The position numbers were made by a program, and so were the translations under genes. Positions 1 through 64,000 of a stretch of 64,000 nucleotides of DNA are shown piece after piece. Numbering within the stretch: the stretch's first letter is position 1; each line of letters begins with the position of its first letter. The notes below the pieces were generated by a model that did not search any database, was not told where the DNA came from, and saw only the letters and a list, made by a program, of their open reading frames with translations. The DNA is from an uncultured Tateyamaria sp. (GTDB taxonomy: Bacteria > Pseudomonadota > Alphaproteobacteria > Rhodobacterales > Rhodobacteraceae), in the NCBI RefSeq assembly GCF_947503465.1, contig NZ_CANNDN010000001.1, positions 1,550,001 to 1,614,000 of the forward strand, in the 5' to 3' direction.

Positions 1-1
1 C

Positions 2-1420
2 GGTGACGCGACCGAAGGCAACCAGGTGGGCGACGGCCTGCGGCTCTTCAGCAACCGGGAAGACGCAAGCTTTGCCGGTCTGGTGCAGAACGAAGGCGTC
101 ATCGCCGGGTCCGCAGACAGCGATGCCGCCGCAGGTATCCGCATCGACGGCGGCCTCAACCTGCTGGGTGCCATCCTGAACGAAGGTGAAATCAGCGGCA
201 CGGTCAACGCCATTGACGCGCGTGACGCGGGCGATGTGACCTTTGTCAACGATGACGCTGGCGTGGTGAACGGGAACGTGTTGCTGGGCGAAGGTCAGGA
301 CATCGTCGTCGACCTTGGTCAGATCAACGGTGTGATCGACGGCGGTGCCGGCGATGACGTGCTGATCGCAGGTCAAGGCGACAACGTGATTGTCGGCGGT
401 CTGGGCAATGACTTCATCGAAGGTGGTGAAGGCATTGATACGGCCGACTTCTCGGATCAGGACGTGGCCGTCACCGTCAACCTTGGCGCCAATGGCAACG
501 GTACCGCGACCCGGGAAACCGGCTTTTCCGTCTCGGTTCAGGACGTGGTGGTCGGCGCATCGCTGCAACCCACGGCCAACATCGGTGACGCGGCAGGATT
601 TGTGTCAGAGGCCCTTGCCGGGAACCTCTACTACAACATCCATACGTCCGACTTCCCCGGTGGTGAAATCCGCGGACAACTCCTTGTTGTCAGCGACACC
701 GGGCAGGGCCATGACCGCGTGATCGAACTGGCTGGTTCGCTGGATGCCGCTCAGGAACCTGGGCCGACCTCCGACAGCGCAGCCACCGGCGAGGCCACGT
801 TGACCATCCGCTTTAACGAGGCAGGCGAAGTCGTCTACTCCTCCGAGCTGACGGTGACCGGCCTGAACGAAGCCGACCTGCAAACGCCCGTGCCGGGTGT
901 GGTGTCGGCCATCCACCTGCACAATGCGCCTGCCGGGATCAACGGTCCCATCGCGCAGGACACGCTTGTGGACGCCGGTGCAACCATCGATGCCCAGGCC
1001 CCCACGGGTGTGTCCGGCCTGGATGTGATCGCCGAAGTGGTCGAAACCGACATCCTCAGTTCGATCGAGAACGTGATCGGGTCGGATGATGGCGACATCA
1101 TCATCGGGTCGAACGCCGACAATACCCTTTCGGGTGAAGACGGTGACGATAACCTGAACGGCGGCGCAGGCGACGACGTGCTGATCGGTGGCGAAGGGTC
1201 TGACACCTTCACCTTCGAAGGGCTCTTCGGCAACGACACCGTAAACGACTTCGAAAGCGGTGTGGACCGGTTGGACTTCTCCGACTTCGGCCCGGACTTC
1301 CGCGACCAACTGGTTGTCGAAACCACCGATGAAGGCGCTCTGCTGACCCTTGGTCAGAACGGTTCGGTCCTTCTGGCAGGTGTCTCGGGCGTCGATACCG
1401 AAGACGATTTCATCGCCTGA
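2..1420 (+). CDS. RTX calcium-binding protein with CHRD segments (5' end outside window)
   Basis: This is the C-terminal 472 residues of a secreted protein whose start lies before the window; the frame is open from base 2. Acidic glycine-rich nonapeptide repeats of the hemolysin type (GGAGDDVL, GGLGNDFIEGG) occur near codons 107-140 and again near 355-410, and the tail ends in the hydrophobic/acidic pattern usual for type I secretion substrates. Between the repeat blocks are two parts of a CHRD domain: a C-terminal half (NIHTSDFPGGEIRGQL) and then an N-terminal half (SLDAAQEPG, AIHLHNAPAGINGP). Such RTX proteins leave the cell through an ABC/HlyD/TolC channel, and the next two genes encode the ABC and HlyD parts, so this is probably their substrate. 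Its function outside the cell is unknown. Confidence 0.85.
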   Translation, partial: GDATEGNQVGDGLRLFSNREDASFAGLVQNEGVIAGSADSDAAAGIRIDGGLNLLGAILNEGEISGTVNAIDARDAGDVTFVNDDAGVVNGNVLLGEGQDIVVDLGQINGVIDGGAGDDVLIAGQGDNVIVGGLGNDFIEGGEGIDTADFSDQDVAVTVNLGANGNGTATRETGFSVSVQDVVVGASLQPTANIGDAAGFVSEALAGNLYYNIHTSDFPGGEIRGQLLVVSDTGQGHDRVIELAGSLDAAQEPGPTSDSAATGEATLTIRFNEAGEVVYSSELTVTGLNEADLQTPVPGVVSAIHLHNAPAGINGPIAQDTLVDAGATIDAQAPTGVSGLDVIAEVVETDILSSIENVIGSDDGDIIIGSNADNTLSGEDGDDNLNGGAGDDVLIGGEGSDTFTFEGLFGNDTVNDFESGVDRLDFSDFGPDFRDQLVVETTDEGALLTLGQNGSVLLAGVSGVDTEDDFIA

Positions 1421-1434
1421 TCCTAAACACCCCA

Positions 1435-1461
1435 AGGTGGCGGCCCCGGTCGCCACCTCTT
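1435..1461 (+). terminator. Hairpin between RTX gene and exporter genes
   Basis: AGGTGGCG and CGCCACCT form an 8-bp perfect stem around an 8-nt loop, 15 bases after the RTX stop codon and 24 before the exporter start. Only CTCTTC follows, so the U-tract is weak. It may act as a partial terminator or a 3' stabiliser that lets the secreted protein be made in excess over its exporter. Confidence 0.5.
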
Positions 1462-1484
1462 CACCCTGAAAAAAGATCACCCAA

Positions 1485-3227
1485 ATGTTTCAGAAAAAAT
1501 CCACCGTCAAAACCGCCTGGGGCCAGTTGCGCAGCGGTTTTCTTGCAATCGGCTTCTTCAGCATGATCCTGAACATGCTGATGCTGGCCGGTCCGCTTTA
1601 CATGTTGCAGGTCTATGACCGCGTTCTGACCAGCCGGAACATGGACACGCTGATTGCGCTCAGCATCCTGCTGGGCGGCGTGTTCATCGTCACCGGGCTT
1701 CTGGACCTGATCCGCACCCGCATTCTGAACCGGCTCGGGGCGCGCTTCGAACTCACCATCGGCGCACCGATCCTGCAATCGTCGATCCGACGCCGGGTGC
1801 AGGGCAAGGCCAGTGGCGACACTCCGGCGGCAGACATCACCGGTCTGCGCGACTTTATCTCGGGCCCGACACTGATCGCCTTTTTCGACGCCCCCTGGAT
1901 CCCGCTGTATCTGGGTGTCCTCTACATCCTGCACCCCTACCTGGGCGCGCTTGGGCTGGCCGGTGCCCTGTTCCTCACTCTTATGGCCCTGGTCAACAAC
2001 GCGCGCTCTGCCGACGTGATGCAGGACGCATCACACGCCCGTTCCAGGTCCGACGCTTTGTTCACCGCAAGTGAACAGAACGCAGAGCTTGTCCATGCCA
2101 TGGGTATGACTGGTGATCTCGCCCGTCGCTGGACAGCTCTGCAACATAACGCCCACCACCTGAAATCGCGGGTGGCGGACCGGGTCGCCAGCTTTTCGGT
2201 GATGTCGAAAACCACGCGCATGGCGCTGCAATCGGGCATGCTGGGGCTGGGGGCCGCGCTTGCGGTCACGGGCCAGGCAACCGCTGGCGTGATGATTGCT
2301 GCCACCATCGTGCTGGCCCGCGCGCTGGCCCCCATCGATCAGCTGATCGGGCAATGGCGCACGTTTCTTGCGGCGCGCGGCTCGTACAAGACCTTGCAGG
2401 CGCTGTCGGAAACCTACCCCGACACACCCAAACGGCTGGCCCTGCCCCGCCCGCAGATCTCGCTGAACGCAACGATCGCACAGGCAGGGCCCCCCCTGGC
2501 GCAGAATGCCACCATCGGCGGGATCGAATTTGCCCTGTCGGCCGGCGACGTGCTGGCCGTGATCGGACACAGCGGGTCGGGCAAGTCCACCCTCGCCAAG
2601 ATGCTGGCAGGCATCTGGATGCCGCAGCGCGGGGCCATCCGGCTGGACGGCACGCCCATGGCGAAATGGGACGAACAGGATCTGGGCCGCTTTGTCGGGT
2701 ACCTGCCCCAGGACGTGCAGCTTTTCGATGGGACGATCCGCGAAAACATCGCGCGCTTTTCCACGACCATCGACGACACCAAGGTGCTGGCCGCAGCCGT
2801 CGCGGCAGATGTGCACGGGCTGATCAGCAGCCTGCCCGACGGCTACGCCACCGAGATCGGCAACGGCTTTCACCTGTCGGGTGGTCAACGCCAACGGATC
2901 GCTCTGGCCCGCGCGCTCTATGACGATCCGTTCCTTCTGGTTCTGGATGAACCCAACTCGGACCTCGACGCCCAGGGCGAAGCGGCGCTGCGCAACGCCA
3001 TTCGCGGGGCCAGCGCACGCGGGGCCATCACCTTCGTGATGACGCACCGCCCCAGCACGCTCGAAGCGGTCAACAAGGTCCTCACCCTCAACAAGGGCGC
3101 GCAATCGGGCTTCGGCGAAAAGGAGGACATCCTGCGTCCGCGCCAACACGCCACCCCCGTCACGCAAACCGCCGCCGGTCAATTGGCCGCGCGCCGCGCC
3201 CACGCTCAGGAAGGAGCAGCACAATGA
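1485..3227 (+). CDS. Type I secretion ABC transporter (permease/ATPase), PrtD family
   Basis: The 580-residue protein has an N-terminal membrane domain (hydrophobic segments near residues 20-55 and 130-170, more near 240-290) and a C-terminal ABC ATPase. Walker A is GHSGSGKST near residue 361, the signature LSGGQRQR near 464 and Walker B LLVLDEP near 485; the D-loop region reads NSDLD. Length and order match PrtD/HlyB-like inner-membrane exporters without a peptidase C39 domain. The stop overlaps the start of the HlyD gene in ATGA, which implies translational coupling. It probably exports the RTX protein encoded just upstream and perhaps other RTX proteins such as the one at 24.2-26.2 kb. No TolC gene is in the window. 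Confidence 0.93.
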   Translation: MFQKKSTVKTAWGQLRSGFLAIGFFSMILNMLMLAGPLYMLQVYDRVLTSRNMDTLIALSILLGGVFIVTGLLDLIRTRILNRLGARFELTIGAPILQSSIRRRVQGKASGDTPAADITGLRDFISGPTLIAFFDAPWIPLYLGVLYILHPYLGALGLAGALFLTLMALVNNARSADVMQDASHARSRSDALFTASEQNAELVHAMGMTGDLARRWTALQHNAHHLKSRVADRVASFSVMSKTTRMALQSGMLGLGAALAVTGQATAGVMIAATIVLARALAPIDQLIGQWRTFLAARGSYKTLQALSETYPDTPKRLALPRPQISLNATIAQAGPPLAQNATIGGIEFALSAGDVLAVIGHSGSGKSTLAKMLAGIWMPQRGAIRLDGTPMAKWDEQDLGRFVGYLPQDVQLFDGTIRENIARFSTTIDDTKVLAAAVAADVHGLISSLPDGYATEIGNGFHLSGGQRQRIALARALYDDPFLLVLDEPNSDLDAQGEAALRNAIRGASARGAITFVMTHRPSTLEAVNKVLTLNKGAQSGFGEKEDILRPRQHATPVTQTAAGQLAARRAHAQEGAAQ

Positions 3228-4594
3228 CACTGTCCCTCGCTCACGCGCCCCGCAACACCGTCCTGCGTCTGGAAGACTACAACAGGATTCAACCCCAATC
3301 CACCGGTGGCGGCATCGCCTGGTTCGTGGCCTTCGGCCTGCTGGTGGTGGCCGGTTTCATCGGCGGGGCCGTCTACTGGGCCACCGCGTCCAAGCTGGAT
3401 GGCGCCGTGGTGGCGCCGGCCTCCTTCGTGGTCGAAGGCAACCGGAAAACGGTCGAACACCTGGATGGCGGCATCGTCAGCAGCATTCTGGTCAGCAATG
3501 GCGATCTGGTCGAGGCAGGTCAGGTCCTTCTGGAACTTGACAGCACCGATCTGGGCGTCGATCTGGACGTGATCACCAGCCAGATCAGCGACCTGTCGGT
3601 GCGCCGCGCCCGCCTTGTGGCACAAGTGCAGAACGCGGCGACTTTCGACCGGGCCGACGTGGCCGCTGCAATGCGTGTGGCCCTGGACCCTGACATGTGG
3701 GCCGCGGCCTACGTGACGCAGAAACTGCTGTTTGATGCCGAACGGCGGTCGCGATCCGCGGAACGCGCGCTGACCGACCAACGCGTCGCAAATCTCGAGG
3801 ATCAGGTGCGCGGGCTCCAGGCGCAGCGCCGCGCGAACACGCGCCAGCTGGACATCACCCGGCAGGAATTGCGCAACCTGCAAACCCTGCAGGAAAAGGG
3901 CCTCGTGGCAGCGGCGCGGGTCAACGCCCGCCGGGTCGAGGTCGAACGGCTGAACGGCGTCGACGCGGCCCTGCAGACACAGGCGGCACAGGCGCGCAAC
4001 CAGATCAGCGAATTGCGCCTGGCCAGTGTCGGGACCCAGACCCTGCGGGACGAAGCCGCCTCTGCCGAACTGGCACAAATCGAAGCATCGCTTGCCACGC
4101 TTGAACCGCAATATTCCGGCGCGACCGAGCGGTTGAAACGGGTGGCCATCACGGCACCGGTCAGTGGCCGCGTTGTCGAAATGACGGTGTTCACCGCAGG
4201 GGGCGTCGTCCGTCCCGGCACGCCCATCCTCGACATCGTGCCCATCGACCAACCCCTTGTGGTCGAGGCGCGCGTCAACACGGCCGATATCGAGAAACTG
4301 CATATCGGACAATCGTCGCGGGTGCGCCTGTCGGCCTTTGATCAGGGCGACGTACCCGAGGCAGACGGCACCATCATCGACATCTCGGCCGACAGTCTGG
4401 AAGACGAACGGACCGGCGACTTCTACTATGTCGCACGGGTCAGGCTGAACGCGGACCAAAGCGCGGATGTCGCCGCTCTTGATCTGGTGCCGGGCATGCC
4501 TGCGGACCTGTTTGTGAACACCGGCGAACGGACGGCGCTCAGCTATTTGGCGCAGCCGCTCAGCGACCGCCTGGCACGCACGTTCATCGAATAG
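3224..4594 (+). CDS. HlyD-family type I secretion periplasmic adaptor
   Basis: The 456-residue protein has one N-terminal membrane anchor (about residues 26-50), a lipoyl-like half motif (GNRKTVEHLDGGIV, then VSNGDLVEAGQVLLELD), a long Gln/Arg/Ala-rich coiled coil (about 120-280), the second lipoyl half (ITAPVSGRVVEMTV) and a C-terminal beta-barrel with VPGMPADLFV. This is the normal plan of the membrane fusion protein that joins the ABC exporter to the outer-membrane channel. It starts inside the stop codon of the ABC gene (ATGA overlap), so the two are one operon. Confidence 0.93.
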   Translation: MTLSLAHAPRNTVLRLEDYNRIQPQSTGGGIAWFVAFGLLVVAGFIGGAVYWATASKLDGAVVAPASFVVEGNRKTVEHLDGGIVSSILVSNGDLVEAGQVLLELDSTDLGVDLDVITSQISDLSVRRARLVAQVQNAATFDRADVAAAMRVALDPDMWAAAYVTQKLLFDAERRSRSAERALTDQRVANLEDQVRGLQAQRRANTRQLDITRQELRNLQTLQEKGLVAAARVNARRVEVERLNGVDAALQTQAAQARNQISELRLASVGTQTLRDEAASAELAQIEASLATLEPQYSGATERLKRVAITAPVSGRVVEMTVFTAGGVVRPGTPILDIVPIDQPLVVEARVNTADIEKLHIGQSSRVRLSAFDQGDVPEADGTIIDISADSLEDERTGDFYYVARVRLNADQSADVAALDLVPGMPADLFVNTGERTALSYLAQPLSDRLARTFIE

Positions 4595-4607
4595 GGCAAG
4601 CGCCGCG

Positions 4608-5528
4608 TCACGCCTCGAATGTGGGCGTGACGCCTTTGGGCGGGTTCTGCTGGATATAGGCGCCGATCTTGGCCAACAGCGGCTTTCTGGGACAGTTCAG
4701 ACGCGATGCCGCCCCAAGGTTGCGCAGGTTGCCGGGCGCCTCGAACGGAATGAACGACAGCGGCCAGTTGTCCTGTCGGAACTGCTCGGCGGCAAGGGCC
4801 GACACGATGGTGCAGTCGTCCGAATGGCAGATATGACGGCAAATGGTCTCGAACCGCAGCGCGCTCAGGTCAAAGGCCTTTGACGCACGCGCATCTGCAT
4901 CCGGTTCCGGCAACCGGCGCTCCAACCCATAGCCAAACGAATGCGGCAACCGGATGAAATCATGCACCGGAACGTCCTCGGGCCGGATGGAGGTCAAAGT
5001 CTCAAGCGGATGGCCCTTGCGAACCCCCAGAAAAAGCGGCTCTTCCCAGATGGACGTGAATTCGAGGGTCGGATTGTGGTTCAACTGCGCAACCAGCGCG
5101 ACATCCAGCACGTGATCTTCGACCATTTGCAGCATGTTCTGCGGCAGATCCTCGATCATCGTGACGCGCATGGACGGAAACAGGGTGCGGAACAGGTCCG
5201 AAAAATAGGCAGTCAGATAAGGGGCAAGCGTGGGCGTCAACCCGATGTTGAAGGGCACGGATTCCGGCTCGCGGAATTCGGTCGCCGCATCGCGGATGCG
5301 CTGTGCATCCCCCAGCATGTTCTGGGCAATTCCGACCACGCGCGCACCACAGGCCGTGGGACGCACGGCGCCGCTCAGCCGGATGAACAGGTCGGTGCCC
5401 AATTCCTTTTCAAGCTTCTTGATCTGGTTCGACAACGCGGGCTGCGACACGTTGCAGTCCTCCGCCGCGGCGCTGAAACTGCCCAGTCGGTCAACCGCCA
5501 CAACATATTCAAGATCACGTAAATTCAT
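4608..5528 (-). CDS. LysR-family transcriptional regulator, OxyR-like N-terminus
   Basis: The 306-residue protein begins MNLRDLEYVVAVDRLGSFS and carries a LysR winged helix (CNVSQPALSNQIKKLE) that resembles OxyR more than most LysR proteins. The effector domain covers about residues 90-300. Known OxyR proteins sense peroxide through a cysteine in a GHC motif near residue 199; here the corresponding stretch reads PHSFGYGLERRL, without that cysteine. Cysteines are instead clustered further on (ETICRHICHSDDC). It may therefore sense something else, or sense through other cysteines. It is convergent with the HlyD gene (13-bp gap) and divergent from nothing nearby, so its target is not clear from position. 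Confidence 0.85.
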   Translation of the reverse strand: MNLRDLEYVVAVDRLGSFSAAAEDCNVSQPALSNQIKKLEKELGTDLFIRLSGAVRPTACGARVVGIAQNMLGDAQRIRDAATEFREPESVPFNIGLTPTLAPYLTAYFSDLFRTLFPSMRVTMIEDLPQNMLQMVEDHVLDVALVAQLNHNPTLEFTSIWEEPLFLGVRKGHPLETLTSIRPEDVPVHDFIRLPHSFGYGLERRLPEPDADARASKAFDLSALRFETICRHICHSDDCTIVSALAAEQFRQDNWPLSFIPFEAPGNLRNLGAASRLNCPRKPLLAKIGAYIQQNPPKGVTPTFEA

Positions 5529-5703
5529 GATGACCCAATGCGCTTTTGCAGCCCGTGTTTAGTGCAACATCGGCATCGCGGGAAAAAATGTGCAGAACTT
5601 CCCGCGGATGTGATCCGCCGTGTGCACTGTGGCCCGCGGGGCTGGCCCCCGGTGCGGCCGATTTGGGCGCGCCGGGGGGCGTGACGCATGGGACGGCCCG
5701 GGA

Positions 5704-8541
5704 TCAGTCCGGGGCGTAATCCTCCATCGGGGGGCAGGTGCAGGACAGGTTCCTGTCGCCCCACACGTTGTCCACCCTGTTCACCGGCGGCCAATACTTG
5801 TCGACACGGAACGATCCGACCGGAAAACACGCGCTTTCTCGGCTGTAGGGGCGGTCCCAATCCCGCACCAGGTCCTCCATCGTGTGCGGCGCGTTCTTCA
5901 GCGGGTTGTTCTCCGCATCCATCGTGCCATCCTCGATCGCCTGGATTTCGGCCCGTATGCCCAGCATCGCGTCGCAAAACCGGTCCAGTTCGGCCTTGGT
6001 CTCGGATTCCGTGGGTTCGATCATCAAGGTGCCCGCGACGGGCCAGGACATCGTGGGCGCGTGAAACCCGCAATCGGCAAGGCGCTTGGCGATGTCATCG
6101 ACCGATACATTGGCGCTGTCGGCAAAGGGGCGCGTGTCGATGATGCACTCATGCGCAACCCGCCCCGTTGGTCCCTTGTACAGCACGTCAAAGGCCCCCT
6201 CCAACCGCTTGGCAATGTAGTTGGCATTCAGGATCGCGACACGGGTCGCCTGGGTCAGGCCATCCCCCCCCATCATCAGGCAATAGGCCCACGAAATGGG
6301 CAGCAGCGAAGGCGAACCATACGCCGCCGCGCTGACCGCCCCGTCCCCGCCGTTGGGATCGCCCGGCAGATGCGCGGTCAGATGGTCCTTGACGCCGATG
6401 GGACCCATGCCCGGACCGCCCCCGCCATGGGGAATGCAAAAGGTCTTGTGCAGGTTCAGGTGGCTGACATCGCCGCCCAGGTCACCCGGGCGGCTCAGGC
6501 CGACCATCGCGTTCATATTGGCCCCGTCGATATAGACCTGACCGCCCGCGTCATGGGTGATCTTGCAGACCTCGATCACCGTTTCCTCGAACACGCCATG
6601 GGTCGACGGATAGGTGATCATGCACGCGGCCAGCGTGTCGCGATGCGCCGCGACCTTGGCCTTGAAGTCGGCAACGTCAATATCGCCATTCCCGGCCGAT
6701 TTCACCGGCACGACCTTCCAGCCGACCATCTGGGCCGAGGCGGGGTTGGTGCCATGCGCGCTCATCGGGATCAGGCAGATGTTGCGGTGCCCTTGCCCCT
6801 GGGCGCGATGCCAGCGGGCAATGGTCAACAGGCCCGCATACTCGCCCTGCGCGCCCGAATTGGGCTGCATCGAAATGGCGTCATAGCCGGTGATATCACA
6901 CAGCTTCGCGGACAGGTCCTCGATCATCTCCGTGTATCCCGCCGCCTGATCCTTGGGGCAGTAGGGGTGCAGCAACGAAAACTCGCGCCAGCTGACCGGC
7001 ATCATCTCCGCGGCTGAATTCAGCTTCATCGTGCACGACCCCAGCGGGATCATGGCCCGGTCCAGCGCAAGGTCCCGATCCGCCAGCCGACGCATGTAGC
7101 GCATCATCTCTGTCTCGGCCCGGTTCATGTGAAAGATCGGGTGGGTCATGAAATCCGACGTGCGGATCAGCTTGTCCGGCATCTGGTAGTGCGGGGTGTA
7201 ATCCTTGTCCTGCCGGTCAATGCCAAACGCACGCCAGACCCTTTCGATGGTGGCCGGGCGGGTGCGCTCATCCAGCGTGATGCCGATTGCGGTGCGCCCC
7301 ACGGCGCGCAGGTTGATGCCTTCGTCCACCGCCGACTTGATCACCGCCGATTGCAGCGGCCCCACATCCACCGTGATCGTGTCAAAGAACGTGGCCGGGC
7401 GCACGTCAAAGCCACCCTGCTTCAACCCCTCGGCCAGACGGGCGGTCTTGCGGTGGATGCGCTGCGCAATGGCGCGCAATCCGTCCGGGCCGTGAAACAC
7501 GCCATAGAACCCGGCCATGACGGCCAACAGCGCCTGCGCGGTACAGACGTTCGACGTGGCCTTTTCGCGCCGGATGTGCTGTTCGCGGGTCTGCAGCGAC
7601 AGCCGGTAGGCCCGGTTGCCCAGGCTGTCGACAGACACGCCCACGATCCGGCCCGGCATGTTGCGTGCAAACTCGGCCCGGGTCGCCATGTAGGCCGCGT
7701 GCGGTCCGCCATAGCCAATGGGCACCCCAAACCGCTGCGTCGTCCCGACGGCGATGTCGGCGCCCATGGCCCCCGGCTCTTTCAGCAGGGTCAGCGACAG
7801 CGGATCGGCCGACATGATGCCGATGGCCTTGTGGGCATGCAGCTGTTCGATCTGGGCGGTGAAATCACGGATATGGCCATGGGTGCCGGGGTACTGGAAA
7901 ATCGCCCCGAACACCGCGCCTGGATCCAGATCCGAGGGGGCACCCACCACAATCTCGATGCCCAGCGGCTGGGCGCGGGTGCGGATCACCGCGATATTCT
8001 GCGGATGACAGTTTTCATCGACGAAAAAGCCCGGCGCCTTCGACTTGCTGATGCGCTGCGCCATGGTCATCGCCTCGGCACAGGCCGTGGCCTCGTCCAG
8101 AAGGGACGCATTGGCAATCTCAAGGCCGGTCAGGTCCGACACCATGGTCTGAAAGTTCAACAGGGCTTCAAGACGGCCCTGGCTGATCTCGGGCTGGTAC
8201 GGGGTATAGGCGGTGTACCAGGCCGGATTTTCCAGGATATTGCGCTGAATGGCCGGGGGCGTGACAGTGCCGTGGTACCCCTGCCCGATCAGCGATGTCA
8301 GAACCTTGTTCTTTGACGCGATCACGCGCATGTGGTGCAAAAGCTCGCGTTCCGACTTGGCCTTGCCGAACGCCAGCGGCGCGGCCTGCCGGATACCTGC
8401 GGGGATCGTGTCGGCGATCAGCGCATCCAGATCCTGCGCCCCCACCACGTCCAGCATCTCGTCCATCTCGGCGGGGGATGGCCCGATATGGCGCCGGTTC
8501 GCGAAATCATAGGGCAGATAGTCGGTGGGTTTGAAGGTCAT
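5704..8541 (-). CDS. gcvP: Glycine dehydrogenase (decarboxylating), P protein
   Basis: P protein of the glycine cleavage system. This PLP enzyme decarboxylates glycine and passes the aminomethyl group to the lipoyl arm of GcvH. At 945 residues it is the fused single-chain form. The PLP lysine lies in [15 protein letters not shown] near residue 700, followed by the usual glycine-rich loop. The start ([20 protein letters not shown]) fits the family N-terminus. It is the last gene of a leftward gcvT-gcvH-gcvP operon, 12 bp after gcvH, and should be under the glycine riboswitch upstream of gcvT. Confidence 0.98.
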
Positions 8542-8553
8542 CGGGCGGGGTCC

Positions 8554-8913
8554 TCAACCAATCAGCGCGGTGTAGGCCGCTTCGTCCAGAAAGGACTCCA
8601 GTTGCGATGGATCGGACGGCCTGATCTTGAAAAACCACCCCGCGCCCAGCGGGTCACTGTTGGCCAGGCTCGGATCATCGACAAGGGCGTCATTCACCTC
8701 CGTGATTTCGCCATCAAGGGGGGCCATGATGTCCGACGCGGCCTTGACGCTTTCAATGACCACGATTTCCTCGTCCTTGGTGACGGTTTCGCCAACCTCC
8801 GGCAACTCGACAAAGACCAGATCGCCCAGCTGTGTCGTGGCATGTTCGGTAATGCCCACGATAAACGTGTCGCCTTCGGCCAGCAGCCATTCGTGTTCTT
8901 CGGTGTATTTCAT
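8554..8913 (-). CDS. gcvH: Glycine cleavage system H protein
   Basis: Lipoyl carrier of the glycine cleavage system, 119 residues, shuttling the aminomethyl intermediate from GcvP to GcvT. The lipoylated lysine is Lys57 in ESVKA, with the usual hairpin context ([18 protein letters not shown]). I chose the start [10 protein letters not shown] because it is the standard family N-terminus and AGAGGG lies just before it. An in-frame ATG seven codons earlier (8934) overlaps the gcvT stop as ATGA and could also be used or serve for coupling. Confidence 0.97.
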
Positions 8914-8930
8914 CGGGGGTCCCTCTTGGT

Positions 8931-10055
8931 TCATCGTTTGAAGTTGGCGGGTGTGAAAGGCAATTTGGTGACGGTCACAGGCAGGCGCCTGCCGCGCAGC
9001 TCTCCAAACAGCGTGGTGCCTGGGCGCGCGTAATCTGCGCTGACATGACCCATGGCGACCGGGCCCCCGACAGTCGGGCCGAACCCGCCCGAGGTTACGG
9101 TGCCAACAGGCTCTGCGCTGTCGTCGGTGTCGAACAGCGGCACGCCCTCCCGCATCGGCGCGCGGCCTTCCGGCACCAGGCCAACACGGCGATTTTCCAC
9201 GCCGTCTTCGATCTGGCGCAGGATCCTGTCGGCACCGGGAAAGCCGCCCGCCCGATCACCGCCAACCCGGCGCACCTTTTGAATGACCCAGGTCAAACCG
9301 GCTTCGACAGGTGTGGTCATGGCGTCGATGTCATGACCGTACAGGCACAGCCCCGCCTCCAGCCGCAACGAATCGCGGGCGCCCAGCCCGATGGGTTCCA
9401 CGTCGGGATCGGTCAGCAGGGCACGCGCCAGCGCCTCGGCCTCCTTTGCAGGAACGGAAATCTCGTACCCGTCCTCGCCGGTGTAACCGGATCGCGACAC
9501 CCACGCCTCGACCCCGTTCAGATCCAGCGTCGCCACATCCATGAACGCCATGTCAGCGGCCCGCTGGTCAAGGCGTGCCAGCACCCGTTCTGCCGCCGGG
9601 CCCTGCAAGGCAAGCAAGGCCCGGTCGGTGATCTCGGTCACTGTCAGCGCAGGCTCCAGCGCGTCTTTCATCGCGGCGATGTCGGCGTCCTTGCAGGCGG
9701 CGTTCACCACCATGAACACATGATCGCCGCGATGCGCCAGCATCAGGTCATCTTCGATCCCGCCGTCTTCGTTTGTGAAAAACCCATAGCGCTGGCGCCC
9801 GTCGCCAAGGCCCAGAATGTCCACGGGGATCAGGGCCTCCAGCGCTGTCGCGGCCTCGGCATAGCGGGTGCCCTGCACGCGCACCTGCCCCATGTGGCTG
9901 ACATCGAACAGGCCCGCCCTGGCGCGGGTGTGCAGGTGTTCCTTCATCACGCCCAGCGCGTATTGCACCGGCATCTCGTAGCCGGCAAATGGCACCATCT
10001 TGGCACCCAGCTCTGCATGTAACGCATAAAGCGGTGTCTGTCGCAGGCCTGTCAT
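8931..10055 (-). CDS. gcvT: Aminomethyltransferase, glycine cleavage T protein
   Basis: T protein, 374 residues; it releases ammonia and makes 5,10-methylene-tetrahydrofolate from the H-protein-bound intermediate. Family features are the N-terminal [22 protein letters not shown] region, LFDVSHMGQ, and the [11 protein letters not shown] motif with the [14 protein letters not shown] stretch. Start [10 protein letters not shown] is preferred over longer in-frame starts because it matches the family. It is the first gene of gcvTHP, and its leader holds a tandem glycine riboswitch ending about 90 bases upstream. Confidence 0.97.
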
Positions 10056-10144
10056 ATCGCCATCGCCTTGTCCAAGCCGACGAGATTTTGGGAAAATCGC
10101 GCGGCACCACATGGGGCGCAGACAGGGGTCTGCGCGTCGGTGCC

Positions 10145-10292
10145 TCCTCTGTCCTGTGCGCCTGAGAACATTATCCCTTCGGCGGATGCGTGCGCATCAC
10201 TCTCCAGAGTATCTGTCACCCGGCGTTGGTCCTGTGGCCTGAGAGTTTCCGAGGCAGTTGCTCCTTCGGCACCAGTGGTCTGGTTCTCCCAA
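10145..10292 (-). promoter_or_regulatory. Tandem glycine riboswitch (gcvT leader)
   Basis: Read on the minus strand, two glycine-aptamer copies follow each other. The first (about 10292-10228) begins GGGAGAACCAGACC, has the GCCGAAGGAGCAA core, then AACTCTCAGGCCACAGGACC. The second (about 10212-10145) begins CTGGAGAGTG, has GCCGAAGGGATAA, then TTCTCAGGCGCACAGGACAGAGG. The conserved GCCGAAGG...CTCAGG...GGAC signature appears in both. Known glycine riboswitches of this kind switch on gcv operons when glycine is abundant, and the position before gcvT fits. Confidence 0.95.
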
Positions 10293-10403
10293 CGTCAAGC
10301 GTTGCGAGTTTCGTATCGGAAACATTCAAGCCAAGGCAAGAGAATTCTTGCCCCGCGCCCGTTGGGCATGGTGCGGCGCGGTCTGCGGTCGGGCGGGATG
10401 CGG

Positions 10404-11459
10404 TCAGGCAGCCGTCTTGCGGCCCAGAAGCCAGACAAAGAACACGCCGCCCACCAGGCCGGTGACAATGCCGATGGGCATGTCTTCGGGGGCCATGACG
10501 GTGCGGGCCGCGATATCGGCCCAAAGCAGGAAAATGGCCCCGATCAGGGCAGAGCCCGGCAGGACGCGCCGGTAATCGCCGCCCACCAGCATCCGCACCA
10601 CATGGGGCACCATCAAGCCGACAAAGCCGATGATCCCCGAAAAGGCGACCATCACACCGGTGATCAGCGCCCCCATGACAAAGACGAACAGGCGGAACCG
10701 GGCCACGGGTATGCCAAGGGTTGATGCCGTCTCGTCCCCGACGGTCATGGCGTTCAGCGCCCCCGCCCGCCAGATCAGCCACAGACCGCAGGCCAGCAGG
10801 ATCACCAGCGGATAGACCAGCTGGCTCCACTGTGCGAGGCCCAGGCCGCCCAGCATCCAGAACACGACCGTATGGGTCGCGCGCGGATCACCCAGAAAGA
10901 TCAGGACATTGGCGGCGGCCATGATGATGAAGGACACCGCCACACCCGCCAGCACCAGGCGGTCGGCACTTGTGGCCTGGGCAAAGCGGGACACCGCCAG
11001 CACAATGGCCGTGGCGCCCAACGCCCCCAGAAAGGCCAACAGCGGCACCGTCAGCAACCCCAGGAACAGCCCGGTGTGCAAAAGGGCAAGGATCGCCCCA
11101 AAGGCGCCGCCCGACGAAATCCCCAGCAAATGCGGATCGGCCAGCGGATTGCGGGTGACGGCCTGCAGGCTGGCACCCACCATCGCCAGCCCGGCCCCCA
11201 CCATCATCGCCAGCAACGCGCGGGGAAACCGGATATCCCAGACGATGGCCTCGCGCCCCTGCGACCAGGTCTGCGGGATCAGTCCGGGCGACAGCTTGTT
11301 CAGAAACACGCTCCACACCGTCGACAGCGGCACCTGAACCGCGCCCACGGAAATGGCAAACGAAAGCGAGACCAAAAGCGCGGCCAACCCGGCGCACATC
11401 AGCACGCCGGTGCGCCCCGGACGTCCGGTCCGGGCCTGGGACACCCTGATTTCGCTCAT
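10404..11459 (-). CDS. FecCD-family ABC permease, probable B12/corrinoid import
   Basis: Inner-membrane permease of about 351 residues with roughly ten hydrophobic segments and the FecCD/BtuC hallmarks WDIRFPRALLAMMVGAGLA, GASLQAVTRNPLADPHLLG, GISSGGAFGA and GFVGLMVPHVVRML. The start MSEIRVSQ was chosen because it lies 4 bp after the stop of the binding-protein gene; a longer in-frame extension would overlap that gene and has no family similarity. It is the last gene of the DUF1636-ATPase-binding protein-permease operon behind a cobalamin riboswitch. Family members also import ferric siderophores and haem, so the substrate rests on the riboswitch. Confidence 0.9.
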   Translation of the reverse strand: MSEIRVSQARTGRPGRTGVLMCAGLAALLVSLSFAISVGAVQVPLSTVWSVFLNKLSPGLIPQTWSQGREAIVWDIRFPRALLAMMVGAGLAMVGASLQAVTRNPLADPHLLGISSGGAFGAILALLHTGLFLGLLTVPLLAFLGALGATAIVLAVSRFAQATSADRLVLAGVAVSFIIMAAANVLIFLGDPRATHTVVFWMLGGLGLAQWSQLVYPLVILLACGLWLIWRAGALNAMTVGDETASTLGIPVARFRLFVFVMGALITGVMVAFSGIIGFVGLMVPHVVRMLVGGDYRRVLPGSALIGAIFLLWADIAARTVMAPEDMPIGIVTGLVGGVFFVWLLGRKTAA

Positions 11460-11463
11460 GCGC

Positions 11464-12399
11464 TCACGGGGCCCGGAACCCTTCGGCCAGCGTCTTGATG
11501 GCCTGGATGTTGCGGGGACCGGGCGTGGCCTCGACATATTCCAGGGTGACAAAGCGGTCGTTCCTGACGGCATCCATGTCGGCAAAGGCGGGGTTGGTCA
11601 TCAGGAAGGCGCGCTTTTGCGCGGCGGTCACATCGCCATAATTCACGATGACGATGACCTCGGGATTGCGCTCCACCACCTCTTCCCAGGTGACGGTGGC
11701 CCAGCTCTTGTCGAAATCCTCCATGATGTTCACGCCACCCGCAGCCTCGATCAGGGCGGTGGGCATGGCATGGCGCCCGGCGGTAAAGGGCGCGTCCTCG
11801 CCGCTGTCATATACGAACACGCGCAGGGGCGTGCCGGTCTCCTGCGCCGCGACAAAGGCCGCCAGGTCCGCACGGTAGCCGTCAACCAGGGCGGCGGCAC
11901 GCGCCTCGACGCCAAAGATGCGGCCAAGGTTCATCAGGTCGGCATACATGTCCTCCATGCTGGCCTTGTCCGTGTCCATGATGTGGGCGCAGGACTCCGT
12001 CAGCTCGTAGACATCAATGCCAAACGGGGCCAGCGTCTCCGGCGTCACCTCGCCCCCCACCTTCATCCCGTAATTCCAACCGGCAAAGAAGAAATCGGCA
12101 TCCGCACCGACAAGAACCTCGCGCGACGGATACTTGGCCGACAGTTCGGGCAACTGCGCCACACCGGCGCGCATGCCCTCATCCAGCGTCTTCCACCCGG
12201 AAATACCGGTATAGCCCACCATGCGGTCGGCCAGGCCCAGGACCAGCATCATCTCGGTCAGGTTCACGTCATTGGACACCGCGCGCTCGGGCGGGGCATC
12301 AAAGGTGACGGACCGGTTGCAACTCCGGACTGTGGTCGCGGCAGCCGCCAGGCCCGCGGTCAGGCTCAGGGCGAGGGCGGCGGCAATAAAGGTCTTCAT
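11464..12399 (-). CDS. Periplasmic substrate-binding protein of the B12-type ABC importer
   Basis: The 311-residue protein has a signal peptide (MKTFIAAALALSLTAGLAAA, cleavage near residue 21) and the class III binding-protein fold typical of BtuF/FhuD (RAVSNDVNLTEMMLVLGLADRMVG; ADADFFFAGWNYGMKVG; PEVIVIVNYGDV). It should capture a corrinoid or metal chelate and deliver it to the permease and ATPase beside it. It lies 2 bp from the ATPase gene and 4 bp from the permease gene. The family alone does not separate B12 from siderophore ligands; the cobalamin riboswitch at the head of the operon favours a corrinoid. Confidence 0.88.
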   Translation of the reverse strand: MKTFIAAALALSLTAGLAAAATTVRSCNRSVTFDAPPERAVSNDVNLTEMMLVLGLADRMVGYTGISGWKTLDEGMRAGVAQLPELSAKYPSREVLVGADADFFFAGWNYGMKVGGEVTPETLAPFGIDVYELTESCAHIMDTDKASMEDMYADLMNLGRIFGVEARAAALVDGYRADLAAFVAAQETGTPLRVFVYDSGEDAPFTAGRHAMPTALIEAAGGVNIMEDFDKSWATVTWEEVVERNPEVIVIVNYGDVTAAQKRAFLMTNPAFADMDAVRNDRFVTLEYVEATPGPRNIQAIKTLAEGFRAP

Positions 12400-12401
12400 G
12401 A

Positions 12402-13199
12402 TCAGGGTCCCTTGGTTTGAAGATGAAAGGTCAGGTGGTCGGCGTCGCTGGGGGTCAGGCGCTCGCGCCGGGCGGTCACGCGAAACACGGCCGATACGGC
12501 GGCTTCGGACAGCACGTCCTGCGGCGGGCCAAACCCGATGGCCCGCCCCGATTGCAGCAAAAGCACGTCGTCACAGACACCGGCCGCAAGGTTGAGGTCA
12601 TGCAGGGACGTGACAATGGTCAAGGGCAGTGACCGGATCAGATCAAGGACTTCCAGCTGATGGCGGATGTCCAGATGGTTAGTCGGCTCGTCCAGGATCA
12701 GCAGGCGGGGCTCTTGCGCAAGGGCGCGCGCCACCATGACGCGCTGGCGTTCGCCCCCCGACAGGGTGCCCAGATGGCGGTCCGCCAGCCAATGCAGGTC
12801 CAGCTGTTCCAGCGCATGCTGCACGATGTCGGCGTCCCGCTTGCCTGCGCCACCCGAAAATCCCTGCCGGTGCGGGGTGCGGCCCAGCGCCACGATCTCG
12901 TGCACGGTCAGGGCAAAGTCGCTGGGCTGTTCCTGCAGGACGGCGGCCATGCGCTGGGCTGCCGCGCGGGCGGTCAGGCTCCAGATGTCGTCGCCATCGA
13001 CATGCACGGTTCCGGTCACCGGCCTGTGGAACCGGTACAGCAGCCGCAGCAACGTGGTCTTTCCGGCCCCGTTCGGCCCGACAATGCCCAGAACACGGCC
13101 CGGCGCCAGATCAAAGCTGGTGCGATGCAGCAGCGGATCGTCCCCACGGCGCGGCGACCATGACAGGTCACTGACAGACAGGCGGGCGGCGGTGGTCAC
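12402..13199 (-). CDS. ABC importer ATPase (BtuD/FepC type)
   Basis: The 265-residue cytoplasmic ATPase has Walker A GPNGAGKTT at residues 41-49, the Q-loop in AVLQEQPSDF, the signature LSGGERQRVMVARAL near 140, Walker B LLILDEPTNHLD, and the H-loop in VTSLHDLNLA. It drives the neighbouring FecCD permease. The start overlaps the end of the DUF1636 gene by 4 bp (ATGA), so the two are translated together. Confidence 0.92.
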   Translation of the reverse strand: MTTAARLSVSDLSWSPRRGDDPLLHRTSFDLAPGRVLGIVGPNGAGKTTLLRLLYRFHRPVTGTVHVDGDDIWSLTARAAAQRMAAVLQEQPSDFALTVHEIVALGRTPHRQGFSGGAGKRDADIVQHALEQLDLHWLADRHLGTLSGGERQRVMVARALAQEPRLLILDEPTNHLDIRHQLEVLDLIRSLPLTIVTSLHDLNLAAGVCDDVLLLQSGRAIGFGPPQDVLSEAAVSAVFRVTARRERLTPSDADHLTFHLQTKGP

Positions 13200-13591
13200 G
13201 ACGCACGCACCTTGCCCGTCTCAATGGCCAGCATGGCGGCAGGCACCCGGGCCAACGTGGTGTCGCGCAGCTTGCCGGGCCGGTCCAGGGACGAACACCA
13301 CCCATCCTCCAGATCGGCATACAGTCTGGCAAAGGCCAAAAGGTCCTCGATATCGGTGTCGGGATCAATGTCGCCAAACAGATAGGTGGCCTTGCGGGTG
13401 CCGTGATAGGCCACGGTGCACGGGCGATCACATCCCGCCATGCAGGCCACGCCAGACACCTCGAAACTGTCGGTCACCGCATCGCCTGCGGTTGTAATGG
13501 CCGCGCGCAGACGCGCGATCAGCTCATAACCCGGGCGACACGCGGTGCCCAAGTGCCGGCAAGACGTGCAGATCGTGATGTGATGGTCCAT
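13196..13591 (-). CDS. DUF1636 predicted metal-binding protein
   Basis: The 131-residue protein has cysteines arranged as in thioredoxin-like ferredoxin families: CTSCRHLGTAC at the N-terminus and CMAGCDRPC in the middle, then a single Cys in GWCSS. DUF1636 proteins are often found with cobalamin genes in alphaproteobacteria. Here it is the first gene after a cobalamin riboswitch and overlaps the importer ATPase gene. A role in corrinoid or cobalt handling is an inference from context; no reaction is known to me. Start MDHHITICTSC was chosen because the cysteine motif follows at once; in-frame codons upstream (to 13633) look unrelated. Confidence 0.85.
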   Translation of the reverse strand: MDHHITICTSCRHLGTACRPGYELIARLRAAITTAGDAVTDSFEVSGVACMAGCDRPCTVAYHGTRKATYLFGDIDPDTDIEDLLAFARLYADLEDGWCSSLDRPGKLRDTTLARVPAAMLAIETGKVRAS

Positions 13592-13705
13592 TCGGGCCTC
13601 CGCCGCGCAGGGGGCAGAAGGAAACGAAACCATGTCGGTGCGGTATGTGCCGCTGTGCCATCATATGCTCCTGACCAGGCACCCCGCCTGTATCGAGTTA
13701 AAGGG

Positions 13706-13726
13706 CCGACGCGGTCCAGGCGTCGG
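13706..13726 (-). terminator. Hairpin between riboswitch and DUF1636 gene
   Basis: On the minus strand CCGACGC and GCGTCGG form a 7-bp stem with a 7-nt loop, followed by CCCTTT. It sits directly after the cobalamin aptamer and so may be part of the expression platform (terminator stem). The U-tract is poor, so a different switching mechanism is possible. Confidence 0.4.
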
Positions 13727-13727
13727 G

Positions 13728-13882
13728 GATGGCAGGTCTCCTGACTTGCGGGTCAACGCTTTCCCGAACCTTCCCGGACAGATGTCCAGTGGTCCATATC
13801 GGGGTCGCTCACCGCTCACAGTTGCGGGGGCAGTCGCGGATTTGGCGCCTGTCGGACAGGACCGCACCGTGTTCCCTTTTCA
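13728..13882 (-). promoter_or_regulatory. Cobalamin (B12) riboswitch
   Basis: The minus strand reads GGGAACACGGTGCGGTCC, then GACTGCCCCCGCAACTGT, a B12-box-like middle part, GGGAAGGTTCGGGAAAG and finally AGTCAGGAGACCTGCC. These are the conserved blocks of the cobalamin aptamer in the right order and spacing. Cobalamin binding normally lowers expression of downstream uptake or synthesis genes. It leads the DUF1636 and ABC importer operon, which is the best evidence that the importer handles corrinoids. Confidence 0.95.
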
Positions 13883-15028
13883 TCTCTTCGGCCATGGGCC
13901 TCCAAGAACCATCGCGAAAACCAAACCGGAATGTTGCGGACGGGTCAATGCACAATCGGCATAGCCATGGATCGTTTTTCGCACGCAGGCGGATGGGGCA
14001 CCACCCTCGCACCGGCGCATGGGACGATGGGATCGGGCCGGGTCACACGCGTCCGGGACCGGCAGCGCCCTGGCGGGCGTGCGGCACGGGCCATCTTGGT
14101 GTGCACCGTCGGACGTCAATTGATCGGCCATGACGCCTTGCATCTGAACACCGCGTCCGAACGACGGGCGTCGCAGGACCGAACCGGACGGGGCCAGATA
14201 TGCGACACTCCATGATCAACGTACGCCGTCTGCAAACAATCCGCGCGCAGAAATCGTTTGGGCTGCGTCGGTCTGGACCCCACGCAATGTGGAAACCACC
14301 GGTGCCACCCGTCGTCCGATGCGCAATGCCGCTGGTCCCGACACCGTGCCGGTCTGTCCCCCCCAGGGGCCGGGCACGGGGCGGCCTGACCGTCAAGGCA
14401 CGCGCGCGGACCAGCGCAGGTGCCACGTACCGATGGCACTCCCGACATTCGCCAACTGCACAAATGCCGCGCTCCCGACAGCCCCGCGCCACCGCGCGCC
14501 ACGGCCGCCTGCCGACACGGCCAGCGGATCGCACGGTTTTTCAAGCCGCACGCATCGCTGCCCGGGTGCGGTCCGGTCCGGTCGGCAACGCGTCACCCGC
14601 CGCGCGCGCGGCAGATCGGCGGCAGACCAGATCCGGATGTGGTTGATGCGTCCAGGATCGGGACGGGCCGTTCAGGATACAGGCACTATGACACCGTTGA
14701 TGATGCTGGCGCGTCCACGGTGTCTGCCGGGGGCGTTGGTGCCGCGCGCGCCAACGTGATGGCCCGCGCCGCACGGGTCTGACCCGCCATCCTCATGGAC
14801 AGGCGTGTGATATCATCGCCTGGCATAGACCGCCCGAACAAGTCATTTGCGATCCGGCCAAAGCACCCTTGGCGACGACCGCCTGCCGTCGCAGCCAGCA
14901 TGCCGGAAATCCGGTTAAAATTTCGCAACTGCAGCGCGCGCAGGTCCAAGCCCCTGATACGGCGCGCAAATCACAAAACTGCCAAAACAGTGTTAAGCCA
15001 CCGAACACGCTGTCCCCGCGGGGACAGA
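13883..15028. other. Long stretch without a convincing gene
   Basis: About 1.1 kb lies between the 5' end of the cobalamin riboswitch and the 3' end of the AsmA gene. Open frames of 60-160 codons exist on both strands, but they overlap each other, are Arg/Pro/Ala-rich, lack credible ribosome binding sites and match no family I recognise. The sequence is GC-rich from about 14000 to 14780 and AT-richer near 14890-15010. The promoter of the riboswitch operon must lie near 13900-13960 (a TTGACC is at the expected place on the minus strand). The rest could be a decayed gene or an RNA locus. Confidence 0.6.
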
Positions 15029-16981
15029 TCAGTCAAACAGGCTGCGCAGCCCCTTCTTGACCTCGTCTTCCAGCTTCTGTTTCGCCGCATCCTCCAGGCT
15101 TTGCCCCTCATCCACGACGCCCAGTTCCTCGGCGACCTTTTCGCGGGCCTTGGCCTTCAGCGCCTCCTTCTCCGCCTCCAGCTTTTCGTCCAGCCGCAGG
15201 TCAATCGCGGCGTCCAGATCGGGCAGGATGCTGGGGTCCGCCCAGGGACCGCGGATGCGCACGGGGATTGCCAGGTCCGGCCCGTCCTCCCCTTTCAGCG
15301 CGGTGGGGGTAAAGAGGTAGTCGATGTCCTGCGCCCCCAATCCGATCCGGCCATTGCCGCGCGCCTCGAAGCTGCGCAGCACCACCAGAAGGTCGTCGTT
15401 AAACAGGTTCCCGCCCTCCATCCGGTAGGTCGCGCTCATGTTTTCGAACACCGTCGTGCGGCCGTTGCCGCGCCCGAATTTCAGCAAGCCATCCAGGTCG
15501 ATCCCCTCGATCGTGCCGCCCGCAACATTGAATGATCCGTTGCCCGACAGCGACCGCATGATCGCATCCACGTTTTGACCGACGCCCAGAAATTTCAGGT
15601 CCAGGTTCGCCTGCCCCGTCAGCATGTCGAGGTCGGCGGCATCCGCAAGGAAAGGCTGCACCGAAAGCCCGCGCATGTTCATGTTGCCCCCCACGCTCAG
15701 GCCCGAACGGTTGTTGATCACGAATTCGCCCACCAGCGTGCCGCCATAGGCCGCGACCTCGCGCAGTTCGAACACCATGCGGCGGTTGTCATTGCGCAAG
15801 AGGGTGCGGGTCTGGCCCAGCTTGAACTGACCAAGGTCGATGGAGGACGCGGTCAGCGCGATCTCTCCGTTGAAGGCCGCAAGCCCGCTCGCGTCGATGG
15901 GGTCCTTGGGCCAGCCTGTCCCCGCGGGGGCAGCACCGCCTCCGCCGCCAGTGCCGGAGGTCTCTCCTCCCATTGCGCCGCGCAGGTCCAGCGCGCCCGC
16001 AACCAGTTGCGCGTTCACGGTCGGAGTGCCGTTCAGACTGATATCTGCCGCCCCGTTCAGCGTGTTGCCGCCAAGGTCGGCCCGCAGGTCGCGCAGGGAC
16101 AGGCGGCGGTCCGAGGTCAGCGTTATTTCACTTGATATTTCAACAGCTTGTCCCAGTTTCTCAGGCAACCCCGGCGCGGGCAGGCCCAGAGCGGACAGGA
16201 AGGCATCGGTGCTTGGCAGATCCATGCCGAGCAGGCCGGCCACGTCGCCCGCGGTGCTGGCGCGACCGTCCAGTGTGACACGCCCGCCTCCTGCCTCGAT
16301 GACCGCCTGAACCGGTTGGACCTGCCCGGAGATAAATCCGGCAAACGCACCGACGGTCGCGTCCACCTGCACCGCGGTCCCCGCCGGTCGAAGGGTCGCG
16401 GCGATGGTTGCGGGGCCCAGACGTTCGGGCCAGTCGAGGGACAGGTCCACGCCGGAGTAGGACAGCGTATCTGACCCTTCTGCGGCATAGATCAGGGTGG
16501 CGTCCGTCACCTGCAACTTCTGGATCGACAACGCCTGCGGCGTCGAGGCGGCGCCGGGCGCGGGTGTCTCCGTTTCGATCTGCGCGGCCCCGGACGCATC
16601 GGTGAACACCCAGCTGGCCCGCCCGTCCGCACGGCTTTCGAGGCGGATGGTGGGGCGCGTCGCCTCGACATTGGTGATGCGGATTTCGCGGCTCTGGATA
16701 TAGGCCATCACATCAACGCCGATGGCCGCGTTTTCGGCCGTCAGCATCGGGCCCTGTTCGGACCAGTCGGCATTGCCGACCTCAAGCCCGTCCGCGCGCA
16801 CGCCCAGCACCGGCCACAGGGTCATGGACACGCCCGTGATGGTCACGTCGCGGCCCGTTGCCTTGCGAATCTGATCGGCGGCAATGGCCCCGATACGGTC
16901 GGCCGGCAAAAAGAAGACCGACACCCCGGCCACCAGCACGAGGATCAGGGCAAACCCGACCAGACGCAAAACCCATTTCAT
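15029..16981 (-). CDS. AsmA family protein
   Basis: The 650-residue protein is anchored by one N-terminal membrane helix (MKWVLRLVGFALILVLVAG) and otherwise periplasmic. It has the AsmA N-terminal region (FFLPADRIGAIAADQIRKATGRDVTI) and AsmA-like C-terminal repeats (MRSLSGNGSFNVAGGTIEGIDL, then GRTTVFENMSATYRMEGG). AsmA-like proteins are linked to outer-membrane biogenesis and lipid transport between membranes. The start at 16981 is chosen because the membrane anchor begins there; a longer in-frame extension is Arg/Ser-rich and overlaps rimO. The C-terminus is a charged Lys/Glu coil that ends KKGLRSLFD. Confidence 0.9.
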   Translation of the reverse strand: MKWVLRLVGFALILVLVAGVSVFFLPADRIGAIAADQIRKATGRDVTITGVSMTLWPVLGVRADGLEVGNADWSEQGPMLTAENAAIGVDVMAYIQSREIRITNVEATRPTIRLESRADGRASWVFTDASGAAQIETETPAPGAASTPQALSIQKLQVTDATLIYAAEGSDTLSYSGVDLSLDWPERLGPATIAATLRPAGTAVQVDATVGAFAGFISGQVQPVQAVIEAGGGRVTLDGRASTAGDVAGLLGMDLPSTDAFLSALGLPAPGLPEKLGQAVEISSEITLTSDRRLSLRDLRADLGGNTLNGAADISLNGTPTVNAQLVAGALDLRGAMGGETSGTGGGGGAAPAGTGWPKDPIDASGLAAFNGEIALTASSIDLGQFKLGQTRTLLRNDNRRMVFELREVAAYGGTLVGEFVINNRSGLSVGGNMNMRGLSVQPFLADAADLDMLTGQANLDLKFLGVGQNVDAIMRSLSGNGSFNVAGGTIEGIDLDGLLKFGRGNGRTTVFENMSATYRMEGGNLFNDDLLVVLRSFEARGNGRIGLGAQDIDYLFTPTALKGEDGPDLAIPVRIRGPWADPSILPDLDAAIDLRLDEKLEAEKEALKAKAREKVAEELGVVDEGQSLEDAAKQKLEDEVKKGLRSLFD

Positions 16982-17084
16982 GACACTGCTCCCGTTCTGA
17001 TGACGTGTTGAAATCAGCCTAACGCAGCGTGTGCCTGCACCCCAACCCTTTTCGCGGGTGCAGAGTTCACATATGAGGCACGAC

Positions 17085-18482
17085 ATGAGCCAGAACCCGC
17101 CTGACTTTCGCCCCGATCTCGCGCCCAAGGCGCGGCTTGAGCAGAATGCGCCCCGCGCCCAACCGGACGGCACCGGCCGCCCCGGCCAGCCGACCATCGG
17201 GATGGTCAGTCTGGGGTGCCCCAAGGCGCTGGTGGACAGCGAACGCATCCTGACCCGGCTGCGGGCCGAAGGGTACGGCATCTCGCCCGACTATGCGGGC
17301 GCGGATGCGGTGATCGTGAACACATGCGGGTTTCTGGACAGTGCCAAGGCGGAAAGCCTTGAGGCCATTGGCGAGGCGCTGGACGAGAACGGCAAGGTCA
17401 TCGTGACGGGCTGTCTGGGGGCCGAACCCGAATACATCACCGGCGCACACCCCAAGGTGCTGGCCGTGACGGGGCCGCATCAATACGAACAGGTGCTGGA
17501 TGCCGTGCACGCCGCCGTGCCGCCGGACCCCGACCCCTTTGTCGATCTGCTGCCCGCCCGCAGCGTCAGCCTGACGCCGCGCCATTTCAGTTACCTCAAG
17601 ATTTCAGAGGGCTGTAACCACAAGTGCAAGTTCTGCATCATCCCCGACATGCGCGGGCGGCTGCAATCGCGCCCGGCCCATGCGGTGGTGCGCGAGGCGG
17701 AAAAGCTGGTCGAGGCGGGCGTGAAAGAGCTGCTGGTGATCTCTCAGGACACCTCGGCCTACGGTGTGGACATCAAACATGCCGAGGATCGGGGGCACCG
17801 GGCGCATATCACCGACCTTGCGCGTGATCTGGGGTCCTTGGGCGCTTGGACAAGGCTGCACTATGTCTATCCTTATCCACATGTGCGCGAGCTTATTCCG
17901 TTGATGGCGGAGGGGTTGGTCTTGCCCTATCTCGACATTCCCTTCCAACATGCCCACACCGACACGTTGCGCCGCATGGCGCGGCCTGCGGCTGCGGAAC
18001 GGACGCTGGACCGGATCGCGGAGTGGCGCGACATCTGTCCCGAGATCACGTTGCGGTCCACTTTCATCGTGGGCTACCCCGGCGAGACGGAGGCGGAATT
18101 CCAGACCCTTCTGGACTGGATGGACGAGGCGCAACTGGATCGCGTCGGCTGTTTTCAATACGAAAACGTCGATGGCGCGCGGTCGAACGCGTTGCCCGAT
18201 CATGTGGCGCCCGAGGTCAAGCAGGAGCGGTGGGATCGCTTCATGGAAAAGGCGCAGTCGATTTCCCAGGCCAAGCTGGCGGCCAAGGTGGGCATGCGCA
18301 TGGATGTGATCGTGGACGAGGTCGACGCCGAGGCCGCGACCTGCCGCACCAAGGCCGACGCGCCCGAGATCGACGGCAACCTGTTCATTGACGAGGGGTT
18401 CGAGCACCTGACCCCCGGCGATATCGTCACTGTCGAGGTGGACGAGGCGGGTGACTATGACCTGTGGGGCACGCGGGTTTAG
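17085..18482 (+). CDS. rimO: Ribosomal protein S12 methylthiotransferase
   Basis: Radical-SAM methylthiotransferase of 465 residues that adds a methylthio group to an aspartate of ribosomal protein S12. The N-terminal MTTase domain has [22 protein letters not shown] and TGCLGAE with the three cluster cysteines. The radical SAM motif CxxxCxxC is in [15 protein letters not shown] domain closes the protein ([22 protein letters not shown]). Start MSQNPPDF was chosen because GAGG lies 6 nt before it; earlier in-frame ATGs at 17073 and 17031 are possible. It is divergent from the AsmA gene. Confidence 0.95.
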
Positions 18483-18636
18483 GGCGGACCAGCATCCGCC
18501 TTGGGATTGGCACGTTTTTCAGATATTTCCGTGGCTTGGCCACCGCATGTCGCGCGTGGTCGTGCAGGATGGTTGCAATTTGGGCTAAATGTTCTATATT
18601 TGTTCTCAACCCCAAGCGCAAGCGAGGAGAACGCCC

Positions 18637-18984
18637 ATGTCGATCCATCCCACCCTTCCCGGCCTGTTCGAGCCGGTGCAGACCGCCCTGCCACTGGATG
18701 TGGCACCTGCAACCGACAAGCAGATCGCCTATGCCCGCACGTTGGCGGCAAGAACCGGGCGCGCCGTGCCCACGGCGTTGTTTGGCGACAGGGCGGGGTT
18801 GTCGGCGTGGATTGATCGGGCCAAGCCGAAGGCAGCCGAGGGCCGGTTTTCGGCCTATCCCAGTGCAAAACAGGTGCAGTTTGCCGAGCGTATTGCACGG
18901 CTGAAACGGCGCGAGGTGCCGCCTGAGTGTTTCAAGGACAAGTCCCTGATGGCACGGTGGATCGATGGCAACAAACCGCGGTGA
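18637..18984 (+). CDS. Hypothetical protein with a duplicated ~37-residue motif
   Basis: The 115-residue protein is soluble with no signal peptide. It contains two related halves: TDKQIAYARTLAARTGRAVP...DRAGLSAWIDRAKP and SAKQVQFAERIARLKRREVP...DKSLMARWIDGNKP. The shared pattern is KQ, a helix with A and IA, R, VP, D[RK], WID, KP. Short repeats of this sort occur at the ends of some DNA-processing proteins in my memory, but I cannot name a family with certainty. A GGAG site precedes ATG 18637. Function unknown. Confidence 0.75.
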   Translation: MSIHPTLPGLFEPVQTALPLDVAPATDKQIAYARTLAARTGRAVPTALFGDRAGLSAWIDRAKPKAAEGRFSAYPSAKQVQFAERIARLKRREVPPECFKDKSLMARWIDGNKPR

Positions 18985-19035
18985 CTGCGACGCTTTGACT
19001 GTGGTCGGGGGACGTTGCGCGCATATCTTCGACAT

Positions 19036-19419
19036 ATGAGTGATGACACCCGCGTTCTGTACAATGCCGACTGTCCGGTCTGCAATTTCGAGATCAGCCA
19101 CTATGCCAGGTATAGCGGTGATCAGGCCCTGCCCATTCGGTTCGAGGACCTGAACCGGGCCGAGATGGCCGATTGGGGAATGGACCGGGATGCCGCTGCG
19201 CGCAGGCTGTACGTGCTGAAGGACGGGCAGATGTATGGCGGCATTCCCGCCTTCATCGTGTTGTGGCAGGACATGCCCCGCTATCGCTGGCTGGCCCGCA
19301 TCGTGGCCCTGCCCGGCGTGCATTGGCTGGCATCGAAGGCCTATGACCATGTGCTGGCGCCGCTGATCTACCGCTGGCACCTGCGCCGCCAAAGGGCAGC
19401 GACGTCAACCCCTTCGTGA
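19036..19419 (+). CDS. DCC-family (DUF393) thiol-disulfide oxidoreductase-like protein
   Basis: The 127-residue protein has the defining NADCPVC motif near its N-terminus (VLYNADCPVCNFEISHY), the second family block RFEDLNRAEMADWG, and LYVLKDGQMYGGIPAFIVLWQ. DCC proteins have a thioredoxin-like CxxC and a presumed but mostly untested redox role. Start MSDDTRV is chosen because the family begins a few residues before the DCC motif. Confidence 0.88.
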   Translation: MSDDTRVLYNADCPVCNFEISHYARYSGDQALPIRFEDLNRAEMADWGMDRDAAARRLYVLKDGQMYGGIPAFIVLWQDMPRYRWLARIVALPGVHWLASKAYDHVLAPLIYRWHLRRQRAATSTPS

Positions 19420-19465
19420 GGAATTGTGCATAGACCGAGCGTGTTTTGACGGTCAGGGTGGTGCC

Positions 19466-20098
19466 ATGCCTTATCCATATTCCGTTCGTGAAACCGTGGC
19501 CGATGCGTCGGTGCACATGCTTGGCCTTGGGGCGGGTGTGACCGGTGCCGCCATGCTGATCATGCATGTGGCGCAGACCCATGGGGCGGCGCAGATCGCG
19601 GCGACCAGTGTGTATGCGGGGTTGGCGGTGTTCGCGCTTTTGGCTTCGGCCCTCTATCACCTGCTGCCGTGGGAGGCGTCGCGCCCGGTGTTTCACCGCA
19701 TCGATCACGCGGCCATTTACCTCAAGATTGCGGGCACCTACACGCCGCTGGTCGTGCTGATCGGGTCCGCCTTTTCCTATGTGGTTCTGACGGCGGTGTG
19801 GGCTGTGGCGCTGGTGGGCGCGGTGGCCAAGCTGAGCTTTTGGGCCACGGATGCGCGCGGGTCGCTGGCGCTGTATCTGGCGATGGGATGGGCCAGTGTG
19901 CTGCTGATCTGGCCGATGTGGCAGAACTTGCCCGGCGCCTCGACCGCGTTGATCGTGATGGGCGGGGGCCTTTATTCGCTGGGCACGGTGTTTTACGCGA
20001 TGAAGGCGCTGCGCTTCCAGAACGCGATCTGGCACAGCTTTGTGCTGGCGGCCTCGGCCTGTTTCTTTGGCGCGGTGGCGTTGGGCGTATCAGCCTGA
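19466..20098 (+). CDS. Hemolysin III family membrane protein (YqfA/PAQR type)
   Basis: The 210-residue protein has seven predicted membrane segments. The family motifs are present: the N-terminal ETVADASVHMLGLG with a conserved His, FALLASALYHLLPW followed by FHRIDHAAIYLKIAGTYTPLV, and the C-terminal NAIWHSFVLAAS with the last His. These histidines form the metal site in the PAQR superfamily. Despite the name, haemolytic activity is not established for most members. Its end overlaps the convergent DUF6455 gene by 9 bp. Confidence 0.9.
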   Translation: MPYPYSVRETVADASVHMLGLGAGVTGAAMLIMHVAQTHGAAQIAATSVYAGLAVFALLASALYHLLPWEASRPVFHRIDHAAIYLKIAGTYTPLVVLIGSAFSYVVLTAVWAVALVGAVAKLSFWATDARGSLALYLAMGWASVLLIWPMWQNLPGASTALIVMGGGLYSLGTVFYAMKALRFQNAIWHSFVLAASACFFGAVALGVSA

Positions 20099-20350
20099 GC
20101 GGCGGGCGAGGGCTGCGAACTGGTCGGCGTTGCGGCAATAGCCGGGCGTTTCGGACACCGCGCCGGCCTGCGCCTTGAGCCATGCGGCACAGGTGTCGGG
20201 CCGGGTACAGCCCGCGCAGCGCAAAACCAGATCCGAGATGTCACCGGGGCTGAGATCGCCGCGCAATGCGGCCTCTTGCAGGTCGACGCCGCGGGCGGCG
20301 GCCATGCGATCAACGAGATCGGCGTGGGTCTTGAGGCGGGCATCGGACAT
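20090..20350 (-). CDS. DUF6455 family protein
   Basis: The 86-residue protein contains THADLVDRMAAARGVDLQEAALRG, LRCAGCTRPDTCAAWL and ETPGYCRNADQF. The CxxC...C...C set suggests a small metal- or Fe-S-binding protein. I assign DUF6455 from this motif pattern. Start MSDARLKTH was chosen since an AGGGA site lies just before it; a much longer in-frame extension to 20629 has no sensible content. Function unknown. Confidence 0.75.
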   Translation of the reverse strand: MSDARLKTHADLVDRMAAARGVDLQEAALRGDLSPGDISDLVLRCAGCTRPDTCAAWLKAQAGAVSETPGYCRNADQFAALARRSG

Positions 20351-20421
20351 GGGTGTCCCTTTCGCTTTGGCACGGATGGACCCACTGTGGGGCGTGGCCC
20401 GCAGCCCCACCTTGATCCATG

Positions 20422-20808
20422 TCAAAGCGCGTCGAGATAGGCCTTTACGCAGGTCTGCACGTGGCGAAATCGGTCCCCGCCCAGATGTTTGCCGCCGTAC
20501 CACCGGGTCACGACGATCAGGTGATCGCTCAGCCCCTCGCGTTCGAGCATCCGCAGGATGACCATGCCGGCCCCGGCTTCGCCATCGTCGCCCTTGATGG
20601 GGCCGCCTGACGACAGCACTGCACCCCATGTGTTGTGGGTGGCCCTGGCATAGGTCCTGTCCCGCTTCAGCGCCTTGAGGGCTGCGTCGATCTCCAACCG
20701 GGATGTGACCGGACAGCCCGCCACGGCGTATCTGGACCCCCGGTCGGTCAGCACATGCCCCACCTGTTTCAAGGTCGGGTTTCCCGGACCCGACAGGGCC
20801 GGTCGCAT
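20422..20808 (-). CDS. IMPACT/YigZ family protein (UPF0029 N-terminal domain)
   Basis: The 128-residue protein has the family core: ATHNTWGAVL, DDGEAGAGMVILRML and VVTRWYGGKHLGGDRFRHV. The usual YigZ form is about 200 residues with a second domain; this one contains only the first domain, as in many alphaproteobacterial homologues. Eukaryotic IMPACT modulates translation control; the bacterial role is not clear to me. Confidence 0.85.
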   Translation of the reverse strand: MRPALSGPGNPTLKQVGHVLTDRGSRYAVAGCPVTSRLEIDAALKALKRDRTYARATHNTWGAVLSSGGPIKGDDGEAGAGMVILRMLEREGLSDHLIVVTRWYGGKHLGGDRFRHVQTCVKAYLDAL

Positions 20809-20862
20809 GTGCTACCTGATCCGCATTTGATGACGCACAGACTTTTCAAACCGGGGATTCCC

Positions 20863-21144
20863 ATGCCGTATTCATTGCTTGAGACCATGCACATCTACGA
20901 GGTTGTCGGCATCCTGGGTTTTGCCCTTTATGTGATGAACTATGGCCTTTTGACCACCCGCTGCCTGAGCGGCGATTGCCTGACCTACTTCACAATCAAC
21001 CTGATCGCGGCCAGCTGTGTGTTGCTGGGCCTGATGGCGAGCTTCAACCTCGCCTCGGCCCTGATCCAGGTGTTCTGGGTGGCCATGTCGATTGTGGGCA
21101 TCCTGATCCGCCTGCGCAGGCGGCGCTACCGCACCCTGGCCTAA
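20863..21144 (+). CDS. Small CBU_0592-like membrane protein
   Basis: The 93-residue protein has three hydrophobic helices (about residues 10-28, 36-58, 62-82) and a basic C-terminus (RLRRRRYR). The pattern YEVVGILGFALYVMNYGL...FTINLIAASCVLLGL...ALIQVFWVAMSIVG matches small CBU_0592-type membrane proteins. ATG 20863 is chosen; ATG 20830 is an alternative that would add 11 residues. Its stop overlaps the convergent M48 gene by 4 bp. Function unknown. Confidence 0.75.
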   Translation: MPYSLLETMHIYEVVGILGFALYVMNYGLLTTRCLSGDCLTYFTINLIAASCVLLGLMASFNLASALIQVFWVAMSIVGILIRLRRRRYRTLA

Positions 21145-21857
21145 AGCCCGGCTGCGGTTCGGCGCACGGTTTCGAGCCGTTGGGCGTTGGGCGGGTGGGT
21201 GCCGAGGAAGCGGTCGCCCGGATCCGGGATACGGTTGAAAAACTGTGATCCCTTGATCGGGTCATAGCCTGCGCGGGCTGTCAGGATGGTGCCCAACTGG
21301 TCCGCTTCAAGTTCGAAATCCTTGGAATAGGTGCGCGCGCCCACCTGCGCCCCGATGCGCTGGGCCGCTTCGGGGTCGGCGCCCGTCAGGGTGGCCAAAC
21401 CGCCGAAGATCACTGCGCCCGCCGCGGCGTTTTCGCGCTGGCGTGCAATGTGGCCGCGCACGTGGTGCGCTGCCTCGTGCGCGAGGACAAAGGCCAGTTC
21501 GTCTTCGTTGCGGGCGTCATTGATCAGCGCCTGCGTGAACACGATCAGGGGCCGCCCGTTGTCATCAAGCGTTTGAAAGGCGTTCGATGGCGCGCCCGGG
21601 CGATCATCGACGAGGATTTTGAAGTCGCAGTCGACACCGCGCGTCCGCGACCTGCATTCCCGCTCTGCCACAGGCTCGACCCGTTGCACCGCCGACGCAA
21701 AGGCACGGATGGATTGCTGGTTTGTCCGCAACTCGTCCGGTACATCGCGCACAACGGGGGCAGGTCCCGTGCCAGTCGGTGCCGTCGCGACCACAACATC
21801 GTCGCACGCCGCGACAAAAGCCAATGCTGCGAGGGCGGACAAAACCCGTATGATCAA
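21141..21857 (-). CDS. M48 family metalloprotease, lipoprotein
   Basis: The 238-residue protein has a lipoprotein signal (ALAFVAAC, acylated Cys near 18) and an M48 peptidase domain. The zinc motif HEAAH is at 127-131 and the third ligand is in FELEADQLG near 182. GTHPPNAQRLE follows, typical of Loi/BepA-like proteases. It probably acts in the periplasm on outer-membrane or lipoprotein substrates. The family often carries TPR domains; this is the short form without them. Confidence 0.92.
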   Translation of the reverse strand: MIIRVLSALAALAFVAACDDVVVATAPTGTGPAPVVRDVPDELRTNQQSIRAFASAVQRVEPVAERECRSRTRGVDCDFKILVDDRPGAPSNAFQTLDDNGRPLIVFTQALINDARNEDELAFVLAHEAAHHVRGHIARQRENAAAGAVIFGGLATLTGADPEAAQRIGAQVGARTYSKDFELEADQLGTILTARAGYDPIKGSQFFNRIPDPGDRFLGTHPPNAQRLETVRRTAAGL

Positions 21858-21975
21858 AGCGCCATCCTTTCAGAACTGTTCGCCAGACTGTATCATGCAG
21901 AAGGGCGGCTTCCAGCCCCGATCACGCAGCCGTGTGCCCCCATGCAACCCACCGCTCATTCCATAGGATGTCCAT

Positions 21976-22215
21976 ATGTTTACGATCGAGCACGAATTTG
22001 ACGCGAGCGTCATCACCCTTGTGGATGACGGCAAGACGCCGCTGCAGGAAGATGTCGTGATCAACGCCTTTGCAGAGGTGATCACGGTGGAACAATATGA
22101 CCCGCGCACCGACAGCGTGGTCAAGATCTGCCTGTCACCGGAACAGGCCCGCGATCTGGCCGCGGCCCTTGACCTGCCCGAGGGCGTGTATCAGTTGCGC
22201 AAGGAGGCCAGGTGA
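21976..22215 (+). CDS. Hypothetical protein (79 aa)
   Basis: Small acidic soluble protein, MFTIEHEFDASVITLVDDG at the start and CLSPEQARDLAAALDLPEG near the end. Codon usage has the strong GC3 bias of its neighbours, so it is likely real. A promoter may lie in the 118-bp gap to the divergent M48 gene. I do not recognise the family. Confidence 0.7.
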   Translation: MFTIEHEFDASVITLVDDGKTPLQEDVVINAFAEVITVEQYDPRTDSVVKICLSPEQARDLAAALDLPEGVYQLRKEAR

Positions 22216-22275
22216 AAAGGTCTGGACGCTTGACCTGTCTCTGGTAGCTTGCGCGACACGTCAGGGAGGACAGAT

Positions 22276-23139
22276 ATGGCGACCGGCACCAAGATCCGCA
22301 CATTCTTTGAAGGCGCGTGGCATGACGAGGATTTGGCCGTCATGCGGGCCGCGGACCATGGCAGCTGGGTTGGCAGCACCGTTTTTGACGGCGCCCGCTG
22401 GTTTGACGGCCGGGCGCCCGACCTGGACCTGCATTGCGCCCGCGTGAACCGGTCCGCCGAGGCGCTGATGCTGACCCCCACCATGGCGAGCGCCGACATC
22501 GTTGACGCGATTCACGAGGGGTTGAAGGCCTATGACCCGTCCGACGCAGTCTATATCCGGCCCATGTACTGGGGGATTGATGGCGACGCGTCCGGCATTG
22601 TGCCAAAGGCGGACGAGACCGGCTTTGCCATCTGTCTCGAGGCGATCCCGATGGCCCCGCCCACCCTGTCCGTGACCCTTGGCCGGACCCGGTTCCGCCG
22701 CCCGGTGATCGAGGACAATGTCGTCAATGCCAAGGCCGGGTGCCTGTACCCCAACAACGCCCGCATGCTGGCCGAAGTGCGCAAACGCGGGTTTCAGAAC
22801 GCGCTGGTGGCCGATGCGATGGGCAATGTGGCCGAAAGCGCGACCGCCAACGTGTTCATGGTGAAGGACGGTGTCGTCTTTACCCCCATCCCCAATGGCA
22901 CGTTTCTGTCCGGCATCACCCGCGCACGCCATATGGCGAACATGCGGGCCGACGGCATCGACGTGATTGAAACGGTGTTGGGTTTCGAGGATTTCGAGGC
23001 TGCCGACGAGGTGTTCCTGTCCGGCAACATGATGAAGGTCACGCCGGTTTCCGGCTTTGAAGACACGTCGTATCAGGTTGGTCCTGTGACCCGCCGCGTG
23101 CGTGACATGTACTGGGATTGGGCCGCAAGCCATGGCTAA
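22276..23139 (+). CDS. Class IV aminotransferase, branched-chain type
   Basis: PLP enzyme of 287 residues. Family features are GSTVFDGARWFDG, HCARVNRSAEAL, VYIRPMYWG, the PLP lysine region VNAKAGCLYPNNARML, and NVAESATANVFMVKDG...FLSGITR. This is closest to branched-chain aminotransferases (last step of Leu/Ile/Val synthesis or first step of breakdown), though class IV also contains D-amino-acid transaminase and aminodeoxychorismate lyase. A GGGAGGA site precedes ATG 22276. Its end overlaps the next gene by 8 bp. Confidence 0.85.
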   Translation: MATGTKIRTFFEGAWHDEDLAVMRAADHGSWVGSTVFDGARWFDGRAPDLDLHCARVNRSAEALMLTPTMASADIVDAIHEGLKAYDPSDAVYIRPMYWGIDGDASGIVPKADETGFAICLEAIPMAPPTLSVTLGRTRFRRPVIEDNVVNAKAGCLYPNNARMLAEVRKRGFQNALVADAMGNVAESATANVFMVKDGVVFTPIPNGTFLSGITRARHMANMRADGIDVIETVLGFEDFEAADEVFLSGNMMKVTPVSGFEDTSYQVGPVTRRVRDMYWDWAASHG

Positions 23140-23728
23140 GCCTGTTGAATTCTGGTTCGAATTTGCCAGCACCTACAGCTATTTGGCGGCGGCGCGTGTC
23201 GAGGCGGCCTGTGCCGATGCGGGCGTGCCGCTGGTCTGGCGCCCGTTTCTGCTGGGCCCCGTGTTCGCAGCACAGGGCATGACGACGTCGCCCTTCAACA
23301 TGTTCCCCGTCAAGGGCGCCTATATGTGGACCGACATGGCACGATGCTGCGCCGATCTGGGCCTTCCCTTTCGCAAGCCCGGGTCCTTTCCCCGTGGCAG
23401 CCTGTTGGCCGCCCGCGTTGCCGCCGCCCATGCGGAGGCCCCTTGGGTCGGCGCCTTTGTGCGGGCCGTGTATCATGCGAATTTTGCCGAGGATCGCGAT
23501 ATTGCCGACGACGCGGTGATCGCGGCCATCATTGATGAGATTGGCGTGGACCCCGACGCCGCGGTTGCCGCCGCGACAGCCCCCGCCGGCAAGGCCGCCC
23601 TGCGCGCCGCGACCGAAGACGCCATGGCGCGCGGGATCTTTGGTGCCCCCAGTTTTCTGGTAGACGGCGCGCTGTTCTGGGGCAATGACAGGATGCAGCA
23701 GGCCCTGGCCCACGCCCGCGCCGCGTGA
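23132..23728 (+). CDS. DsbA-family 2-hydroxychromene-2-carboxylate isomerase-like protein
   Basis: The 198-residue protein begins MAKPVEFWFEFASTYSYLAA, matching the HCCA isomerase branch of the DsbA/GST-kappa fold, where Ser replaces the CxxC cysteines. It ends with the family block GIFGAPSFLVDGALFWGNDRM. HCCA isomerases act with glutathione in naphthalene breakdown, but most genomic members have no known substrate. It overlaps the aminotransferase gene by 8 bp, so the two are co-translated. Confidence 0.88.
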   Translation: MAKPVEFWFEFASTYSYLAAARVEAACADAGVPLVWRPFLLGPVFAAQGMTTSPFNMFPVKGAYMWTDMARCCADLGLPFRKPGSFPRGSLLAARVAAAHAEAPWVGAFVRAVYHANFAEDRDIADDAVIAAIIDEIGVDPDAAVAAATAPAGKAALRAATEDAMARGIFGAPSFLVDGALFWGNDRMQQALAHARAA

Positions 23729-23793
23729 CCATGCGCGGGATTGCGTGATCCGGGGCCTTGGGCCATTGTGCCGGAACCCAGGCGGAGGACAAG

Positions 23794-24249
23794 ATGCGCA
23801 AATTTCTGGTGGTGCTGGATGACAGCCGCGAATGCCTGAACGCGATGCGCTTTGCCGCGATGCGGGCCAGCCATACGGGCGGCGGGGTTGCCATTCTGTC
23901 CGTCATCCCCCCCGACGAGTTCAATCACTGGATCGGTGTCGGCAATGTCATGCGCGAGGAGGCCCGAGAGCGCATCCACGCCCATTTCGAGGTCTTTGCC
24001 AAGTGGATGCGGGACAAGCAGGGTATCGACCCCGAACTGGTCATCCGCGAGGGCCAGCCGGCGGACGAGATCATCGCGCAGGTCCATGAGGACGCCGATA
24101 TTGGCGTGCTGGTCCTGGGGGCGGGCACCGACAAGAAGGGCCCCGGCCCGCTGGTCACGCAACTGAGCCGGAATGCGGGCGGGTTGCCCATTCCCATGAC
24201 CATCGTGCCGGGCGATCTGAGCAAGGAAAAGCTGGAAGCCATCACCTAG
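23794..24249 (+). CDS. Universal stress protein (UspA family)
   Basis: The 151-residue protein has a single Usp domain: KFLVVLDDSRECLNAMRFAA at the start, DADIGVLVLGAGTDKKGPG in the nucleotide-binding region and PMTIVPGDLS at the end. The canonical ATP-binding GxxGxxxxxxxG(S/T) is altered here (GAGTDKKGPG), so ATP binding is uncertain. Start MRKFLVVLDD has GGAGGA before it. Its end overlaps the convergent RTX-Hint gene by 4 bp. Confidence 0.88.
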   Translation: MRKFLVVLDDSRECLNAMRFAAMRASHTGGGVAILSVIPPDEFNHWIGVGNVMREEARERIHAHFEVFAKWMRDKQGIDPELVIREGQPADEIIAQVHEDADIGVLVLGAGTDKKGPGPLVTQLSRNAGGLPIPMTIVPGDLSKEKLEAIT

Positions 24250-26246
24250 GACGCGACGGCGAGGTCGCGCAGGTCGGGCGGCAATCGCCCGAACCGCGCC
24301 ACGGGGTGCACGGTGGGTCCGTAGCTGCGGGCCGCGGGTGTGCTGCGCAGGTCCGGCATCAGCCGGATCAGATCCCGCGTGGCCGCGGGCCCGACCGACA
24401 GCAGCCCCCAGGGTCCGGGATAGAAGCTTTCGCAGGCGGCGCCTTCGGCGAGGACCAGGTCGTGGCTGTCCAGCAGCAGGTGATGGTAGGTGACCGATTG
24501 CATGCCGTGCGCCACCCGCACGGTCCCGCCCTGCATCCGCGCCAGATGCCCGGCCCGGACCAGTTGCGTGACGCCCGCCCCGGTCTTGAGCGCCACGGCG
24601 TGCTGGGGCGACAGGCGCAAGGCGCGGGTATTGCCGAAGGTGCCGGGTGCGATGTGCACGGGCCGCAACATGGGATTGGCGCGCAAGCCCGCCGCGTCCA
24701 CGTGGCGCGTCCCGATCCAGCGGATGGGCCGCAGCCCGTTGTCGCGCGTCTGGACGCGGTCCCCCGGTTTCAGCCACTCAACCGGCACCGCACCGCGCGC
24801 CGTTGCGATCCGGGTACCGGCCGTGAAACAGGGGATGCCTGCCGCATTCAGTTGCTGGGTCGAAGAGATCTGTGCCGGGCTGACCCCTTCCAGAACAATC
24901 GTCTCGCCCTCGGGGAAGGTCAGAAGCGCATTGCCGTTGCCGTCATCCGTGACCACCACATCGTGAACACTGATCGGTCGCCCGTCGGGCGTGCGCAGTT
25001 CGGACACGTCCAGCTGGTCGTTATACGCGCCGTCGCCGTCATCGTCGCCGATGTCGAAATCGGTGACCGTAGTGCTGCCGTTCTGGGACTGCACAAACGT
25101 GTCGTCTCCGGCGCCGCCCGTGACCGTGTCGTCCCCCGAACCGCCGTCGATCCGGTCATTGCCGTCATCCCCATACAGGACGTCATTGCCGACGCCGCCA
25201 TCTATCGTATCCGCGCCCGCCCCACCATGGATGCTGTCATTGCCTGATCCGCCGCGCAGCAGGTCATCGCCATCCTCGCCATGGATCGTGTCGTTATGCG
25301 CGCCACCATCAACCGTATCATCGCCCGCCCCGGCGTAAATCAGGTCGTTATCGGCACCGCCCGTGATCGAATCCGCGCCGTCACCGCCATAGATCGTGTC
25401 CTCACCCTCCTGGCCGTGGATCGTGTCGTTGCCGTCAGAGCCGTGCAATTCGTCCTTGCCGGTCCCGCCTTCGATGTAGTCGTCGCCCCAACCGGCATAG
25501 ACCTTGTCGTCGCCCGCACCGGCATCGATCGTGTCGTCATAGTCGTAATCCGGCTCTCCGCCCGCTTCGTCGATGGTGTCGTTGCCGTCGCCGCCGCGCA
25601 CCGAATCTCCGCCGCGGCCATAGGCGATATAGTCGTCCCCCTCACCGCCATCGATCGTGTCGCTGCCATCGCCGCCATAGAGGTTGTCGTTGCCCGCGCC
25701 GCCGTCGATCTGGTCATCGCCGTCGTATCCATAGACCGTGTCATCCTGCGCGCCTGACCGTTGGAAATCATCATACGCCCCCCCTTCGTAGGTGTTGGCG
25801 TCGTCGGGATCATCGGTTGGCGCGACCAGGCTGTCGTAGCGCGGCGCGTTCGAACTGGTGACATCGTTAGGTCCCGAAAACGCGTAAGCCGTGCCTGGGG
25901 TGATCGGCCCATCGGCGACCCATCCGGAATGAAAGCCGTTGCTTTCGACCTTGTAGAGCGTGATCGTGTTGCCCTGCCCGTCCGTCAGCGTCCAGCTTTC
26001 TTCAAGGTAGACTTCCCCCTCGGTCAGCTGGTTGCCATTGGCATCGAATTTCCGGGCATATTGGTCGCCGTCGCCCACCTCATCATTGGCATCGTCGCCA
26101 TTGAACAGGACGCCGCCGTCTTCTTCCTCGATCTCGTACCGGATCGCATCTTCGCTTGCGTCGAAATCCGGATCGAGGACAATTTGCCCGTCGGGCGTCA
26201 AGAGGAACGCGTTCTGGGCGTATCCGCCGACTGTGTAATTGGCCAT
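24246..26246 (-). CDS. RTX calcium-binding protein with C-terminal Hint domain
   Basis: The 666-residue protein has an N-terminal part of about 150 residues (MANYTVGGYAQNAFLLTPDG), roughly 20 RTX nonapeptide repeats (GGDGNDTI, GGAGDD types) at about 165-380, and a Hint_2 domain from about 471 (PCFTAGTRI, VEWLKPGDRVQTRDNG, LSPQHAVAL, LLLDSHDLVLAEGAACESF). Hint domains cleave or rearrange proteins in inteins and hedgehog proteins; their role in bacterial RTX proteins is not settled. No signal peptide is present, in keeping with type I export. There is no adjacent exporter; the one at 1.5-4.6 kb is a candidate. The start at 26246 is chosen because GGGGGCC precedes it and homologous proteins start this way. 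Confidence 0.9.
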   Translation of the reverse strand: MANYTVGGYAQNAFLLTPDGQIVLDPDFDASEDAIRYEIEEEDGGVLFNGDDANDEVGDGDQYARKFDANGNQLTEGEVYLEESWTLTDGQGNTITLYKVESNGFHSGWVADGPITPGTAYAFSGPNDVTSSNAPRYDSLVAPTDDPDDANTYEGGAYDDFQRSGAQDDTVYGYDGDDQIDGGAGNDNLYGGDGSDTIDGGEGDDYIAYGRGGDSVRGGDGNDTIDEAGGEPDYDYDDTIDAGAGDDKVYAGWGDDYIEGGTGKDELHGSDGNDTIHGQEGEDTIYGGDGADSITGGADNDLIYAGAGDDTVDGGAHNDTIHGEDGDDLLRGGSGNDSIHGGAGADTIDGGVGNDVLYGDDGNDRIDGGSGDDTVTGGAGDDTFVQSQNGSTTVTDFDIGDDDGDGAYNDQLDVSELRTPDGRPISVHDVVVTDDGNGNALLTFPEGETIVLEGVSPAQISSTQQLNAAGIPCFTAGTRIATARGAVPVEWLKPGDRVQTRDNGLRPIRWIGTRHVDAAGLRANPMLRPVHIAPGTFGNTRALRLSPQHAVALKTGAGVTQLVRAGHLARMQGGTVRVAHGMQSVTYHHLLLDSHDLVLAEGAACESFYPGPWGLLSVGPAATRDLIRLMPDLRSTPAARSYGPTVHPVARFGRLPPDLRDLAVAS

Positions 26247-26349
26247 ACCGTGGCCCCCTTTTCCTGCACGTCCCGCAGGATTAGCGCCAAGGCCGCAACG
26301 GCTGGTTAAAGGGACAATTTTAAGGGTCTGGCGCGCGTGCCTCCAATAG

Positions 26350-26366
26350 TTTAGAATCGTTCCAAA
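26350..26366 (+). promoter_or_regulatory. Irr-box-like (iron control element) palindrome
   Basis: TTTAGAATCGTTCCAAA is an imperfect palindrome one base away from the TTTAGAANNNTTCTAAA pattern known for the iron-responsive regulator Irr in alphaproteobacteria. It lies directly upstream of the -35 element of the nfu promoter, 57 bases before the start codon, a position from which Irr is known to act on promoters. Confidence 0.65.
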
Positions 26367-26368
26367 CC

Positions 26369-26397
26369 TTGACACTTGGGGCGGCGACCCGCATATC
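26369..26397 (+). promoter_or_regulatory. Probable sigma-70 promoter of the nfu gene
   Basis: TTGACA (26369-26374) and CATATC (26392-26397) are separated by 17 bases. The -35 element is a perfect consensus. It faces nfu, whose start is 26 bases downstream of the -10 element. Confidence 0.6.
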
Positions 26398-26423
26398 CGA
26401 GTGTAACGCTCAGGAGATGCCCC

Positions 26424-26987
26424 ATGTTCATCCAGACTGAATCGACCCCAAACCCCGCCACGTTGAAATTCCTGCCCGGCCAATCGGTGCTGGATATGGG
26501 CACGGCGGACTTTCCCACGGCCGAGGCCGCGACCAAATCGCCGCTGGCCTCACGCATCTTTGCGGTCGAGGGCGTCACAGGCGTATTCTTTGGCACCGAT
26601 TTCGTCACCGTGACCAAGGCCGATGCCGTGGAGTGGGACCACATCAAACCCGCCCTTCTGGGCGCGATCATGGAGCATTTCCAGTCCGGTCAGCCGGTCA
26701 TGGAAGAGGGTCACGCACCAGCGTCGGGCCATGCCGAACATGATGGCGAAGACGCCGTCGTCGTGGGCCAGATCAAGGAACTGCTGGACAGCCGGGTCCG
26801 CCCTGCCGTGGCCCAGGATGGTGGCGACATCACGTTCCACGGCTTTGACCGGGGCGTTGTCTACCTGCACATGCAGGGCGCCTGCGCAGGCTGCCCATCC
26901 TCGACCCTGACCCTGAAGATGGGGATCGAGAACCTGCTGCGCCATTACATCCCCGAAGTGACAGAGGTGCGCCCGGTTGCCGTCTGA
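26424..26987 (+). CDS. NifU family Fe-S cluster carrier (Nfu type)
   Basis: The 187-residue protein has an N-terminal Nfu_N domain (MFIQTESTPNPATLKFLPG) and a C-terminal NifU-like domain with the cluster-binding CxxC in GACAGCPSST. Such proteins carry 4Fe-4S clusters to targets such as aconitase and lipoate synthase. Start MFIQTE follows CAGGAGATGCCCC. The Irr-like box upstream fits iron control of Fe-S assembly. Confidence 0.94.
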   Translation: MFIQTESTPNPATLKFLPGQSVLDMGTADFPTAEAATKSPLASRIFAVEGVTGVFFGTDFVTVTKADAVEWDHIKPALLGAIMEHFQSGQPVMEEGHAPASGHAEHDGEDAVVVGQIKELLDSRVRPAVAQDGGDITFHGFDRGVVYLHMQGACAGCPSSTLTLKMGIENLLRHYIPEVTEVRPVAV

Positions 26988-26991
26988 CGCC

Positions 26992-27399
26992 ATGACGGCC
27001 AGATGCTATTGCGGTGCGTCCCGACTGACGCTGGATAAGCCACCTTTCACGGTGGCTTATTGCCATTGCAGCGACTGCCGCCGCTGGACGGGGGCCCCGG
27101 TGGCCGCCTTTGCCGCCGTGGACCGGGCCGATGTGTCGGATCAGCTGCCCGCCCCCTATCGCGGCGCGCCGGGGGTCGAACGCTGGACCTGCCCCACATG
27201 CCACGGGCCGCTGGCCGCCGCCTTCGCGTACCTGCCGGATCAGGTCTATGTGCCGCTGGGCATCATTGATCAGGCCGACAGGCTGCTGCCCGAGATGCAC
27301 AGCCACGCAGGCAGCGCCCTGCCGTGGCTGCATATCGCCGACGATCTGCCCCGGGCCCAGGCGTCGGCCCGCGACGACCTGAACAGGGCCGCCACATGA
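26992..27399 (+). CDS. GFA/CENP-V family zinc-binding protein
   Basis: The 135-residue protein has the GFA cysteine set CYCGAS, CHCSDCRRWTG and CPTC. The founding member is the glutathione-dependent formaldehyde-activating enzyme, but most members have no tested activity. It starts 4 bp after nfu and its end overlaps tsaB in ATGA, so it is part of the nfu-tsaB-rimI run. Confidence 0.87.
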   Translation: MTARCYCGASRLTLDKPPFTVAYCHCSDCRRWTGAPVAAFAAVDRADVSDQLPAPYRGAPGVERWTCPTCHGPLAAAFAYLPDQVYVPLGIIDQADRLLPEMHSHAGSALPWLHIADDLPRAQASARDDLNRAAT

Positions 27400-27968
27400 G
27401 CGCGCCGCTTGTTCTGGGATTTGACACCTCTGCCGCCCATTGCGCAGCGGCACTGGTCCGAGGGGCCACGGTTCTGGCGTCTGTCGGCGAAGAGATGGCG
27501 CGCGGCCAGGCCGAACGGCTGATGGGCCTGCTGGAAGAGATGTTGCGCGCCCAAGGCGTCGTCTGGGCCGACCTTGATGCCGTGGCGGTGGGCACCGGGC
27601 CCGGCAACTTCACGGGCATCCGCATCGGCGTGTCCGCTGCACGGGGTCTGGCACTGGGCCTGGGATGCCCGGCCTACGGCGTCACTGGTTTCGAGGCACG
27701 CGCGTCCCTGGCCGCGCCGGGCAGCACGGTTGCGATCCCCGCGCCACGCGACATGGTCTATGTCATGGGCCGATCCGGTGCGCGGCTGGTGCCGGGCAGC
27801 GACGTTGCCGACATGGCCCCGCACCCGCCCCCCGCCGATCTGGCCTGCGCCATTGCGCGCCACGGCGCCGGGCGCTGGCCTGCCGAGGCCTCTCGTCCTG
27901 CGCCCTTTTATGTCCGTGCGCCGGATGCGGCCCCCGCCCGCGATGTACCGCCGCAGATCCTGGCATGA
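27396..27968 (+). CDS. tsaB: tRNA threonylcarbamoyladenosine biosynthesis protein TsaB
   Basis: The 190-residue protein has LGFDTSAAHCAAALV at the N-terminus and AVGTGPGNFTGIRIGVSAARGLA, the TsaB signature. TsaB is the scaffold partner of TsaD and TsaE in making t6A at position 37 of ANN-decoding tRNAs. It is shorter than E. coli TsaB (about 230). It overlaps rimI in ATGA, the usual tsaB-rimI pairing. Confidence 0.95.
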   Translation: MSAPLVLGFDTSAAHCAAALVRGATVLASVGEEMARGQAERLMGLLEEMLRAQGVVWADLDAVAVGTGPGNFTGIRIGVSAARGLALGLGCPAYGVTGFEARASLAAPGSTVAIPAPRDMVYVMGRSGARLVPGSDVADMAPHPPPADLACAIARHGAGRWPAEASRPAPFYVRAPDAAPARDVPPQILA

Positions 27969-28381
27969 GCCCCGACAGACTGGCCGCGCTGCATGCCGCG
28001 GCCTTTACCCGCGAACGGCCATGGACGGCGCAGGAATTTGCCGACCTTCTTGCGAATCCCCTCTGCCACCTCGAGACCGCGCCGCACGGCTTTGCCCTGT
28101 GGCGCGGCATCGCGGGGGAGGCGGAATTGCTGACCATTGCCGTCGATCCCGCCCGGCAGCGGCGCGGCACGGGCGCGGGTTTGATGACGGCGTGGTCGCA
28201 CGGGGCCGCGCCGACCTGTACCACCGCGGTGCTGGAGGTGGCCTCGGACAACGCCGCTGCCATCGCGCTTTATGCGCGCTATGGCTTTGAAACTGTTGCC
28301 AAACGCGTCGGATATTATCGCCGCGCCGACAGCTTTGCGGATGCGTTGATCCTGCGGGCCCCCGTCCCCTTCCCTGTCTGA
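27965..28381 (+). CDS. rimI: Ribosomal protein alanine N-acetyltransferase RimI-like (GNAT)
   Basis: The 138-residue GNAT protein has ELLTIAVDPARQRRGTGAGLM (acetyl-CoA loop) and LEVASDNAAAIALYARYGFETVAKRVGYYR, the RimI pattern with the Asn/Tyr catalytic region. RimI acetylates the N-terminus of ribosomal protein S18. The tsaB neighbour supports this over other GNAT functions. Confidence 0.87.
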   Translation: MSPDRLAALHAAAFTRERPWTAQEFADLLANPLCHLETAPHGFALWRGIAGEAELLTIAVDPARQRRGTGAGLMTAWSHGAAPTCTTAVLEVASDNAAAIALYARYGFETVAKRVGYYRRADSFADALILRAPVPFPV

Positions 28382-28490
28382 CACGCATCCTCTGGGGCGG
28401 TGCGACGCGGGGGCGGAGCAGCGGCGGGCAGCCCCCCTGCCCAACCTGTCAGCTTTGCGCAAGGTCAGCGCCCCTCGCACGTGCCCAATT

Positions 28491-28532
28491 GGTCAAAAAG
28501 CGGTTGACCCCATCCCGCCCCTGCGGCCTAAT
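28491..28532 (+). promoter_or_regulatory. Promoter with overlapping inverted repeat, nucleoside importer operon
   Basis: GGTCAA (28491-28496) and TTGACC (28504-28509) form an inverted repeat with a 7-nt spacer. The right arm is also a good -35 element; 17 bases later CCTAAT (28527-28532) is a fair -10. A repressor on this repeat would block the promoter. The BMP gene starts 79 bases downstream. The rest of the 230-bp gap holds nothing else I recognise. Confidence 0.5.
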
Positions 28533-28611
28533 CCCGCATGATCTTTTGATCCCGGGCGTCCGGTGACACGCTGCCGCCGCCCCAACCATGATAAACTGGG
28601 AGACCTGATAC

Positions 28612-29607
<996 letters not shown>

Positions 29608-29626
29608 TCCACGTGACATGACGATT

Positions 29627-29661
29627 GGGCCGCGCCACGCCATCCGTGGCGCGGCCCTTTT
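29627..29661 (+). terminator. Strong hairpin terminator after the BMP gene
   Basis: GGGCCGCGCCACG and CGTGGCGCGGCCC form a 13-bp perfect stem with a 5-nt loop and are followed by TTTT. It stands 19 bases after the BMP stop and 21 before the ATPase start. Partial termination here would give more binding protein than transporter, common in ABC importer operons. Confidence 0.85.
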
Positions 29662-29682
29662 CCAACCGAAGGCCTGCCGCCA

Positions 29683-31209
29683 ATGACCACCCCCGCGCCC
29701 GCCATTGAACTCAAAGGCATTTCCAAAGCCTTCGGCCCCGTGCAGGCCAACAAGGACATCTCGATCCGGGTCATGCCCGGCACGATCCACGGGATCATCG
29801 GCGAAAACGGCGCGGGCAAATCAACGCTGATGTCGATCCTCTATGGGTTCTACAAGGCGGACGCGGGTGAAATCTTCATCGGTGGCAGCAAGACGGAAAT
29901 CCCCGACAGCCAGGCCGCCATTGCCGCAGGCATCGGCATGGTGTTCCAGCACTTCAAGCTGGTTGAAAACTTCACCGTGCTGGAAAACATCATCCTGGGC
30001 GCCGAAGATGGCGGGCTGCTGAAACCGTCCCTGTCCAAGGCGCGCAAGACCCTGCTGGAGCTGGAACAGGAATACGACCTCAAGGTCGACCCCGACGCCA
30101 TCATCGAAGAGATCGGCGTGGGCATGCAGCAGCGGGTCGAGATCCTGAAGGCGCTGTACCGGCAGGCCAACATCCTGATCCTGGACGAACCCACGGGCGT
30201 GCTGACCCCCGCCGAGGCCGACCAGCTGTTCCGCATCCTTGGCCGGCTCAAGGAAGAGGGCAAGACGATCATCCTGATCACGCACAAGCTGCGCGAGATC
30301 ATGGACATCACCGACACCGTCAGCGTCATGCGCCGGGGCGAGATGACAGCCACGGTGAAGACGGCGGACACCAGCCCCGAAGAACTCGCCGAACTGATGG
30401 TCGGCCGCAAGGTGCTGCTGCGGGTGGACAAGACACCGGCCAAACCGGGCGACGTGGTGCTGGATGTCAAGAACCTCAAGGTCGTGGATGAACAGGGCGT
30501 TGAACGCCTCAAGGGCATCGACCTGCAGGTACGCGCGGGCGAAATTGTCGGTATCGCCGGGGTCGCGGGCAACGGCCAGTCCGAATTGCTGGAGGTGCTG
30601 GGCGGCTACGCGGATGCGACGGGCCACGTAACCCTGAACGGCACGCCCATCGATCTGACGGGCAAGCATTCGGACGGACGATCCCGCCGCGACAGGGGCA
30701 TTGCCCACGTGCCCGAAGACCGCCAGCGCGAGGGCCTGATCATGGACTTCGCCGCCTGGGAAAACACCGCTTTCGGCTATCACCGGGATGCGGCCTACAC
30801 GTCGGGCCTGCTCAGCAACAATGCCGCGATCAAGGCGGACACCGCGGAAAAGATGGAACGCTTCGATGTCCGCCCGCCGCATCCGCACCTGGCGGCCAAG
30901 AATTTCTCGGGCGGCAACCAGCAAAAGATCGTGCTCGCGCGCGAGATTGAACGCAACCCCGACCTGCTGCTGATCGGCCAACCGACTCGCGGCGTGGACA
31001 TCGGGGCGATCGAATTCATCCACCAGCAGATCGTGGCCCTGCGCGATCAGGGCAAGGCGATCCTGCTTGTGTCTGTCGAACTGGAAGAAATCCTGTCGCT
31101 GGCCGATCGGGTCGCCGTGATGTTCGACGGCCGGATCATGGGCGAACGGCAATCCGGCGACACGGACGAGAAGGAACTGGGCCTCCTGATGGCGGGGGTG
31201 ACGGCATGA
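29683..31209 (+). CDS. Nucleoside-type ABC importer ATPase (two ABC domains)
   Basis: The 508-residue protein has two ABC domains. The first has Walker A GENGAGKST near residue 45, the signature-like VGMQQRVEILKAL, and Walker B LILDEPTGVLTP. The second has the degenerate P-loop GVAGNGQSELLEVLGG, with signature FSGGNQQKIVLAREI and LLLIGQPTRGVD. This fused layout is that of the sugar/nucleoside importers (RbsA, YufO/NupO). It works with the BMP protein and the two permeases beside it. Confidence 0.93.
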   Translation: MTTPAPAIELKGISKAFGPVQANKDISIRVMPGTIHGIIGENGAGKSTLMSILYGFYKADAGEIFIGGSKTEIPDSQAAIAAGIGMVFQHFKLVENFTVLENIILGAEDGGLLKPSLSKARKTLLELEQEYDLKVDPDAIIEEIGVGMQQRVEILKALYRQANILILDEPTGVLTPAEADQLFRILGRLKEEGKTIILITHKLREIMDITDTVSVMRRGEMTATVKTADTSPEELAELMVGRKVLLRVDKTPAKPGDVVLDVKNLKVVDEQGVERLKGIDLQVRAGEIVGIAGVAGNGQSELLEVLGGYADATGHVTLNGTPIDLTGKHSDGRSRRDRGIAHVPEDRQREGLIMDFAAWENTAFGYHRDAAYTSGLLSNNAAIKADTAEKMERFDVRPPHPHLAAKNFSGGNQQKIVLAREIERNPDLLLIGQPTRGVDIGAIEFIHQQIVALRDQGKAILLVSVELEEILSLADRVAVMFDGRIMGERQSGDTDEKELGLLMAGVTA

Positions 31210-31215
31210 TGTCTT

Positions 31216-31298
31216 CTTCCGACCAAAAATACGATGGGGGGGCCGCGCACGCGGCGGGGGTGAAACCCCCTCGAATATGGCGTGTGCGCAGCACGCAA
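31216..31298 (+). other. Hairpin-rich spacer between ATPase and permease genes
   Basis: The 109-bp gap contains CCGCG-CA-CGCGG-like symmetry, a perfect GGGGG-TGAAA-CCCCC hairpin (31256-31270) and GCGTG...CACGC (31280-31296). CCAAAAATAC followed by G-runs and small hairpins recalls short repeats scattered between genes in Rhodobacteraceae, but I see only one copy here. It may be a repeat element or an mRNA processing site inside the operon. Confidence 0.4.
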
Positions 31299-31318
31299 CT
31301 GGATAACGGAGCAAGCGC

Positions 31319-32434
31319 ATGGACGTGATGCCCAAATGGGCCGAGGTGATCCTTGTCCCGCTGATTTCGCTGATCCTGGCGGCGATCCTGTCGGCGCTGG
31401 TGATCCTCGCCATCGGCGAGGACCCGGTGGCGGCCGTGAACCTGATGGTCACGGGTGCTTTGGGATCGACCTATGGCTGGGGTTATACGCTGTATTACGC
31501 GACGAACTTCATGTTCACGGGGCTGGCCGTGTCCGTGGCTTTCCATGCGGGCCTGTTCAACATCGGCGGTGAGGGGCAGGCCATGCTCGGCGGGCTTGGC
31601 GTCGCCCTTGTGCTGCTGTTCATTCCCTGGCCGCATTGGACAATCGCCGTGCTGGCCGCGACGGCGGGTGCGGCTGTCTTTGGCGCTGCGTGGGCGGCCA
31701 TTCCGGCGTACCTGCAGGCCAAGCGTGGCAGTCATATCGTGATCACGACGATCATGTTCAACTACATCGCTTTTTCCGTGCTCGTTTATATGTTGGTGAA
31801 CGTATTGCGGCCGGCAGGCAGCATGGATCCTGCAACCGCTCGCTTCCCCGAAGTGGTTCACATCCCCAACCTAAGAGATGTGCTCGCTCCAATCGGAATA
31901 GAATTTGCAAAAACACCGGCCAACATTTCAACTTTCATAGCAATCATCGCGTGCGTTTTGGTCTGGCTGCTGATCTGGCGCACGCCCTTGGGCCTGGAAA
32001 TCCGGTCCTATGGCAAGTCGGGGCGGGCCGCGAAATATGCGGGCATCGGCGCCGTGCGCATCACGATGGTTGCCATGCTGATCTCGGGCGCGCTGGCGGG
32101 CATGATGGCCATCAACAACGTCATGGGCGAGGCCGAGCGTCTGGTCCTGAACGCGGTCGAAGGCGCGGGCTTTATCGGCATCGCCGTGGCGCTGATGGGA
32201 CGCAGCCATCCGTTTGGCGTGTTCCTGGCCGCGATCCTGTTCGGGTTTCTGTACCAGGGCGGGGCCGAACTGGCGCTGTGGACGTCGATCCCGCGCGAAT
32301 TGATCGTGGTGATCCAGGCGCTGGTGATCCTGTTCACTGGCGCACTCGACAACATGGTCCGCATGCCGCTGGAGAAGATCTTCCTCGCGGCGCGCACTGC
32401 GCGTGCGCCCAAACCCGTCAAGCCCGCGGAGTAG
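31319..32434 (+). CDS. Nucleoside-type ABC importer permease 1
   Basis: The 371-residue inner-membrane protein has eight or more membrane helices and the BPD_transp_2 motifs GLAVSVAFHAGLFNIGGEGQ and EIRSYGKSGRAAKYAGI, then GAGFIGIAVALMGRSHP. It is the long permease (YufP/NupP-like). The middle of the gene, about 31780-31960, uses codons that are rare in the surrounding genes (AGA, ATA, CTA, AAA), without any break in the frame or in the family pattern. Confidence 0.92.
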   Translation: MDVMPKWAEVILVPLISLILAAILSALVILAIGEDPVAAVNLMVTGALGSTYGWGYTLYYATNFMFTGLAVSVAFHAGLFNIGGEGQAMLGGLGVALVLLFIPWPHWTIAVLAATAGAAVFGAAWAAIPAYLQAKRGSHIVITTIMFNYIAFSVLVYMLVNVLRPAGSMDPATARFPEVVHIPNLRDVLAPIGIEFAKTPANISTFIAIIACVLVWLLIWRTPLGLEIRSYGKSGRAAKYAGIGAVRITMVAMLISGALAGMMAINNVMGEAERLVLNAVEGAGFIGIAVALMGRSHPFGVFLAAILFGFLYQGGAELALWTSIPRELIVVIQALVILFTGALDNMVRMPLEKIFLAARTARAPKPVKPAE

Positions 32435-32438
32435 AGCG

Positions 32439-33413
32439 ATGGATATTCTGGCACTCTTCGACCTGTCCGTCCTCGACTCGACCGTACGTCTGGCGACGCC
32501 GCTGCTGCTGGCCTGCCTTGCGGGTCTATTCTCGGAACGCGCTGGAATCTTTGACATCGGGCTTGAGGGCAAGATGCTGTTTGCCGCGTTCTTTTCTGCC
32601 GCGGTCGCCGCCATGACCGGGTCGGTCTGGATGGGTCTGCTGGCCGGTATCGCGGCCTCCATGGCCCTGTCGGGCATCCACGGCCTCGCCTCGATCACCT
32701 TCCGCGGCAATCAGCTGATCTCGGGCGTGGCGATCAACTTTCTCGCCGCGGGTCTGACCGTGCTGATCGCGCAGGACTGGTTCCAGCAGGGCGGGCGCAC
32801 GCCATCCCTGATCGGGGGCGGGCGGTTCGAGCCGATCACCCTGCCCTTTGCCGATGCCCTGGGCGGCGTGCCATTCATCGGCCCGATCTATGCGGAGCTG
32901 ATTTCGGGCCATTCCGTCCTTGTCTATGTGGCCCTGTTGGCCGTGCCGGGCACCTGGTGGCTGCTTTTCCGCACCCGCTTTGGCCTGCGTCTGCGCGCAG
33001 TGGGTGAGAACCCGGCGGCTGTCGACACGGCGGGCGTGTCGGTGATCGGGCTGCGCTTTGTCGCCGTTGGCATCTGCGGCATCCTGTGCGGTATCGCGGG
33101 TGCGTATCTGGCAACGGGCTTGCAAGCCGGGTTCGTCAAGGACATGACCGCCGGGCGCGGGTTCATCGCGTTGGCGGCGTTGATCTTTGCCAAGTGGCGG
33201 CCCTGGCACGCGCTGTGGGCCACCTTGCTGTTTGGGTATCTGCAGGCCATCGCCCTGCGCCCTGACATCATCGAAGGCGCTCTTGGTTTCCGTGTGCAGG
33301 TCCAGTTGCTGGACGCGTTGCCCTACATCCTGACCGTGGTGATTCTGGCGGGCTTTGTCGGCAAGGCAATTCCGCCCCGTGCGGGCGGCGAACCCTATGT
33401 GAAAGAACGCTGA
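32439..33413 (+). CDS. Nucleoside-type ABC importer permease 2
   Basis: The 324-residue permease has about nine helices and the family motifs LFSERAGIFDIGLEGKML, GNQLISGVAINFLAAGLT, GLRLRAVGENPAAVDTAGVSV and GFIALAALIFAKWRPW. It is the short partner of the preceding permease (YufQ/NupQ-like), 4 bp downstream of it. Start MDILALFDL was chosen because the upstream in-frame codons overlap the first permease. Confidence 0.93.
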   Translation: MDILALFDLSVLDSTVRLATPLLLACLAGLFSERAGIFDIGLEGKMLFAAFFSAAVAAMTGSVWMGLLAGIAASMALSGIHGLASITFRGNQLISGVAINFLAAGLTVLIAQDWFQQGGRTPSLIGGGRFEPITLPFADALGGVPFIGPIYAELISGHSVLVYVALLAVPGTWWLLFRTRFGLRLRAVGENPAAVDTAGVSVIGLRFVAVGICGILCGIAGAYLATGLQAGFVKDMTAGRGFIALAALIFAKWRPWHALWATLLFGYLQAIALRPDIIEGALGFRVQVQLLDALPYILTVVILAGFVGKAIPPRAGGEPYVKER

Positions 33414-33535
33414 GCGCGAAGGGCGCGGGGCGCTCTTGCCGCGATAGGTCCAGTTTCCTCACAAACTTAGCCCCAGTTTGCTGCGCGGCGGCGTGACATC
33501 TTGATTTTCCATCCGCCCCCGTCCTAAGGGGGACC

Positions 33536-34453
33536 ATGCAAATCTACCTGCCCATCGCCGAGGTATCGGTCAATGCGTTCCTTCTTTTGGGGCTGGGCGG
33601 CATGGTGGGTGTACTGTCCGGCATGTTCGGGGTTGGTGGCGGCTTTCTCATGACGCCGCTGTTGTTCTTTATCGGCATCCCCCCCGCGGTGGCCGTGGCG
33701 ACCGAGGCGAACCAGATCGTGGCGTCGTCCTTTTCGGGCGTGCTGGCCCATCTCAGGCGCAAGACGGTGGACCTGAGGATGGGGACCGTGCTGCTGATCG
33801 GCGGCCTCATAGGGGCGGCACTGGGCGTGCTGATCTTCAACTATCTCAAGTCCCTGGGCCAGGTCGATCTGCTGGTGCGCCTGTGCTATGTCGTGTTCCT
33901 TGGCGTGATCGGCGGGCTGATGTTCATCGAAAGCCTGAACGCAATCCGCAAGACCGCCCGCGGCACGGCGATGCCCACGCGCAAGAAGCACGGGTTGATC
34001 CACAAGCTGCCCTTCAAGATGCGGTTCCGGGTTTCGGGCCTCTATATCTCGGTCATTCCGCCACTGCTGGTCGGTCTGGCCGTGGGCATTCTGGCGGCCA
34101 TCATGGGTGTGGGCGGCGGATTTATCATGGTACCTGCCATGATCTACCTGCTGGGCATGCCGACCAAGGTCGTGGTGGGCACGTCGCTGTTCCAGATCAT
34201 CTTTGTCACGGCATTCACCACGATGCTGCACGCCACCACGAACTTTACCGTGGACGTGGTTCTGGCGGTTTTGCTGCTGGTTGGTGGTGTGATCGGCGCC
34301 CAGATCGGTACCCGGATCGGCGTGCGCATGAAGGCCGAGCAATTGCGCATCCTGCTGGCGCTGATGGTGCTGGCGGTCTGCGGCAAGCTGGCCTTTGACC
34401 TGCTGGTCATGCCGTCCGAGCTGTTCTCTATCGGCGCGGTGGAGGGTCATTGA
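33536..34453 (+). CDS. TSUP (TauE/SafE) family membrane exporter
   Basis: The 305-residue protein has about eight membrane helices and two inverted copies of the TSUP motif: GVLSGMFGVGGGFLMTPLL and GILAAIMGVGGGFIMVPAM. Members export sulfite, sulfoacetate or other small organosulfur anions. It is followed without a gap by a TIGR02186 gene (TGATG overlap), a pairing that suggests a two-part system. Confidence 0.9.
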   Translation: MQIYLPIAEVSVNAFLLLGLGGMVGVLSGMFGVGGGFLMTPLLFFIGIPPAVAVATEANQIVASSFSGVLAHLRRKTVDLRMGTVLLIGGLIGAALGVLIFNYLKSLGQVDLLVRLCYVVFLGVIGGLMFIESLNAIRKTARGTAMPTRKKHGLIHKLPFKMRFRVSGLYISVIPPLLVGLAVGILAAIMGVGGGFIMVPAMIYLLGMPTKVVVGTSLFQIIFVTAFTTMLHATTNFTVDVVLAVLLLVGGVIGAQIGTRIGVRMKAEQLRILLALMVLAVCGKLAFDLLVMPSELFSIGAVEGH

Positions 34454-35205
34454 TGCTGCGCTGGCTGATCATCGCGATGCTGTGCGCCGCGCCTGCCTGG
34501 GCCGAAGAAGTCGTGCTGGGACTGAGCCAGGACGAGGTGGCGATCACCACCAGCTTTGATGGCTCGGAAATCCTGATCTTTGGCGCCGTCAAACGCGAAG
34601 CGCCGATTCCCCAGGGCGAACTGGGTGTCATTGTCACCATTGCAGGCCCGCCCGAACCGGTGACCGTGCGCCGCAAGGAGCGCCGTTTCGGCATCTGGGT
34701 GAACACGGATGCCGTCGAACTGGACGGCGCCCCCAGCTACTACGCCGTTGCCACAAGCGGCCCGCTTGATGACGTGTTGGGCATTCGCGACAACCTTCAA
34801 CACAAGGTGTCCGTGCCGTCGATGCTGAGCAGTGTCCAGACGCCCAGCACGGTGCTGGATGCGAGCGCCTACGTAGCGGCCCTGATCCGGATCAACACCA
34901 ACGCAGGCAATTATCAGGTGCTTGAAGAACAGGTGGTCGTCGACGAGGATACCCTGTTTCGAACCCGCATTCAGCTGCCCGCCGCCCTGACCGAGGGCGC
35001 CTATGAAACGCGGATCTTCCTGACCCGCGACGGACAGGTCGTGGCAAGCTATGAGACCGCGATTGACGTCCGAAAGGTGGGCCTCGAACGCTGGTTGTTC
35101 AGCCTGAGCCGCGAAAACCCGTTCTGGTACGGGCTCATGTCGTTGGCCATTGCCATCGCCGCGGGCTGGGGCGCGTCGGCGGCGTTCTCTCTGATCCGGA
35201 ACTAG
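34453..35205 (+). CDS. TIGR02186 family exported/membrane protein
   Basis: The 250-residue protein has a signal peptide (MLRWLIIAMLCAAPAWA), a periplasmic beta-rich domain (GLSQDEVAITTSFDGSEILIFGAV, RRKERRFGIWVNTDAV) and a C-terminal membrane helix (YGLMSLAIAIAAGWGASAAF). I place it in TIGR02186 from these features and the TSUP partner. Its ATG shares one base with the TSUP stop. A role in assembly or gating of the exporter is an inference. Confidence 0.8.
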   Translation: MLRWLIIAMLCAAPAWAEEVVLGLSQDEVAITTSFDGSEILIFGAVKREAPIPQGELGVIVTIAGPPEPVTVRRKERRFGIWVNTDAVELDGAPSYYAVATSGPLDDVLGIRDNLQHKVSVPSMLSSVQTPSTVLDASAYVAALIRINTNAGNYQVLEEQVVVDEDTLFRTRIQLPAALTEGAYETRIFLTRDGQVVASYETAIDVRKVGLERWLFSLSRENPFWYGLMSLAIAIAAGWGASAAFSLIRN

Positions 35206-35217
35206 GGGCCTTGCGCC

Positions 35218-36747
35218 CTATTCGGGTGCTTCGGCCTCGAGCGTCAGCGGTGCGGCGGGCACCGTGCGCAGATCATCCACACGCAATGGCCCCGCCGGTT
35301 TCGACAGCCGGTTGCGCACAACCCAGATCAGCCGATCCTGGGCGCGTGTGATCGCCACGTAAGCCAGCCGTTTCCACAAAGGTTGCCCCGCCTCTGTCCG
35401 GTTCATCCGCGCCGCCGCGTAAAGGTCAGGCGCAAAGACCTGGACCGTGTCCCACTGCGACCCTTGCGCCTTGTGGATCGTTACCGCCGCTCCGTGGAGA
35501 AACGTGGCGCCCATGCGGGCGGCATAGGGGATAAAGGGCTCTTCCTCGTCCGGTTTTTCTATCTTCACGATGGATGCCGCCGACACCTGGGGGTCTTCGG
35601 CCCCGATCACGTGCAGGCGGGAAAAGCCGGGCTTGCGCCCTTCGCCCAGATAGACCACCTGCGCGCCCTTGATCAGGCCGCGCGCCTCGAGATCGAGCCG
35701 CTTCTTGCGGTGTTTCAAAGGCAGTTCCAATCCGTCACAGATCAGGGGCTCGCCCTCGATCAGCCGATCATCGGGCGCGTCATAGACAGAGCGGAAGGCA
35801 TTGATCAGGCGGATACGGGTTGCGTTGCGCCAGACCAGAACGGGACTGCGGGCCATCAGGTCCACCTCGACCCGTTGACCCCAGACAACGCGTTCGTCGC
35901 TGGCGGCGGCCTCTTCCACCATCTTCTCGAACCGGTAAAAGTCGACCTGCGGGTCGGCCAGCGCGTGGGCGAGGTCAAGGATCGGGTTGTCCGCCGCTTG
36001 GCGGTGAATGCGCCCAAGGTGCATGACCCGCTTTTCCGGGAGCTTGTCAAAGACCATCGCGCCAGACTGGTTCACCGGCGCAAGCTGGGCCGGATCGCCG
36101 AACAGCAGAAGCGTCGGAAAGATGTCCTTGAGGTCTTCGAACTGCTTGTCATCCAGCATCGACGCCTCGTCAATGAAACCGATATCCAGCGGTTCCTCGC
36201 GCCGTTTCCAGCCGGTGATGAAATCGCTGCCCCGCAGGCCTGCGGCGGCCAGGGCGCCCGGGATCGATTTGTTGGTCTGGTAAAACGCATGGGCGCGGTC
36301 CAGCGCCTGGTCGGTCAGCCCCTCGACCTCGGGCCGGTCGCCGTTGCCCGCCAGCCATTCGGCGATCCGTTCGTATTCGGGATCATAAACGGGGGTATAC
36401 AGGATGCGGTGGATCGTCGTGGCGGGCACGCCGCGAAAGCGCAGAACGCTCGCCGCCTTGTTCGTGGGCGCCAGGATGGCAAGCGTGCGCCGGTCCTTGC
36501 GGCGGCGGGATTCGTAGTCACCGGAAACGACATCGACCCCGGCCGCTTCGAGCGCCCTGTAAAGTTCCGACAGCAGTAGCGTCTTGCCCGACCCGGCCTT
36601 GCCCGTGATGGCCATAACGCTTGTGGACGTCGATTTTGGCGGCATCAGCAGCGCGTCATCGAGGTCAATACCCGCCCCGCGCAACATCTCGGTCACGGTG
36701 TCATAGGCGCTGGCCTGATCGTCGGAAAGGGCAAGGGCAGTGGACAT
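35218..36747 (-). CDS. RecD-like ATP-dependent DNA helicase (AAA_30 / UvrD_C_2)
   Basis: The 509-residue superfamily 1 helicase has Walker A ITGKAGSGKTLLLSEL near residue 55, motif Ia LAPTNKAASVLR, Walker B DIGFIDEASMLDD, motif III LLFGDPAQLAPV, and the C-terminal motif VTIHKAQGSQWDTVQVF and VAITRAQDRLIWV. It lacks the N-terminal HhH region of RecD2, so it is the short RecD-like type; Dda and TraI-like helicases share this core. The role is presumably in DNA repair or replication restart. Confidence 0.88.
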   Translation of the reverse strand: MSTALALSDDQASAYDTVTEMLRGAGIDLDDALLMPPKSTSTSVMAITGKAGSGKTLLLSELYRALEAAGVDVVSGDYESRRRKDRRTLAILAPTNKAASVLRFRGVPATTIHRILYTPVYDPEYERIAEWLAGNGDRPEVEGLTDQALDRAHAFYQTNKSIPGALAAAGLRGSDFITGWKRREEPLDIGFIDEASMLDDKQFEDLKDIFPTLLLFGDPAQLAPVNQSGAMVFDKLPEKRVMHLGRIHRQAADNPILDLAHALADPQVDFYRFEKMVEEAAASDERVVWGQRVEVDLMARSPVLVWRNATRIRLINAFRSVYDAPDDRLIEGEPLICDGLELPLKHRKKRLDLEARGLIKGAQVVYLGEGRKPGFSRLHVIGAEDPQVSAASIVKIEKPDEEEPFIPYAARMGATFLHGAAVTIHKAQGSQWDTVQVFAPDLYAAARMNRTEAGQPLWKRLAYVAITRAQDRLIWVVRNRLSKPAGPLRVDDLRTVPAAPLTLEAEAPE

Positions 36748-36788
36748 GCCGCGACCCTATAGACGGGCCGCGGCAGGTGCCAGCGGGA

Positions 36789-37424
36789 TCAGGCGATGCG
36801 CGCCAGTTCCCGGCGTGATGCGGTGCCAAACGCATGGTCAAACCACTGGCGCGACCGTTCCATGGGTACGCCTGCGCGCTCGGCCACCCGGGCGGCGGCG
36901 GTATCGTCGAAATGCCACAAGCCCACGCTGATCCGGTCGCGCCCGGTTCCGGTGCTGCCCAGCACGTCCGGAGAGGACCCGATCATGCGGTAGATGCGCA
37001 CCATGCGGGCGTCGAAGACCCCAACAAAATGTTCCACACCAAAGTTCTGCATGATTTCCCCCCCGCCCAGCATAAGGGCGGCGGCGACGTGGCTGCCTGC
37101 GCCGCGGGTCAGGCAAAAGCGGGTGCATTCCCAGATCACCGGGCTGGTGATCGGACCCGAGATCAGGTCGCCGAAATGCTCATTCACCATGGTGCGGCCC
37201 GTGGTGGGCAGAAAGCGCATCGAGCCGCCATGGCTGCCATCGGGTTCTTCCCAGATGACATAGAGTGGGTTCAGATCGTCGTATTCGTCGCGTTCATACC
37301 CGTCCTTGTCCACCTGAACGTCCCACCCAAGCCGGGTTTTGAATTGATCCGCACGATCGCGGAACATGGTGCGGGCAAGTTTGGGATGATCGCCAAGATC
37401 GGAAGCGTACACGTAACGCAGCAT
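36789..37424 (-). CDS. luxI: Acyl-homoserine-lactone synthase
   Basis: LuxI-type enzyme, 211 residues, joining S-adenosylmethionine and an acyl carrier. Family residues are in FRDRADQFKTRLGWDV, YERDEYDDLNPLYVIW, GSMRFLPTTGRTMV and VIWECTRFCL, which supply the conserved Arg, Phe, Trp, Asp and Glu. Start MLRYVYASDL follows AAGGAG. It lies 113 bp downstream of luxR on the same strand. Confidence 0.95.
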   Translation of the reverse strand: MLRYVYASDLGDHPKLARTMFRDRADQFKTRLGWDVQVDKDGYERDEYDDLNPLYVIWEEPDGSHGGSMRFLPTTGRTMVNEHFGDLISGPITSPVIWECTRFCLTRGAGSHVAAALMLGGGEIMQNFGVEHFVGVFDARMVRIYRMIGSSPDVLGSTGTGRDRISVGLWHFDDTAAARVAERAGVPMERSRQWFDHAFGTASRRELARIA

Positions 37425-37537
37425 CGAAGTACTCCTTGTCAAACCGGGGCAGGCATGACCAAAATACTACTGATGCGTGCGTTAACGTCCACACACACAC
37501 GCGTGCGATGTGTTGTCTCTGGGCGCAACAGGGCGCG

Positions 37538-38269
37538 TTACACGACGATCAATCCCCTGCTCATGGCCCGGGCAACGGCGTGCGTCGTGTTCATGGCGCC
37601 CAGCTTGAACCGGGCGCTTTCGATGTAGACGCGCAGTGTGTGTTCCGAGATCGACAACGTGTCGGCCACCTGCGCGCGGCTGTATCCCATCGCCAGAAAC
37701 GTCATCGCATCAACCTCGCGCGGGCTGAGCGACTGGGACTGTTCCGGTGTACGCTCGGGTTCGAATTCGAGCGCTTTTTCGTTGAACGTATGGGCGATCA
37801 GGATCAGGTCGCGGCGATGCGCTTCTGTCCAGTCCGCCCATGTGTCGTCGTCGCATGAGTGGCTGACTGTAAAGAGCGCGAACTGACCGTTCGGCCCCCG
37901 GATCGGAACCGAGAACCCCTGGTTCCCGACCCCATGTTCTATCGCTTCGGCCTGGAAGGTTCGGGCAGCCTTGCTGCTCCAATCCAGCCGCTTCCAGTCA
38001 ACCGGGTGAAATCTTTGAAAACACCCGAGAATAACCGGATCGACCCGCAGGTAATTCTGCTCCAGGTACCGATCACGCCAGCGGTCCGAATATGTGCCGC
38101 AACCATATTGTGCCCCGGCGGAATCGACCCAGTGGTATACCACATGATCAACGCCATAATGGTCGCGTATAACTTCGGACGCCGCCTGAAGGGCGGTGAG
38201 CCCGTCAGCTTGTTCCAAATCCTCCAAAATGGGTTCCAACGGCTGCCTCGCCGTCGTGGTGCTGACCAT
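37538..38269 (-). CDS. luxR: LuxR-family autoinducer-binding regulator
   Basis: The 243-residue protein has an N-terminal autoinducer-binding domain (VDHVVYHWVDSAG, YLRVDPVILGCFQRFHPVDW) and a C-terminal LuxR helix-turn-helix (LSPREVDAMTFLAMGYSRAQVADTLSIS region, then IESARFKLGA). It should respond to the signal made by the LuxI encoded next to it. The start ATG at 38269 has AAGGAAG before it and lies inside the preceding small gene, a 65-nt overlap. Control of luxI itself is likely but I find no clear lux box in the gap. Confidence 0.94.
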   Translation of the reverse strand: MVSTTTARQPLEPILEDLEQADGLTALQAASEVIRDHYGVDHVVYHWVDSAGAQYGCGTYSDRWRDRYLEQNYLRVDPVILGCFQRFHPVDWKRLDWSSKAARTFQAEAIEHGVGNQGFSVPIRGPNGQFALFTVSHSCDDDTWADWTEAHRRDLILIAHTFNEKALEFEPERTPEQSQSLSPREVDAMTFLAMGYSRAQVADTLSISEHTLRVYIESARFKLGAMNTTHAVARAMSRGLIVV

Positions 38270-38411
38270 CTTTGGCTTCCTTCATCGCGGCGATCTCGGC
38301 CATCGCGACGATTGCGGTATCATCCAACTGTTCCGCAAGCGCGGGCATTTCGTTGGCGCGGGCAAAAGTCTTGAGGTCCGTAAGAACGTCCAGTATCCAG
38401 TCACTTCTCAT
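38205..38411 (-). CDS. Small conserved protein overlapping luxR
   Basis: The 68-residue protein starts MRSDWILDVLTDLKTFAR and has QLDDTAIVAMAEIAAM, mostly helical and soluble. I recall similar short genes ahead of luxR in other Roseobacter-group bacteria (from memory, unverified). The last 65 bases are shared with the start of luxR in another frame. ATG 38411 is chosen; GTG 38423 would add four residues. A regulatory role next to the quorum-sensing pair is an inference. Confidence 0.7.
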   Translation of the reverse strand: MRSDWILDVLTDLKTFARANEMPALAEQLDDTAIVAMAEIAAMKEAKDGQHHDGEAAVGTHFGGFGTS

Positions 38412-38433
38412 GGTCAGACTCACTCTCGAGTGG

Positions 38434-38448
38434 TTAATGAAAGGTTAA
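38434..38448 (-). promoter_or_regulatory. CtrA-like box upstream of the luxR-luxI genes
   Basis: TTAA-N7-TTAA with spacer TGAAAGG matches the full consensus of the alphaproteobacterial cell-cycle and motility regulator CtrA. It is 23 bases upstream of the small gene's start. The site reads the same on both strands in outline, so it could serve only this gene; the gene on the other side (ccr) points away, being upstream of nothing here. Confidence 0.55.
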
Positions 38449-38469
38449 CACAACTATAGCATGTGTTAA
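38445..38469 (-). promoter_or_regulatory. Inverted repeat TTAACACA-N9-TGTGTTAA
   Basis: Two 8-base arms are perfectly complementary around a 9-base AT-rich spacer (ACTATAGCA). The left arm shares its TTAA with the CtrA-like box, so binding of two proteins would compete. It is an operator candidate for the small gene-luxR-luxI unit. Confidence 0.5.
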
Positions 38470-38563
38470 TCCCGCCAGAAAATTCACGTATTTCCACTCC
38501 CCAGAAATAGCGAGGCGACATTTTTCAAGCCATTGATACGACTGGCCCCGGCTTTGAACGCAA

Positions 38564-38603
38564 AAATGCCCGCGACACCTGAGGGTGATTCGCGGGCATT
38601 TAC
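38564..38603 (-). terminator. Terminator after ccr (possibly bidirectional)
   Basis: AAATGCCCGCGA and TCGCGGGCATTT pair fully over 12 bases around a 14-base loop. On the minus strand TTTTT follows, 23 bases past the ccr stop, so this is a good intrinsic terminator for ccr. Confidence 0.85.
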
Positions 38604-38626
38604 ATTCGTCTCAGACGTGTGATGCG

Positions 38627-39907
38627 TTAACGGCGGGCCGCCACAGCGTCGTCCAGAGTGCGCAGACCGGTCTTGGGGGCCTGCACCAACACCGACATGT
38701 TGCCGGGCTTGTGTTCGTTGCGCATCATCTTCATGTGCGCCTCGGGCAGGTCTTCCCAGGTAAAGACTTCGGACATGCAGGGATCAAGCCGGCGCTCAAC
38801 CATCAGGTTGTTGGCGGCAGAGGCCTGCTTGAGATGGGCAAAGTGGCTGCCTTGCAGGCGCTTCTGGTGCATCCACATGTACCGCACGTCGAAAGTGAGG
38901 TTGTAGCCGGTGGTGCCGGCGCAGATCACGACCATTCCGCCCTTCTTGCAGACAAAGGTCGACACGGGGAACGTGCTTTCGCCGGGGTGTTCGAACACCA
39001 TGTCCACATTCACGCCCTTGCCGGTGATGTCCCAGATGGCCTTGCCAAACTTGCGCGCCTCTTTGAACCATTCTGCATATTCGGGCGTGTTGACCGTTGG
39101 CAGCTGACCCCAGCAATTGAAATCCTTGCGGTTGATGACGCCCTTGGCGCCCAGATCCATCACGAAGTCACGTTTGCTTTCGTCGCTGATGACACCGATG
39201 GCGTTGGCACCTGCCGTGTTGATCAGCTGGATCGCATAAGAGCCCAGGCCACCCGATGCCCCCCAGACCAGCACGTTCTGGCCGGGCTTCAGGTCATGGG
39301 GTTCGTGACCGAACAGCATCCGGTAGGCGGTGGCAAGTGTCAGCGTATAACAGGCGCTTTCTTCCCACGTCAGATGCTTGGGGCGCGGCATCAACTGCTG
39401 GGCCTGGACATTGGTGAACTGGGCAAAGGACCCATCTGGCGTTTCGTAGCCCCAGATGCGCTGGCTTTCCGAATACATAGGATCGCCGCCGTTGCAGTGT
39501 TCGTCGTCGCCGTCGTCCTGGTTGCAGTGGATCACCACTTCGTCCCCGACCTTCCAGCGTTTCACCTTGTCACCGACGGCCCACACGATGCCGGACGCAT
39601 CGGAACCGGCGATGTGGAACGGTTGCCCGTGACCGTCGAAGGGCGAGATTGGCTTGCCCAGGCTGGCCCAGACACCATTGTAGTTCACACCGGCCGCCAT
39701 AACGAGCACCAGCACCTCGTGGCTATCGAGTGTCGGCACATCGACGACTTCGAGCTGCATGGCCGTGTCGGGATCCCCGTGGCGTTCGCGGCGGATGGCC
39801 CACGCATACATCTGTTTGGGGACGTAACCCATGGGCGGGATTTCACCCATCTCGTAGAGGTCTTTTTCAGGTGCGTCGTAGGACGCGATGCCGGTGTCGA
39901 GTGCCAT
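38627..39907 (-). CDS. ccr: Crotonyl-CoA carboxylase/reductase
   Basis: The key ethylmalonyl-CoA pathway enzyme, 426 residues; it reduces and carboxylates crotonyl-CoA to ethylmalonyl-CoA with NADPH and CO2. It is a medium-chain dehydrogenase: GEIPPMGYVPKQMYAWAIRRERHG near the start, VLVMAAGVNYNGVWASLGKP, VWGASGGLGSYAIQL (Rossmann loop), FEHPGESTFPVSTFVCKKGG, and RYMWMHQKRLQGSHFA. These long insertions are specific to Ccr. Start MALDTGIASYD follows GGAGG. It lies 2 kb from ecm, as in other Rhodobacterales. Confidence 0.97.
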   Translation of the reverse strand: MALDTGIASYDAPEKDLYEMGEIPPMGYVPKQMYAWAIRRERHGDPDTAMQLEVVDVPTLDSHEVLVLVMAAGVNYNGVWASLGKPISPFDGHGQPFHIAGSDASGIVWAVGDKVKRWKVGDEVVIHCNQDDGDDEHCNGGDPMYSESQRIWGYETPDGSFAQFTNVQAQQLMPRPKHLTWEESACYTLTLATAYRMLFGHEPHDLKPGQNVLVWGASGGLGSYAIQLINTAGANAIGVISDESKRDFVMDLGAKGVINRKDFNCWGQLPTVNTPEYAEWFKEARKFGKAIWDITGKGVNVDMVFEHPGESTFPVSTFVCKKGGMVVICAGTTGYNLTFDVRYMWMHQKRLQGSHFAHLKQASAANNLMVERRLDPCMSEVFTWEDLPEAHMKMMRNEHKPGNMSVLVQAPKTGLRTLDDAVAARR

Positions 39908-39964
39908 GTTGAGCCTCCGTGTTGAGAAGTCTGTGCCGCAGCGCAGAATCGACTGCGTTAGGGC

Positions 39965-39993
39965 TGAATATGGATCGATACGCAATAAAGCAA
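39965..39993 (-). promoter_or_regulatory. Candidate ccr promoter
   Basis: On the minus strand TTGCTT and TATTCA are 17 bases apart, 58 bases before the ccr ATG. In the leader at 39934-39948 lies TTCTGCGCTGCGGCA, which resembles the inverted repeat found upstream of mcl2. Confidence 0.35.
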
Positions 39994-40018
39994 CCCAGAT
40001 TTCGCATTTTTTGTAATT

Positions 40019-41407
40019 TTATGACTTTGCGGTCGCAGCATTCACAGACGAGATGCTGTCGGCATACAGATCGTCAATCGAGTTGGCATAAAAGCGGAAC
40101 AGCGCCGTCTCCTCTTGTCTGCGCCGCCACCCGGAGCCTGCGGCTTCGACCATCCCCCTGTGCTGCATGTCCTCGAACGCGCGTTGCACACGGTCGGCCA
40201 GTTCGTCATCCGTGAGTGGTGGCCGCGTGCCGCGCGTGGATGGCATTCCTGATTTCACATGGTGCACCAGGTCCACTTCTTTCAACGGCTCAGACGCCAT
40301 CATGAATACGCGGGCCAACAGCGGTACAAAGGGCACTGGCATCACGTCCTGAATGCTGTCGCGCAACGTCTCCGCCAGATCGTCAAGATCGCGGTCCCGG
40401 CCAAGTGCCTTCAGGGAAACAGGTGGGCCAAACACAACCGATGCGGTGCCGAACTTGCGATAGCGACGGGTGACCCATTGCCACAAAAGCCGCAGGATCG
40501 CGGCCATGACCACCGTCATGCTGACCCCGAAACGCCGGTCGCCCCGCTGATCCGCGGCAATCAGCACCCGATCCTCCAACACGCGGTCATAGTTTATCGC
40601 CACCGGCACAAAGACCACATCGCGCTTTTGGGGATCGTAGCCTTCGACCACATAAGACAGGAGCCCCATCTTGAGCGGCATGAGTTGGCCGTTCACGCTC
40701 AGTCCGCCCTCGGGGAAAATGGCCTGCGTCACCCCGCCCTCTGTCGCCATCTGCACATAGCGGGACAGAACCTTGCGATAAAGCGCACCACGCGACTTGC
40801 GGCGAATGAAATATGCCCCCATCGATTTGATCAACCGCGACAGCGGCCACACCCGTGCCCATTCGCCAACCGCATAGCTGAGGGCCGAGGCCCGGGCGGC
40901 CAGGTAGGTGACCAGCACGTAGTCCATGTTGCTGCGGTGGTTCATCACGAAGACGACCGTGGCATCGGGATCGACGCTTTGGATTTGCTGATCGTTGTTC
41001 AGTCCGGTGCGCACATCATAAAGTGCTGTGGCCAGCCAGCGGGCCGCGCGTGCACCAAAGCTGAAATACGCAAAGGCCGAGAAGCTGGGCACGATTTCAC
41101 GCGCATAACGGCGCGCCTGCTCAAACGCGACATTCTCGGGCACGTCGTGGTCTTCGGCGTGGGCCACAATGGCCTCGGTCACTTCGGGATCGTAGATCAG
41201 GCGCTGGATCATGTCATAGCGGCGCGCCAGCTTGAACGGTTCGATTGGTCGGGTCAGCCGTTCATTCAACCGCGCGACGGCCCGTTCCAACCGCCTCCGA
41301 AAGAACCAGCGCACGGACGGAAACAGAAAATGCGAGGCAAACGTCACTGCCGCGAACAGCACAATCAGCACAAAAAGCCAAAGGGGGAGTTCAACGGTCG
41401 TCATCAT
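40019..41407 (-). CDS. PlsB-like glycerol-3-phosphate acyltransferase family protein
   Basis: The 462-residue protein has an N-terminal membrane helix (LPLWLFVLIVLFAAVTFASHFL) and an acyltransferase domain with the catalytic HxxxxD in VMNHRSNMDYVLV near residue 158 and the second block IFPEGGLSVNGQLMPLK. This is a short version of PlsB, seen in many alphaproteobacteria, and should act in phospholipid synthesis at the inner membrane. ATG 41407 is directly followed by a second ATG (41404); either may be used. Confidence 0.87.
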   Translation of the reverse strand: MMTTVELPLWLFVLIVLFAAVTFASHFLFPSVRWFFRRRLERAVARLNERLTRPIEPFKLARRYDMIQRLIYDPEVTEAIVAHAEDHDVPENVAFEQARRYAREIVPSFSAFAYFSFGARAARWLATALYDVRTGLNNDQQIQSVDPDATVVFVMNHRSNMDYVLVTYLAARASALSYAVGEWARVWPLSRLIKSMGAYFIRRKSRGALYRKVLSRYVQMATEGGVTQAIFPEGGLSVNGQLMPLKMGLLSYVVEGYDPQKRDVVFVPVAINYDRVLEDRVLIAADQRGDRRFGVSMTVVMAAILRLLWQWVTRRYRKFGTASVVFGPPVSLKALGRDRDLDDLAETLRDSIQDVMPVPFVPLLARVFMMASEPLKEVDLVHHVKSGMPSTRGTRPPLTDDELADRVQRAFEDMQHRGMVEAAGSGWRRRQEETALFRFYANSIDDLYADSISSVNAATAKS

Positions 41408-41490
41408 CGCGTGAACCCTTGCAGCCGTTATGGTGTGGGGGCAAGGGAAATGGTCTGGCGTTTCCCATCGCCCGGGCCGAAACTGCGCCA

Positions 41491-41886
41491 ATGTATAACG
41501 GAGATTCCTTCTATACCCTGACCATGTGGGGCCAGATCGGGCTGGCCTGTGTATCGCTTTTGTTTGCCGCACTTGCCCTCGGGTTTACCCGGTTGCTGGT
41601 GCTGCGCCGCCCCCTGATCATGCGCGTGCCTGTTTGGATCGTGGCATTCATCACCTTTGTCTGGGCCTCGCCCCAAGGCTACTATACCTATTACCGCATG
41701 ATCTTTGACGGCCTGCCCGCGCAATCGGTGATCAAGGCCCCGCCGCCGCCGCAAGAGCTTGTCGCCCTTCTGACATTTACCGGCCCAGCGACGTTGTCGG
41801 CGCACAGCACGGGGGTTCTGGGCTGGTTGATGTTTGCCGTCGCCATCTGGCCGCAGCGCAGAAAATGCCGCGACGCAGCGCATTGA
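41491..41886 (+). CDS. Hypothetical membrane protein (131 aa)
   Basis: Three hydrophobic segments (about 14-33, 42-58 and 100-121) with a proline-rich stretch APPPPQEL between the second and third. ATG 41491 was chosen from its place before the first helix; no strong ribosome binding site is visible. It lies between the acyltransferase gene (divergent) and ecm. I do not recognise the family. Confidence 0.7.
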   Translation: MYNGDSFYTLTMWGQIGLACVSLLFAALALGFTRLLVLRRPLIMRVPVWIVAFITFVWASPQGYYTYYRMIFDGLPAQSVIKAPPPPQELVALLTFTGPATLSAHSTGVLGWLMFAVAIWPQRRKCRDAAH

Positions 41887-41959
41887 CTGCGCCAGAAAAT
41901 TACCTATACCTCCGTTTACACGAAATTTTCTTACCCAGTCGATTCACGGGAGAGCACGC

Positions 41960-43930
41960 ATGTCGCAGCCTGCACAGAAAGACCGCCCCTGGTTGATCCG
42001 CACCTATGCGGGCCACTCAACGGCATCTGCATCGAATGCGCTGTATCGGTCGAACCTGGCAAAGGGGCAGACCGGACTGTCCGTGGCTTTCGATCTGCCA
42101 ACGCAGACCGGGTATGACAGCGATCATGTGCTGGCCCGTGGCGAAGTGGGCAAGGTTGGCGTGCCCGTCGCGCATCTGGGTGACATGCGCGCATTGTTTG
42201 ATCAGATTCCCTTGGAACAGATGAATACATCAATGACGATCAACGCCACTGCACCGTGGCTGTTGTCACTCTATATCGCCGTGGCCGAGGAACAGGGCGC
42301 CGACGTGTCCAAATTGCAGGGCACGGTTCAAAACGATCTGATCAAGGAATACCTGAGCCGGGGCACCTATATCTGCCCGCCGAAACCGTCGTTGAAGATG
42401 ATCGCGGATGTGGCTGAGTATTGCTATACCAACGTGCCGAAATGGAACCCGATGAACGTGTGTTCCTATCACCTGCAAGAAGCCGGCGCGACGCCGGAAC
42501 AGGAATTGGCCTTTGCCCTTGCCACCGCCACGGCGGTACTGGACGAATTGAAGCCGCGCATTGACCCAGCCGATTTCCCGGCAGTGGTGGGCCGCATTTC
42601 CTTCTTTGTGAATGCGGGCATTCGGTTCGTGACCGAGATGTGCAAAATGCGCGCCTTTGTCGATCTGTGGGACGAGATTTGCGAGAAACGCTATGGCGTG
42701 ACGGACCCAAAATTCCGCCGTTTCCGCTACGGCGTGCAGGTCAATTCGCTGGGCCTGACCGAACAGCAACCTGAAAACAACGTCTACCGTATTCTGATTG
42801 AAATGCTGGCCGTGACACTGTCGAAAAAGGCGCGCGCCCGCGCGGTGCAATTGCCTGCCTGGAACGAGGCGCTTGGCCTGCCCCGCCCCTGGGATCAGCA
42901 ATGGTCGATGCGTATGCAGCAGATCATGGCCCTTGAAACGGATCTTCTGGAATTTGACGACCTGTTTGATGGCAATCCGGCTGTGGATGCCAAGGTTGAG
43001 GATCTGAAGGCCGGTGCCCGGCACGAATTGGAGAATCTTGATGCGATGGGCGGGGCCATTGCGGCCATCGACTATATGAAAGCGCAATTGGTCCAATCCA
43101 ATGCGGAGCGTTTGAACCGCATCGAGAAGGGCGAAACCGTTGTGGTCGGCGTGAACAAGTATCAGGCGGGCGAGCCGTCGCCGCTGATGACCGGGGACGG
43201 CGGGATCATGGTTGTGGACCCCGCGGTGGAGCAGGAACAGATTGACCGCCTGAACGCGTGGAAAGCTGACCGGAACGATGCCGCCGTGAAAGCCGCCCTT
43301 GCCGATTTGCGCGCGGCGGCTGCGGCGGGTGAGAACGTCATGCCGGCCTCCATCGCCTGCGCGCGCGTGGGCGTGACCACCGGCGAGTGGGCCGCGCAGA
43401 TGCGCGCCGTGCATGGCGAATATCGCGGCCCGACAGGGGTGTCCTCTGGCCGGTCGAACATGACCGAAGGTCTGGATGATCTACGCGACGCCGTTGACGC
43501 TGTCAGTGACCGCCTGGGGCGCCGGCTGAAGTTTCTTGTTGGCAAACCCGGGCTTGACGGACATTCCAATGGCGCGGAACAAATTGCCGTCCGAGCACGG
43601 GATTGCGGCATGGACATCGCCTATGAAGGCATTCGCCTGACGCCCGAAGAAATCGTCAACGCCGCGCGCGAAGACGACGCACACGTGGTGGGCCTGTCCA
43701 TCCTGTCAGGCAGTCACATCCCTCTGGTCGAGGACCTGATGCAACGGATGCAGGCGGCCGGATTGTCCCATGTGCCTGTCATTGTCGGAGGCATCATTCC
43801 TGACGATGACGCAGACCGGTTGCGCGCCATGGGCGTGGCGCGCGTCTATACGCCCAAGGATTTCGAACTGAATACCATCATGCTGGATATCGTCACGCTG
43901 GCCGATCCAAAGGCGGTCGCCGCAGAGTAG
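41960..43930 (+). CDS. ecm: Ethylmalonyl-CoA mutase (B12-dependent)
   Basis: Coenzyme-B12 mutase of 656 residues converting ethylmalonyl-CoA to methylsuccinyl-CoA, the defining mutase of the ethylmalonyl-CoA pathway. The catalytic barrel has RPWLIRTYAGHSTASASNALY, GLSVAFDLPTQTGYDSDH and PLEQMNTSMTINATAPW. The C-terminal B12 domain has the DxHxxG motif in GLDGHSNG near residue 533 and LSILSGSHIPLV, VGGIIP. It is shorter than methylmalonyl-CoA mutase large subunits, in agreement with Ecm (also called MeaA). Start MSQPAQKDRPW follows GGGAGAG. The cobalamin need links it to the importer at 10.4-13.6 kb. Confidence 0.95.
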   Translation: MSQPAQKDRPWLIRTYAGHSTASASNALYRSNLAKGQTGLSVAFDLPTQTGYDSDHVLARGEVGKVGVPVAHLGDMRALFDQIPLEQMNTSMTINATAPWLLSLYIAVAEEQGADVSKLQGTVQNDLIKEYLSRGTYICPPKPSLKMIADVAEYCYTNVPKWNPMNVCSYHLQEAGATPEQELAFALATATAVLDELKPRIDPADFPAVVGRISFFVNAGIRFVTEMCKMRAFVDLWDEICEKRYGVTDPKFRRFRYGVQVNSLGLTEQQPENNVYRILIEMLAVTLSKKARARAVQLPAWNEALGLPRPWDQQWSMRMQQIMALETDLLEFDDLFDGNPAVDAKVEDLKAGARHELENLDAMGGAIAAIDYMKAQLVQSNAERLNRIEKGETVVVGVNKYQAGEPSPLMTGDGGIMVVDPAVEQEQIDRLNAWKADRNDAAVKAALADLRAAAAAGENVMPASIACARVGVTTGEWAAQMRAVHGEYRGPTGVSSGRSNMTEGLDDLRDAVDAVSDRLGRRLKFLVGKPGLDGHSNGAEQIAVRARDCGMDIAYEGIRLTPEEIVNAAREDDAHVVGLSILSGSHIPLVEDLMQRMQAAGLSHVPVIVGGIIPDDDADRLRAMGVARVYTPKDFELNTIMLDIVTLADPKAVAAE

Positions 43931-44253
43931 CGCACCTGCTTTCAATGCTGATCTTATGTCTTCGACAGCCTGGCCGAGTGCGCGGGAGCAATAACCCGTG
44001 CCTGTATGTGATGTGAAACAGCGACGGTTCATTGGCATGTTCGCGGCAAGACACTAAATGCCGAAGGGTCGATTGTTGCTACTGTGGCGAGAATTGCGCA
44101 GGAAACGCAAAATCCAATTCCACCACCAGTCGAAAGAAACGCGCATAACGAGCAACGAACCGCCGCTGACACAAAATAGTGAAGCCACAGTATTGATTTT
44201 GCGGGTGTTTATCCGAATACGGTAAGAACAATTGCTAACTTGGGACAAATAAA
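43931..44253. other. Intergenic region between ecm and the H-NS-like gene
   Basis: The 323-bp gap is AT-richer than its surroundings, mainly from 44060 on. Open frames across it on the minus strand are Arg/Ser-rich and not credible. A TTGATT (44192) with AATACG 17 bases later is a weak promoter candidate for the H-NS-like gene. No terminator for ecm is evident. Confidence 0.5.
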
Positions 44254-44574
44254 ATGGCAGTAAAACTCGACAAAATGAGCCGCAAAGAACTGGAAGCTTT
44301 GCGCGCGGATATTGACGAGGCAATCGTGCAACGACGTAAGTCAGAGAAACAGGACGCATTGGCCGCCGCGCAAAAAGCCGCCGCTGAGTTCGGGTTTTCA
44401 TTGGATGAGCTGACGGGAAAGAAAGGCGGCCGCGGTACGAAATCATCAAGCGCGGAACCGAAATACATGAACCCGGAAAATCCGACACAAACCTGGACCG
44501 GCAAAGGCCGTCAGCCGAACTGGTTCAAAACGGCGATTGACGCGGGCACACCGGCGGAGCAGATGGAAATCTGA
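44254..44574 (+). CDS. H-NS family nucleoid-associated protein (HvrA/Spb type)
   Basis: The 106-residue protein has an N-terminal coiled coil (KMSRKELEALRADIDEAIVQRRK) for oligomerisation and a C-terminal H-NS DNA-binding region (KYMNPENPTQTWTGKGRQPNW). In Rhodobacter, proteins of this type (HvrA, Spb) modulate photosynthesis and other genes. Start MAVKLDKMS; no strong Shine-Dalgarno sequence is visible before it. Confidence 0.9.
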   Translation: MAVKLDKMSRKELEALRADIDEAIVQRRKSEKQDALAAAQKAAAEFGFSLDELTGKKGGRGTKSSSAEPKYMNPENPTQTWTGKGRQPNWFKTAIDAGTPAEQMEI

Positions 44575-44595
44575 ACCACATCCTGCTTTTGGAAT

Positions 44596-44636
44596 CTGGC
44601 CGCGTTCATTTGAAAGGGACGCGGCCAGTTTCGTTT
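44596..44636 (+). terminator. Terminator after the H-NS-like gene
   Basis: CTGGCCGCGT and ACGCGGCCAG pair perfectly over 10 bases, followed by TTTCGTTT, 21 bases past the stop codon. Confidence 0.8.
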
Positions 44637-44763
44637 CGGTGCCTGCAGCAAACGTGCGGGCCCACCCTGCCCCGGCCATTTCGCGCGTTTTTCGCATGGC
44701 CTGTTTTTCTTTCCCCCATTTCTGTTTAAGCCAGCACGCATCATCCATCGAAAGGAGTTGACC

Positions 44764-45468
44764 ATGACCGTTCATATCGGCGCCGCACCCGGCCAGATTG
44801 CCGAAACTGTTTTGATGCCCGGCGATCCCTATCGCGCCAAGTGGGCAGCCGAGACGTTTCTGGAGGGGGCCGAGTTGGTCAACGAAGTGCGCGGCATGCT
44901 GGGCTTTACCGGCACCTGGAAGGGCAACCGCGTCACCATTCAGGGGTCCGGCATGGGCATGCCGTCATTGTCGATCTACGCCAATGAACTGATCACGACC
45001 TATGGCGCTCAGACCTTGATCCGGATCGGATCCTGCGGCGGGATGCAGGCCCATGTCGGCATTCGCGACGTGATCATCGCCATGACGGCCAGCACCATCA
45101 CCTCACCCTCGTCCAGCTTTTTCAAAGAGATCAACTTTGCCCCGTGCGCCGACTATGACCTGCTGGCGGCGGCCGTGACCGCGGCCAAGGCAAAGGGCAC
45201 CGCGACCCATGTCGGCGGCATCTATTCGTCGGACGTGTTTTATGCCGAGCGGGCAGACCTTGACGAACAGATGGTCCGCCATGGCATTCTCGGGGTCGAG
45301 ATGGAGGCGGCGGAACTTTACACGCTTGCCGCGCGCCACGGACGCCGCGCGCTGGCCGTCCTGACCGTGAGCGACCACCTTCAGACAGGAGAAGCGCTGC
45401 CAAGCGAGGACCGCGAAAAAACATTCGGCGACATGGTGGAGATTGCGCTGGAAGCTGCGTTCGCCTAG
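44764..45468 (+). CDS. deoD: Purine-nucleoside phosphorylase, DeoD type
   Basis: The 234-residue enzyme of the hexameric trimeric-PNP superfamily branch splits purine nucleosides with phosphate. Motifs are [49 protein letters not shown] and [13 protein letters not shown], then [12 protein letters not shown] with the catalytic Asp. AAAGGAG precedes ATG 44764. It fits functionally with the BMP nucleoside importer at 28.6-33.4 kb, though the two are far apart. Confidence 0.95.
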
Positions 45469-45504
45469 CACAACAAGGCGCGGTCCCAGCGCAAGCGTGC
45501 CCCG

Positions 45505-46350
45505 CTATTGTCGACCGTGGCTGCGGTCATAGCCGTTGGGCGGCGGGCTTTGCCAGCCATCAAGCGCACCCGGGGCGGGGGCAAAGACCTCGATCCTGAG
45601 CGGGTGACACGGTGCGACATCCGAAGAATGTTCAGACCCGCAATCCCCGCCGGGACACGCGCTGAGCGCGCCAAGCAGGTCGATTTCGGCCAGCATGTCG
45701 ATGTGATCGCCGGGGCGCACGGGGCTTGCCTTCATGAAGTATTGGCCGGTGTCACGTGTAAAACCCGTGCACATGAACACGTTCATGACATCATGCACAT
45801 GCATTTCAGCCTCGTGCAGGGGCAGGCCCGTGTGATCAGCAAGCGCACGGGTCAGGTTCGAGTGGCAGCAATGGTGATAATGTCCGCCCTGCAGCAGGTT
45901 GCCGGTGTAGGGGTCGCAGCGCGTTCCAATCACGTCATGCACGCCGCCACCGAAATCGTCAAACCCGTACCAATCCAGAGTATCGTGGATGATTGTGGCC
46001 ATGGGGCGCAATGTCGGGAAACTGGACCAAAGCCGGTCACCTGTATCGACATGCGTGCCGTGCAGCGCGCGGGTCTTGCCGGAATAAAACCGTTCCGAAA
46101 GGTCACGCAGGTTCCAGAGGTTGAGGTCCCCGACCTGCGGTCCCTCGACCGACGAGATGCGAAAAATGTGACCGGCAGGCACTTCGAATGTCGCGGCCTC
46201 GCGCGGGGCGGCGATGGCCTCGCTGACCAGGGTCATGCCGTCGCGGGCACGGCCATAGCGGGCCATGTCAGGCGCGGGCAAAGTGTCGGGCGGATAGCAG
46301 ATGATTGGCGGGATGGCGCGGCGTGCGGCCGCATCTGATGGGATGGACAT
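45505..46350 (-). CDS. DUF1989 (urea carboxylase-associated) family protein
   Basis: The 281-residue protein has the DUF1989 pattern: VPAGHIFRISSVEGPQVGDLNLWN, RLWSSFPTLRPMATIIHDTLDW, DVIGTRCDPYTGNLL, HHCCHSNLTRAL and VFMCTGFTRDTGQYFMKAS. The His/Cys-rich block (HYHHCCHSN, ACPGGDCG) suggests a metal site. Members are linked to urea carboxylase and guanidine metabolism, but no such genes are seen here. The start MSIPSDAA lies after GAAGGAAGAG, directly downstream of the frameshifted gene. Confidence 0.85.
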   Translation of the reverse strand: MSIPSDAAARRAIPPIICYPPDTLPAPDMARYGRARDGMTLVSEAIAAPREAATFEVPAGHIFRISSVEGPQVGDLNLWNLRDLSERFYSGKTRALHGTHVDTGDRLWSSFPTLRPMATIIHDTLDWYGFDDFGGGVHDVIGTRCDPYTGNLLQGGHYHHCCHSNLTRALADHTGLPLHEAEMHVHDVMNVFMCTGFTRDTGQYFMKASPVRPGDHIDMLAEIDLLGALSACPGGDCGSEHSSDVAPCHPLRIEVFAPAPGALDGWQSPPPNGYDRSHGRQ

Positions 46351-47056
46351 GGCTCTTCCTTCTCGTGCCGCCTGCGCCATTCGCGGGCATAGACGGAGTC
46401 TTCGGTGTGCTTTCGCGCAAGTGTCGCAGCGCGGCTGGCGGCCTTGGCCTTGATGTCGCCACGGATATCGGCGCGGCGCACTTGCACGCTGCGCTGGAAC
46501 GGGATGACCGGCACCATGGCTGGCCCGTCGGCAGATGGATGTCCGCGCCATCGCCGGTCCAGATTACCGGCACGTTGACAGCCACATCCAGAACGTCGCA
46601 ATCAACCGCCCCGGCAAAGGCCGTGAAGGGCAACTCGAAATGGTTGAACGGGTGACGGACACTGGCCAAGCAGCCCGCAGGCAATACAACCCGCCACAGG
46701 TTCAGGACCGTCAGCGGCGTCGCCTTTTCAGAAGGCGCGCGCGGTGCATCGATCTGGGCGGGGTGGTGCATTTCGATCAGGGCCAAGGGCGTATCATCAG
46801 CATTTTGAAAGTTGAGCACGCCGGCGGCCGGGTCCGCCCTGATCGTCACGACAAGGGGCGTGCGCATGATCCACCCTTGTGCCATAGCATCCGCGACAGG
46901 TAGGCACGCGCGCACGGCAGGTGCTGGCAAGCCGTGCGCATCCGCCATGCCCATTTCGCGATCCAGAGTGCCCAACCCGTCAGGCACAAGTCTCGCCGCG
47001 GGTGCGCGGATCTTGTCCGACAGGTCGCGCGGGCAGAGAAATGTGATGTCGGTCAT
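46351..47056 (-). pseudogene. Frameshifted gene (possibly DUF6065-like) upstream of DUF1989 gene
   Basis: The first 180 codons from ATG 47056 look genuine (MTDITFLCPRDLSDKIRAP, then LPAGCLASVRHPFNHFELPF, VNVPVIWTGDGADIHLPTG). At 46518 the frame shifts: reading on gives nonsense (PWCRSSRSS), while adding one base restores a sensible end, GQP then MVPVIPFQRSVQVRRADI and REWRRRHEKEEP. One missing base, for example a C in CAGCC(C)ATGG, explains it. In none of the three frames does a stop come before the DUF1989 start, so the end is also unclear. A sequencing error is possible. The DUF6065 assignment is from memory of this motif order and is weak. Confidence 0.6.
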
Positions 47057-47067
47057 GCTCCCTCGCT

Positions 47068-47090
47068 CCGCGCAGTGTGTCGCTGCGCGG
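47068..47090 (-). terminator. Hairpin after sdhB
   Basis: CCGCGCAG and CTGCGCGG pair over 8 bases with a 7-nt loop, 18 bases beyond the sdhB stop. No U-tract follows, so it may only protect the 3' end of the sdh message. Confidence 0.4.
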
Positions 47091-47108
47091 CATCAAGGAC
47101 AAGCGGGT

Positions 47109-47888
47109 TCAGACCGTGCGCTCGACCATCATCTTCTTGATGTTCGCAATTGCTTCGGCCGGATTAAGCCCCTTGGGGCACGTTTTGGCGCAGTTCATGA
47201 TCGTGTGGCACCGATACAGTTTGAACGGATCCTCAAGGTCGTCGAGCCGCTCGCCCGTCGCCTCGTCCCGGCTGTCGATGATCCAGCGATAGGCGTGCAG
47301 CAGTGCTGCCGGTCCAAGGTAGCGGTCGCCATTCCACCAGTAGCTGGGGCAGGAGGTCGAGCACGAGGCGCACATGACACATTCATACAGACCATCGAGT
47401 TTCTTGCGGTCTTCGATGGACTGCTTCCACTCTTTGGCGGGGCGGTTTGTCTTGGTTTCCAGCCACGGCATGATGCTGGCGTGCTGTGCATAGAAGTGGG
47501 TCAGGTCCGGGATCAGGTCCTTGACCACGGGCATGTGCGGCAGGGGATAGACTTTCACGTCGCCCTTCACCTCATCCATGCCGTAGATGCAGGCAAGCGT
47601 GTTGATACCATCGATGTTCATCGCGCAGGACCCACAGATCCCCTCCCGGCACGAGCGGCGGAAGGTCAGCGTCGGGTCGATCTTGTTCTTGATGTAGATC
47701 AGCGCGTCCAGCATCATCGGGCCGCAATCATCCAGATCAACGAAATAGGTGTCCACGGACGGATTTTTGCCGTCATCCGGGTTCCAGCGATAGATCTGGA
47801 ACTTGCGCAGGTTGGTGGCGCCTTCGGGTTTGGGCCACGTCTTGCCCGTGGTCATGCGGGAGTTCTTGGGGAGTTTTAGCTGGACCAT
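47109..47888 (-). CDS. sdhB: Succinate dehydrogenase iron-sulfur subunit
   Basis: The 259-residue subunit carries the 2Fe-2S, 4Fe-4S and 3Fe-4S clusters that pass electrons from FAD to quinone. Cysteine motifs are [34 protein letters not shown] and [12 protein letters not shown]. Start [11 protein letters not shown]. It is the last gene of the sdhCDA-x-y-sdhB operon, separated from sdhA by two non-sdh genes. Confidence 0.97.
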
Positions 47889-47901
47889 TGCGGTTCTCCT
47901 T

Positions 47902-48231
47902 TCACGCGGTGAGCAGGGCAAGCCCTGCGCGTGTGATGCAAGTTTGGGTTTCGGGGCGCTGGAGCACGGATGTGACCAGCGCGACTGTTGTTTCAGAGAC
48001 ACCGATCACGGCATCCTTGGCAAATTCGCCGATCTCGCGGGCGGAGGCGTTGTCGATCACGCAGTCGGTGAATGGTGTGACAGCCGCTTCGGGCACAGCC
48101 GGAAAACGGGTGACAAGCGTCTCGGCCACCGCAGCCTTGGCGCTGCGGCGGGCCACACCATCGACAGCCTCGGTGGCTTCGGCACAGGCGGTGAGCGTCA
48201 GCAGGGTTACAAGCGCGGCGGCACGGATCAT
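47902..48231 (-). CDS. Small lipoprotein in the sdh operon
   Basis: The 109-residue protein has a lipoprotein signal ([16 protein letters not shown], acyl Cys at 16) and a short Ala/Val-rich domain with two cysteines ([17 protein letters not shown]) that may form a disulfide. Its ATG overlaps the stop of the sulfotransferase-like gene and it lies 13 bp before sdhB. I recall a hypothetical gene between sdhA and sdhB in Rhodobacter as well. A link to complex II assembly is possible but unproven. Confidence 0.8.
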
Positions 48232-49055
48232 GGCAATACTACCTTAGCCCGCGCGGCGTCCCGCAACCCATCAAGCCGTTTGGCGTCGGCGGGAAACAGC
48301 TTTGCCAGCTTGGTCATAAAGCCCGTGTCGCGCGACGCGGTCCAGAGCAGCATCTGGTATTCGTGATCATCCGCCATCTGCGCGCTGCGCTTATCCGTTG
48401 TCAGCTCTGCCACGTCAGCCGCGTTCTGAAAGGACGATCCCCCGCCATAGCGTTGCACCGTCCCAAGGCCAAGGTCACGTCCCGGCAAGCCCAGCCGCGC
48501 CAATGCTGTTTCGCGGTATTGCGGATCAGAGGTCCAATCGTCGTAGCACAAGGCCACAATGTCGTCGTCCTGCACACGGACCAGCATATCGCCATAGGTG
48601 CTGAGCGCGCGCGCCATCACCCGGTTGCGATCCAGCGGGCCGTAGCCTCCATTTCCCTGAATCTTGCGCAAAAGCGAGGCGGCCCAGTGCAGGAAGCTGC
48701 GGTAAATGATGACCAGCGTTTCCGGGCACGCAAACAGCGGCTTCGGGGCCGCCGGTGGCATTCTGTCTTCGTAGGACACCGCGACAAACGGTTTGTCCCC
48801 CGCCAGGTCGATCTTCTTCCATTTACCGCCGCGCCCCGCGTCGGCGCCGTTTTCGAACAGGGACAGGCTGCTGCAGGATGCAACGGGATCGCCCCCATGG
48901 CGGCAATTGTTCAGAAACAACCCGTTGCCGCCCGGGGCGTTGCGCATGATCCAGTCGATCAACGCATGATTGCCGGACCGGCGCATACCATAGATGCGCA
49001 GGACCCGCCCGGGAACGAGACCCGTGTCATCCGCGCTGTGCACCGCCTGGTCCAT
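48228..49055 (-). CDS. Sulfotransferase-like protein inside the sdh operon
   Basis: The 275-residue protein has the sulfotransferase P-loop RIYGMRRSGNHALIDWIM and a later ETLVIIYRSFLHWAASLLR block resembling the 3'-phosphate-binding Arg/Ser region. No signal peptide. It lies 7 bp after the sdhA stop and overlaps the small lipoprotein gene by 4 bp, so it should be transcribed with sdh. Substrate unknown. The start at 49055 is chosen because upstream in-frame codons lie within sdhA. Confidence 0.8.
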   Translation of the reverse strand: MDQAVHSADDTGLVPGRVLRIYGMRRSGNHALIDWIMRNAPGGNGLFLNNCRHGGDPVASCSSLSLFENGADAGRGGKWKKIDLAGDKPFVAVSYEDRMPPAAPKPLFACPETLVIIYRSFLHWAASLLRKIQGNGGYGPLDRNRVMARALSTYGDMLVRVQDDDIVALCYDDWTSDPQYRETALARLGLPGRDLGLGTVQRYGGGSSFQNAADVAELTTDKRSAQMADDHEYQMLLWTASRDTGFMTKLAKLFPADAKRLDGLRDAARAKVVLP

Positions 49056-49062
49056 GCGGGCC

Positions 49063-50868
49063 TTAGTACACCCGCGCCTTCGGCGCGATTTTCTTGAGGT
49101 CGATGCCGCCATCATTATGGCTGGTCAACGGTTGCAGATGCACGCCACGATAGCCCAGGCTGGCCGCGTTGCCCTTGAACCAGACAAGGGAGTGCTTGCG
49201 CCAGTTCTCGTCATCGCGGTCGGGGTAATCCTCGTGCGCATGCGCGCCCCGGCTTTCCTTGCGCGCAGCCGCGGCCGTGATCGTCGCGACCGCGTTGGGC
49301 ATCAGGTTCGTCAGTTCCAGCGTCTCCATCAGGTCGGAGTTCCAGACCAGCGACGTATCCGTCACTTTCAGGTCATCCAGCTTGCCAGCGACCCCTTTCA
49401 TCTTCTCCTCGCCCTCGGCCAGTGTCTTGTCGGTGCGGAACACGGCGGCGTCGGCCTGCATGGTGCGCTGCATTTCCAGGCGCAGTTCGGCGGTCGGCAC
49501 GTGGCCCTTGGCATAGCGCAGGCCGTCGAAGCGCGAGAACGCCGCCTCGATCGACCGTTTGCTGGGCGTTGGCACGGGGGCCGCCGGGTCCACCACATCC
49601 TTGGCGCGGATGGCGGCGGCACGACCGAACACCACAAGGTCGATCAACGAGTTGGAGCCGAGGCGGTTCGCCCCGTGGACGGACGCACAGCCTGCCTCGC
49701 CCACGGCCATCAGGCCGGGAGACACGTTGTCGGGGTTGTCCTTGGTCGGTGCCAGCACTTCGCCCCAGTAATTCGTGGGAATGCCGCCCATGTTGTAGTG
49801 AACGGTGGGCAGGACCGGAATGGGTTCCTTGGTCAGGTCCACGCCCGCAAAGATGCGTGCGCTTTCCGAGATGCCCGGCAACCGTTCAGCCAGCGTTTCG
49901 GGCGGCAGGTGGTTGAGGTGCAGGTGGATGTGATCACTGTCCGCCCCCACGCCGCGCCCTTCGCGGATTTCCATGGTCATGCAGCGGCTGACCACGTCGC
50001 GGGAGGCGAGGTCCTTGTAGGTCGGCGCGTAGCGTTCCATGAACCGCTCGCCTTCGGAATTGGTAAGGTAGCCGCCCTCGCCCCGCGCGCCTTCGGTGAT
50101 CAGGCAGCCCGAGCCGTAGATGCCGGTGGGGTGGAATTGCACGAATTCCATGTCTTGCAGGGGTAGACCGGCGCGGGCCGTCATACCGCCACCGTCGCCG
50201 GTGCAGGTGTGGGCGGATGTAGCGGAGAAATACGCGCGCCCGTAGCCGCCTGTCGCCAGCACGACCATCTTGGCCGCAAAGAGGTGCATGGTGCCGTCAT
50301 CGAGCTTCCAGCACAGCACGCCCTGACAGACGCCGTCATCGGACATGATCAGGTCGATGGCGAAGTATTCGATGTAGAATTCCGCGTTGTTCTTGAGCGA
50401 CTGGCCGTAGAGCGTGTGCAGGATCGCGTGGCCGGTCCGGTCGGCGGCGGCGCAGGTGCGCTGCACGGGGGGGCCTTCGCCAAATTCGGTGGTGTGACCG
50501 CCAAAGGGGCGTTGGTAGATCTTGCCCTCTTCGGTGCGCGAGAACGGCACCCCGTAATGTTCAAGCTCGTACACCGCCTTGGGCGCTTCACGGGCAAGGT
50601 ATTCCATCGCGTCCGTGTCACCCAGCCAATCAGAGCCCTTGACGGTGTCGTACATGTGCCACTGCCAGTTGTCCGGGCCCATGTTCGACAGCGACGCTGC
50701 AATGCCACCTTGGGCCGCGACGGTGTGCGAGCGGGTCGGGAACACCTTGGTCACGCAGGCGGTGCGCAGCCCTTGTTCGGCCATGCCAAGCGTCGCGCGC
50801 AGTCCGGCGCCGCCGGCCCCCACGACCACGACGTCATATTCATGCGTCTCGTAATCATATGCAGCCAT
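49063..50868 (-). CDS. sdhA: Succinate dehydrogenase flavoprotein subunit
   Basis: The 601-residue catalytic subunit oxidises succinate to fumarate. The FAD-binding N-terminus is [15 protein letters not shown]; covalent FAD attaches to His in [12 protein letters not shown] (residue about 47). Other motifs are [23 protein letters not shown], with the active-site Arg, and [22 protein letters not shown]. It is the third gene of the operon, 42 bp after sdhD. Confidence 0.98.
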
Positions 50869-50910
50869 TTCGGCCTCCTGTACGGTTCGGGCCTTGCCGC
50901 CCGGGAAATG

Positions 50911-51282
50911 TCAAAGCGCGATGCGTGCGATTGCAAACAAACCTGCGGCAATCATGGTGTAAGCAAAGGCCGTTGTGGCGATCAGCGTCAATTTGCCCGC
51001 CGTGCCGTGCACGTAATCCTCGATCGCGGCGTGGGCTTCGCGCATCAGATGCACAACGATGACGATCAGGGACAACGCCATCAGGATGGCCGGGATCGGG
51101 CGGCTGAAGAACGCCAGCACATCCGCATGGCCGCCACCGAGGGCAGAGGCAAACAGCAGGACCATGATGGGCACCAGCGGCACCAGCAGGATCGAGCTGA
51201 CCATCATCTGCCAGTGGTGATGCGTGCCCTCGCGGCCCGAGCCGAGACCCATGGCGCGTTTGCGGTCTGTCAAATAGCGCAT
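50911..51282 (-). CDS. sdhD: Succinate dehydrogenase membrane anchor subunit D
   Basis: The 123-residue protein has three membrane helices and the quinone/haem region GTHHHWQMMVSSILLVPL near residue 20 and HLMREAHAAIEDYVH. The haem-ligand His is likely the one in the middle helix. It follows sdhC by 12 bp. Confidence 0.93.
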   Translation of the reverse strand: MRYLTDRKRAMGLGSGREGTHHHWQMMVSSILLVPLVPIMVLLFASALGGGHADVLAFFSRPIPAILMALSLIVIVVHLMREAHAAIEDYVHGTAGKLTLIATTAFAYTMIAAGLFAIARIAL

Positions 51283-51294
51283 GTCGATCCCTCC

Positions 51295-51678
51295 TTAAAC
51301 CGCGATCAGAACAAGAAGCGTCAGCACGGTTGCGCCGATGAACATGCCCTTGGCCATGGTCTCGGACACCGGGACCTGGACGAGATAGCCGAAGTCCCAG
51401 ATGACGTGACGCAAACGGCCCAGCATGTGGTAGAAGATGCCCCACATCGCGGCGATCAGGACCAACTGACCCAAGATGCTGCGCAGGAGCCAGTCAACCG
51501 AGTTGAACGCCGCCTCGGACGTGGCAGCGGCAAGCAACCATGCCACGACCAGAACGCTTGCAAGCAGGCAACCGATGCCGGTGATCCGCACCATGATAGA
51601 GGAGATCGATGTCCATTGCGGACGGTAAATCTCAATATGCGGCGAGAGCGGGCGATTGCCCCGATTGACGTCGGCCAT
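51295..51678 (-). CDS. sdhC: Succinate dehydrogenase cytochrome b556 subunit C
   Basis: The 127-residue protein has three helices and the SdhC pattern RPLSPHIEIYRPQWTSISSIMVRITG and FYHMLGRLRHVIWDFGY, the latter with the haem-ligand His. It is the first gene of the operon. The paired TGTGATCACA element lies 113 bases before its ATG. Confidence 0.95.
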   Translation of the reverse strand: MADVNRGNRPLSPHIEIYRPQWTSISSIMVRITGIGCLLASVLVVAWLLAAATSEAAFNSVDWLLRSILGQLVLIAAMWGIFYHMLGRLRHVIWDFGYLVQVPVSETMAKGMFIGATVLTLLVLIAV

Positions 51679-51791
51679 GGCGCTTCCTTTATCTTCGGCT
51701 GCCTCTTGATACTCCTTTTTACGCCCGTGTCACGCGCGAGGCTTTCACAATTGTTGCGGTTTTTTGGCGCATTTGCAGGATTCTGCGCAAA

Positions 51792-51822
51792 TGTGATCAC
51801 ACATGAAATGCGTGTGATCACA
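51792..51822 (-). promoter_or_regulatory. Paired TGTGATCACA palindromes upstream of sdhC
   Basis: TGTGATCACA occurs at 51792-51801 and 51813-51822, 21 bp apart start to start, i.e. about two helical turns. The flanks (ACACATGAAATGCGTGT) make the whole block an extended inverted repeat. The same pair with the same spacing and the same distance to the ATG stands before sucC. This is a likely operator. Confidence 0.75.
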
Positions 51823-51829
51823 AGTTCAG

Positions 51830-52489
51830 CTACTCTGCAAAATAAGTCACCTGCCTCGTGGTCTCGCGTTGCAGCTTGCGTTTGATCTGTTCGGGGTAAT
51901 CTTCGAATCCCTGTGCCGTCACCACAAAGGCACCAGGTCCGGTGATCAGGTTTTCGAAGAAATAGGCCGTCAGATCGGTCTGGTCCGTCTCGATGGCGAT
52001 GGCATTCACGGTGATGCCGTCATGGTCCAGATCAGGCCGTTGGGTCGCCGGTTCCACACCTTCGTTTGACACCCCGTCGCCTGACACATCAATCACCTTG
52101 CGCAGGCAATGCGCGACCGGCGCAAAAGCAGTGCGCGAAATGATCAACGCCTCGCCAATGGCGGTGGAATAATTGCGCCAGACACGCTCGTCCGCTTCGA
52201 CCCTGTCGGCCAGCGCCAGCACGTCCCTGTACGTGGTGATCCGCGTCCATGGAATTGTCTGGCGCTGGCGCGACGAACCGGTCCATTGCACCAGCGCCAC
52301 CTGTGCCCGCTGTTCGACAAGGGCATCCGCCACAATCCCGTCCCGCAGACCATGGGCCAATCCGTCCATCTGGATGCGGTATTCCCGGGCATCGACGGAC
52401 CCGGACACGTCCACCGCCAACAGCAATGCCAGGTCGCAGGCCCGGACCGGCGCGGCCAACAAGACGATCAGGGGTACCAGGCGCCACAT
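51830..52489 (-). CDS. DUF1194 (von Willebrand A-like) protein
   Basis: The 219-residue exported protein has a signal peptide (MWRLVPLIVLLAAPVRA) and a VWA-like fold with the metal site DVSGSVDAREY and VIDVSGDGVSNEG. DUF1194 proteins are common in Rhodobacterales; their role is unknown. The gene points towards sdhC; its stop is only 8 bases from the palindrome pair. Confidence 0.88.
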   Translation of the reverse strand: MWRLVPLIVLLAAPVRACDLALLLAVDVSGSVDAREYRIQMDGLAHGLRDGIVADALVEQRAQVALVQWTGSSRQRQTIPWTRITTYRDVLALADRVEADERVWRNYSTAIGEALIISRTAFAPVAHCLRKVIDVSGDGVSNEGVEPATQRPDLDHDGITVNAIAIETDQTDLTAYFFENLITGPGAFVVTAQGFEDYPEQIKRKLQRETTRQVTYFAE

Positions 52490-52539
52490 GCCCCGATCCT
52501 AGCGCGCAGGACCCACGGCTGCACATCACAAATGCGACG

Positions 52540-53250
52540 CTATTCAAGACTGTCGTATAACTGGCGCAGGTGATCTTCGAACTCGGTACACATGATGATT
52601 TCGGTGGTGCCCAGGTCGTAGAACGCATTCGCCTCGCCACAGGATTCGATGCGCACACCCAATGTGGTTGGCAGTTCAAAGTCCTCGTTCAGCGCAGCAA
52701 CCTCCGCAGCCATAACTTCGGAGGTCAGCAGCGCGTGGCCGCCATCATCAAACAATATGGTGTCGCCCCGCCCGGCAATGTCGTCAAAGGCGGGGCCCCA
52801 GCTGTCCAGAGCCAGCTGGAACTCCTCGGGACAGGTGTCGGCGCGCTCTTCTGGCAGGCCGAGGTCGATGGCAAAATCCTCGCGCGCGCCGGGGTTGGCG
52901 CCATAGAACAGGCAGACGGTGTTGTAGAACCGTTGTTCATCAGGTCCGTGCACATCCCAATAGGCAACGTCGCCGGCAAAATCCGCCTCGGCCAGAAAGC
53001 CGAAGGCCGTGTCATAGGCCAGTGCCTGCGCCGCCTCTTCCTCGTAAAAGCCGTCAATCAGCAGGATGGAGGCGACGTCAGCGGCATCCTCCTCCTGTCC
53101 GAACACGGGCAATTGCAGGATATCGATCAGGGCATGACCCAGTTCGTGATAGAAAATGCCCAGCAGGTTCGCCTTGACGAAGGCTTCGCGCTCTTCATTC
53201 GCCAGGGCAGCACCGGGCAGCATCAGGGCCAGCACTACGTATCGCAACAT
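52540..53250 (-). CDS. DUF4344 metallopeptidase-like protein
   Basis: The 236-residue protein has a signal peptide (MLRYVVLALMLPGAALA) and a zinc-peptidase motif FYHELGHALID (HExxH) with a third ligand region GQEEDAADVAS. DUF4344 proteins resemble gluzincins of unknown substrate and probably act in the periplasm. ATG 53250 follows GAGGT; GTG 53265 is an alternative start. It is 50 bp upstream of the DUF1194 gene. Confidence 0.87.
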   Translation of the reverse strand: MLRYVVLALMLPGAALANEEREAFVKANLLGIFYHELGHALIDILQLPVFGQEEDAADVASILLIDGFYEEEAAQALAYDTAFGFLAEADFAGDVAYWDVHGPDEQRFYNTVCLFYGANPGAREDFAIDLGLPEERADTCPEEFQLALDSWGPAFDDIAGRGDTILFDDGGHALLTSEVMAAEVAALNEDFELPTTLGVRIESCGEANAFYDLGTTEIIMCTEFEDHLRQLYDSLE

Positions 53251-53320
53251 CACATTACCTCGCACAGTGCGGGATGGCGGGTGGGGCGTCGTCGTCAGAC
53301 GCGCGTCGCCCTGTCATCCC

Positions 53321-54352
53321 CTACAGCGGCATCAAGGCCCAGTAATCCAGATCGAGCAAGACCTCAGGCACATATTTTCCGTCCTCGCCCCGCAACCGAA
53401 AAGGTGCACCGCCCTTGGTCGCCACAAGGCGCAACCGGATCGCACCAACGCCAGGGGCCGCCGTTTCGGCCTTGTCCAACACCTCGGACCAGGCCCGAAC
53501 GGTATCGCCGGCAAGGCAAGGGTTCGCATGCGCGCCCGCGTTCAGGCCAACCACCATCTGCGCATTGGCCAACCCGTTGAAAGACAGCGCCCGCGCCAAC
53601 GAAATCACATGTCCGCCATAGATCAGCCGGGTGCCGTCCGGCCGCGCCGACGTGTCAAAGTGTACCTTGGCCGTGTTCTGCCACAGGCGCGTCGCCATCA
53701 TGTGCTCGGCCTCTTCGACTGTCACGCCGTCAACGTGATCGATCTGCTCCCCGATCTCGTAATCGCCCCAGCGGTGCCGCTCGCCCGCAAGGTCGAAATC
53801 GTAGCTGTCGAACCGCAAGCCCTCCGGCACCACAAGTGTCCCCGCGGGGACAACCGTGTCCAGATCAGGCACGACCGTGTCCGGCGCGGGCGCGTCGACC
53901 TTGCCTTTGCGCACCATCACCCAACGGACATAATCCAATACATCTTCGCCCCGCTGATTGCGACCGGTGGTGCGGACCCAGACAACGCCGGTCTTTCCGT
54001 TGGAGTTCTGTTTGACCCCGATCACTTCGGATCGCGCGGTCAGCGTGTCGCCAGGCCAAACCGGCAACATCCAGCGGCCCTCGGCATAGCCAAGGTTCGC
54101 CACCGCGTTCAGGGACACATCAGGCACGGTTTTGCCAAAGACCGTGTGAAAGGCAATCATGTCATCCAGAGGGGATGCGGCAAGTCCGCAGGCCCGCGCA
54201 AAACTGTCCGACGAATACAATGCGTGCCGCGCCGGGTAGAGCGCGTGATAAAGCGCCCGCTCCCCACCCCCAACAGTCCGCGGCACGGCATGGGTCAGCA
54301 CATCGCCGACATGGTAGTCCTCGAAAAAGCGGCCCGCATTGGTCTTGGCCAT
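53321..54352 (-). CDS. mch: Mesaconyl-CoA hydratase
   Basis: MaoC-like hydratase of 343 residues that converts mesaconyl-C1-CoA and water to beta-methylmalyl-CoA in the ethylmalonyl-CoA pathway. It begins MAKTNAGRFFEDYHVGDVL and contains two hot-dog domains (PRTVGGGERALYHALYPAR and DHVDGVTVEEAEHMMATRLWQ). Length equals that of the Rhodobacter enzyme. Its ATG shares a base with the stop of the DUF1737 gene, in the mcl2-nnrU-DUF1737-mch operon (transcribed in that order). Confidence 0.95.
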   Translation of the reverse strand: MAKTNAGRFFEDYHVGDVLTHAVPRTVGGGERALYHALYPARHALYSSDSFARACGLAASPLDDMIAFHTVFGKTVPDVSLNAVANLGYAEGRWMLPVWPGDTLTARSEVIGVKQNSNGKTGVVWVRTTGRNQRGEDVLDYVRWVMVRKGKVDAPAPDTVVPDLDTVVPAGTLVVPEGLRFDSYDFDLAGERHRWGDYEIGEQIDHVDGVTVEEAEHMMATRLWQNTAKVHFDTSARPDGTRLIYGGHVISLARALSFNGLANAQMVVGLNAGAHANPCLAGDTVRAWSEVLDKAETAAPGVGAIRLRLVATKGGAPFRLRGEDGKYVPEVLLDLDYWALMPL

Positions 54353-54555
54353 CACTGGTCTCCCAACTTGATGTCCGGGGTGTAATCGCCGGGCACCTCT
54401 TTCGTGACAGCCTGTCCGCATCGCATGGTCCCGGCGGCGTGGTCCCAGGTCTGCGTGGGTGATCCGTGCAGGTCCCAGCCCGCGTTCAGGGCGGCGGTAA
54501 CTTTATGGCAAAAGGTGGACGTGTCCTCTTCGGACAAAAAACGATAGAGTTTCAT
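54352..54555 (-). CDS. DUF1737 small protein
   Basis: The 67-residue protein begins MKLYRFLSEEDTSTFCHKVTAALNAGWDLHGSP, the DUF1737 pattern. It is soluble and of unknown function. It starts 5 bp after nnrU and runs one base into mch. Confidence 0.85.
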   Translation of the reverse strand: MKLYRFLSEEDTSTFCHKVTAALNAGWDLHGSPTQTWDHAAGTMRCGQAVTKEVPGDYTPDIKLGDQ

Positions 54556-54559
54556 ACAC

Positions 54560-55114
54560 TTACCCAGGGAACGGCCAGACACCCAGCCAATTGTGCACCA
54601 TCCCGATCAACCCCAGCAGCACAACGGATCCGGCCAGAAACATCGCATCCTTGGCAAGCGTGCCTTCTGGCCCGCGCTGCCAGCCCGGTTCGGCGCTATT
54701 GATGATGCGGGCGGTCAGAACGGCCCAGACAAGCAAGCCGCCAAACATCAGGATCGAGGCAAGATCGCCGTTGACCAAAAGATGTGCCGCGGCCCAGATC
54801 GAAAAGCCGGTCAGCATCGGATGCCGCATGCCCGACACCAACTTGCCGCGCTTGGGCGCAGGGCTGAGCAGGTAGATCGCGATCAGCATAGCAAGGTTGT
54901 TGACGTGCACCATAAAGGCGGGCGGTTGCCACACGGGGATGAACTCCACGCCGCGATAGCCGATGATCATCAGCACGATGGCAGCCGCGATCGCCAGAGC
55001 CACAGCCCCCTTGCCCGGGTCGCCCATAGACGCCCGACGGGCCGGAGCCACACGTTTGAACAGATGGGCGGCCCACCACAGGGCTACACCCGCAATCAGG
55101 ATGATCCAGTACAT
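54560..55114 (-). CDS. NnrU family membrane protein
   Basis: The 184-residue protein has five membrane helices and the NnrU motifs ALWWAAHLFKRVAP, MRHPMLTGFSIWAAAHLLVNGD and LLVWAVLTARIINS. NnrU was first seen in denitrification clusters, but many members, as here, are in unrelated places. It is 3 bp after mcl2. Confidence 0.88.
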   Translation of the reverse strand: MYWIILIAGVALWWAAHLFKRVAPARRASMGDPGKGAVALAIAAAIVLMIIGYRGVEFIPVWQPPAFMVHVNNLAMLIAIYLLSPAPKRGKLVSGMRHPMLTGFSIWAAAHLLVNGDLASILMFGGLLVWAVLTARIINSAEPGWQRGPEGTLAKDAMFLAGSVVLLGLIGMVHNWLGVWPFPG

Positions 55115-55117
55115 CGC

Positions 55118-55972
55118 TTATCCTTCCGCCATAGCCGCGATCGCATCGGCTTTGGCCAACGTCTCGCGCGCGGTCACGATGTGCAGATTTTCGACAATTC
55201 GTCCATCGACAACGGCCACGCCCTGGCCGGATGCCTCGACTTCTTCAAACGCTGCGATCTGCCGGCGGGCCAGGTCAATTTCATCTTCCGAAGGCGAAAA
55301 CGCGCCATTGGCAATGTCAACCTGGGCCGGGTGGATCAGCGTTTTGCCATCAAAGCCCATATCGCGACCCTGATCGCATTCGACCTGCAATCCCGCGTCG
55401 TCCTTGAACGCATTATAGACACCATCGACGATGGCACATCCATGCGCCTTGGCAGCCAGAAGACACAGGCCCAACCCGGTTTGCAATGGCAGCCGGTCCG
55501 CCCGGAACCGGCTCTGCAACTCCTTGGCCAGATCATTGGTGCCCATGACCATGCCCTGAAGCTTGGGATGTGCTGCTATCGCAGCCGCGTTGATCATGCC
55601 CAGTGGCGTTTCCATCATCGCCCACAGCGGCATATCGCCCGTTATGGCGGCCAACGCATCCAGGTCGGCCGGGCCGTTCACCTTGGGCAACAGCACGGCG
55701 TCAGCGCCCATGGCGGCCGCCGCCTGTGCATCATCCCGGCCCCAGGCCGTGTCGAATGCGTTGATCCGCACGATATTGAACCGTGCACCATAACCGCCCT
55801 GCGCCAGTGCGTCGGCCAGCGTGGCGCGCGCGCTTTCCTTCTCTTCAAGCGACACCGCATCTTCGAGGTCAAAAATGATCGCATCGACCGGCAAACCGCG
55901 CGCCTTGTCCAGCGCACGCGGCTTGGACCCCGGAATGTAAAGAACAGAACGAAGAGGGCGGTCGAGGGCCAT
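55118..55972 (-). CDS. mcl2: (3S)-malyl-CoA thioesterase (CitE-like)
   Basis: The 284-residue CitE-fold protein hydrolyses malyl-CoA to malate and CoA in the ethylmalonyl-CoA pathway. It starts RPLRSVLYIPGSKPRALDKAR and has FDLEDAVSLEEK, VLLPKVNGPADL, METPLGMINAAAI and GTNDLAKEL. Length (284) and its place near mch, sdh, mdh and sucC agree with Mcl2 of Rhodobacter rather than the longer lyase Mcl1 (about 318), though citrate lyase-like alternatives remain. It heads the mcl2-nnrU-DUF1737-mch operon. Confidence 0.87.
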   Translation of the reverse strand: MALDRPLRSVLYIPGSKPRALDKARGLPVDAIIFDLEDAVSLEEKESARATLADALAQGGYGARFNIVRINAFDTAWGRDDAQAAAAMGADAVLLPKVNGPADLDALAAITGDMPLWAMMETPLGMINAAAIAAHPKLQGMVMGTNDLAKELQSRFRADRLPLQTGLGLCLLAAKAHGCAIVDGVYNAFKDDAGLQVECDQGRDMGFDGKTLIHPAQVDIANGAFSPSEDEIDLARRQIAAFEEVEASGQGVAVVDGRIVENLHIVTARETLAKADAIAAMAEG

Positions 55973-56324
55973 GGGTCGTGATCCTTGCGAGTCATAAAGT
56001 TGCGCGGAAAGGGGCATTTTTTGCCAGATAGTTCAAGCGCAATTTTCTGCGTTGCAGAAATTCGACACCGTTTCAGGCTGGACGACCCCGCATTTCTTCA
56101 AATTGCAAACACCTCCGCGCGGTGCGTTAACCATTATTCAAGCCTCCCGCCGCAGTCTTTGCCCATTCCGATGCACGGGGAGGGCCGTTTCGGCAGGGCC
56201 GCCGAACACTTCACGGATCGCGCAATCGGATCAGACATGACCCGGGGCTGCCCGGTCATCGCCGGAATTCCGGTTGGGCCAGATGACCAGTGGTGACGCC
56301 TTCCTTTGTGAAAGGCTGAACGTG
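55973..56324. other. Divergent intergenic region mcl2 / exported protein
   Basis: The 352 bases hold the inverted repeat listed separately and otherwise no gene-like frame. The part 55985-56130 is AT-rich, as expected for promoters in both directions; no clear -35/-10 pair could be picked. Confidence 0.5.
56044..56060 (-). promoter_or_regulatory. Inverted repeat TTTCTGC-GTT-GCAGAAA upstream of mcl2
   Basis: Two 7-base arms pair perfectly around GTT, 71 bases before the mcl2 start. A related but imperfect sequence, TTCTGCGCTGCGGCA, lies in the ccr leader at 39934-39948. It may be an operator for ethylmalonyl-CoA pathway genes. Confidence 0.45.
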
Positions 56325-56642
56325 ATGACACGGATGATGAATGTGATGACAGCAGGTGTTCTGGCGCTTGCAGCGATGACAAATGCGGCACAGGCACAAC
56401 AGGCGCGCAATTGCGGCCCGCGAGAGGTTGTGGTGGACCGATTGGCCGAAGGATATGGCGAAACGCGCCAATCCATGGGTCTGGGCGCCAACAATTCGGT
56501 GATCGAAGTGTTCGCCTCGGAAGAAAGCGGCACGTGGACGATCACGGTGACCACGCCGAATGGCATGACCTGTCTGGTCGCCAGCGGACAAGCCTACGAG
56601 ACCCTGGCCGAGGCCCTGCCCGCCAAGGGCAGCGACGCCTGA
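56325..56642 (+). CDS. Small exported protein, unknown function
   Basis: The 105-residue protein has a signal peptide (MTRMMNVMTAGVLALAAMTNAAQA) and a short secreted domain with two cysteines (ARNCGPREVV, GMTCLVASG) that may form a disulfide. It ends AYETLAEALPAKG. I recognise the type from Rhodobacterales genomes but not a named family. A strong terminator follows. Confidence 0.75.
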   Translation: MTRMMNVMTAGVLALAAMTNAAQAQQARNCGPREVVVDRLAEGYGETRQSMGLGANNSVIEVFASEESGTWTITVTTPNGMTCLVASGQAYETLAEALPAKGSDA

Positions 56643-56690
56643 CGCGCGGGGCGGACGACACGTCCGCCTCACGATACGAACCGGATGCAA

Positions 56691-56717
56691 AGGGCGCTTT
56701 TCGAAGCGCCTTTTTTC
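56691..56717 (+). terminator. Terminator after the exported-protein gene
   Basis: GGGCGCTT and AAGCGCCT pair (one G-U) around TTCG, followed by TTTTT. A second small hairpin (GGCGGACG/CGTCCGCC) lies at 56650-56668. Confidence 0.85.
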
Positions 56718-56771
56718 GTGTGATGGATTGGCGCGCGCAATCGTCAGGCAGAACCCGATCCGCCCCGGACA

Positions 56772-57206
56772 TCAACGTCGCGGGACGCGGCGAAGGGTCA
56801 TGCCCCACTTTTCATCCGCGCCAAAGCCCAGCTTTTCATAAAAGCCCCGCGCATTTGCCGTGCGCCCGGTCAAGAGCATGATCTTGTAACACTCCGCGAC
56901 CCACGCGGCATCGATTGCGGCCTGCATGACCTGCCGCCCGCGTCCCCTGCCGCGATGATCCGCATGGGTCACCACATTTTCGATCAGCGCATAGGGCCGT
57001 CCGCCGTGGGTCATGTTTGGCAGGATGTGCAGGGTCACCATCGCGGTCAGAACATCACCGTCGAAAGCTCCCAACACGGTGGTGCCGCTGTGGCTTGTGA
57101 GGGTGGCAAAGGCCGTGCCGTCGGCCAGGGCCTGATCCCCCGCAAGGTGACTGTAAAGACGCAGCGCATCTTGCGTGTCCTCGACCCCAAGCGGACGCAC
57201 CGTCAT
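56772..57206 (-). CDS. GNAT family N-acetyltransferase
   Basis: The 144-residue protein begins MTVRPLGVEDTQDALRLYSHLAG and has the acetyl-CoA loop ENVVTHADHRGRGRGRQVM and FYEKLGFGADEKWGM at the end. Substrate unknown. It overlaps the TSUP gene by 4 bp (ATGA). Confidence 0.87.
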   Translation of the reverse strand: MTVRPLGVEDTQDALRLYSHLAGDQALADGTAFATLTSHSGTTVLGAFDGDVLTAMVTLHILPNMTHGGRPYALIENVVTHADHRGRGRGRQVMQAAIDAAWVAECYKIMLLTGRTANARGFYEKLGFGADEKWGMTLRRVPRR

Positions 57207-57955
57207 GTCAGCCCATCCCAGATCAGCTTGGCCCCGGTCATGACAAGCAGCACATAGGTCAGCATGAAAAACGCCCGCTCGGGCATCCAGTGATGGGCCC
57301 GCACCCCAAGCCAAGCCCCGAAGAGGGCAAACGGGGCAAGCGCCAGATTTGCAACAGCCGTCTGCGCCGTGAACATCCCCAGAAAGGCGTACGGCACAAA
57401 TTTGAAGATGTTGATGGCAGTAAAGATCAACACGGTGTTGGCCTGATATTCCGTCTTGGTGGGGCGCAGGGACAGCAGATAGACCGCCGCGGGTGGCCCG
57501 CCCGCATGGCTGACAAAGCTGGTGAAACCGGCAACCGTCCCGGTCAACACCCCAACCCAGGCAGGCAACGCCCGCGACGCCAGCCGAATCCATCCCTGAT
57601 TGCGTCCGACCTGCCAGATCACGAAGCCGATGGATATGACCCCGATCAACACCCGGAACACATCCGGTTCGGTCCTCGAAAACAGCAGCGCGCCCAGGGC
57701 CACACCCGGCAGGCCCCCGAGAATCATCAGAACCGACACCCGCACATCCCATTTGCCCCAGTAGGGTTTCAGCGTGGACGCATCGATCAGCATCAGCAAC
57801 GGCAGTACGACGCCCAACGCCATGCCCGGTTCGATGACCAGCGCCAGAATCGAGGCCGAGGCAAAGGATGCGCCGGACCCGAACCCGCCCTTGGATATTC
57901 CGGCAAACACCACTGCGGGGGCGGCTACGGCAAAAAACCACAGATCAAGGTCCAT
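57203..57955 (-). CDS. TSUP (TauE/SafE) family membrane protein
   Basis: The 250-residue protein has about seven helices and the TSUP features FAGISKGGFGSGASFASAS and GVLTGTVAGFTSFVSHAGGPPAAVYLL. It is the second TSUP protein in the window (the other is at 33.5 kb) and belongs to a different branch. Substrate unknown. Start MDLDLWFF was chosen because the first helix follows it. Confidence 0.88.
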   Translation of the reverse strand: MDLDLWFFAVAAPAVVFAGISKGGFGSGASFASASILALVIEPGMALGVVLPLLMLIDASTLKPYWGKWDVRVSVLMILGGLPGVALGALLFSRTEPDVFRVLIGVISIGFVIWQVGRNQGWIRLASRALPAWVGVLTGTVAGFTSFVSHAGGPPAAVYLLSLRPTKTEYQANTVLIFTAINIFKFVPYAFLGMFTAQTAVANLALAPFALFGAWLGVRAHHWMPERAFFMLTYVLLVMTGAKLIWDGLT

Positions 57956-58082
57956 GGGCGTCCTTTCATCCAAAAAACGGCCCGTTTCCGCAGCCTTAGC
58001 GCGCAATTATGATAGACGCCAGCCGCTCGGCCTCACTACGCTGCGGTGCGGCACACTTGCGCGACGCCCTGTCACGCGCTAG

Positions 58083-59087
<1,005 letters not shown>

Positions 59088-59109
59088 ACCTGCCACAAGT
59101 GTGAATTTA

Positions 59110-59141
59110 GGGGTCGGGTGCCATCGCATCCGGCCCCTTTT
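59110..59141 (+). terminator. Terminator after mdh
   Basis: GGGGTCGG and CCGGCCCC pair (one G-U) around a 14-nt loop and are followed by TTTT, 22 bases past the mdh stop. Confidence 0.7.
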
Positions 59142-59149
59142 ATGTTTAT

Positions 59150-59947
59150 ATGGTTCACATGCCCCAGTCGCGCCCCATAGAACGAAAACTGACCACGGTT
59201 CTGGCGGCCGATGCGGCCAATTATTCCGGCAGGATGAGCCTGGACGAAGAAGGCACCGTACGGGCCCTGCGCGCGTCCCGTGCGATCATCGACGCCGCGA
59301 TTGCCGAGTGCGGCGGGCGGATCGCCAATACGTCCGGGGACGGGCTGATTGCGGACATCCCGTCTGTTGTCGGTGCCGTCCGCTGCGGGGTGTCGATCCA
59401 ACGTACGCTGAATGACCGGCCTGATCTGCTGCCCTTCCGGCTGGGCATCCATCTGGGCGACGTAATTGTCGAAGGCACGGATTTGCTGGGCGACGGTGTC
59501 AACCTGGCCGCCCGGTTGCAAGAAATGGCCGATGTGGGCGGTATCCTGATTTCGCAACAGGTCTACGACCACGCCCGCGGCAAGCTGGGCACTGTTGAGC
59601 TGCGCCCCTTGGGCCCCGCAACCCCCAAGCACCTTGCCGAAGAGGTGGGTGTATATGCCGTCGTCGCAGAGGGCATCACGCCGCCGCGCTTGCTGGACAA
59701 TTTGGGGCCGAAAGTCGGACCGATCAGCGCGCAGCTTCCCGATGATGACGCCGGGGACAGCGCCCATGCCCGGTTCAAGACGGACCGCAATCGCATCCTG
59801 GGCGCCTTTGGTGCAATTCTGATCGTGGATGTGGCCGCCGGTTTGCCGTTCTACATCACGGTCCTGCCGGAGGTCGGACTTCTGTACGTGCTGTACCGAA
59901 AGTGGCGTGCCTATCGCAGCGAACGCGCCGCACCCGCCGCCCCCTAG
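59150..59947 (+). CDS. Class III adenylate/guanylate cyclase-domain protein with membrane tail
   Basis: The 265-residue protein has a class III cyclase domain (ERKLTTVLAADAANYSGRMSLDEEGT, NTSGDGLIADIPSVVGAVRCG, LGIHLGDVIVEGTDLLGDGVNLAARLQ). The metal-binding Asp residues are present. A C-terminal hydrophobic part (LGAFGAILIVDVAAGLPFYITVLPEVGLL) anchors it. Cyclases of this kind usually carry TPR regions instead. ATG 59150 and 59159 are both possible and neither has a clear ribosome binding site. It overlaps the convergent glycosyltransferase gene by 4 bp. Confidence 0.83.
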   Translation: MVHMPQSRPIERKLTTVLAADAANYSGRMSLDEEGTVRALRASRAIIDAAIAECGGRIANTSGDGLIADIPSVVGAVRCGVSIQRTLNDRPDLLPFRLGIHLGDVIVEGTDLLGDGVNLAARLQEMADVGGILISQQVYDHARGKLGTVELRPLGPATPKHLAEEVGVYAVVAEGITPPRLLDNLGPKVGPISAQLPDDDAGDSAHARFKTDRNRILGAFGAILIVDVAAGLPFYITVLPEVGLLYVLYRKWRAYRSERAAPAAP

Positions 59948-60978
59948 ACGTCGATCACGTCCCGCAGCCACGGATTGCGCCGCACCACATCTGCATCAAA
60001 ACCCGCAGGCATCAGGTCTGGCATGGCCGCGCCAACGCGTGCTGCGGGGTCGAAGGCAATGGTGTGCGACAGGCCAAACCGCACAAGGCGTGCGTGCCTG
60101 TCCGGTGTGAGCGCAAACAGGTCCCGATGCGCCGCGCGCGCCTCTGCCATCGTCGCGCAACGCTCAAGCAACCAGGCCACCTGGGCCGCGCGATGCGGTT
60201 GCAATATCTGCGCCTGGACCTCGGGTGTGGTTTGGGCGTACCGCAGGACCTTCATGACCCAATGCACCGGCGTCAGCCCGTCAAAATGCAACAGCACCGC
60301 ACTGGTCGACACCCGCTTGGCCGCGCGCCGTTGCCGTCCTTCGGACCCGGTGCGCGTGGCGGTGTGGACGCCCAACCGCAGCCCTGCGCCAACCCGCACG
60401 CCGCTCTTTCCGGCACCGTGGGAATACTGGCCGCGTTTCATCATCCGCGCAAACGGACCAAATGCAGCGTCGCACGCGGCCGCGCTCAAATCCGATGTGG
60501 CACGAAATGACCCGTCAAACAGCCCCGCTTGCACGCCGTCCGGAAACACCCGCTCGAGGACTGGCAGGTTCACCTCCGTCATCGGATCATCATGGGTCGC
60601 CAGTTCGGCCGCCAGCGTCCCCTCCTGCCAGATAAACTCATCCGCGTCGATGTGGAACAGCCACTCCAGATCACAGCGGTTCTGCGCGAAATTTGCGTTG
60701 ATCGTCTGGCGCCGCATCTGCGACGGGGGGCGCCCCTTGGTCGGGCGGCGTTCGGTCCAATAAGCATCATCGCAAAGCTGGACATGACATCCCGGGATCG
60801 CGGCCAGTGACGCGGCCGCCGGGTCCTCCGGGTCGTCCAGAAAGACAAAAACGGCCGCCGCGCCGGTCGCCAAATGCCACTGCACATTCGCAGTCACCAG
60901 AGCGCCGGGTTCATTGGCTGTCATAACCACGCCCCAACGCGGGTCATTTTCCTTATGTTTTACGGAAAATTGCGACAT
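59944..60978 (-). CDS. Glycosyltransferase family 2-like protein (Glyco_tranf_2_4 type)
   Basis: The 344-residue protein starts [25 protein letters not shown] and has [14 protein letters not shown], the DxD-like metal site of this family, and HIDADEF context typical of LPS/polysaccharide glycosyltransferases. Its C-terminal half is variable. It is divergent from sucC, and the palindrome pair before sucC lies 31 bases upstream of its start, so that element could affect both. Confidence 0.8.
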
Positions 60979-61009
60979 TGCTGCATTGATTCCTTTCCAA
61001 ATTCCTAAT

Positions 61010-61040
61010 TGTGATCACACGATTTCAACGTGTGATCACA
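61010..61040 (+). promoter_or_regulatory. Paired TGTGATCACA palindromes upstream of sucC
   Basis: TGTGATCACA occurs at 61010-61019 and 61031-61040, 21 bp apart start to start. The block reads as an inverted repeat with 13-base arms (TTGTGATCACACG / CGTGTGATCACAA). The proximal edge is 113 bases before the sucC ATG, exactly as at sdhC. Confidence 0.75.
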
Positions 61041-61153
61041 AATGTCGGAAATCTGCCCGTAAACCCCTGCTGCGACATATTTTCCGTTTACGCGCTGTTC
61101 AGTGTTGGTCGAATAGGCCCAACGTTGACGTATCTATACGGGATCAAACCGCC

Positions 61154-62347
61154 ATGAACATCCATGAATACCAGGCCAAAGCCCTTCTGCGCAGCTACGG
61201 GGCTCCGGTCTCGGACGGGCGCGTTGTCCTGCGAGCTGAGGACGCCAAGACAGCCGCAGGCGCATTGGACGGTCCGCTGTGGGTGGTCAAGGCACAGATC
61301 CACGCCGGTGGCCGCGGCAAAGGCAGCTTCAAAGAAGCAGATGCAGGCGACAAGGGCGGCGTGCGCCTAACCAAGTCGGTTGAGGAAGCCGCCGAAGAGG
61401 CCAAGAAGATGCTGGGCCGCACCCTTGTGACGCACCAGACCGGTCCAGCCGGCAAGCAGGTCAACCGCATCTACATCGAAGACGGCTCGGGCATCGAGAC
61501 CGAGATGTATCTCGCCCTTCTGGTCGACCGTGCGACCAGCCGCGTGTCCTTTGTCTGCTCGACCGAGGGTGGCATGGATATCGAAGAGGTCGCCGCCGAA
61601 ACCCCGGAGAAAATCCTCAGCTTCAGCGTCGATCCTGCCACGGGATACCAGGCCTACCATGGTCGCCGCATCGCCTTCATGCTGGGTCTGGAAGGCAAGC
61701 AGGTCAAGCAATGCGTGGGCCTGATGGGTCTGCTCTACAAGGCGTTCATGGAAAAAGACATGGAGATGCTCGAGATCAACCCGTTGATCGTGACCGATGG
61801 CGGCGACCTGAAAGTGCTGGATGCCAAGGTCAGCTTTGACGGCAACGCAATCTACCGCCATGCCGACATCAACGAATTGCGCGACGAGACCGAGGAAGAC
61901 CCCAAGGAACTCGCCGCGTCCAAGTACGACCTGAACTACATCGCGCTGGATGGCGAGATTGGCTGCATGGTGAACGGCGCGGGCCTGGCCATGGCGACCA
62001 TGGACATCATCAAGCTGTACGGTGCCGAGCCTGCCAACTTCCTGGATGTGGGCGGTGGCGCCACCAAGGAAAAGGTGACCGAGGCGTTCAAGATCATCAC
62101 CTCGGACCCCAACGTCAAAGGGATCCTCGTCAACATCTTTGGCGGTATCATGCGCTGCGACGTGATTGCCGAAGGCGTGGTGGCAGCGGTCAAGGAAGTG
62201 GGATTGCAAGTGCCGCTGGTGGTTCGGCTTGAGGGCACAAACGTCCAGCAGGGCAAGGACATCATCAACAACTCCGGCCTTGACGTGATTGCCGCCGACG
62301 ACCTCAAGGACGGCGCCCAGAAGATCGTGACAGCGGTCAAGGGTTGA
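61154..62347 (+). CDS. sucC: Succinyl-CoA ligase, beta subunit
   Basis: The 397-residue beta subunit starts [19 protein letters not shown]. It has the ATP-grasp region ([19 protein letters not shown]), [53 protein letters not shown] and [15 protein letters not shown]. It works with the alpha subunit SucD, normally the next gene. Here three other genes follow and sucD is not in the window. Confidence 0.97.
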
Positions 62348-62351
62348 CGCA

Positions 62352-63059
62352 ATGATCCGCGCCGGATTGATCTTCGCAGTTGTTTCAACACTTGCGGCCT
62401 GCAGCGCTGAGCGCAGGCCTGATGTCCCTGTCGGGGAAAACTTCCCCCCGGTTGGTTTGGCAAGCAGCGCCGTCTGGCTGGAAAACCGAAAGGCGCTTGC
62501 GCCGGCTGCGCGACTAGGCGCAGAGCAGGCAAGGCAGGCGTCCGTCCCCGACGCAAGGCTGAACGCTCCTTCCGCGCGCGCATCAGCCGCAGTTGCCGTG
62601 CCTGAACGCGCCGCACCCACCAGTACGATTGATCGGGCGCGCATGGCTTTTGCGGACATTTGCGTGGCATCTATGTCCGACGTGAACCGGTTGGGTCAAC
62701 GGGCGCGACGTGTCAACTTGCGCGATTTTGGGGCACCCGTGCGTTCCCTCGATACGGATGCCAACGAAGATTACACGTTGGGCGGCGCTCGGCGCGACGG
62801 TGTCGGCATCATCACGACCGTGAATTTTGGGCGCAGCCAGACAACGCAATGCGTGGTTTCCGTCTTTCGCGAGGACAACAGCGCCGCAGCTCAGGCGATG
62901 GTCGATACGATTGCCGCAGCCGGGTTTGGCCTGACGCCAATTTCGGCCCGCAACCGCGCCCAGCAAAGCTGGTCCATCAGCGGCGCACCGGCGGGTACGA
63001 CAGTAAATGTCAGTTCGCGATCAAGCAGAAGCGTTGGAGTTTGGATCGCATGGCCTTAA
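62352..63059 (+). CDS. Hypothetical lipoprotein downstream of sucC
   Basis: The 235-residue protein has a lipoprotein signal ([17 protein letters not shown], acyl Cys at 17), an Ala/Pro/Arg-rich linker and a small domain ([36 protein letters not shown]). It starts 5 bp after sucC and overlaps the next gene by 10 bp. Family not recognised. Confidence 0.75.
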
Positions 63060-63532
63060 GGGCACTACATATCATTGGCCTGTTTCTTTGGTCCGGTTCT
63101 GCCATGGCGCATCCCGCGATTGATGCGTTCACCACCTGGTGCTTCAAGGCAGGCCAAACGCCTGCGCGGGCACTGGCCAACATGCAGGACACCGCAGGCA
63201 ACCCCCTGCCCTTTGACCTGACCTTTTGGGATACGTCCCTCAAACCCGCGCCCGATGCTCCGGCCCATGCCGAGCGCCGATGCGAGGTGGCGTTCGATGG
63301 CGACCACGTGCGCGATGCCGTCAACGCCGTGCAGTCCAAGATGGCGACACCGCCCGTCTTCGGCACACCAATCCCCCTGCCCGCACCCTACGCGGCCGAA
63401 CCCGGTACAGCCTATATCGAAGGCCGCGAATTGTTGCGCGGCCGCGTGGCGGTTGTGCATATCGGGCGGCGCGGGACGCGCACCTTTATCGGGGTGGACC
63501 GCCTGCCCGCAGGGATGGGGTTGCCGGAGTGA
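63050..63532 (+). CDS. Hypothetical exported protein downstream of sucC
   Basis: The 160-residue protein has a signal peptide ([20 protein letters not shown]) and two cysteines (TTWCFKAGQ, ERRCEVAFD). The pattern resembles the C-terminal part of the preceding lipoprotein in outline (a conserved Cys, then a Val/Arg-rich strand), suggesting a related fold. Its start overlaps the preceding gene by 10 bp and its stop overlaps the next gene. Family not recognised. Confidence 0.72.
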   Translation: MALRALHIIGLFLWSGSAMAHPAIDAFTTWCFKAGQTPARALANMQDTAGNPLPFDLTFWDTSLKPAPDAPAHAERRCEVAFDGDHVRDAVNAVQSKMATPPVFGTPIPLPAPYAAEPGTAYIEGRELLRGRVAVVHIGRRGTRTFIGVDRLPAGMGLPE

Positions 63533-64000
63533 CCAAGGTCTATTGCGAAATGATCAACCTGGCGCAGGCGCAATCACGGCGCGACCTGATGGCCCCGCAA
63601 TTGCAGGCCGCACGCGTTGAACCCTACGTGCACCCTGCCTTTGACCACCGCCAAGACACGCGCGGCGACATCGACCGCCTGTCGCGCGCCTTCGGGGCCT
63701 GGGGTGTGTTCAAGCGGCAGGACCGCGCAATCACGATCAGCCATGCACAGGTGTGGCAACGCTTTGTCGACAGCGGTGCCAGCCATTGCCTCGTGATCGA
63801 GGATGACGTGTATCTCTCGCATGACCTGGGCCAATGGCTTTACGATCTGTGCTGGTGGCCGGAGAGCGCGCATATCGTCAAGCTGGAACGCTGGCGCAGC
63901 GAAACCCTCAAGGTGCTGATGCGCCCCGGTCACGAACATCTCGGTCGCGAGGTGCGCCAGGTCCTGTCCCGTCACACCGGGGCGGCCGGGTACATGCTGA
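63529..64000 (+). CDS. Glycosyltransferase family 25 protein (3' end outside window)
   Basis: The visible 157 residues begin with GTG (MTKVYCEMINLAQAQSRRDLM), overlapping the previous stop in GTGA. The GT25 pattern is clear: AITISHAQVWQRFVDSGASHCLVIEDDVYLS, with the EDD metal site. GT25 enzymes add sugars to lipooligosaccharide. It is the third gene downstream of sucC in the same direction. Confidence 0.85.
   Translation, partial: MTKVYCEMINLAQAQSRRDLMAPQLQAARVEPYVHPAFDHRQDTRGDIDRLSRAFGAWGVFKRQDRAITISHAQVWQRFVDSGASHCLVIEDDVYLSHDLGQWLYDLCWWPESAHIVKLERWRSETLKVLMRPGHEHLGREVRQVLSRHTGAAGYML

Follow-up and report, generated by a model that had tools for sequence, protein, structure and literature searches.

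Palindrome pairs upstream of sdhC and sucC in Rhodobacteraceae: putative double operators of a GntR/FCD regulator in helical phase with the sdhC promoter

In a stretch of 64,000 nucleotides from an uncultured Tateyamaria sp. (hereafter the window), the same pair of 10-bp palindromes is found upstream of sdhC and of sucC. This raises the question of whether the pairs are more than chance repeats, which feature of their position is conserved and which protein would bind them. The relevant features, by position in the window, are:

47109..48002, - strand: ORF containing sdhB (read from translation; true start probably internal)
49063..50868, - strand: sdhA (read from translation)
50911..51282, - strand: sdhD (read from translation)
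51295..51678, - strand: sdhC, succinate dehydrogenase cytochrome b556 subunit
51706..51711, - strand: putative sdhC -10 box TATCAA, 16 bp past the -35 box (read from sequence)
51728..51733, - strand: putative sdhC -35 box GTGACA, 58 bp past the proximal palindrome
51758..51770, - strand: GCGCCAAAAAACC element, between the operator pair and the sdhC -35 box (sequence)
51792..51801, no strand: palindrome TGTGATCACA, promoter-proximal putative operator of sdhC (sequence)
51813..51822, no strand: palindrome TGTGATCACA, distal putative operator of sdhC (sequence)
61010..61019, no strand: palindrome TGTGATCACA, distal putative operator of sucC (sequence)
61031..61040, no strand: palindrome TGTGATCACA, promoter-proximal putative operator of sucC (sequence)
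61087..61092, + strand: tentative sucC -35-like box GTTTAC, 46 bp past the pair, at the TT conserved at +46/47 in long-leader relatives
61154..62347, + strand: sucC, succinyl-CoA ligase beta subunit

Palindrome pairs in the window and in related genomes

The four exact copies of TGTGATCACA are the only ones in the window, where 0.08 would be expected, and none of 100 shuffled windows reached four. They form two pairs, each with a spacer of 11 bp (21 bp from start to start). For single sites, the whole-genome count of 10 is close to the roughly 6.5 that an order-2 model derived from the window predicts; most isolated copies, among them the one before fumC, may therefore have arisen by chance. 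The pairs are a different matter, with two exact spacer-11 pairs in the genome against about 0.00001 expected if sites were independent. An earlier sequence-only reading had judged the paired palindromes very unlikely by chance, and this holds. As an account of the TGTGATCACA copies chance has a negligible probability, and for the pairs it is refuted.

A scan of public genomes for the exact pair returned at least 122 pairs in at least 119 stretches. Among the 122 pairs listed, 119 precede the same two genes (96 sucC and 23 sdhC), with 3 unclassified, and sdhD was matched adjoining sdhC in 22 of the 23 sdhC cases. With the spacer allowed to range from 0 to 30, an exact pair is present in 120 of 198 family genomes. 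Among 75 places listed, the spacer is 11 bp in 63 and 10 bp in 9.

Some other matches were set aside. A three-mismatch pair at 56321-56351 lies inside an ORF and was taken as chance, as were single TGTGATCACA sites in coding regions (L003, L008). fumC, with an exact single site at -100 in the window's own genome, was dropped as a regulon member; in 27 other fumC loci no site with 0-1 mismatch was found, and three two-mismatch matches lie at scattered positions.

The same reading had also called the position of the two pairs identical. In the window, the pair block lies 113 bp from the start codon in both cases, counted from the sdhC start at 51678 (- strand) and the sucC ATG at 61154 (+ strand). 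Among the pair-scan loci plus the window, this distance ranges from 94 to 168 bp at sucC (94-114 in 92 of 97) and from 113 to 168 bp at sdhC (24 loci). The equal 113 bp is thus no rule and is a coincidence of this genome. The claim of a shared position holds only in part, for helical phase relative to the promoter.

Helical phasing at sdhC

We measured the distance from the pair to GTGAC[AT], the putative -35 box, in sdhC regions of relatives. The exact-pair scan supplied some of the loci; others came from two pattern scans that jointly cover 41-102 bp gaplessly (with loci retained for a subset of matches), a four-genome search and fetched stretches. Of 73 loci with sdhC, 2 lacked the palindrome and 4 were repeats; their removal left 67 distinct regions, the window's own region not being counted. 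Six lack a GTGAC[AT] in range and two contain two (at 50 and 59, and at 58 and 89), leaving 59.

The distances fall into four classes, 46-47 bp (6 regions), 56-60 bp (39), 68-70 bp (11) and 78-79 bp (3), with none between these classes and with distances below 41 bp hardly sampled. The classes are steps of one helical turn. For the 20 off-peak distances, over-represented since the fetched stretches were chosen mainly as lying outside the main peak, the best period is 10.9, and none of 200,000 random draws was as well phased. When all 101 listed pattern matches were taken together, including those due to chance, no sharp period emerged because a single peak dominated; the test was therefore repeated on the verified sdhC regions.

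A tree of 60 regions (its narrower range admits one of the two-box regions) requires at least 15 changes of distance class. The classes show some clustering: shuffling gives 18.9 changes on average, compared with the 15 counted. Support is weak at many forks, and the well-supported branches by themselves force only 2-4 changes per class. Furthermore, the motif GCGCCAA occurs between palindrome and -35 box in 18 of the 60 regions. It lies 36 bp from the -35 box in 4 loci of the longer class versus 26-27 bp in 2 loci of the shorter class, and therefore one-turn changes occurred at two places.

Conservation here concerns helical phase relative to the promoter, and not a distance of 113 bp from the start codon. 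Class I activators, of which CRP at lac-type promoters is an example, bind upstream, work only in the right helical phase and contact the C-terminal domain of the polymerase alpha subunit. A fixed phase between site and putative promoter is likewise seen at sdhC, in 59 of 67 regions, and it would suit an activator that occupies two sites far upstream, on the polymerase's face of the helix. Boxes resembling TATCAA occur at the same spacing in relatives' sdhC regions, as read by eye.

The picture at sucC is less clear. Upstream regions of relatives have a conserved TT at +35/36 or +46/47. An unsupervised two-block EM search of 92 of the 97 sucC upstream regions (five with longer leaders excluded) settled on the phased A/T pattern instead of a promoter, and no -10 box was found, so the sucC promoter is only tentative.

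A candidate regulator

The best candidate for binding the pairs is a GntR-family protein with an FCD domain (PF00392 and PF07729, both above cut-offs), most likely the AkgR ortholog, an assignment based on motif, targets and synteny. Its gene lies on another contig, outside the window (G000:C4:202733-203380, - strand). Orthologs were found in 51 of 61 genomes. A pair is present in 50 of the 51 genomes with the ortholog versus 1 of the 10 without (Fisher 6e-9, ignoring relatedness), pairs being counted genome-wide and not one by one as lying before sdhC or sucC. Of those 50 genomes, 38 have an exact pair with a spacer of 0-30 and 12 have a spacer-11 pair with 1-3 mismatches (G058 only at 3). 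The two exceptions are G009, with the ortholog and no spacer-11 pair even at 3 mismatches, and G019 (91% complete, about 210 contigs), with an exact pair and no ortholog found.

The palindrome is also present at the ortholog's own locus in 24 of 30 loci (20 exact, 4 with one mismatch) and absent from 6. In 21 of these 24 loci a TTGA(C/T) begins 17 bp upstream of the palindrome, and in 19 the first ATG is 7-9 bp downstream of it. This single site would cover the expected -10 region of the regulator's own promoter.

AkgR of Rhodobacter sphaeroides, reportedly the subject of a 2015 mBio paper by Imam, Noguera and Donohue, is presumably the protein RSP_0981. By locus number, RSP_0981 is near RSP_0962-0976, which agrees with the 5-16 kb between candidate gene and pair described below for many genomes. 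The sites predicted here contain GTGATCAC, their targets include the suc and sdh operons (119 of the 122 pairs listed) and the candidate belongs to the GntR family. The literature agrees: AkgR binding sites were found to include GTGATCAC (PMC6365646), and RSP_0981, a GntR regulator, was predicted to control suc, sdh and 2-oxoglutarate dehydrogenase genes (PMC4344238). The suggestion that AkgR might be involved is thus a good match. A related case in PMC6365646 is PS417_07240 of Pseudomonas simiae, a GntR-like protein of deoxyribonate oxidation that is 32% identical to AkgR. It shares a GTGATCAC palindrome upstream of its own start codon but belongs to another pathway, and is described with a lone palindrome, located at -47 to -40 relative to that codon, in place of a pair.

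Regulator and targets are therefore largely known from R. sphaeroides, and it is the geometry that may be new. In related literature other than the main AkgR paper, on AkgR, GntR control of suc and sdh, and helical phasing, no description was found of the double operator, the whole-turn phasing or the autoregulatory site, which is weak evidence of novelty. The phasing and the autoregulatory site come from the present analysis.

CceR, also suggested at the outset, does not fit; we take CceR and RSP_1663 to be one protein. The pairs are highly improbable as its sites, even if PMC4344238 gives sdh and mdh as predicted targets of RSP_1663 in R. sphaeroides. The motif predicted there, [A/G/T]GTT N6-8 AAC[A/C/T], is unlike TGTGATCACA, and no match to it was found at window positions 51600-52000, 57900-58200 and 60900-61200. 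CceR resembles the proposed regulator in controlling central carbon genes in Rhodobacteraceae but is the name of a LacI-family regulator (PMC5507952), hence of another family with another motif.

CRP/FNR-type sites have TGTGA and TCACA half-sites 6 bp apart. This type was rejected, as the half-sites of TGTGATCACA abut.

Proposed mechanism and alternatives

We consider it probable that the pairs are double operators of the GntR/FCD regulator, most likely the AkgR ortholog, and that it activates sdhCDAB and the suc cluster. One dimer would occupy each palindrome, placing two dimers two helical turns apart on the same face; two copies of a dimeric regulator on one face of the helix, as first suggested, are also our best reading of the spacing. 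At sdhC and sucC the pair would lie far upstream and keep a constant helical phase relative to the promoter, and at sdhC the centre of the proximal palindrome would fall at about -88 to -120 from the predicted start across the four classes. The upstream DNA has A/T tracts with a period of about 10 bp, and the bound regulator may contact RNA polymerase across this phased, probably curved DNA, with activation the most likely outcome. At its own gene, the single site over the expected -10 region would let the protein limit its own synthesis. CRP is alike in upstream binding that depends on helical phase; the system proposed here would differ in family, in the lack of a half-site spacer, in two dimers side by side and in greater distances.

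The same regulator on the same sites could instead repress sdhC and sucC, by holding polymerase or by looping, until a metabolite releases it. FCD GntR proteins are mostly repressors, the own-promoter site covers the expected -10 region, and phase dependence is also known for repression loops. The pairs, however, lie well upstream of the predicted sdhC promoter, no further site with at most one mismatch is found near either promoter in the window, and AkgR is termed a transcriptional activator (PMC6365646). We regard repression as unlikely.

Less likely still is binding of the pairs by another protein, either a GntR paralog or a regulator of unrelated type, with the GntR gene that carries a site being a mere target. 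In 33 of 61 genomes there is an additional GntR protein with 34-44% identity to the candidate, and G019 has its pair with only such a paralog. The co-occurrence with the ortholog speaks against this, as does the location of the GntR gene, which in 13 of 17 genomes chosen by eye is 5-16 kb away from a pair (this is not so in the genome of the window). A GntR regulator was moreover predicted for suc and sdh in R. sphaeroides (PMC4344238).

Returning to activation by the GntR/FCD protein, we give about even chances to a more specific reading. In it, a two-dimer platform would activate TCA promoters from about -88 to -120, with the DNA path as part of the mechanism. Since helical phase would be all that counts, evolution would have shifted the platform repeatedly, in steps of whole turns, within a single family. 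The four one-turn distances point to control at a distance, in a family better known for repressors. This geometry makes the mechanism testable. If the platform reading is true, the sdhC promoters of Rhodobacteraceae would amount to a natural spacing experiment, in which 59 of them carry the operator pair at four distances one turn apart.

Palindrome pairs in the genome and the family

The sequence-only reading described two pairs of palindromes, at 51792-51822 upstream of sdhC (minus strand) and at 61010-61040 upstream of sucC (plus strand). The window sequence confirms all four sites, each pair with a spacer of 11 bp and lying 113 bp from the start codon, and the genes behind them were confirmed as members of the sdhC and sucC families. 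The claim that the arrangement exceeds chance holds for pairs, with 2 exact pairs in the genome against about 0.00001 expected (window composition, sites treated as independent). Chance would give 0.08 palindromes per window. Single palindromes, 10 in this genome, occur in about the chance number for a genome. The identical position is true of this genome but is not a rule, as relatives span 94-168 bp, and the equal 113 bp is a coincidence within this range.

An exact-pair scan of a public genome collection returned at least 119 stretches with at least 122 exact pairs. Among the matches listed, 96 pairs precede sucC, 23 precede sdhC and 3 are unclassified, two of these near the end of their stretch. 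Most of the 80 titles listed name Rhodobacteraceae, Rhodobacterales or genera that we take to be such. Of 198 family genomes, 120 contain an exact pair whose spacer is 0-30 bp; among the 75 places listed, the spacer is 11 in 63, 10 in 9 and another value in 3. The step between palindromes in 67 sdhC regions is 21 bp in 52 and 20 bp in 12, with no second palindrome at a 20-21 bp step in the other 3. In 113 genomes from 113 other families of the class, a search for a spacer-11 pair that allowed 2 mismatches gave no match, and a reversed control matched in one. As far as sampled, the pair is a feature of the family Rhodobacteraceae.

Some isolated cases were also seen. One stretch titled Nocardioides marinus (L094, Actinomycetota) carries the pair in a suc/sdh region resembling those of Rhodobacteraceae, and is probably contamination or mislabelling; L038 (Robiginitomaculum), whose SucC is 94% identical to that of the window, may be a similar case. 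Genome G125 has three exact palindromes clustered at C6:303624-303675, with spacers 5 and 17, on a different contig from its two usual pairs. In the window's own genome, an exact single palindrome lies 100 bp before fumC (G000:C1:468968-468977; L002, L255 and L274). At up to one mismatch it is absent from all 27 other fumC loci, and may reflect either chance or a regulon member gained locally.

Spacing between pair and putative promoter

Exactly one GTGAC[AT], the putative -35 box, lies 30-100 bp past the palindrome in 59 of 67 distinct sdhC upstream regions. Distances from the proximal palindrome form four classes, 46-47 (6 regions), 56-60 (39), 68-70 (11) and 78-79 bp (3), with none of the 59 between classes. 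The 20 regions off the main peak fit a period of 10.9 bp best; none of 200,000 random draws was equally well phased (regions treated as independent). The exact-pair scan gave a subset of 24 sdhC regions, window included, picked without reference to GTGACA. The box is at 46-47, 56-59, 68-69 or 78-79 in 23 of them (one reads GTAGACA), with an additional match at 13 or 132 in two regions, and is absent in one. In a tree of SdhC (plus SdhD where present) from 60 loci, the classes require at least 15 changes, and shuffling the labels gives a mean of 18.9. Support is weak at many forks; when only well-supported branches are counted, 2-4 changes per class are required. As judged by eye, GTGACA is often followed, about 16 bp further on, by a TANNAN-like box, which would place the proximal palindrome centre at about -88 to -120.

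A further element lies in this interval of the window:

51758-51770, minus strand: GCGCCAAAAAACC, between the operator pair and the sdhC -35 box

Of 60 sdhC regions from relatives, 18 contain GCGCCAA in the interval from palindrome to -35, and its distance from the -35 box is nearly constant: 36-37 bp in class 56-60 (12 regions) and class 68-70 (4), and 26-27 bp in class 46-47 (2). These differing distances point to whole-turn insertions and losses at different places. The element may be either an A-tract or the site of another regulator.

As for sucC, a conserved TT is found at +46/47 in the longer-leader group (75 loci) and at +35/36 in the shorter-leader group (17 loci), a shift of about one turn, and TATA is present at +69 to +71 in 23 of the 75. 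With this tentative promoter, and with the short-leader value assumed from the shift, sucC and sdhC would share one lattice of -10 positions. Between pair and promoter, A/T content is periodic, with peaks every 9.5-10 bp in long-leader sucC regions and about every 10 bp in the main sdhC class. This pattern suggests that the intervening DNA is curved.

The candidate regulator

The genome encodes 8 FCD proteins. For one of them (C4:202733-203380, minus strand), 7 bp separate an exact palindrome from the start codon downstream. We counted orthologs in 51 of 61 family genomes, from 53 matches at E up to 1e-30 minus G019 and G054 (protein only 37-38% identical), with G033 (46% identity) kept. Of 30 ortholog loci, 6 lack the palindrome; the other 24 have it, 20 of them exactly and 4 with a single mismatch. 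At 21 of these 24 loci a TTGA(C/T) box begins 17 bp before the first base of the palindrome. A protein bound there would lie over the expected -10 region, which is most naturally read as negative autoregulation. In 19 of the 24 (among L141-L170) the first ATG is 7-9 bp beyond the palindrome, and the message may therefore be nearly leaderless.

In terms of co-occurrence, among the 51 genomes that encode the ortholog, 38 carry an exact pair (spacer 0-30). The remaining 13 comprise 12 in which a spacer-11 pair is found at 1-3 mismatches (G058 only at 3) and G009, which has none even at 3. Among the 10 genomes lacking the ortholog, only G019 has a pair (Fisher 6e-9, genomes taken as independent and pairs counted wherever in the genome).

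We take AkgR to be RSP_0981 and CceR to be RSP_1663. In the part of PMC4344238 covered, RSP_0981 (GntR) is predicted to control genes for suc, sdh and 2-oxoglutarate dehydrogenase; that source also gives a predicted motif for RSP_1663. Most likely, the regulator with its targets represents the AkgR system, already known, as found in a relative. Nothing on a double site was found in the parts covered of PMC11323563, PMC5507952, PMC4419725, PMC5343134, PMC7471390 and PMC8557541; within these partial sources, with the main AkgR paper outside the comparison, a double operator with whole-turn phasing has no earlier description that we found.

Among 17 genomes picked by eye, 13 have the regulator gene 5-16 kb away from a pair; the window's own genome carries it on a different contig from the pairs. 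Finally, 33 of the 61 family genomes encode another GntR protein, which shares 34-44% identity with the candidate.
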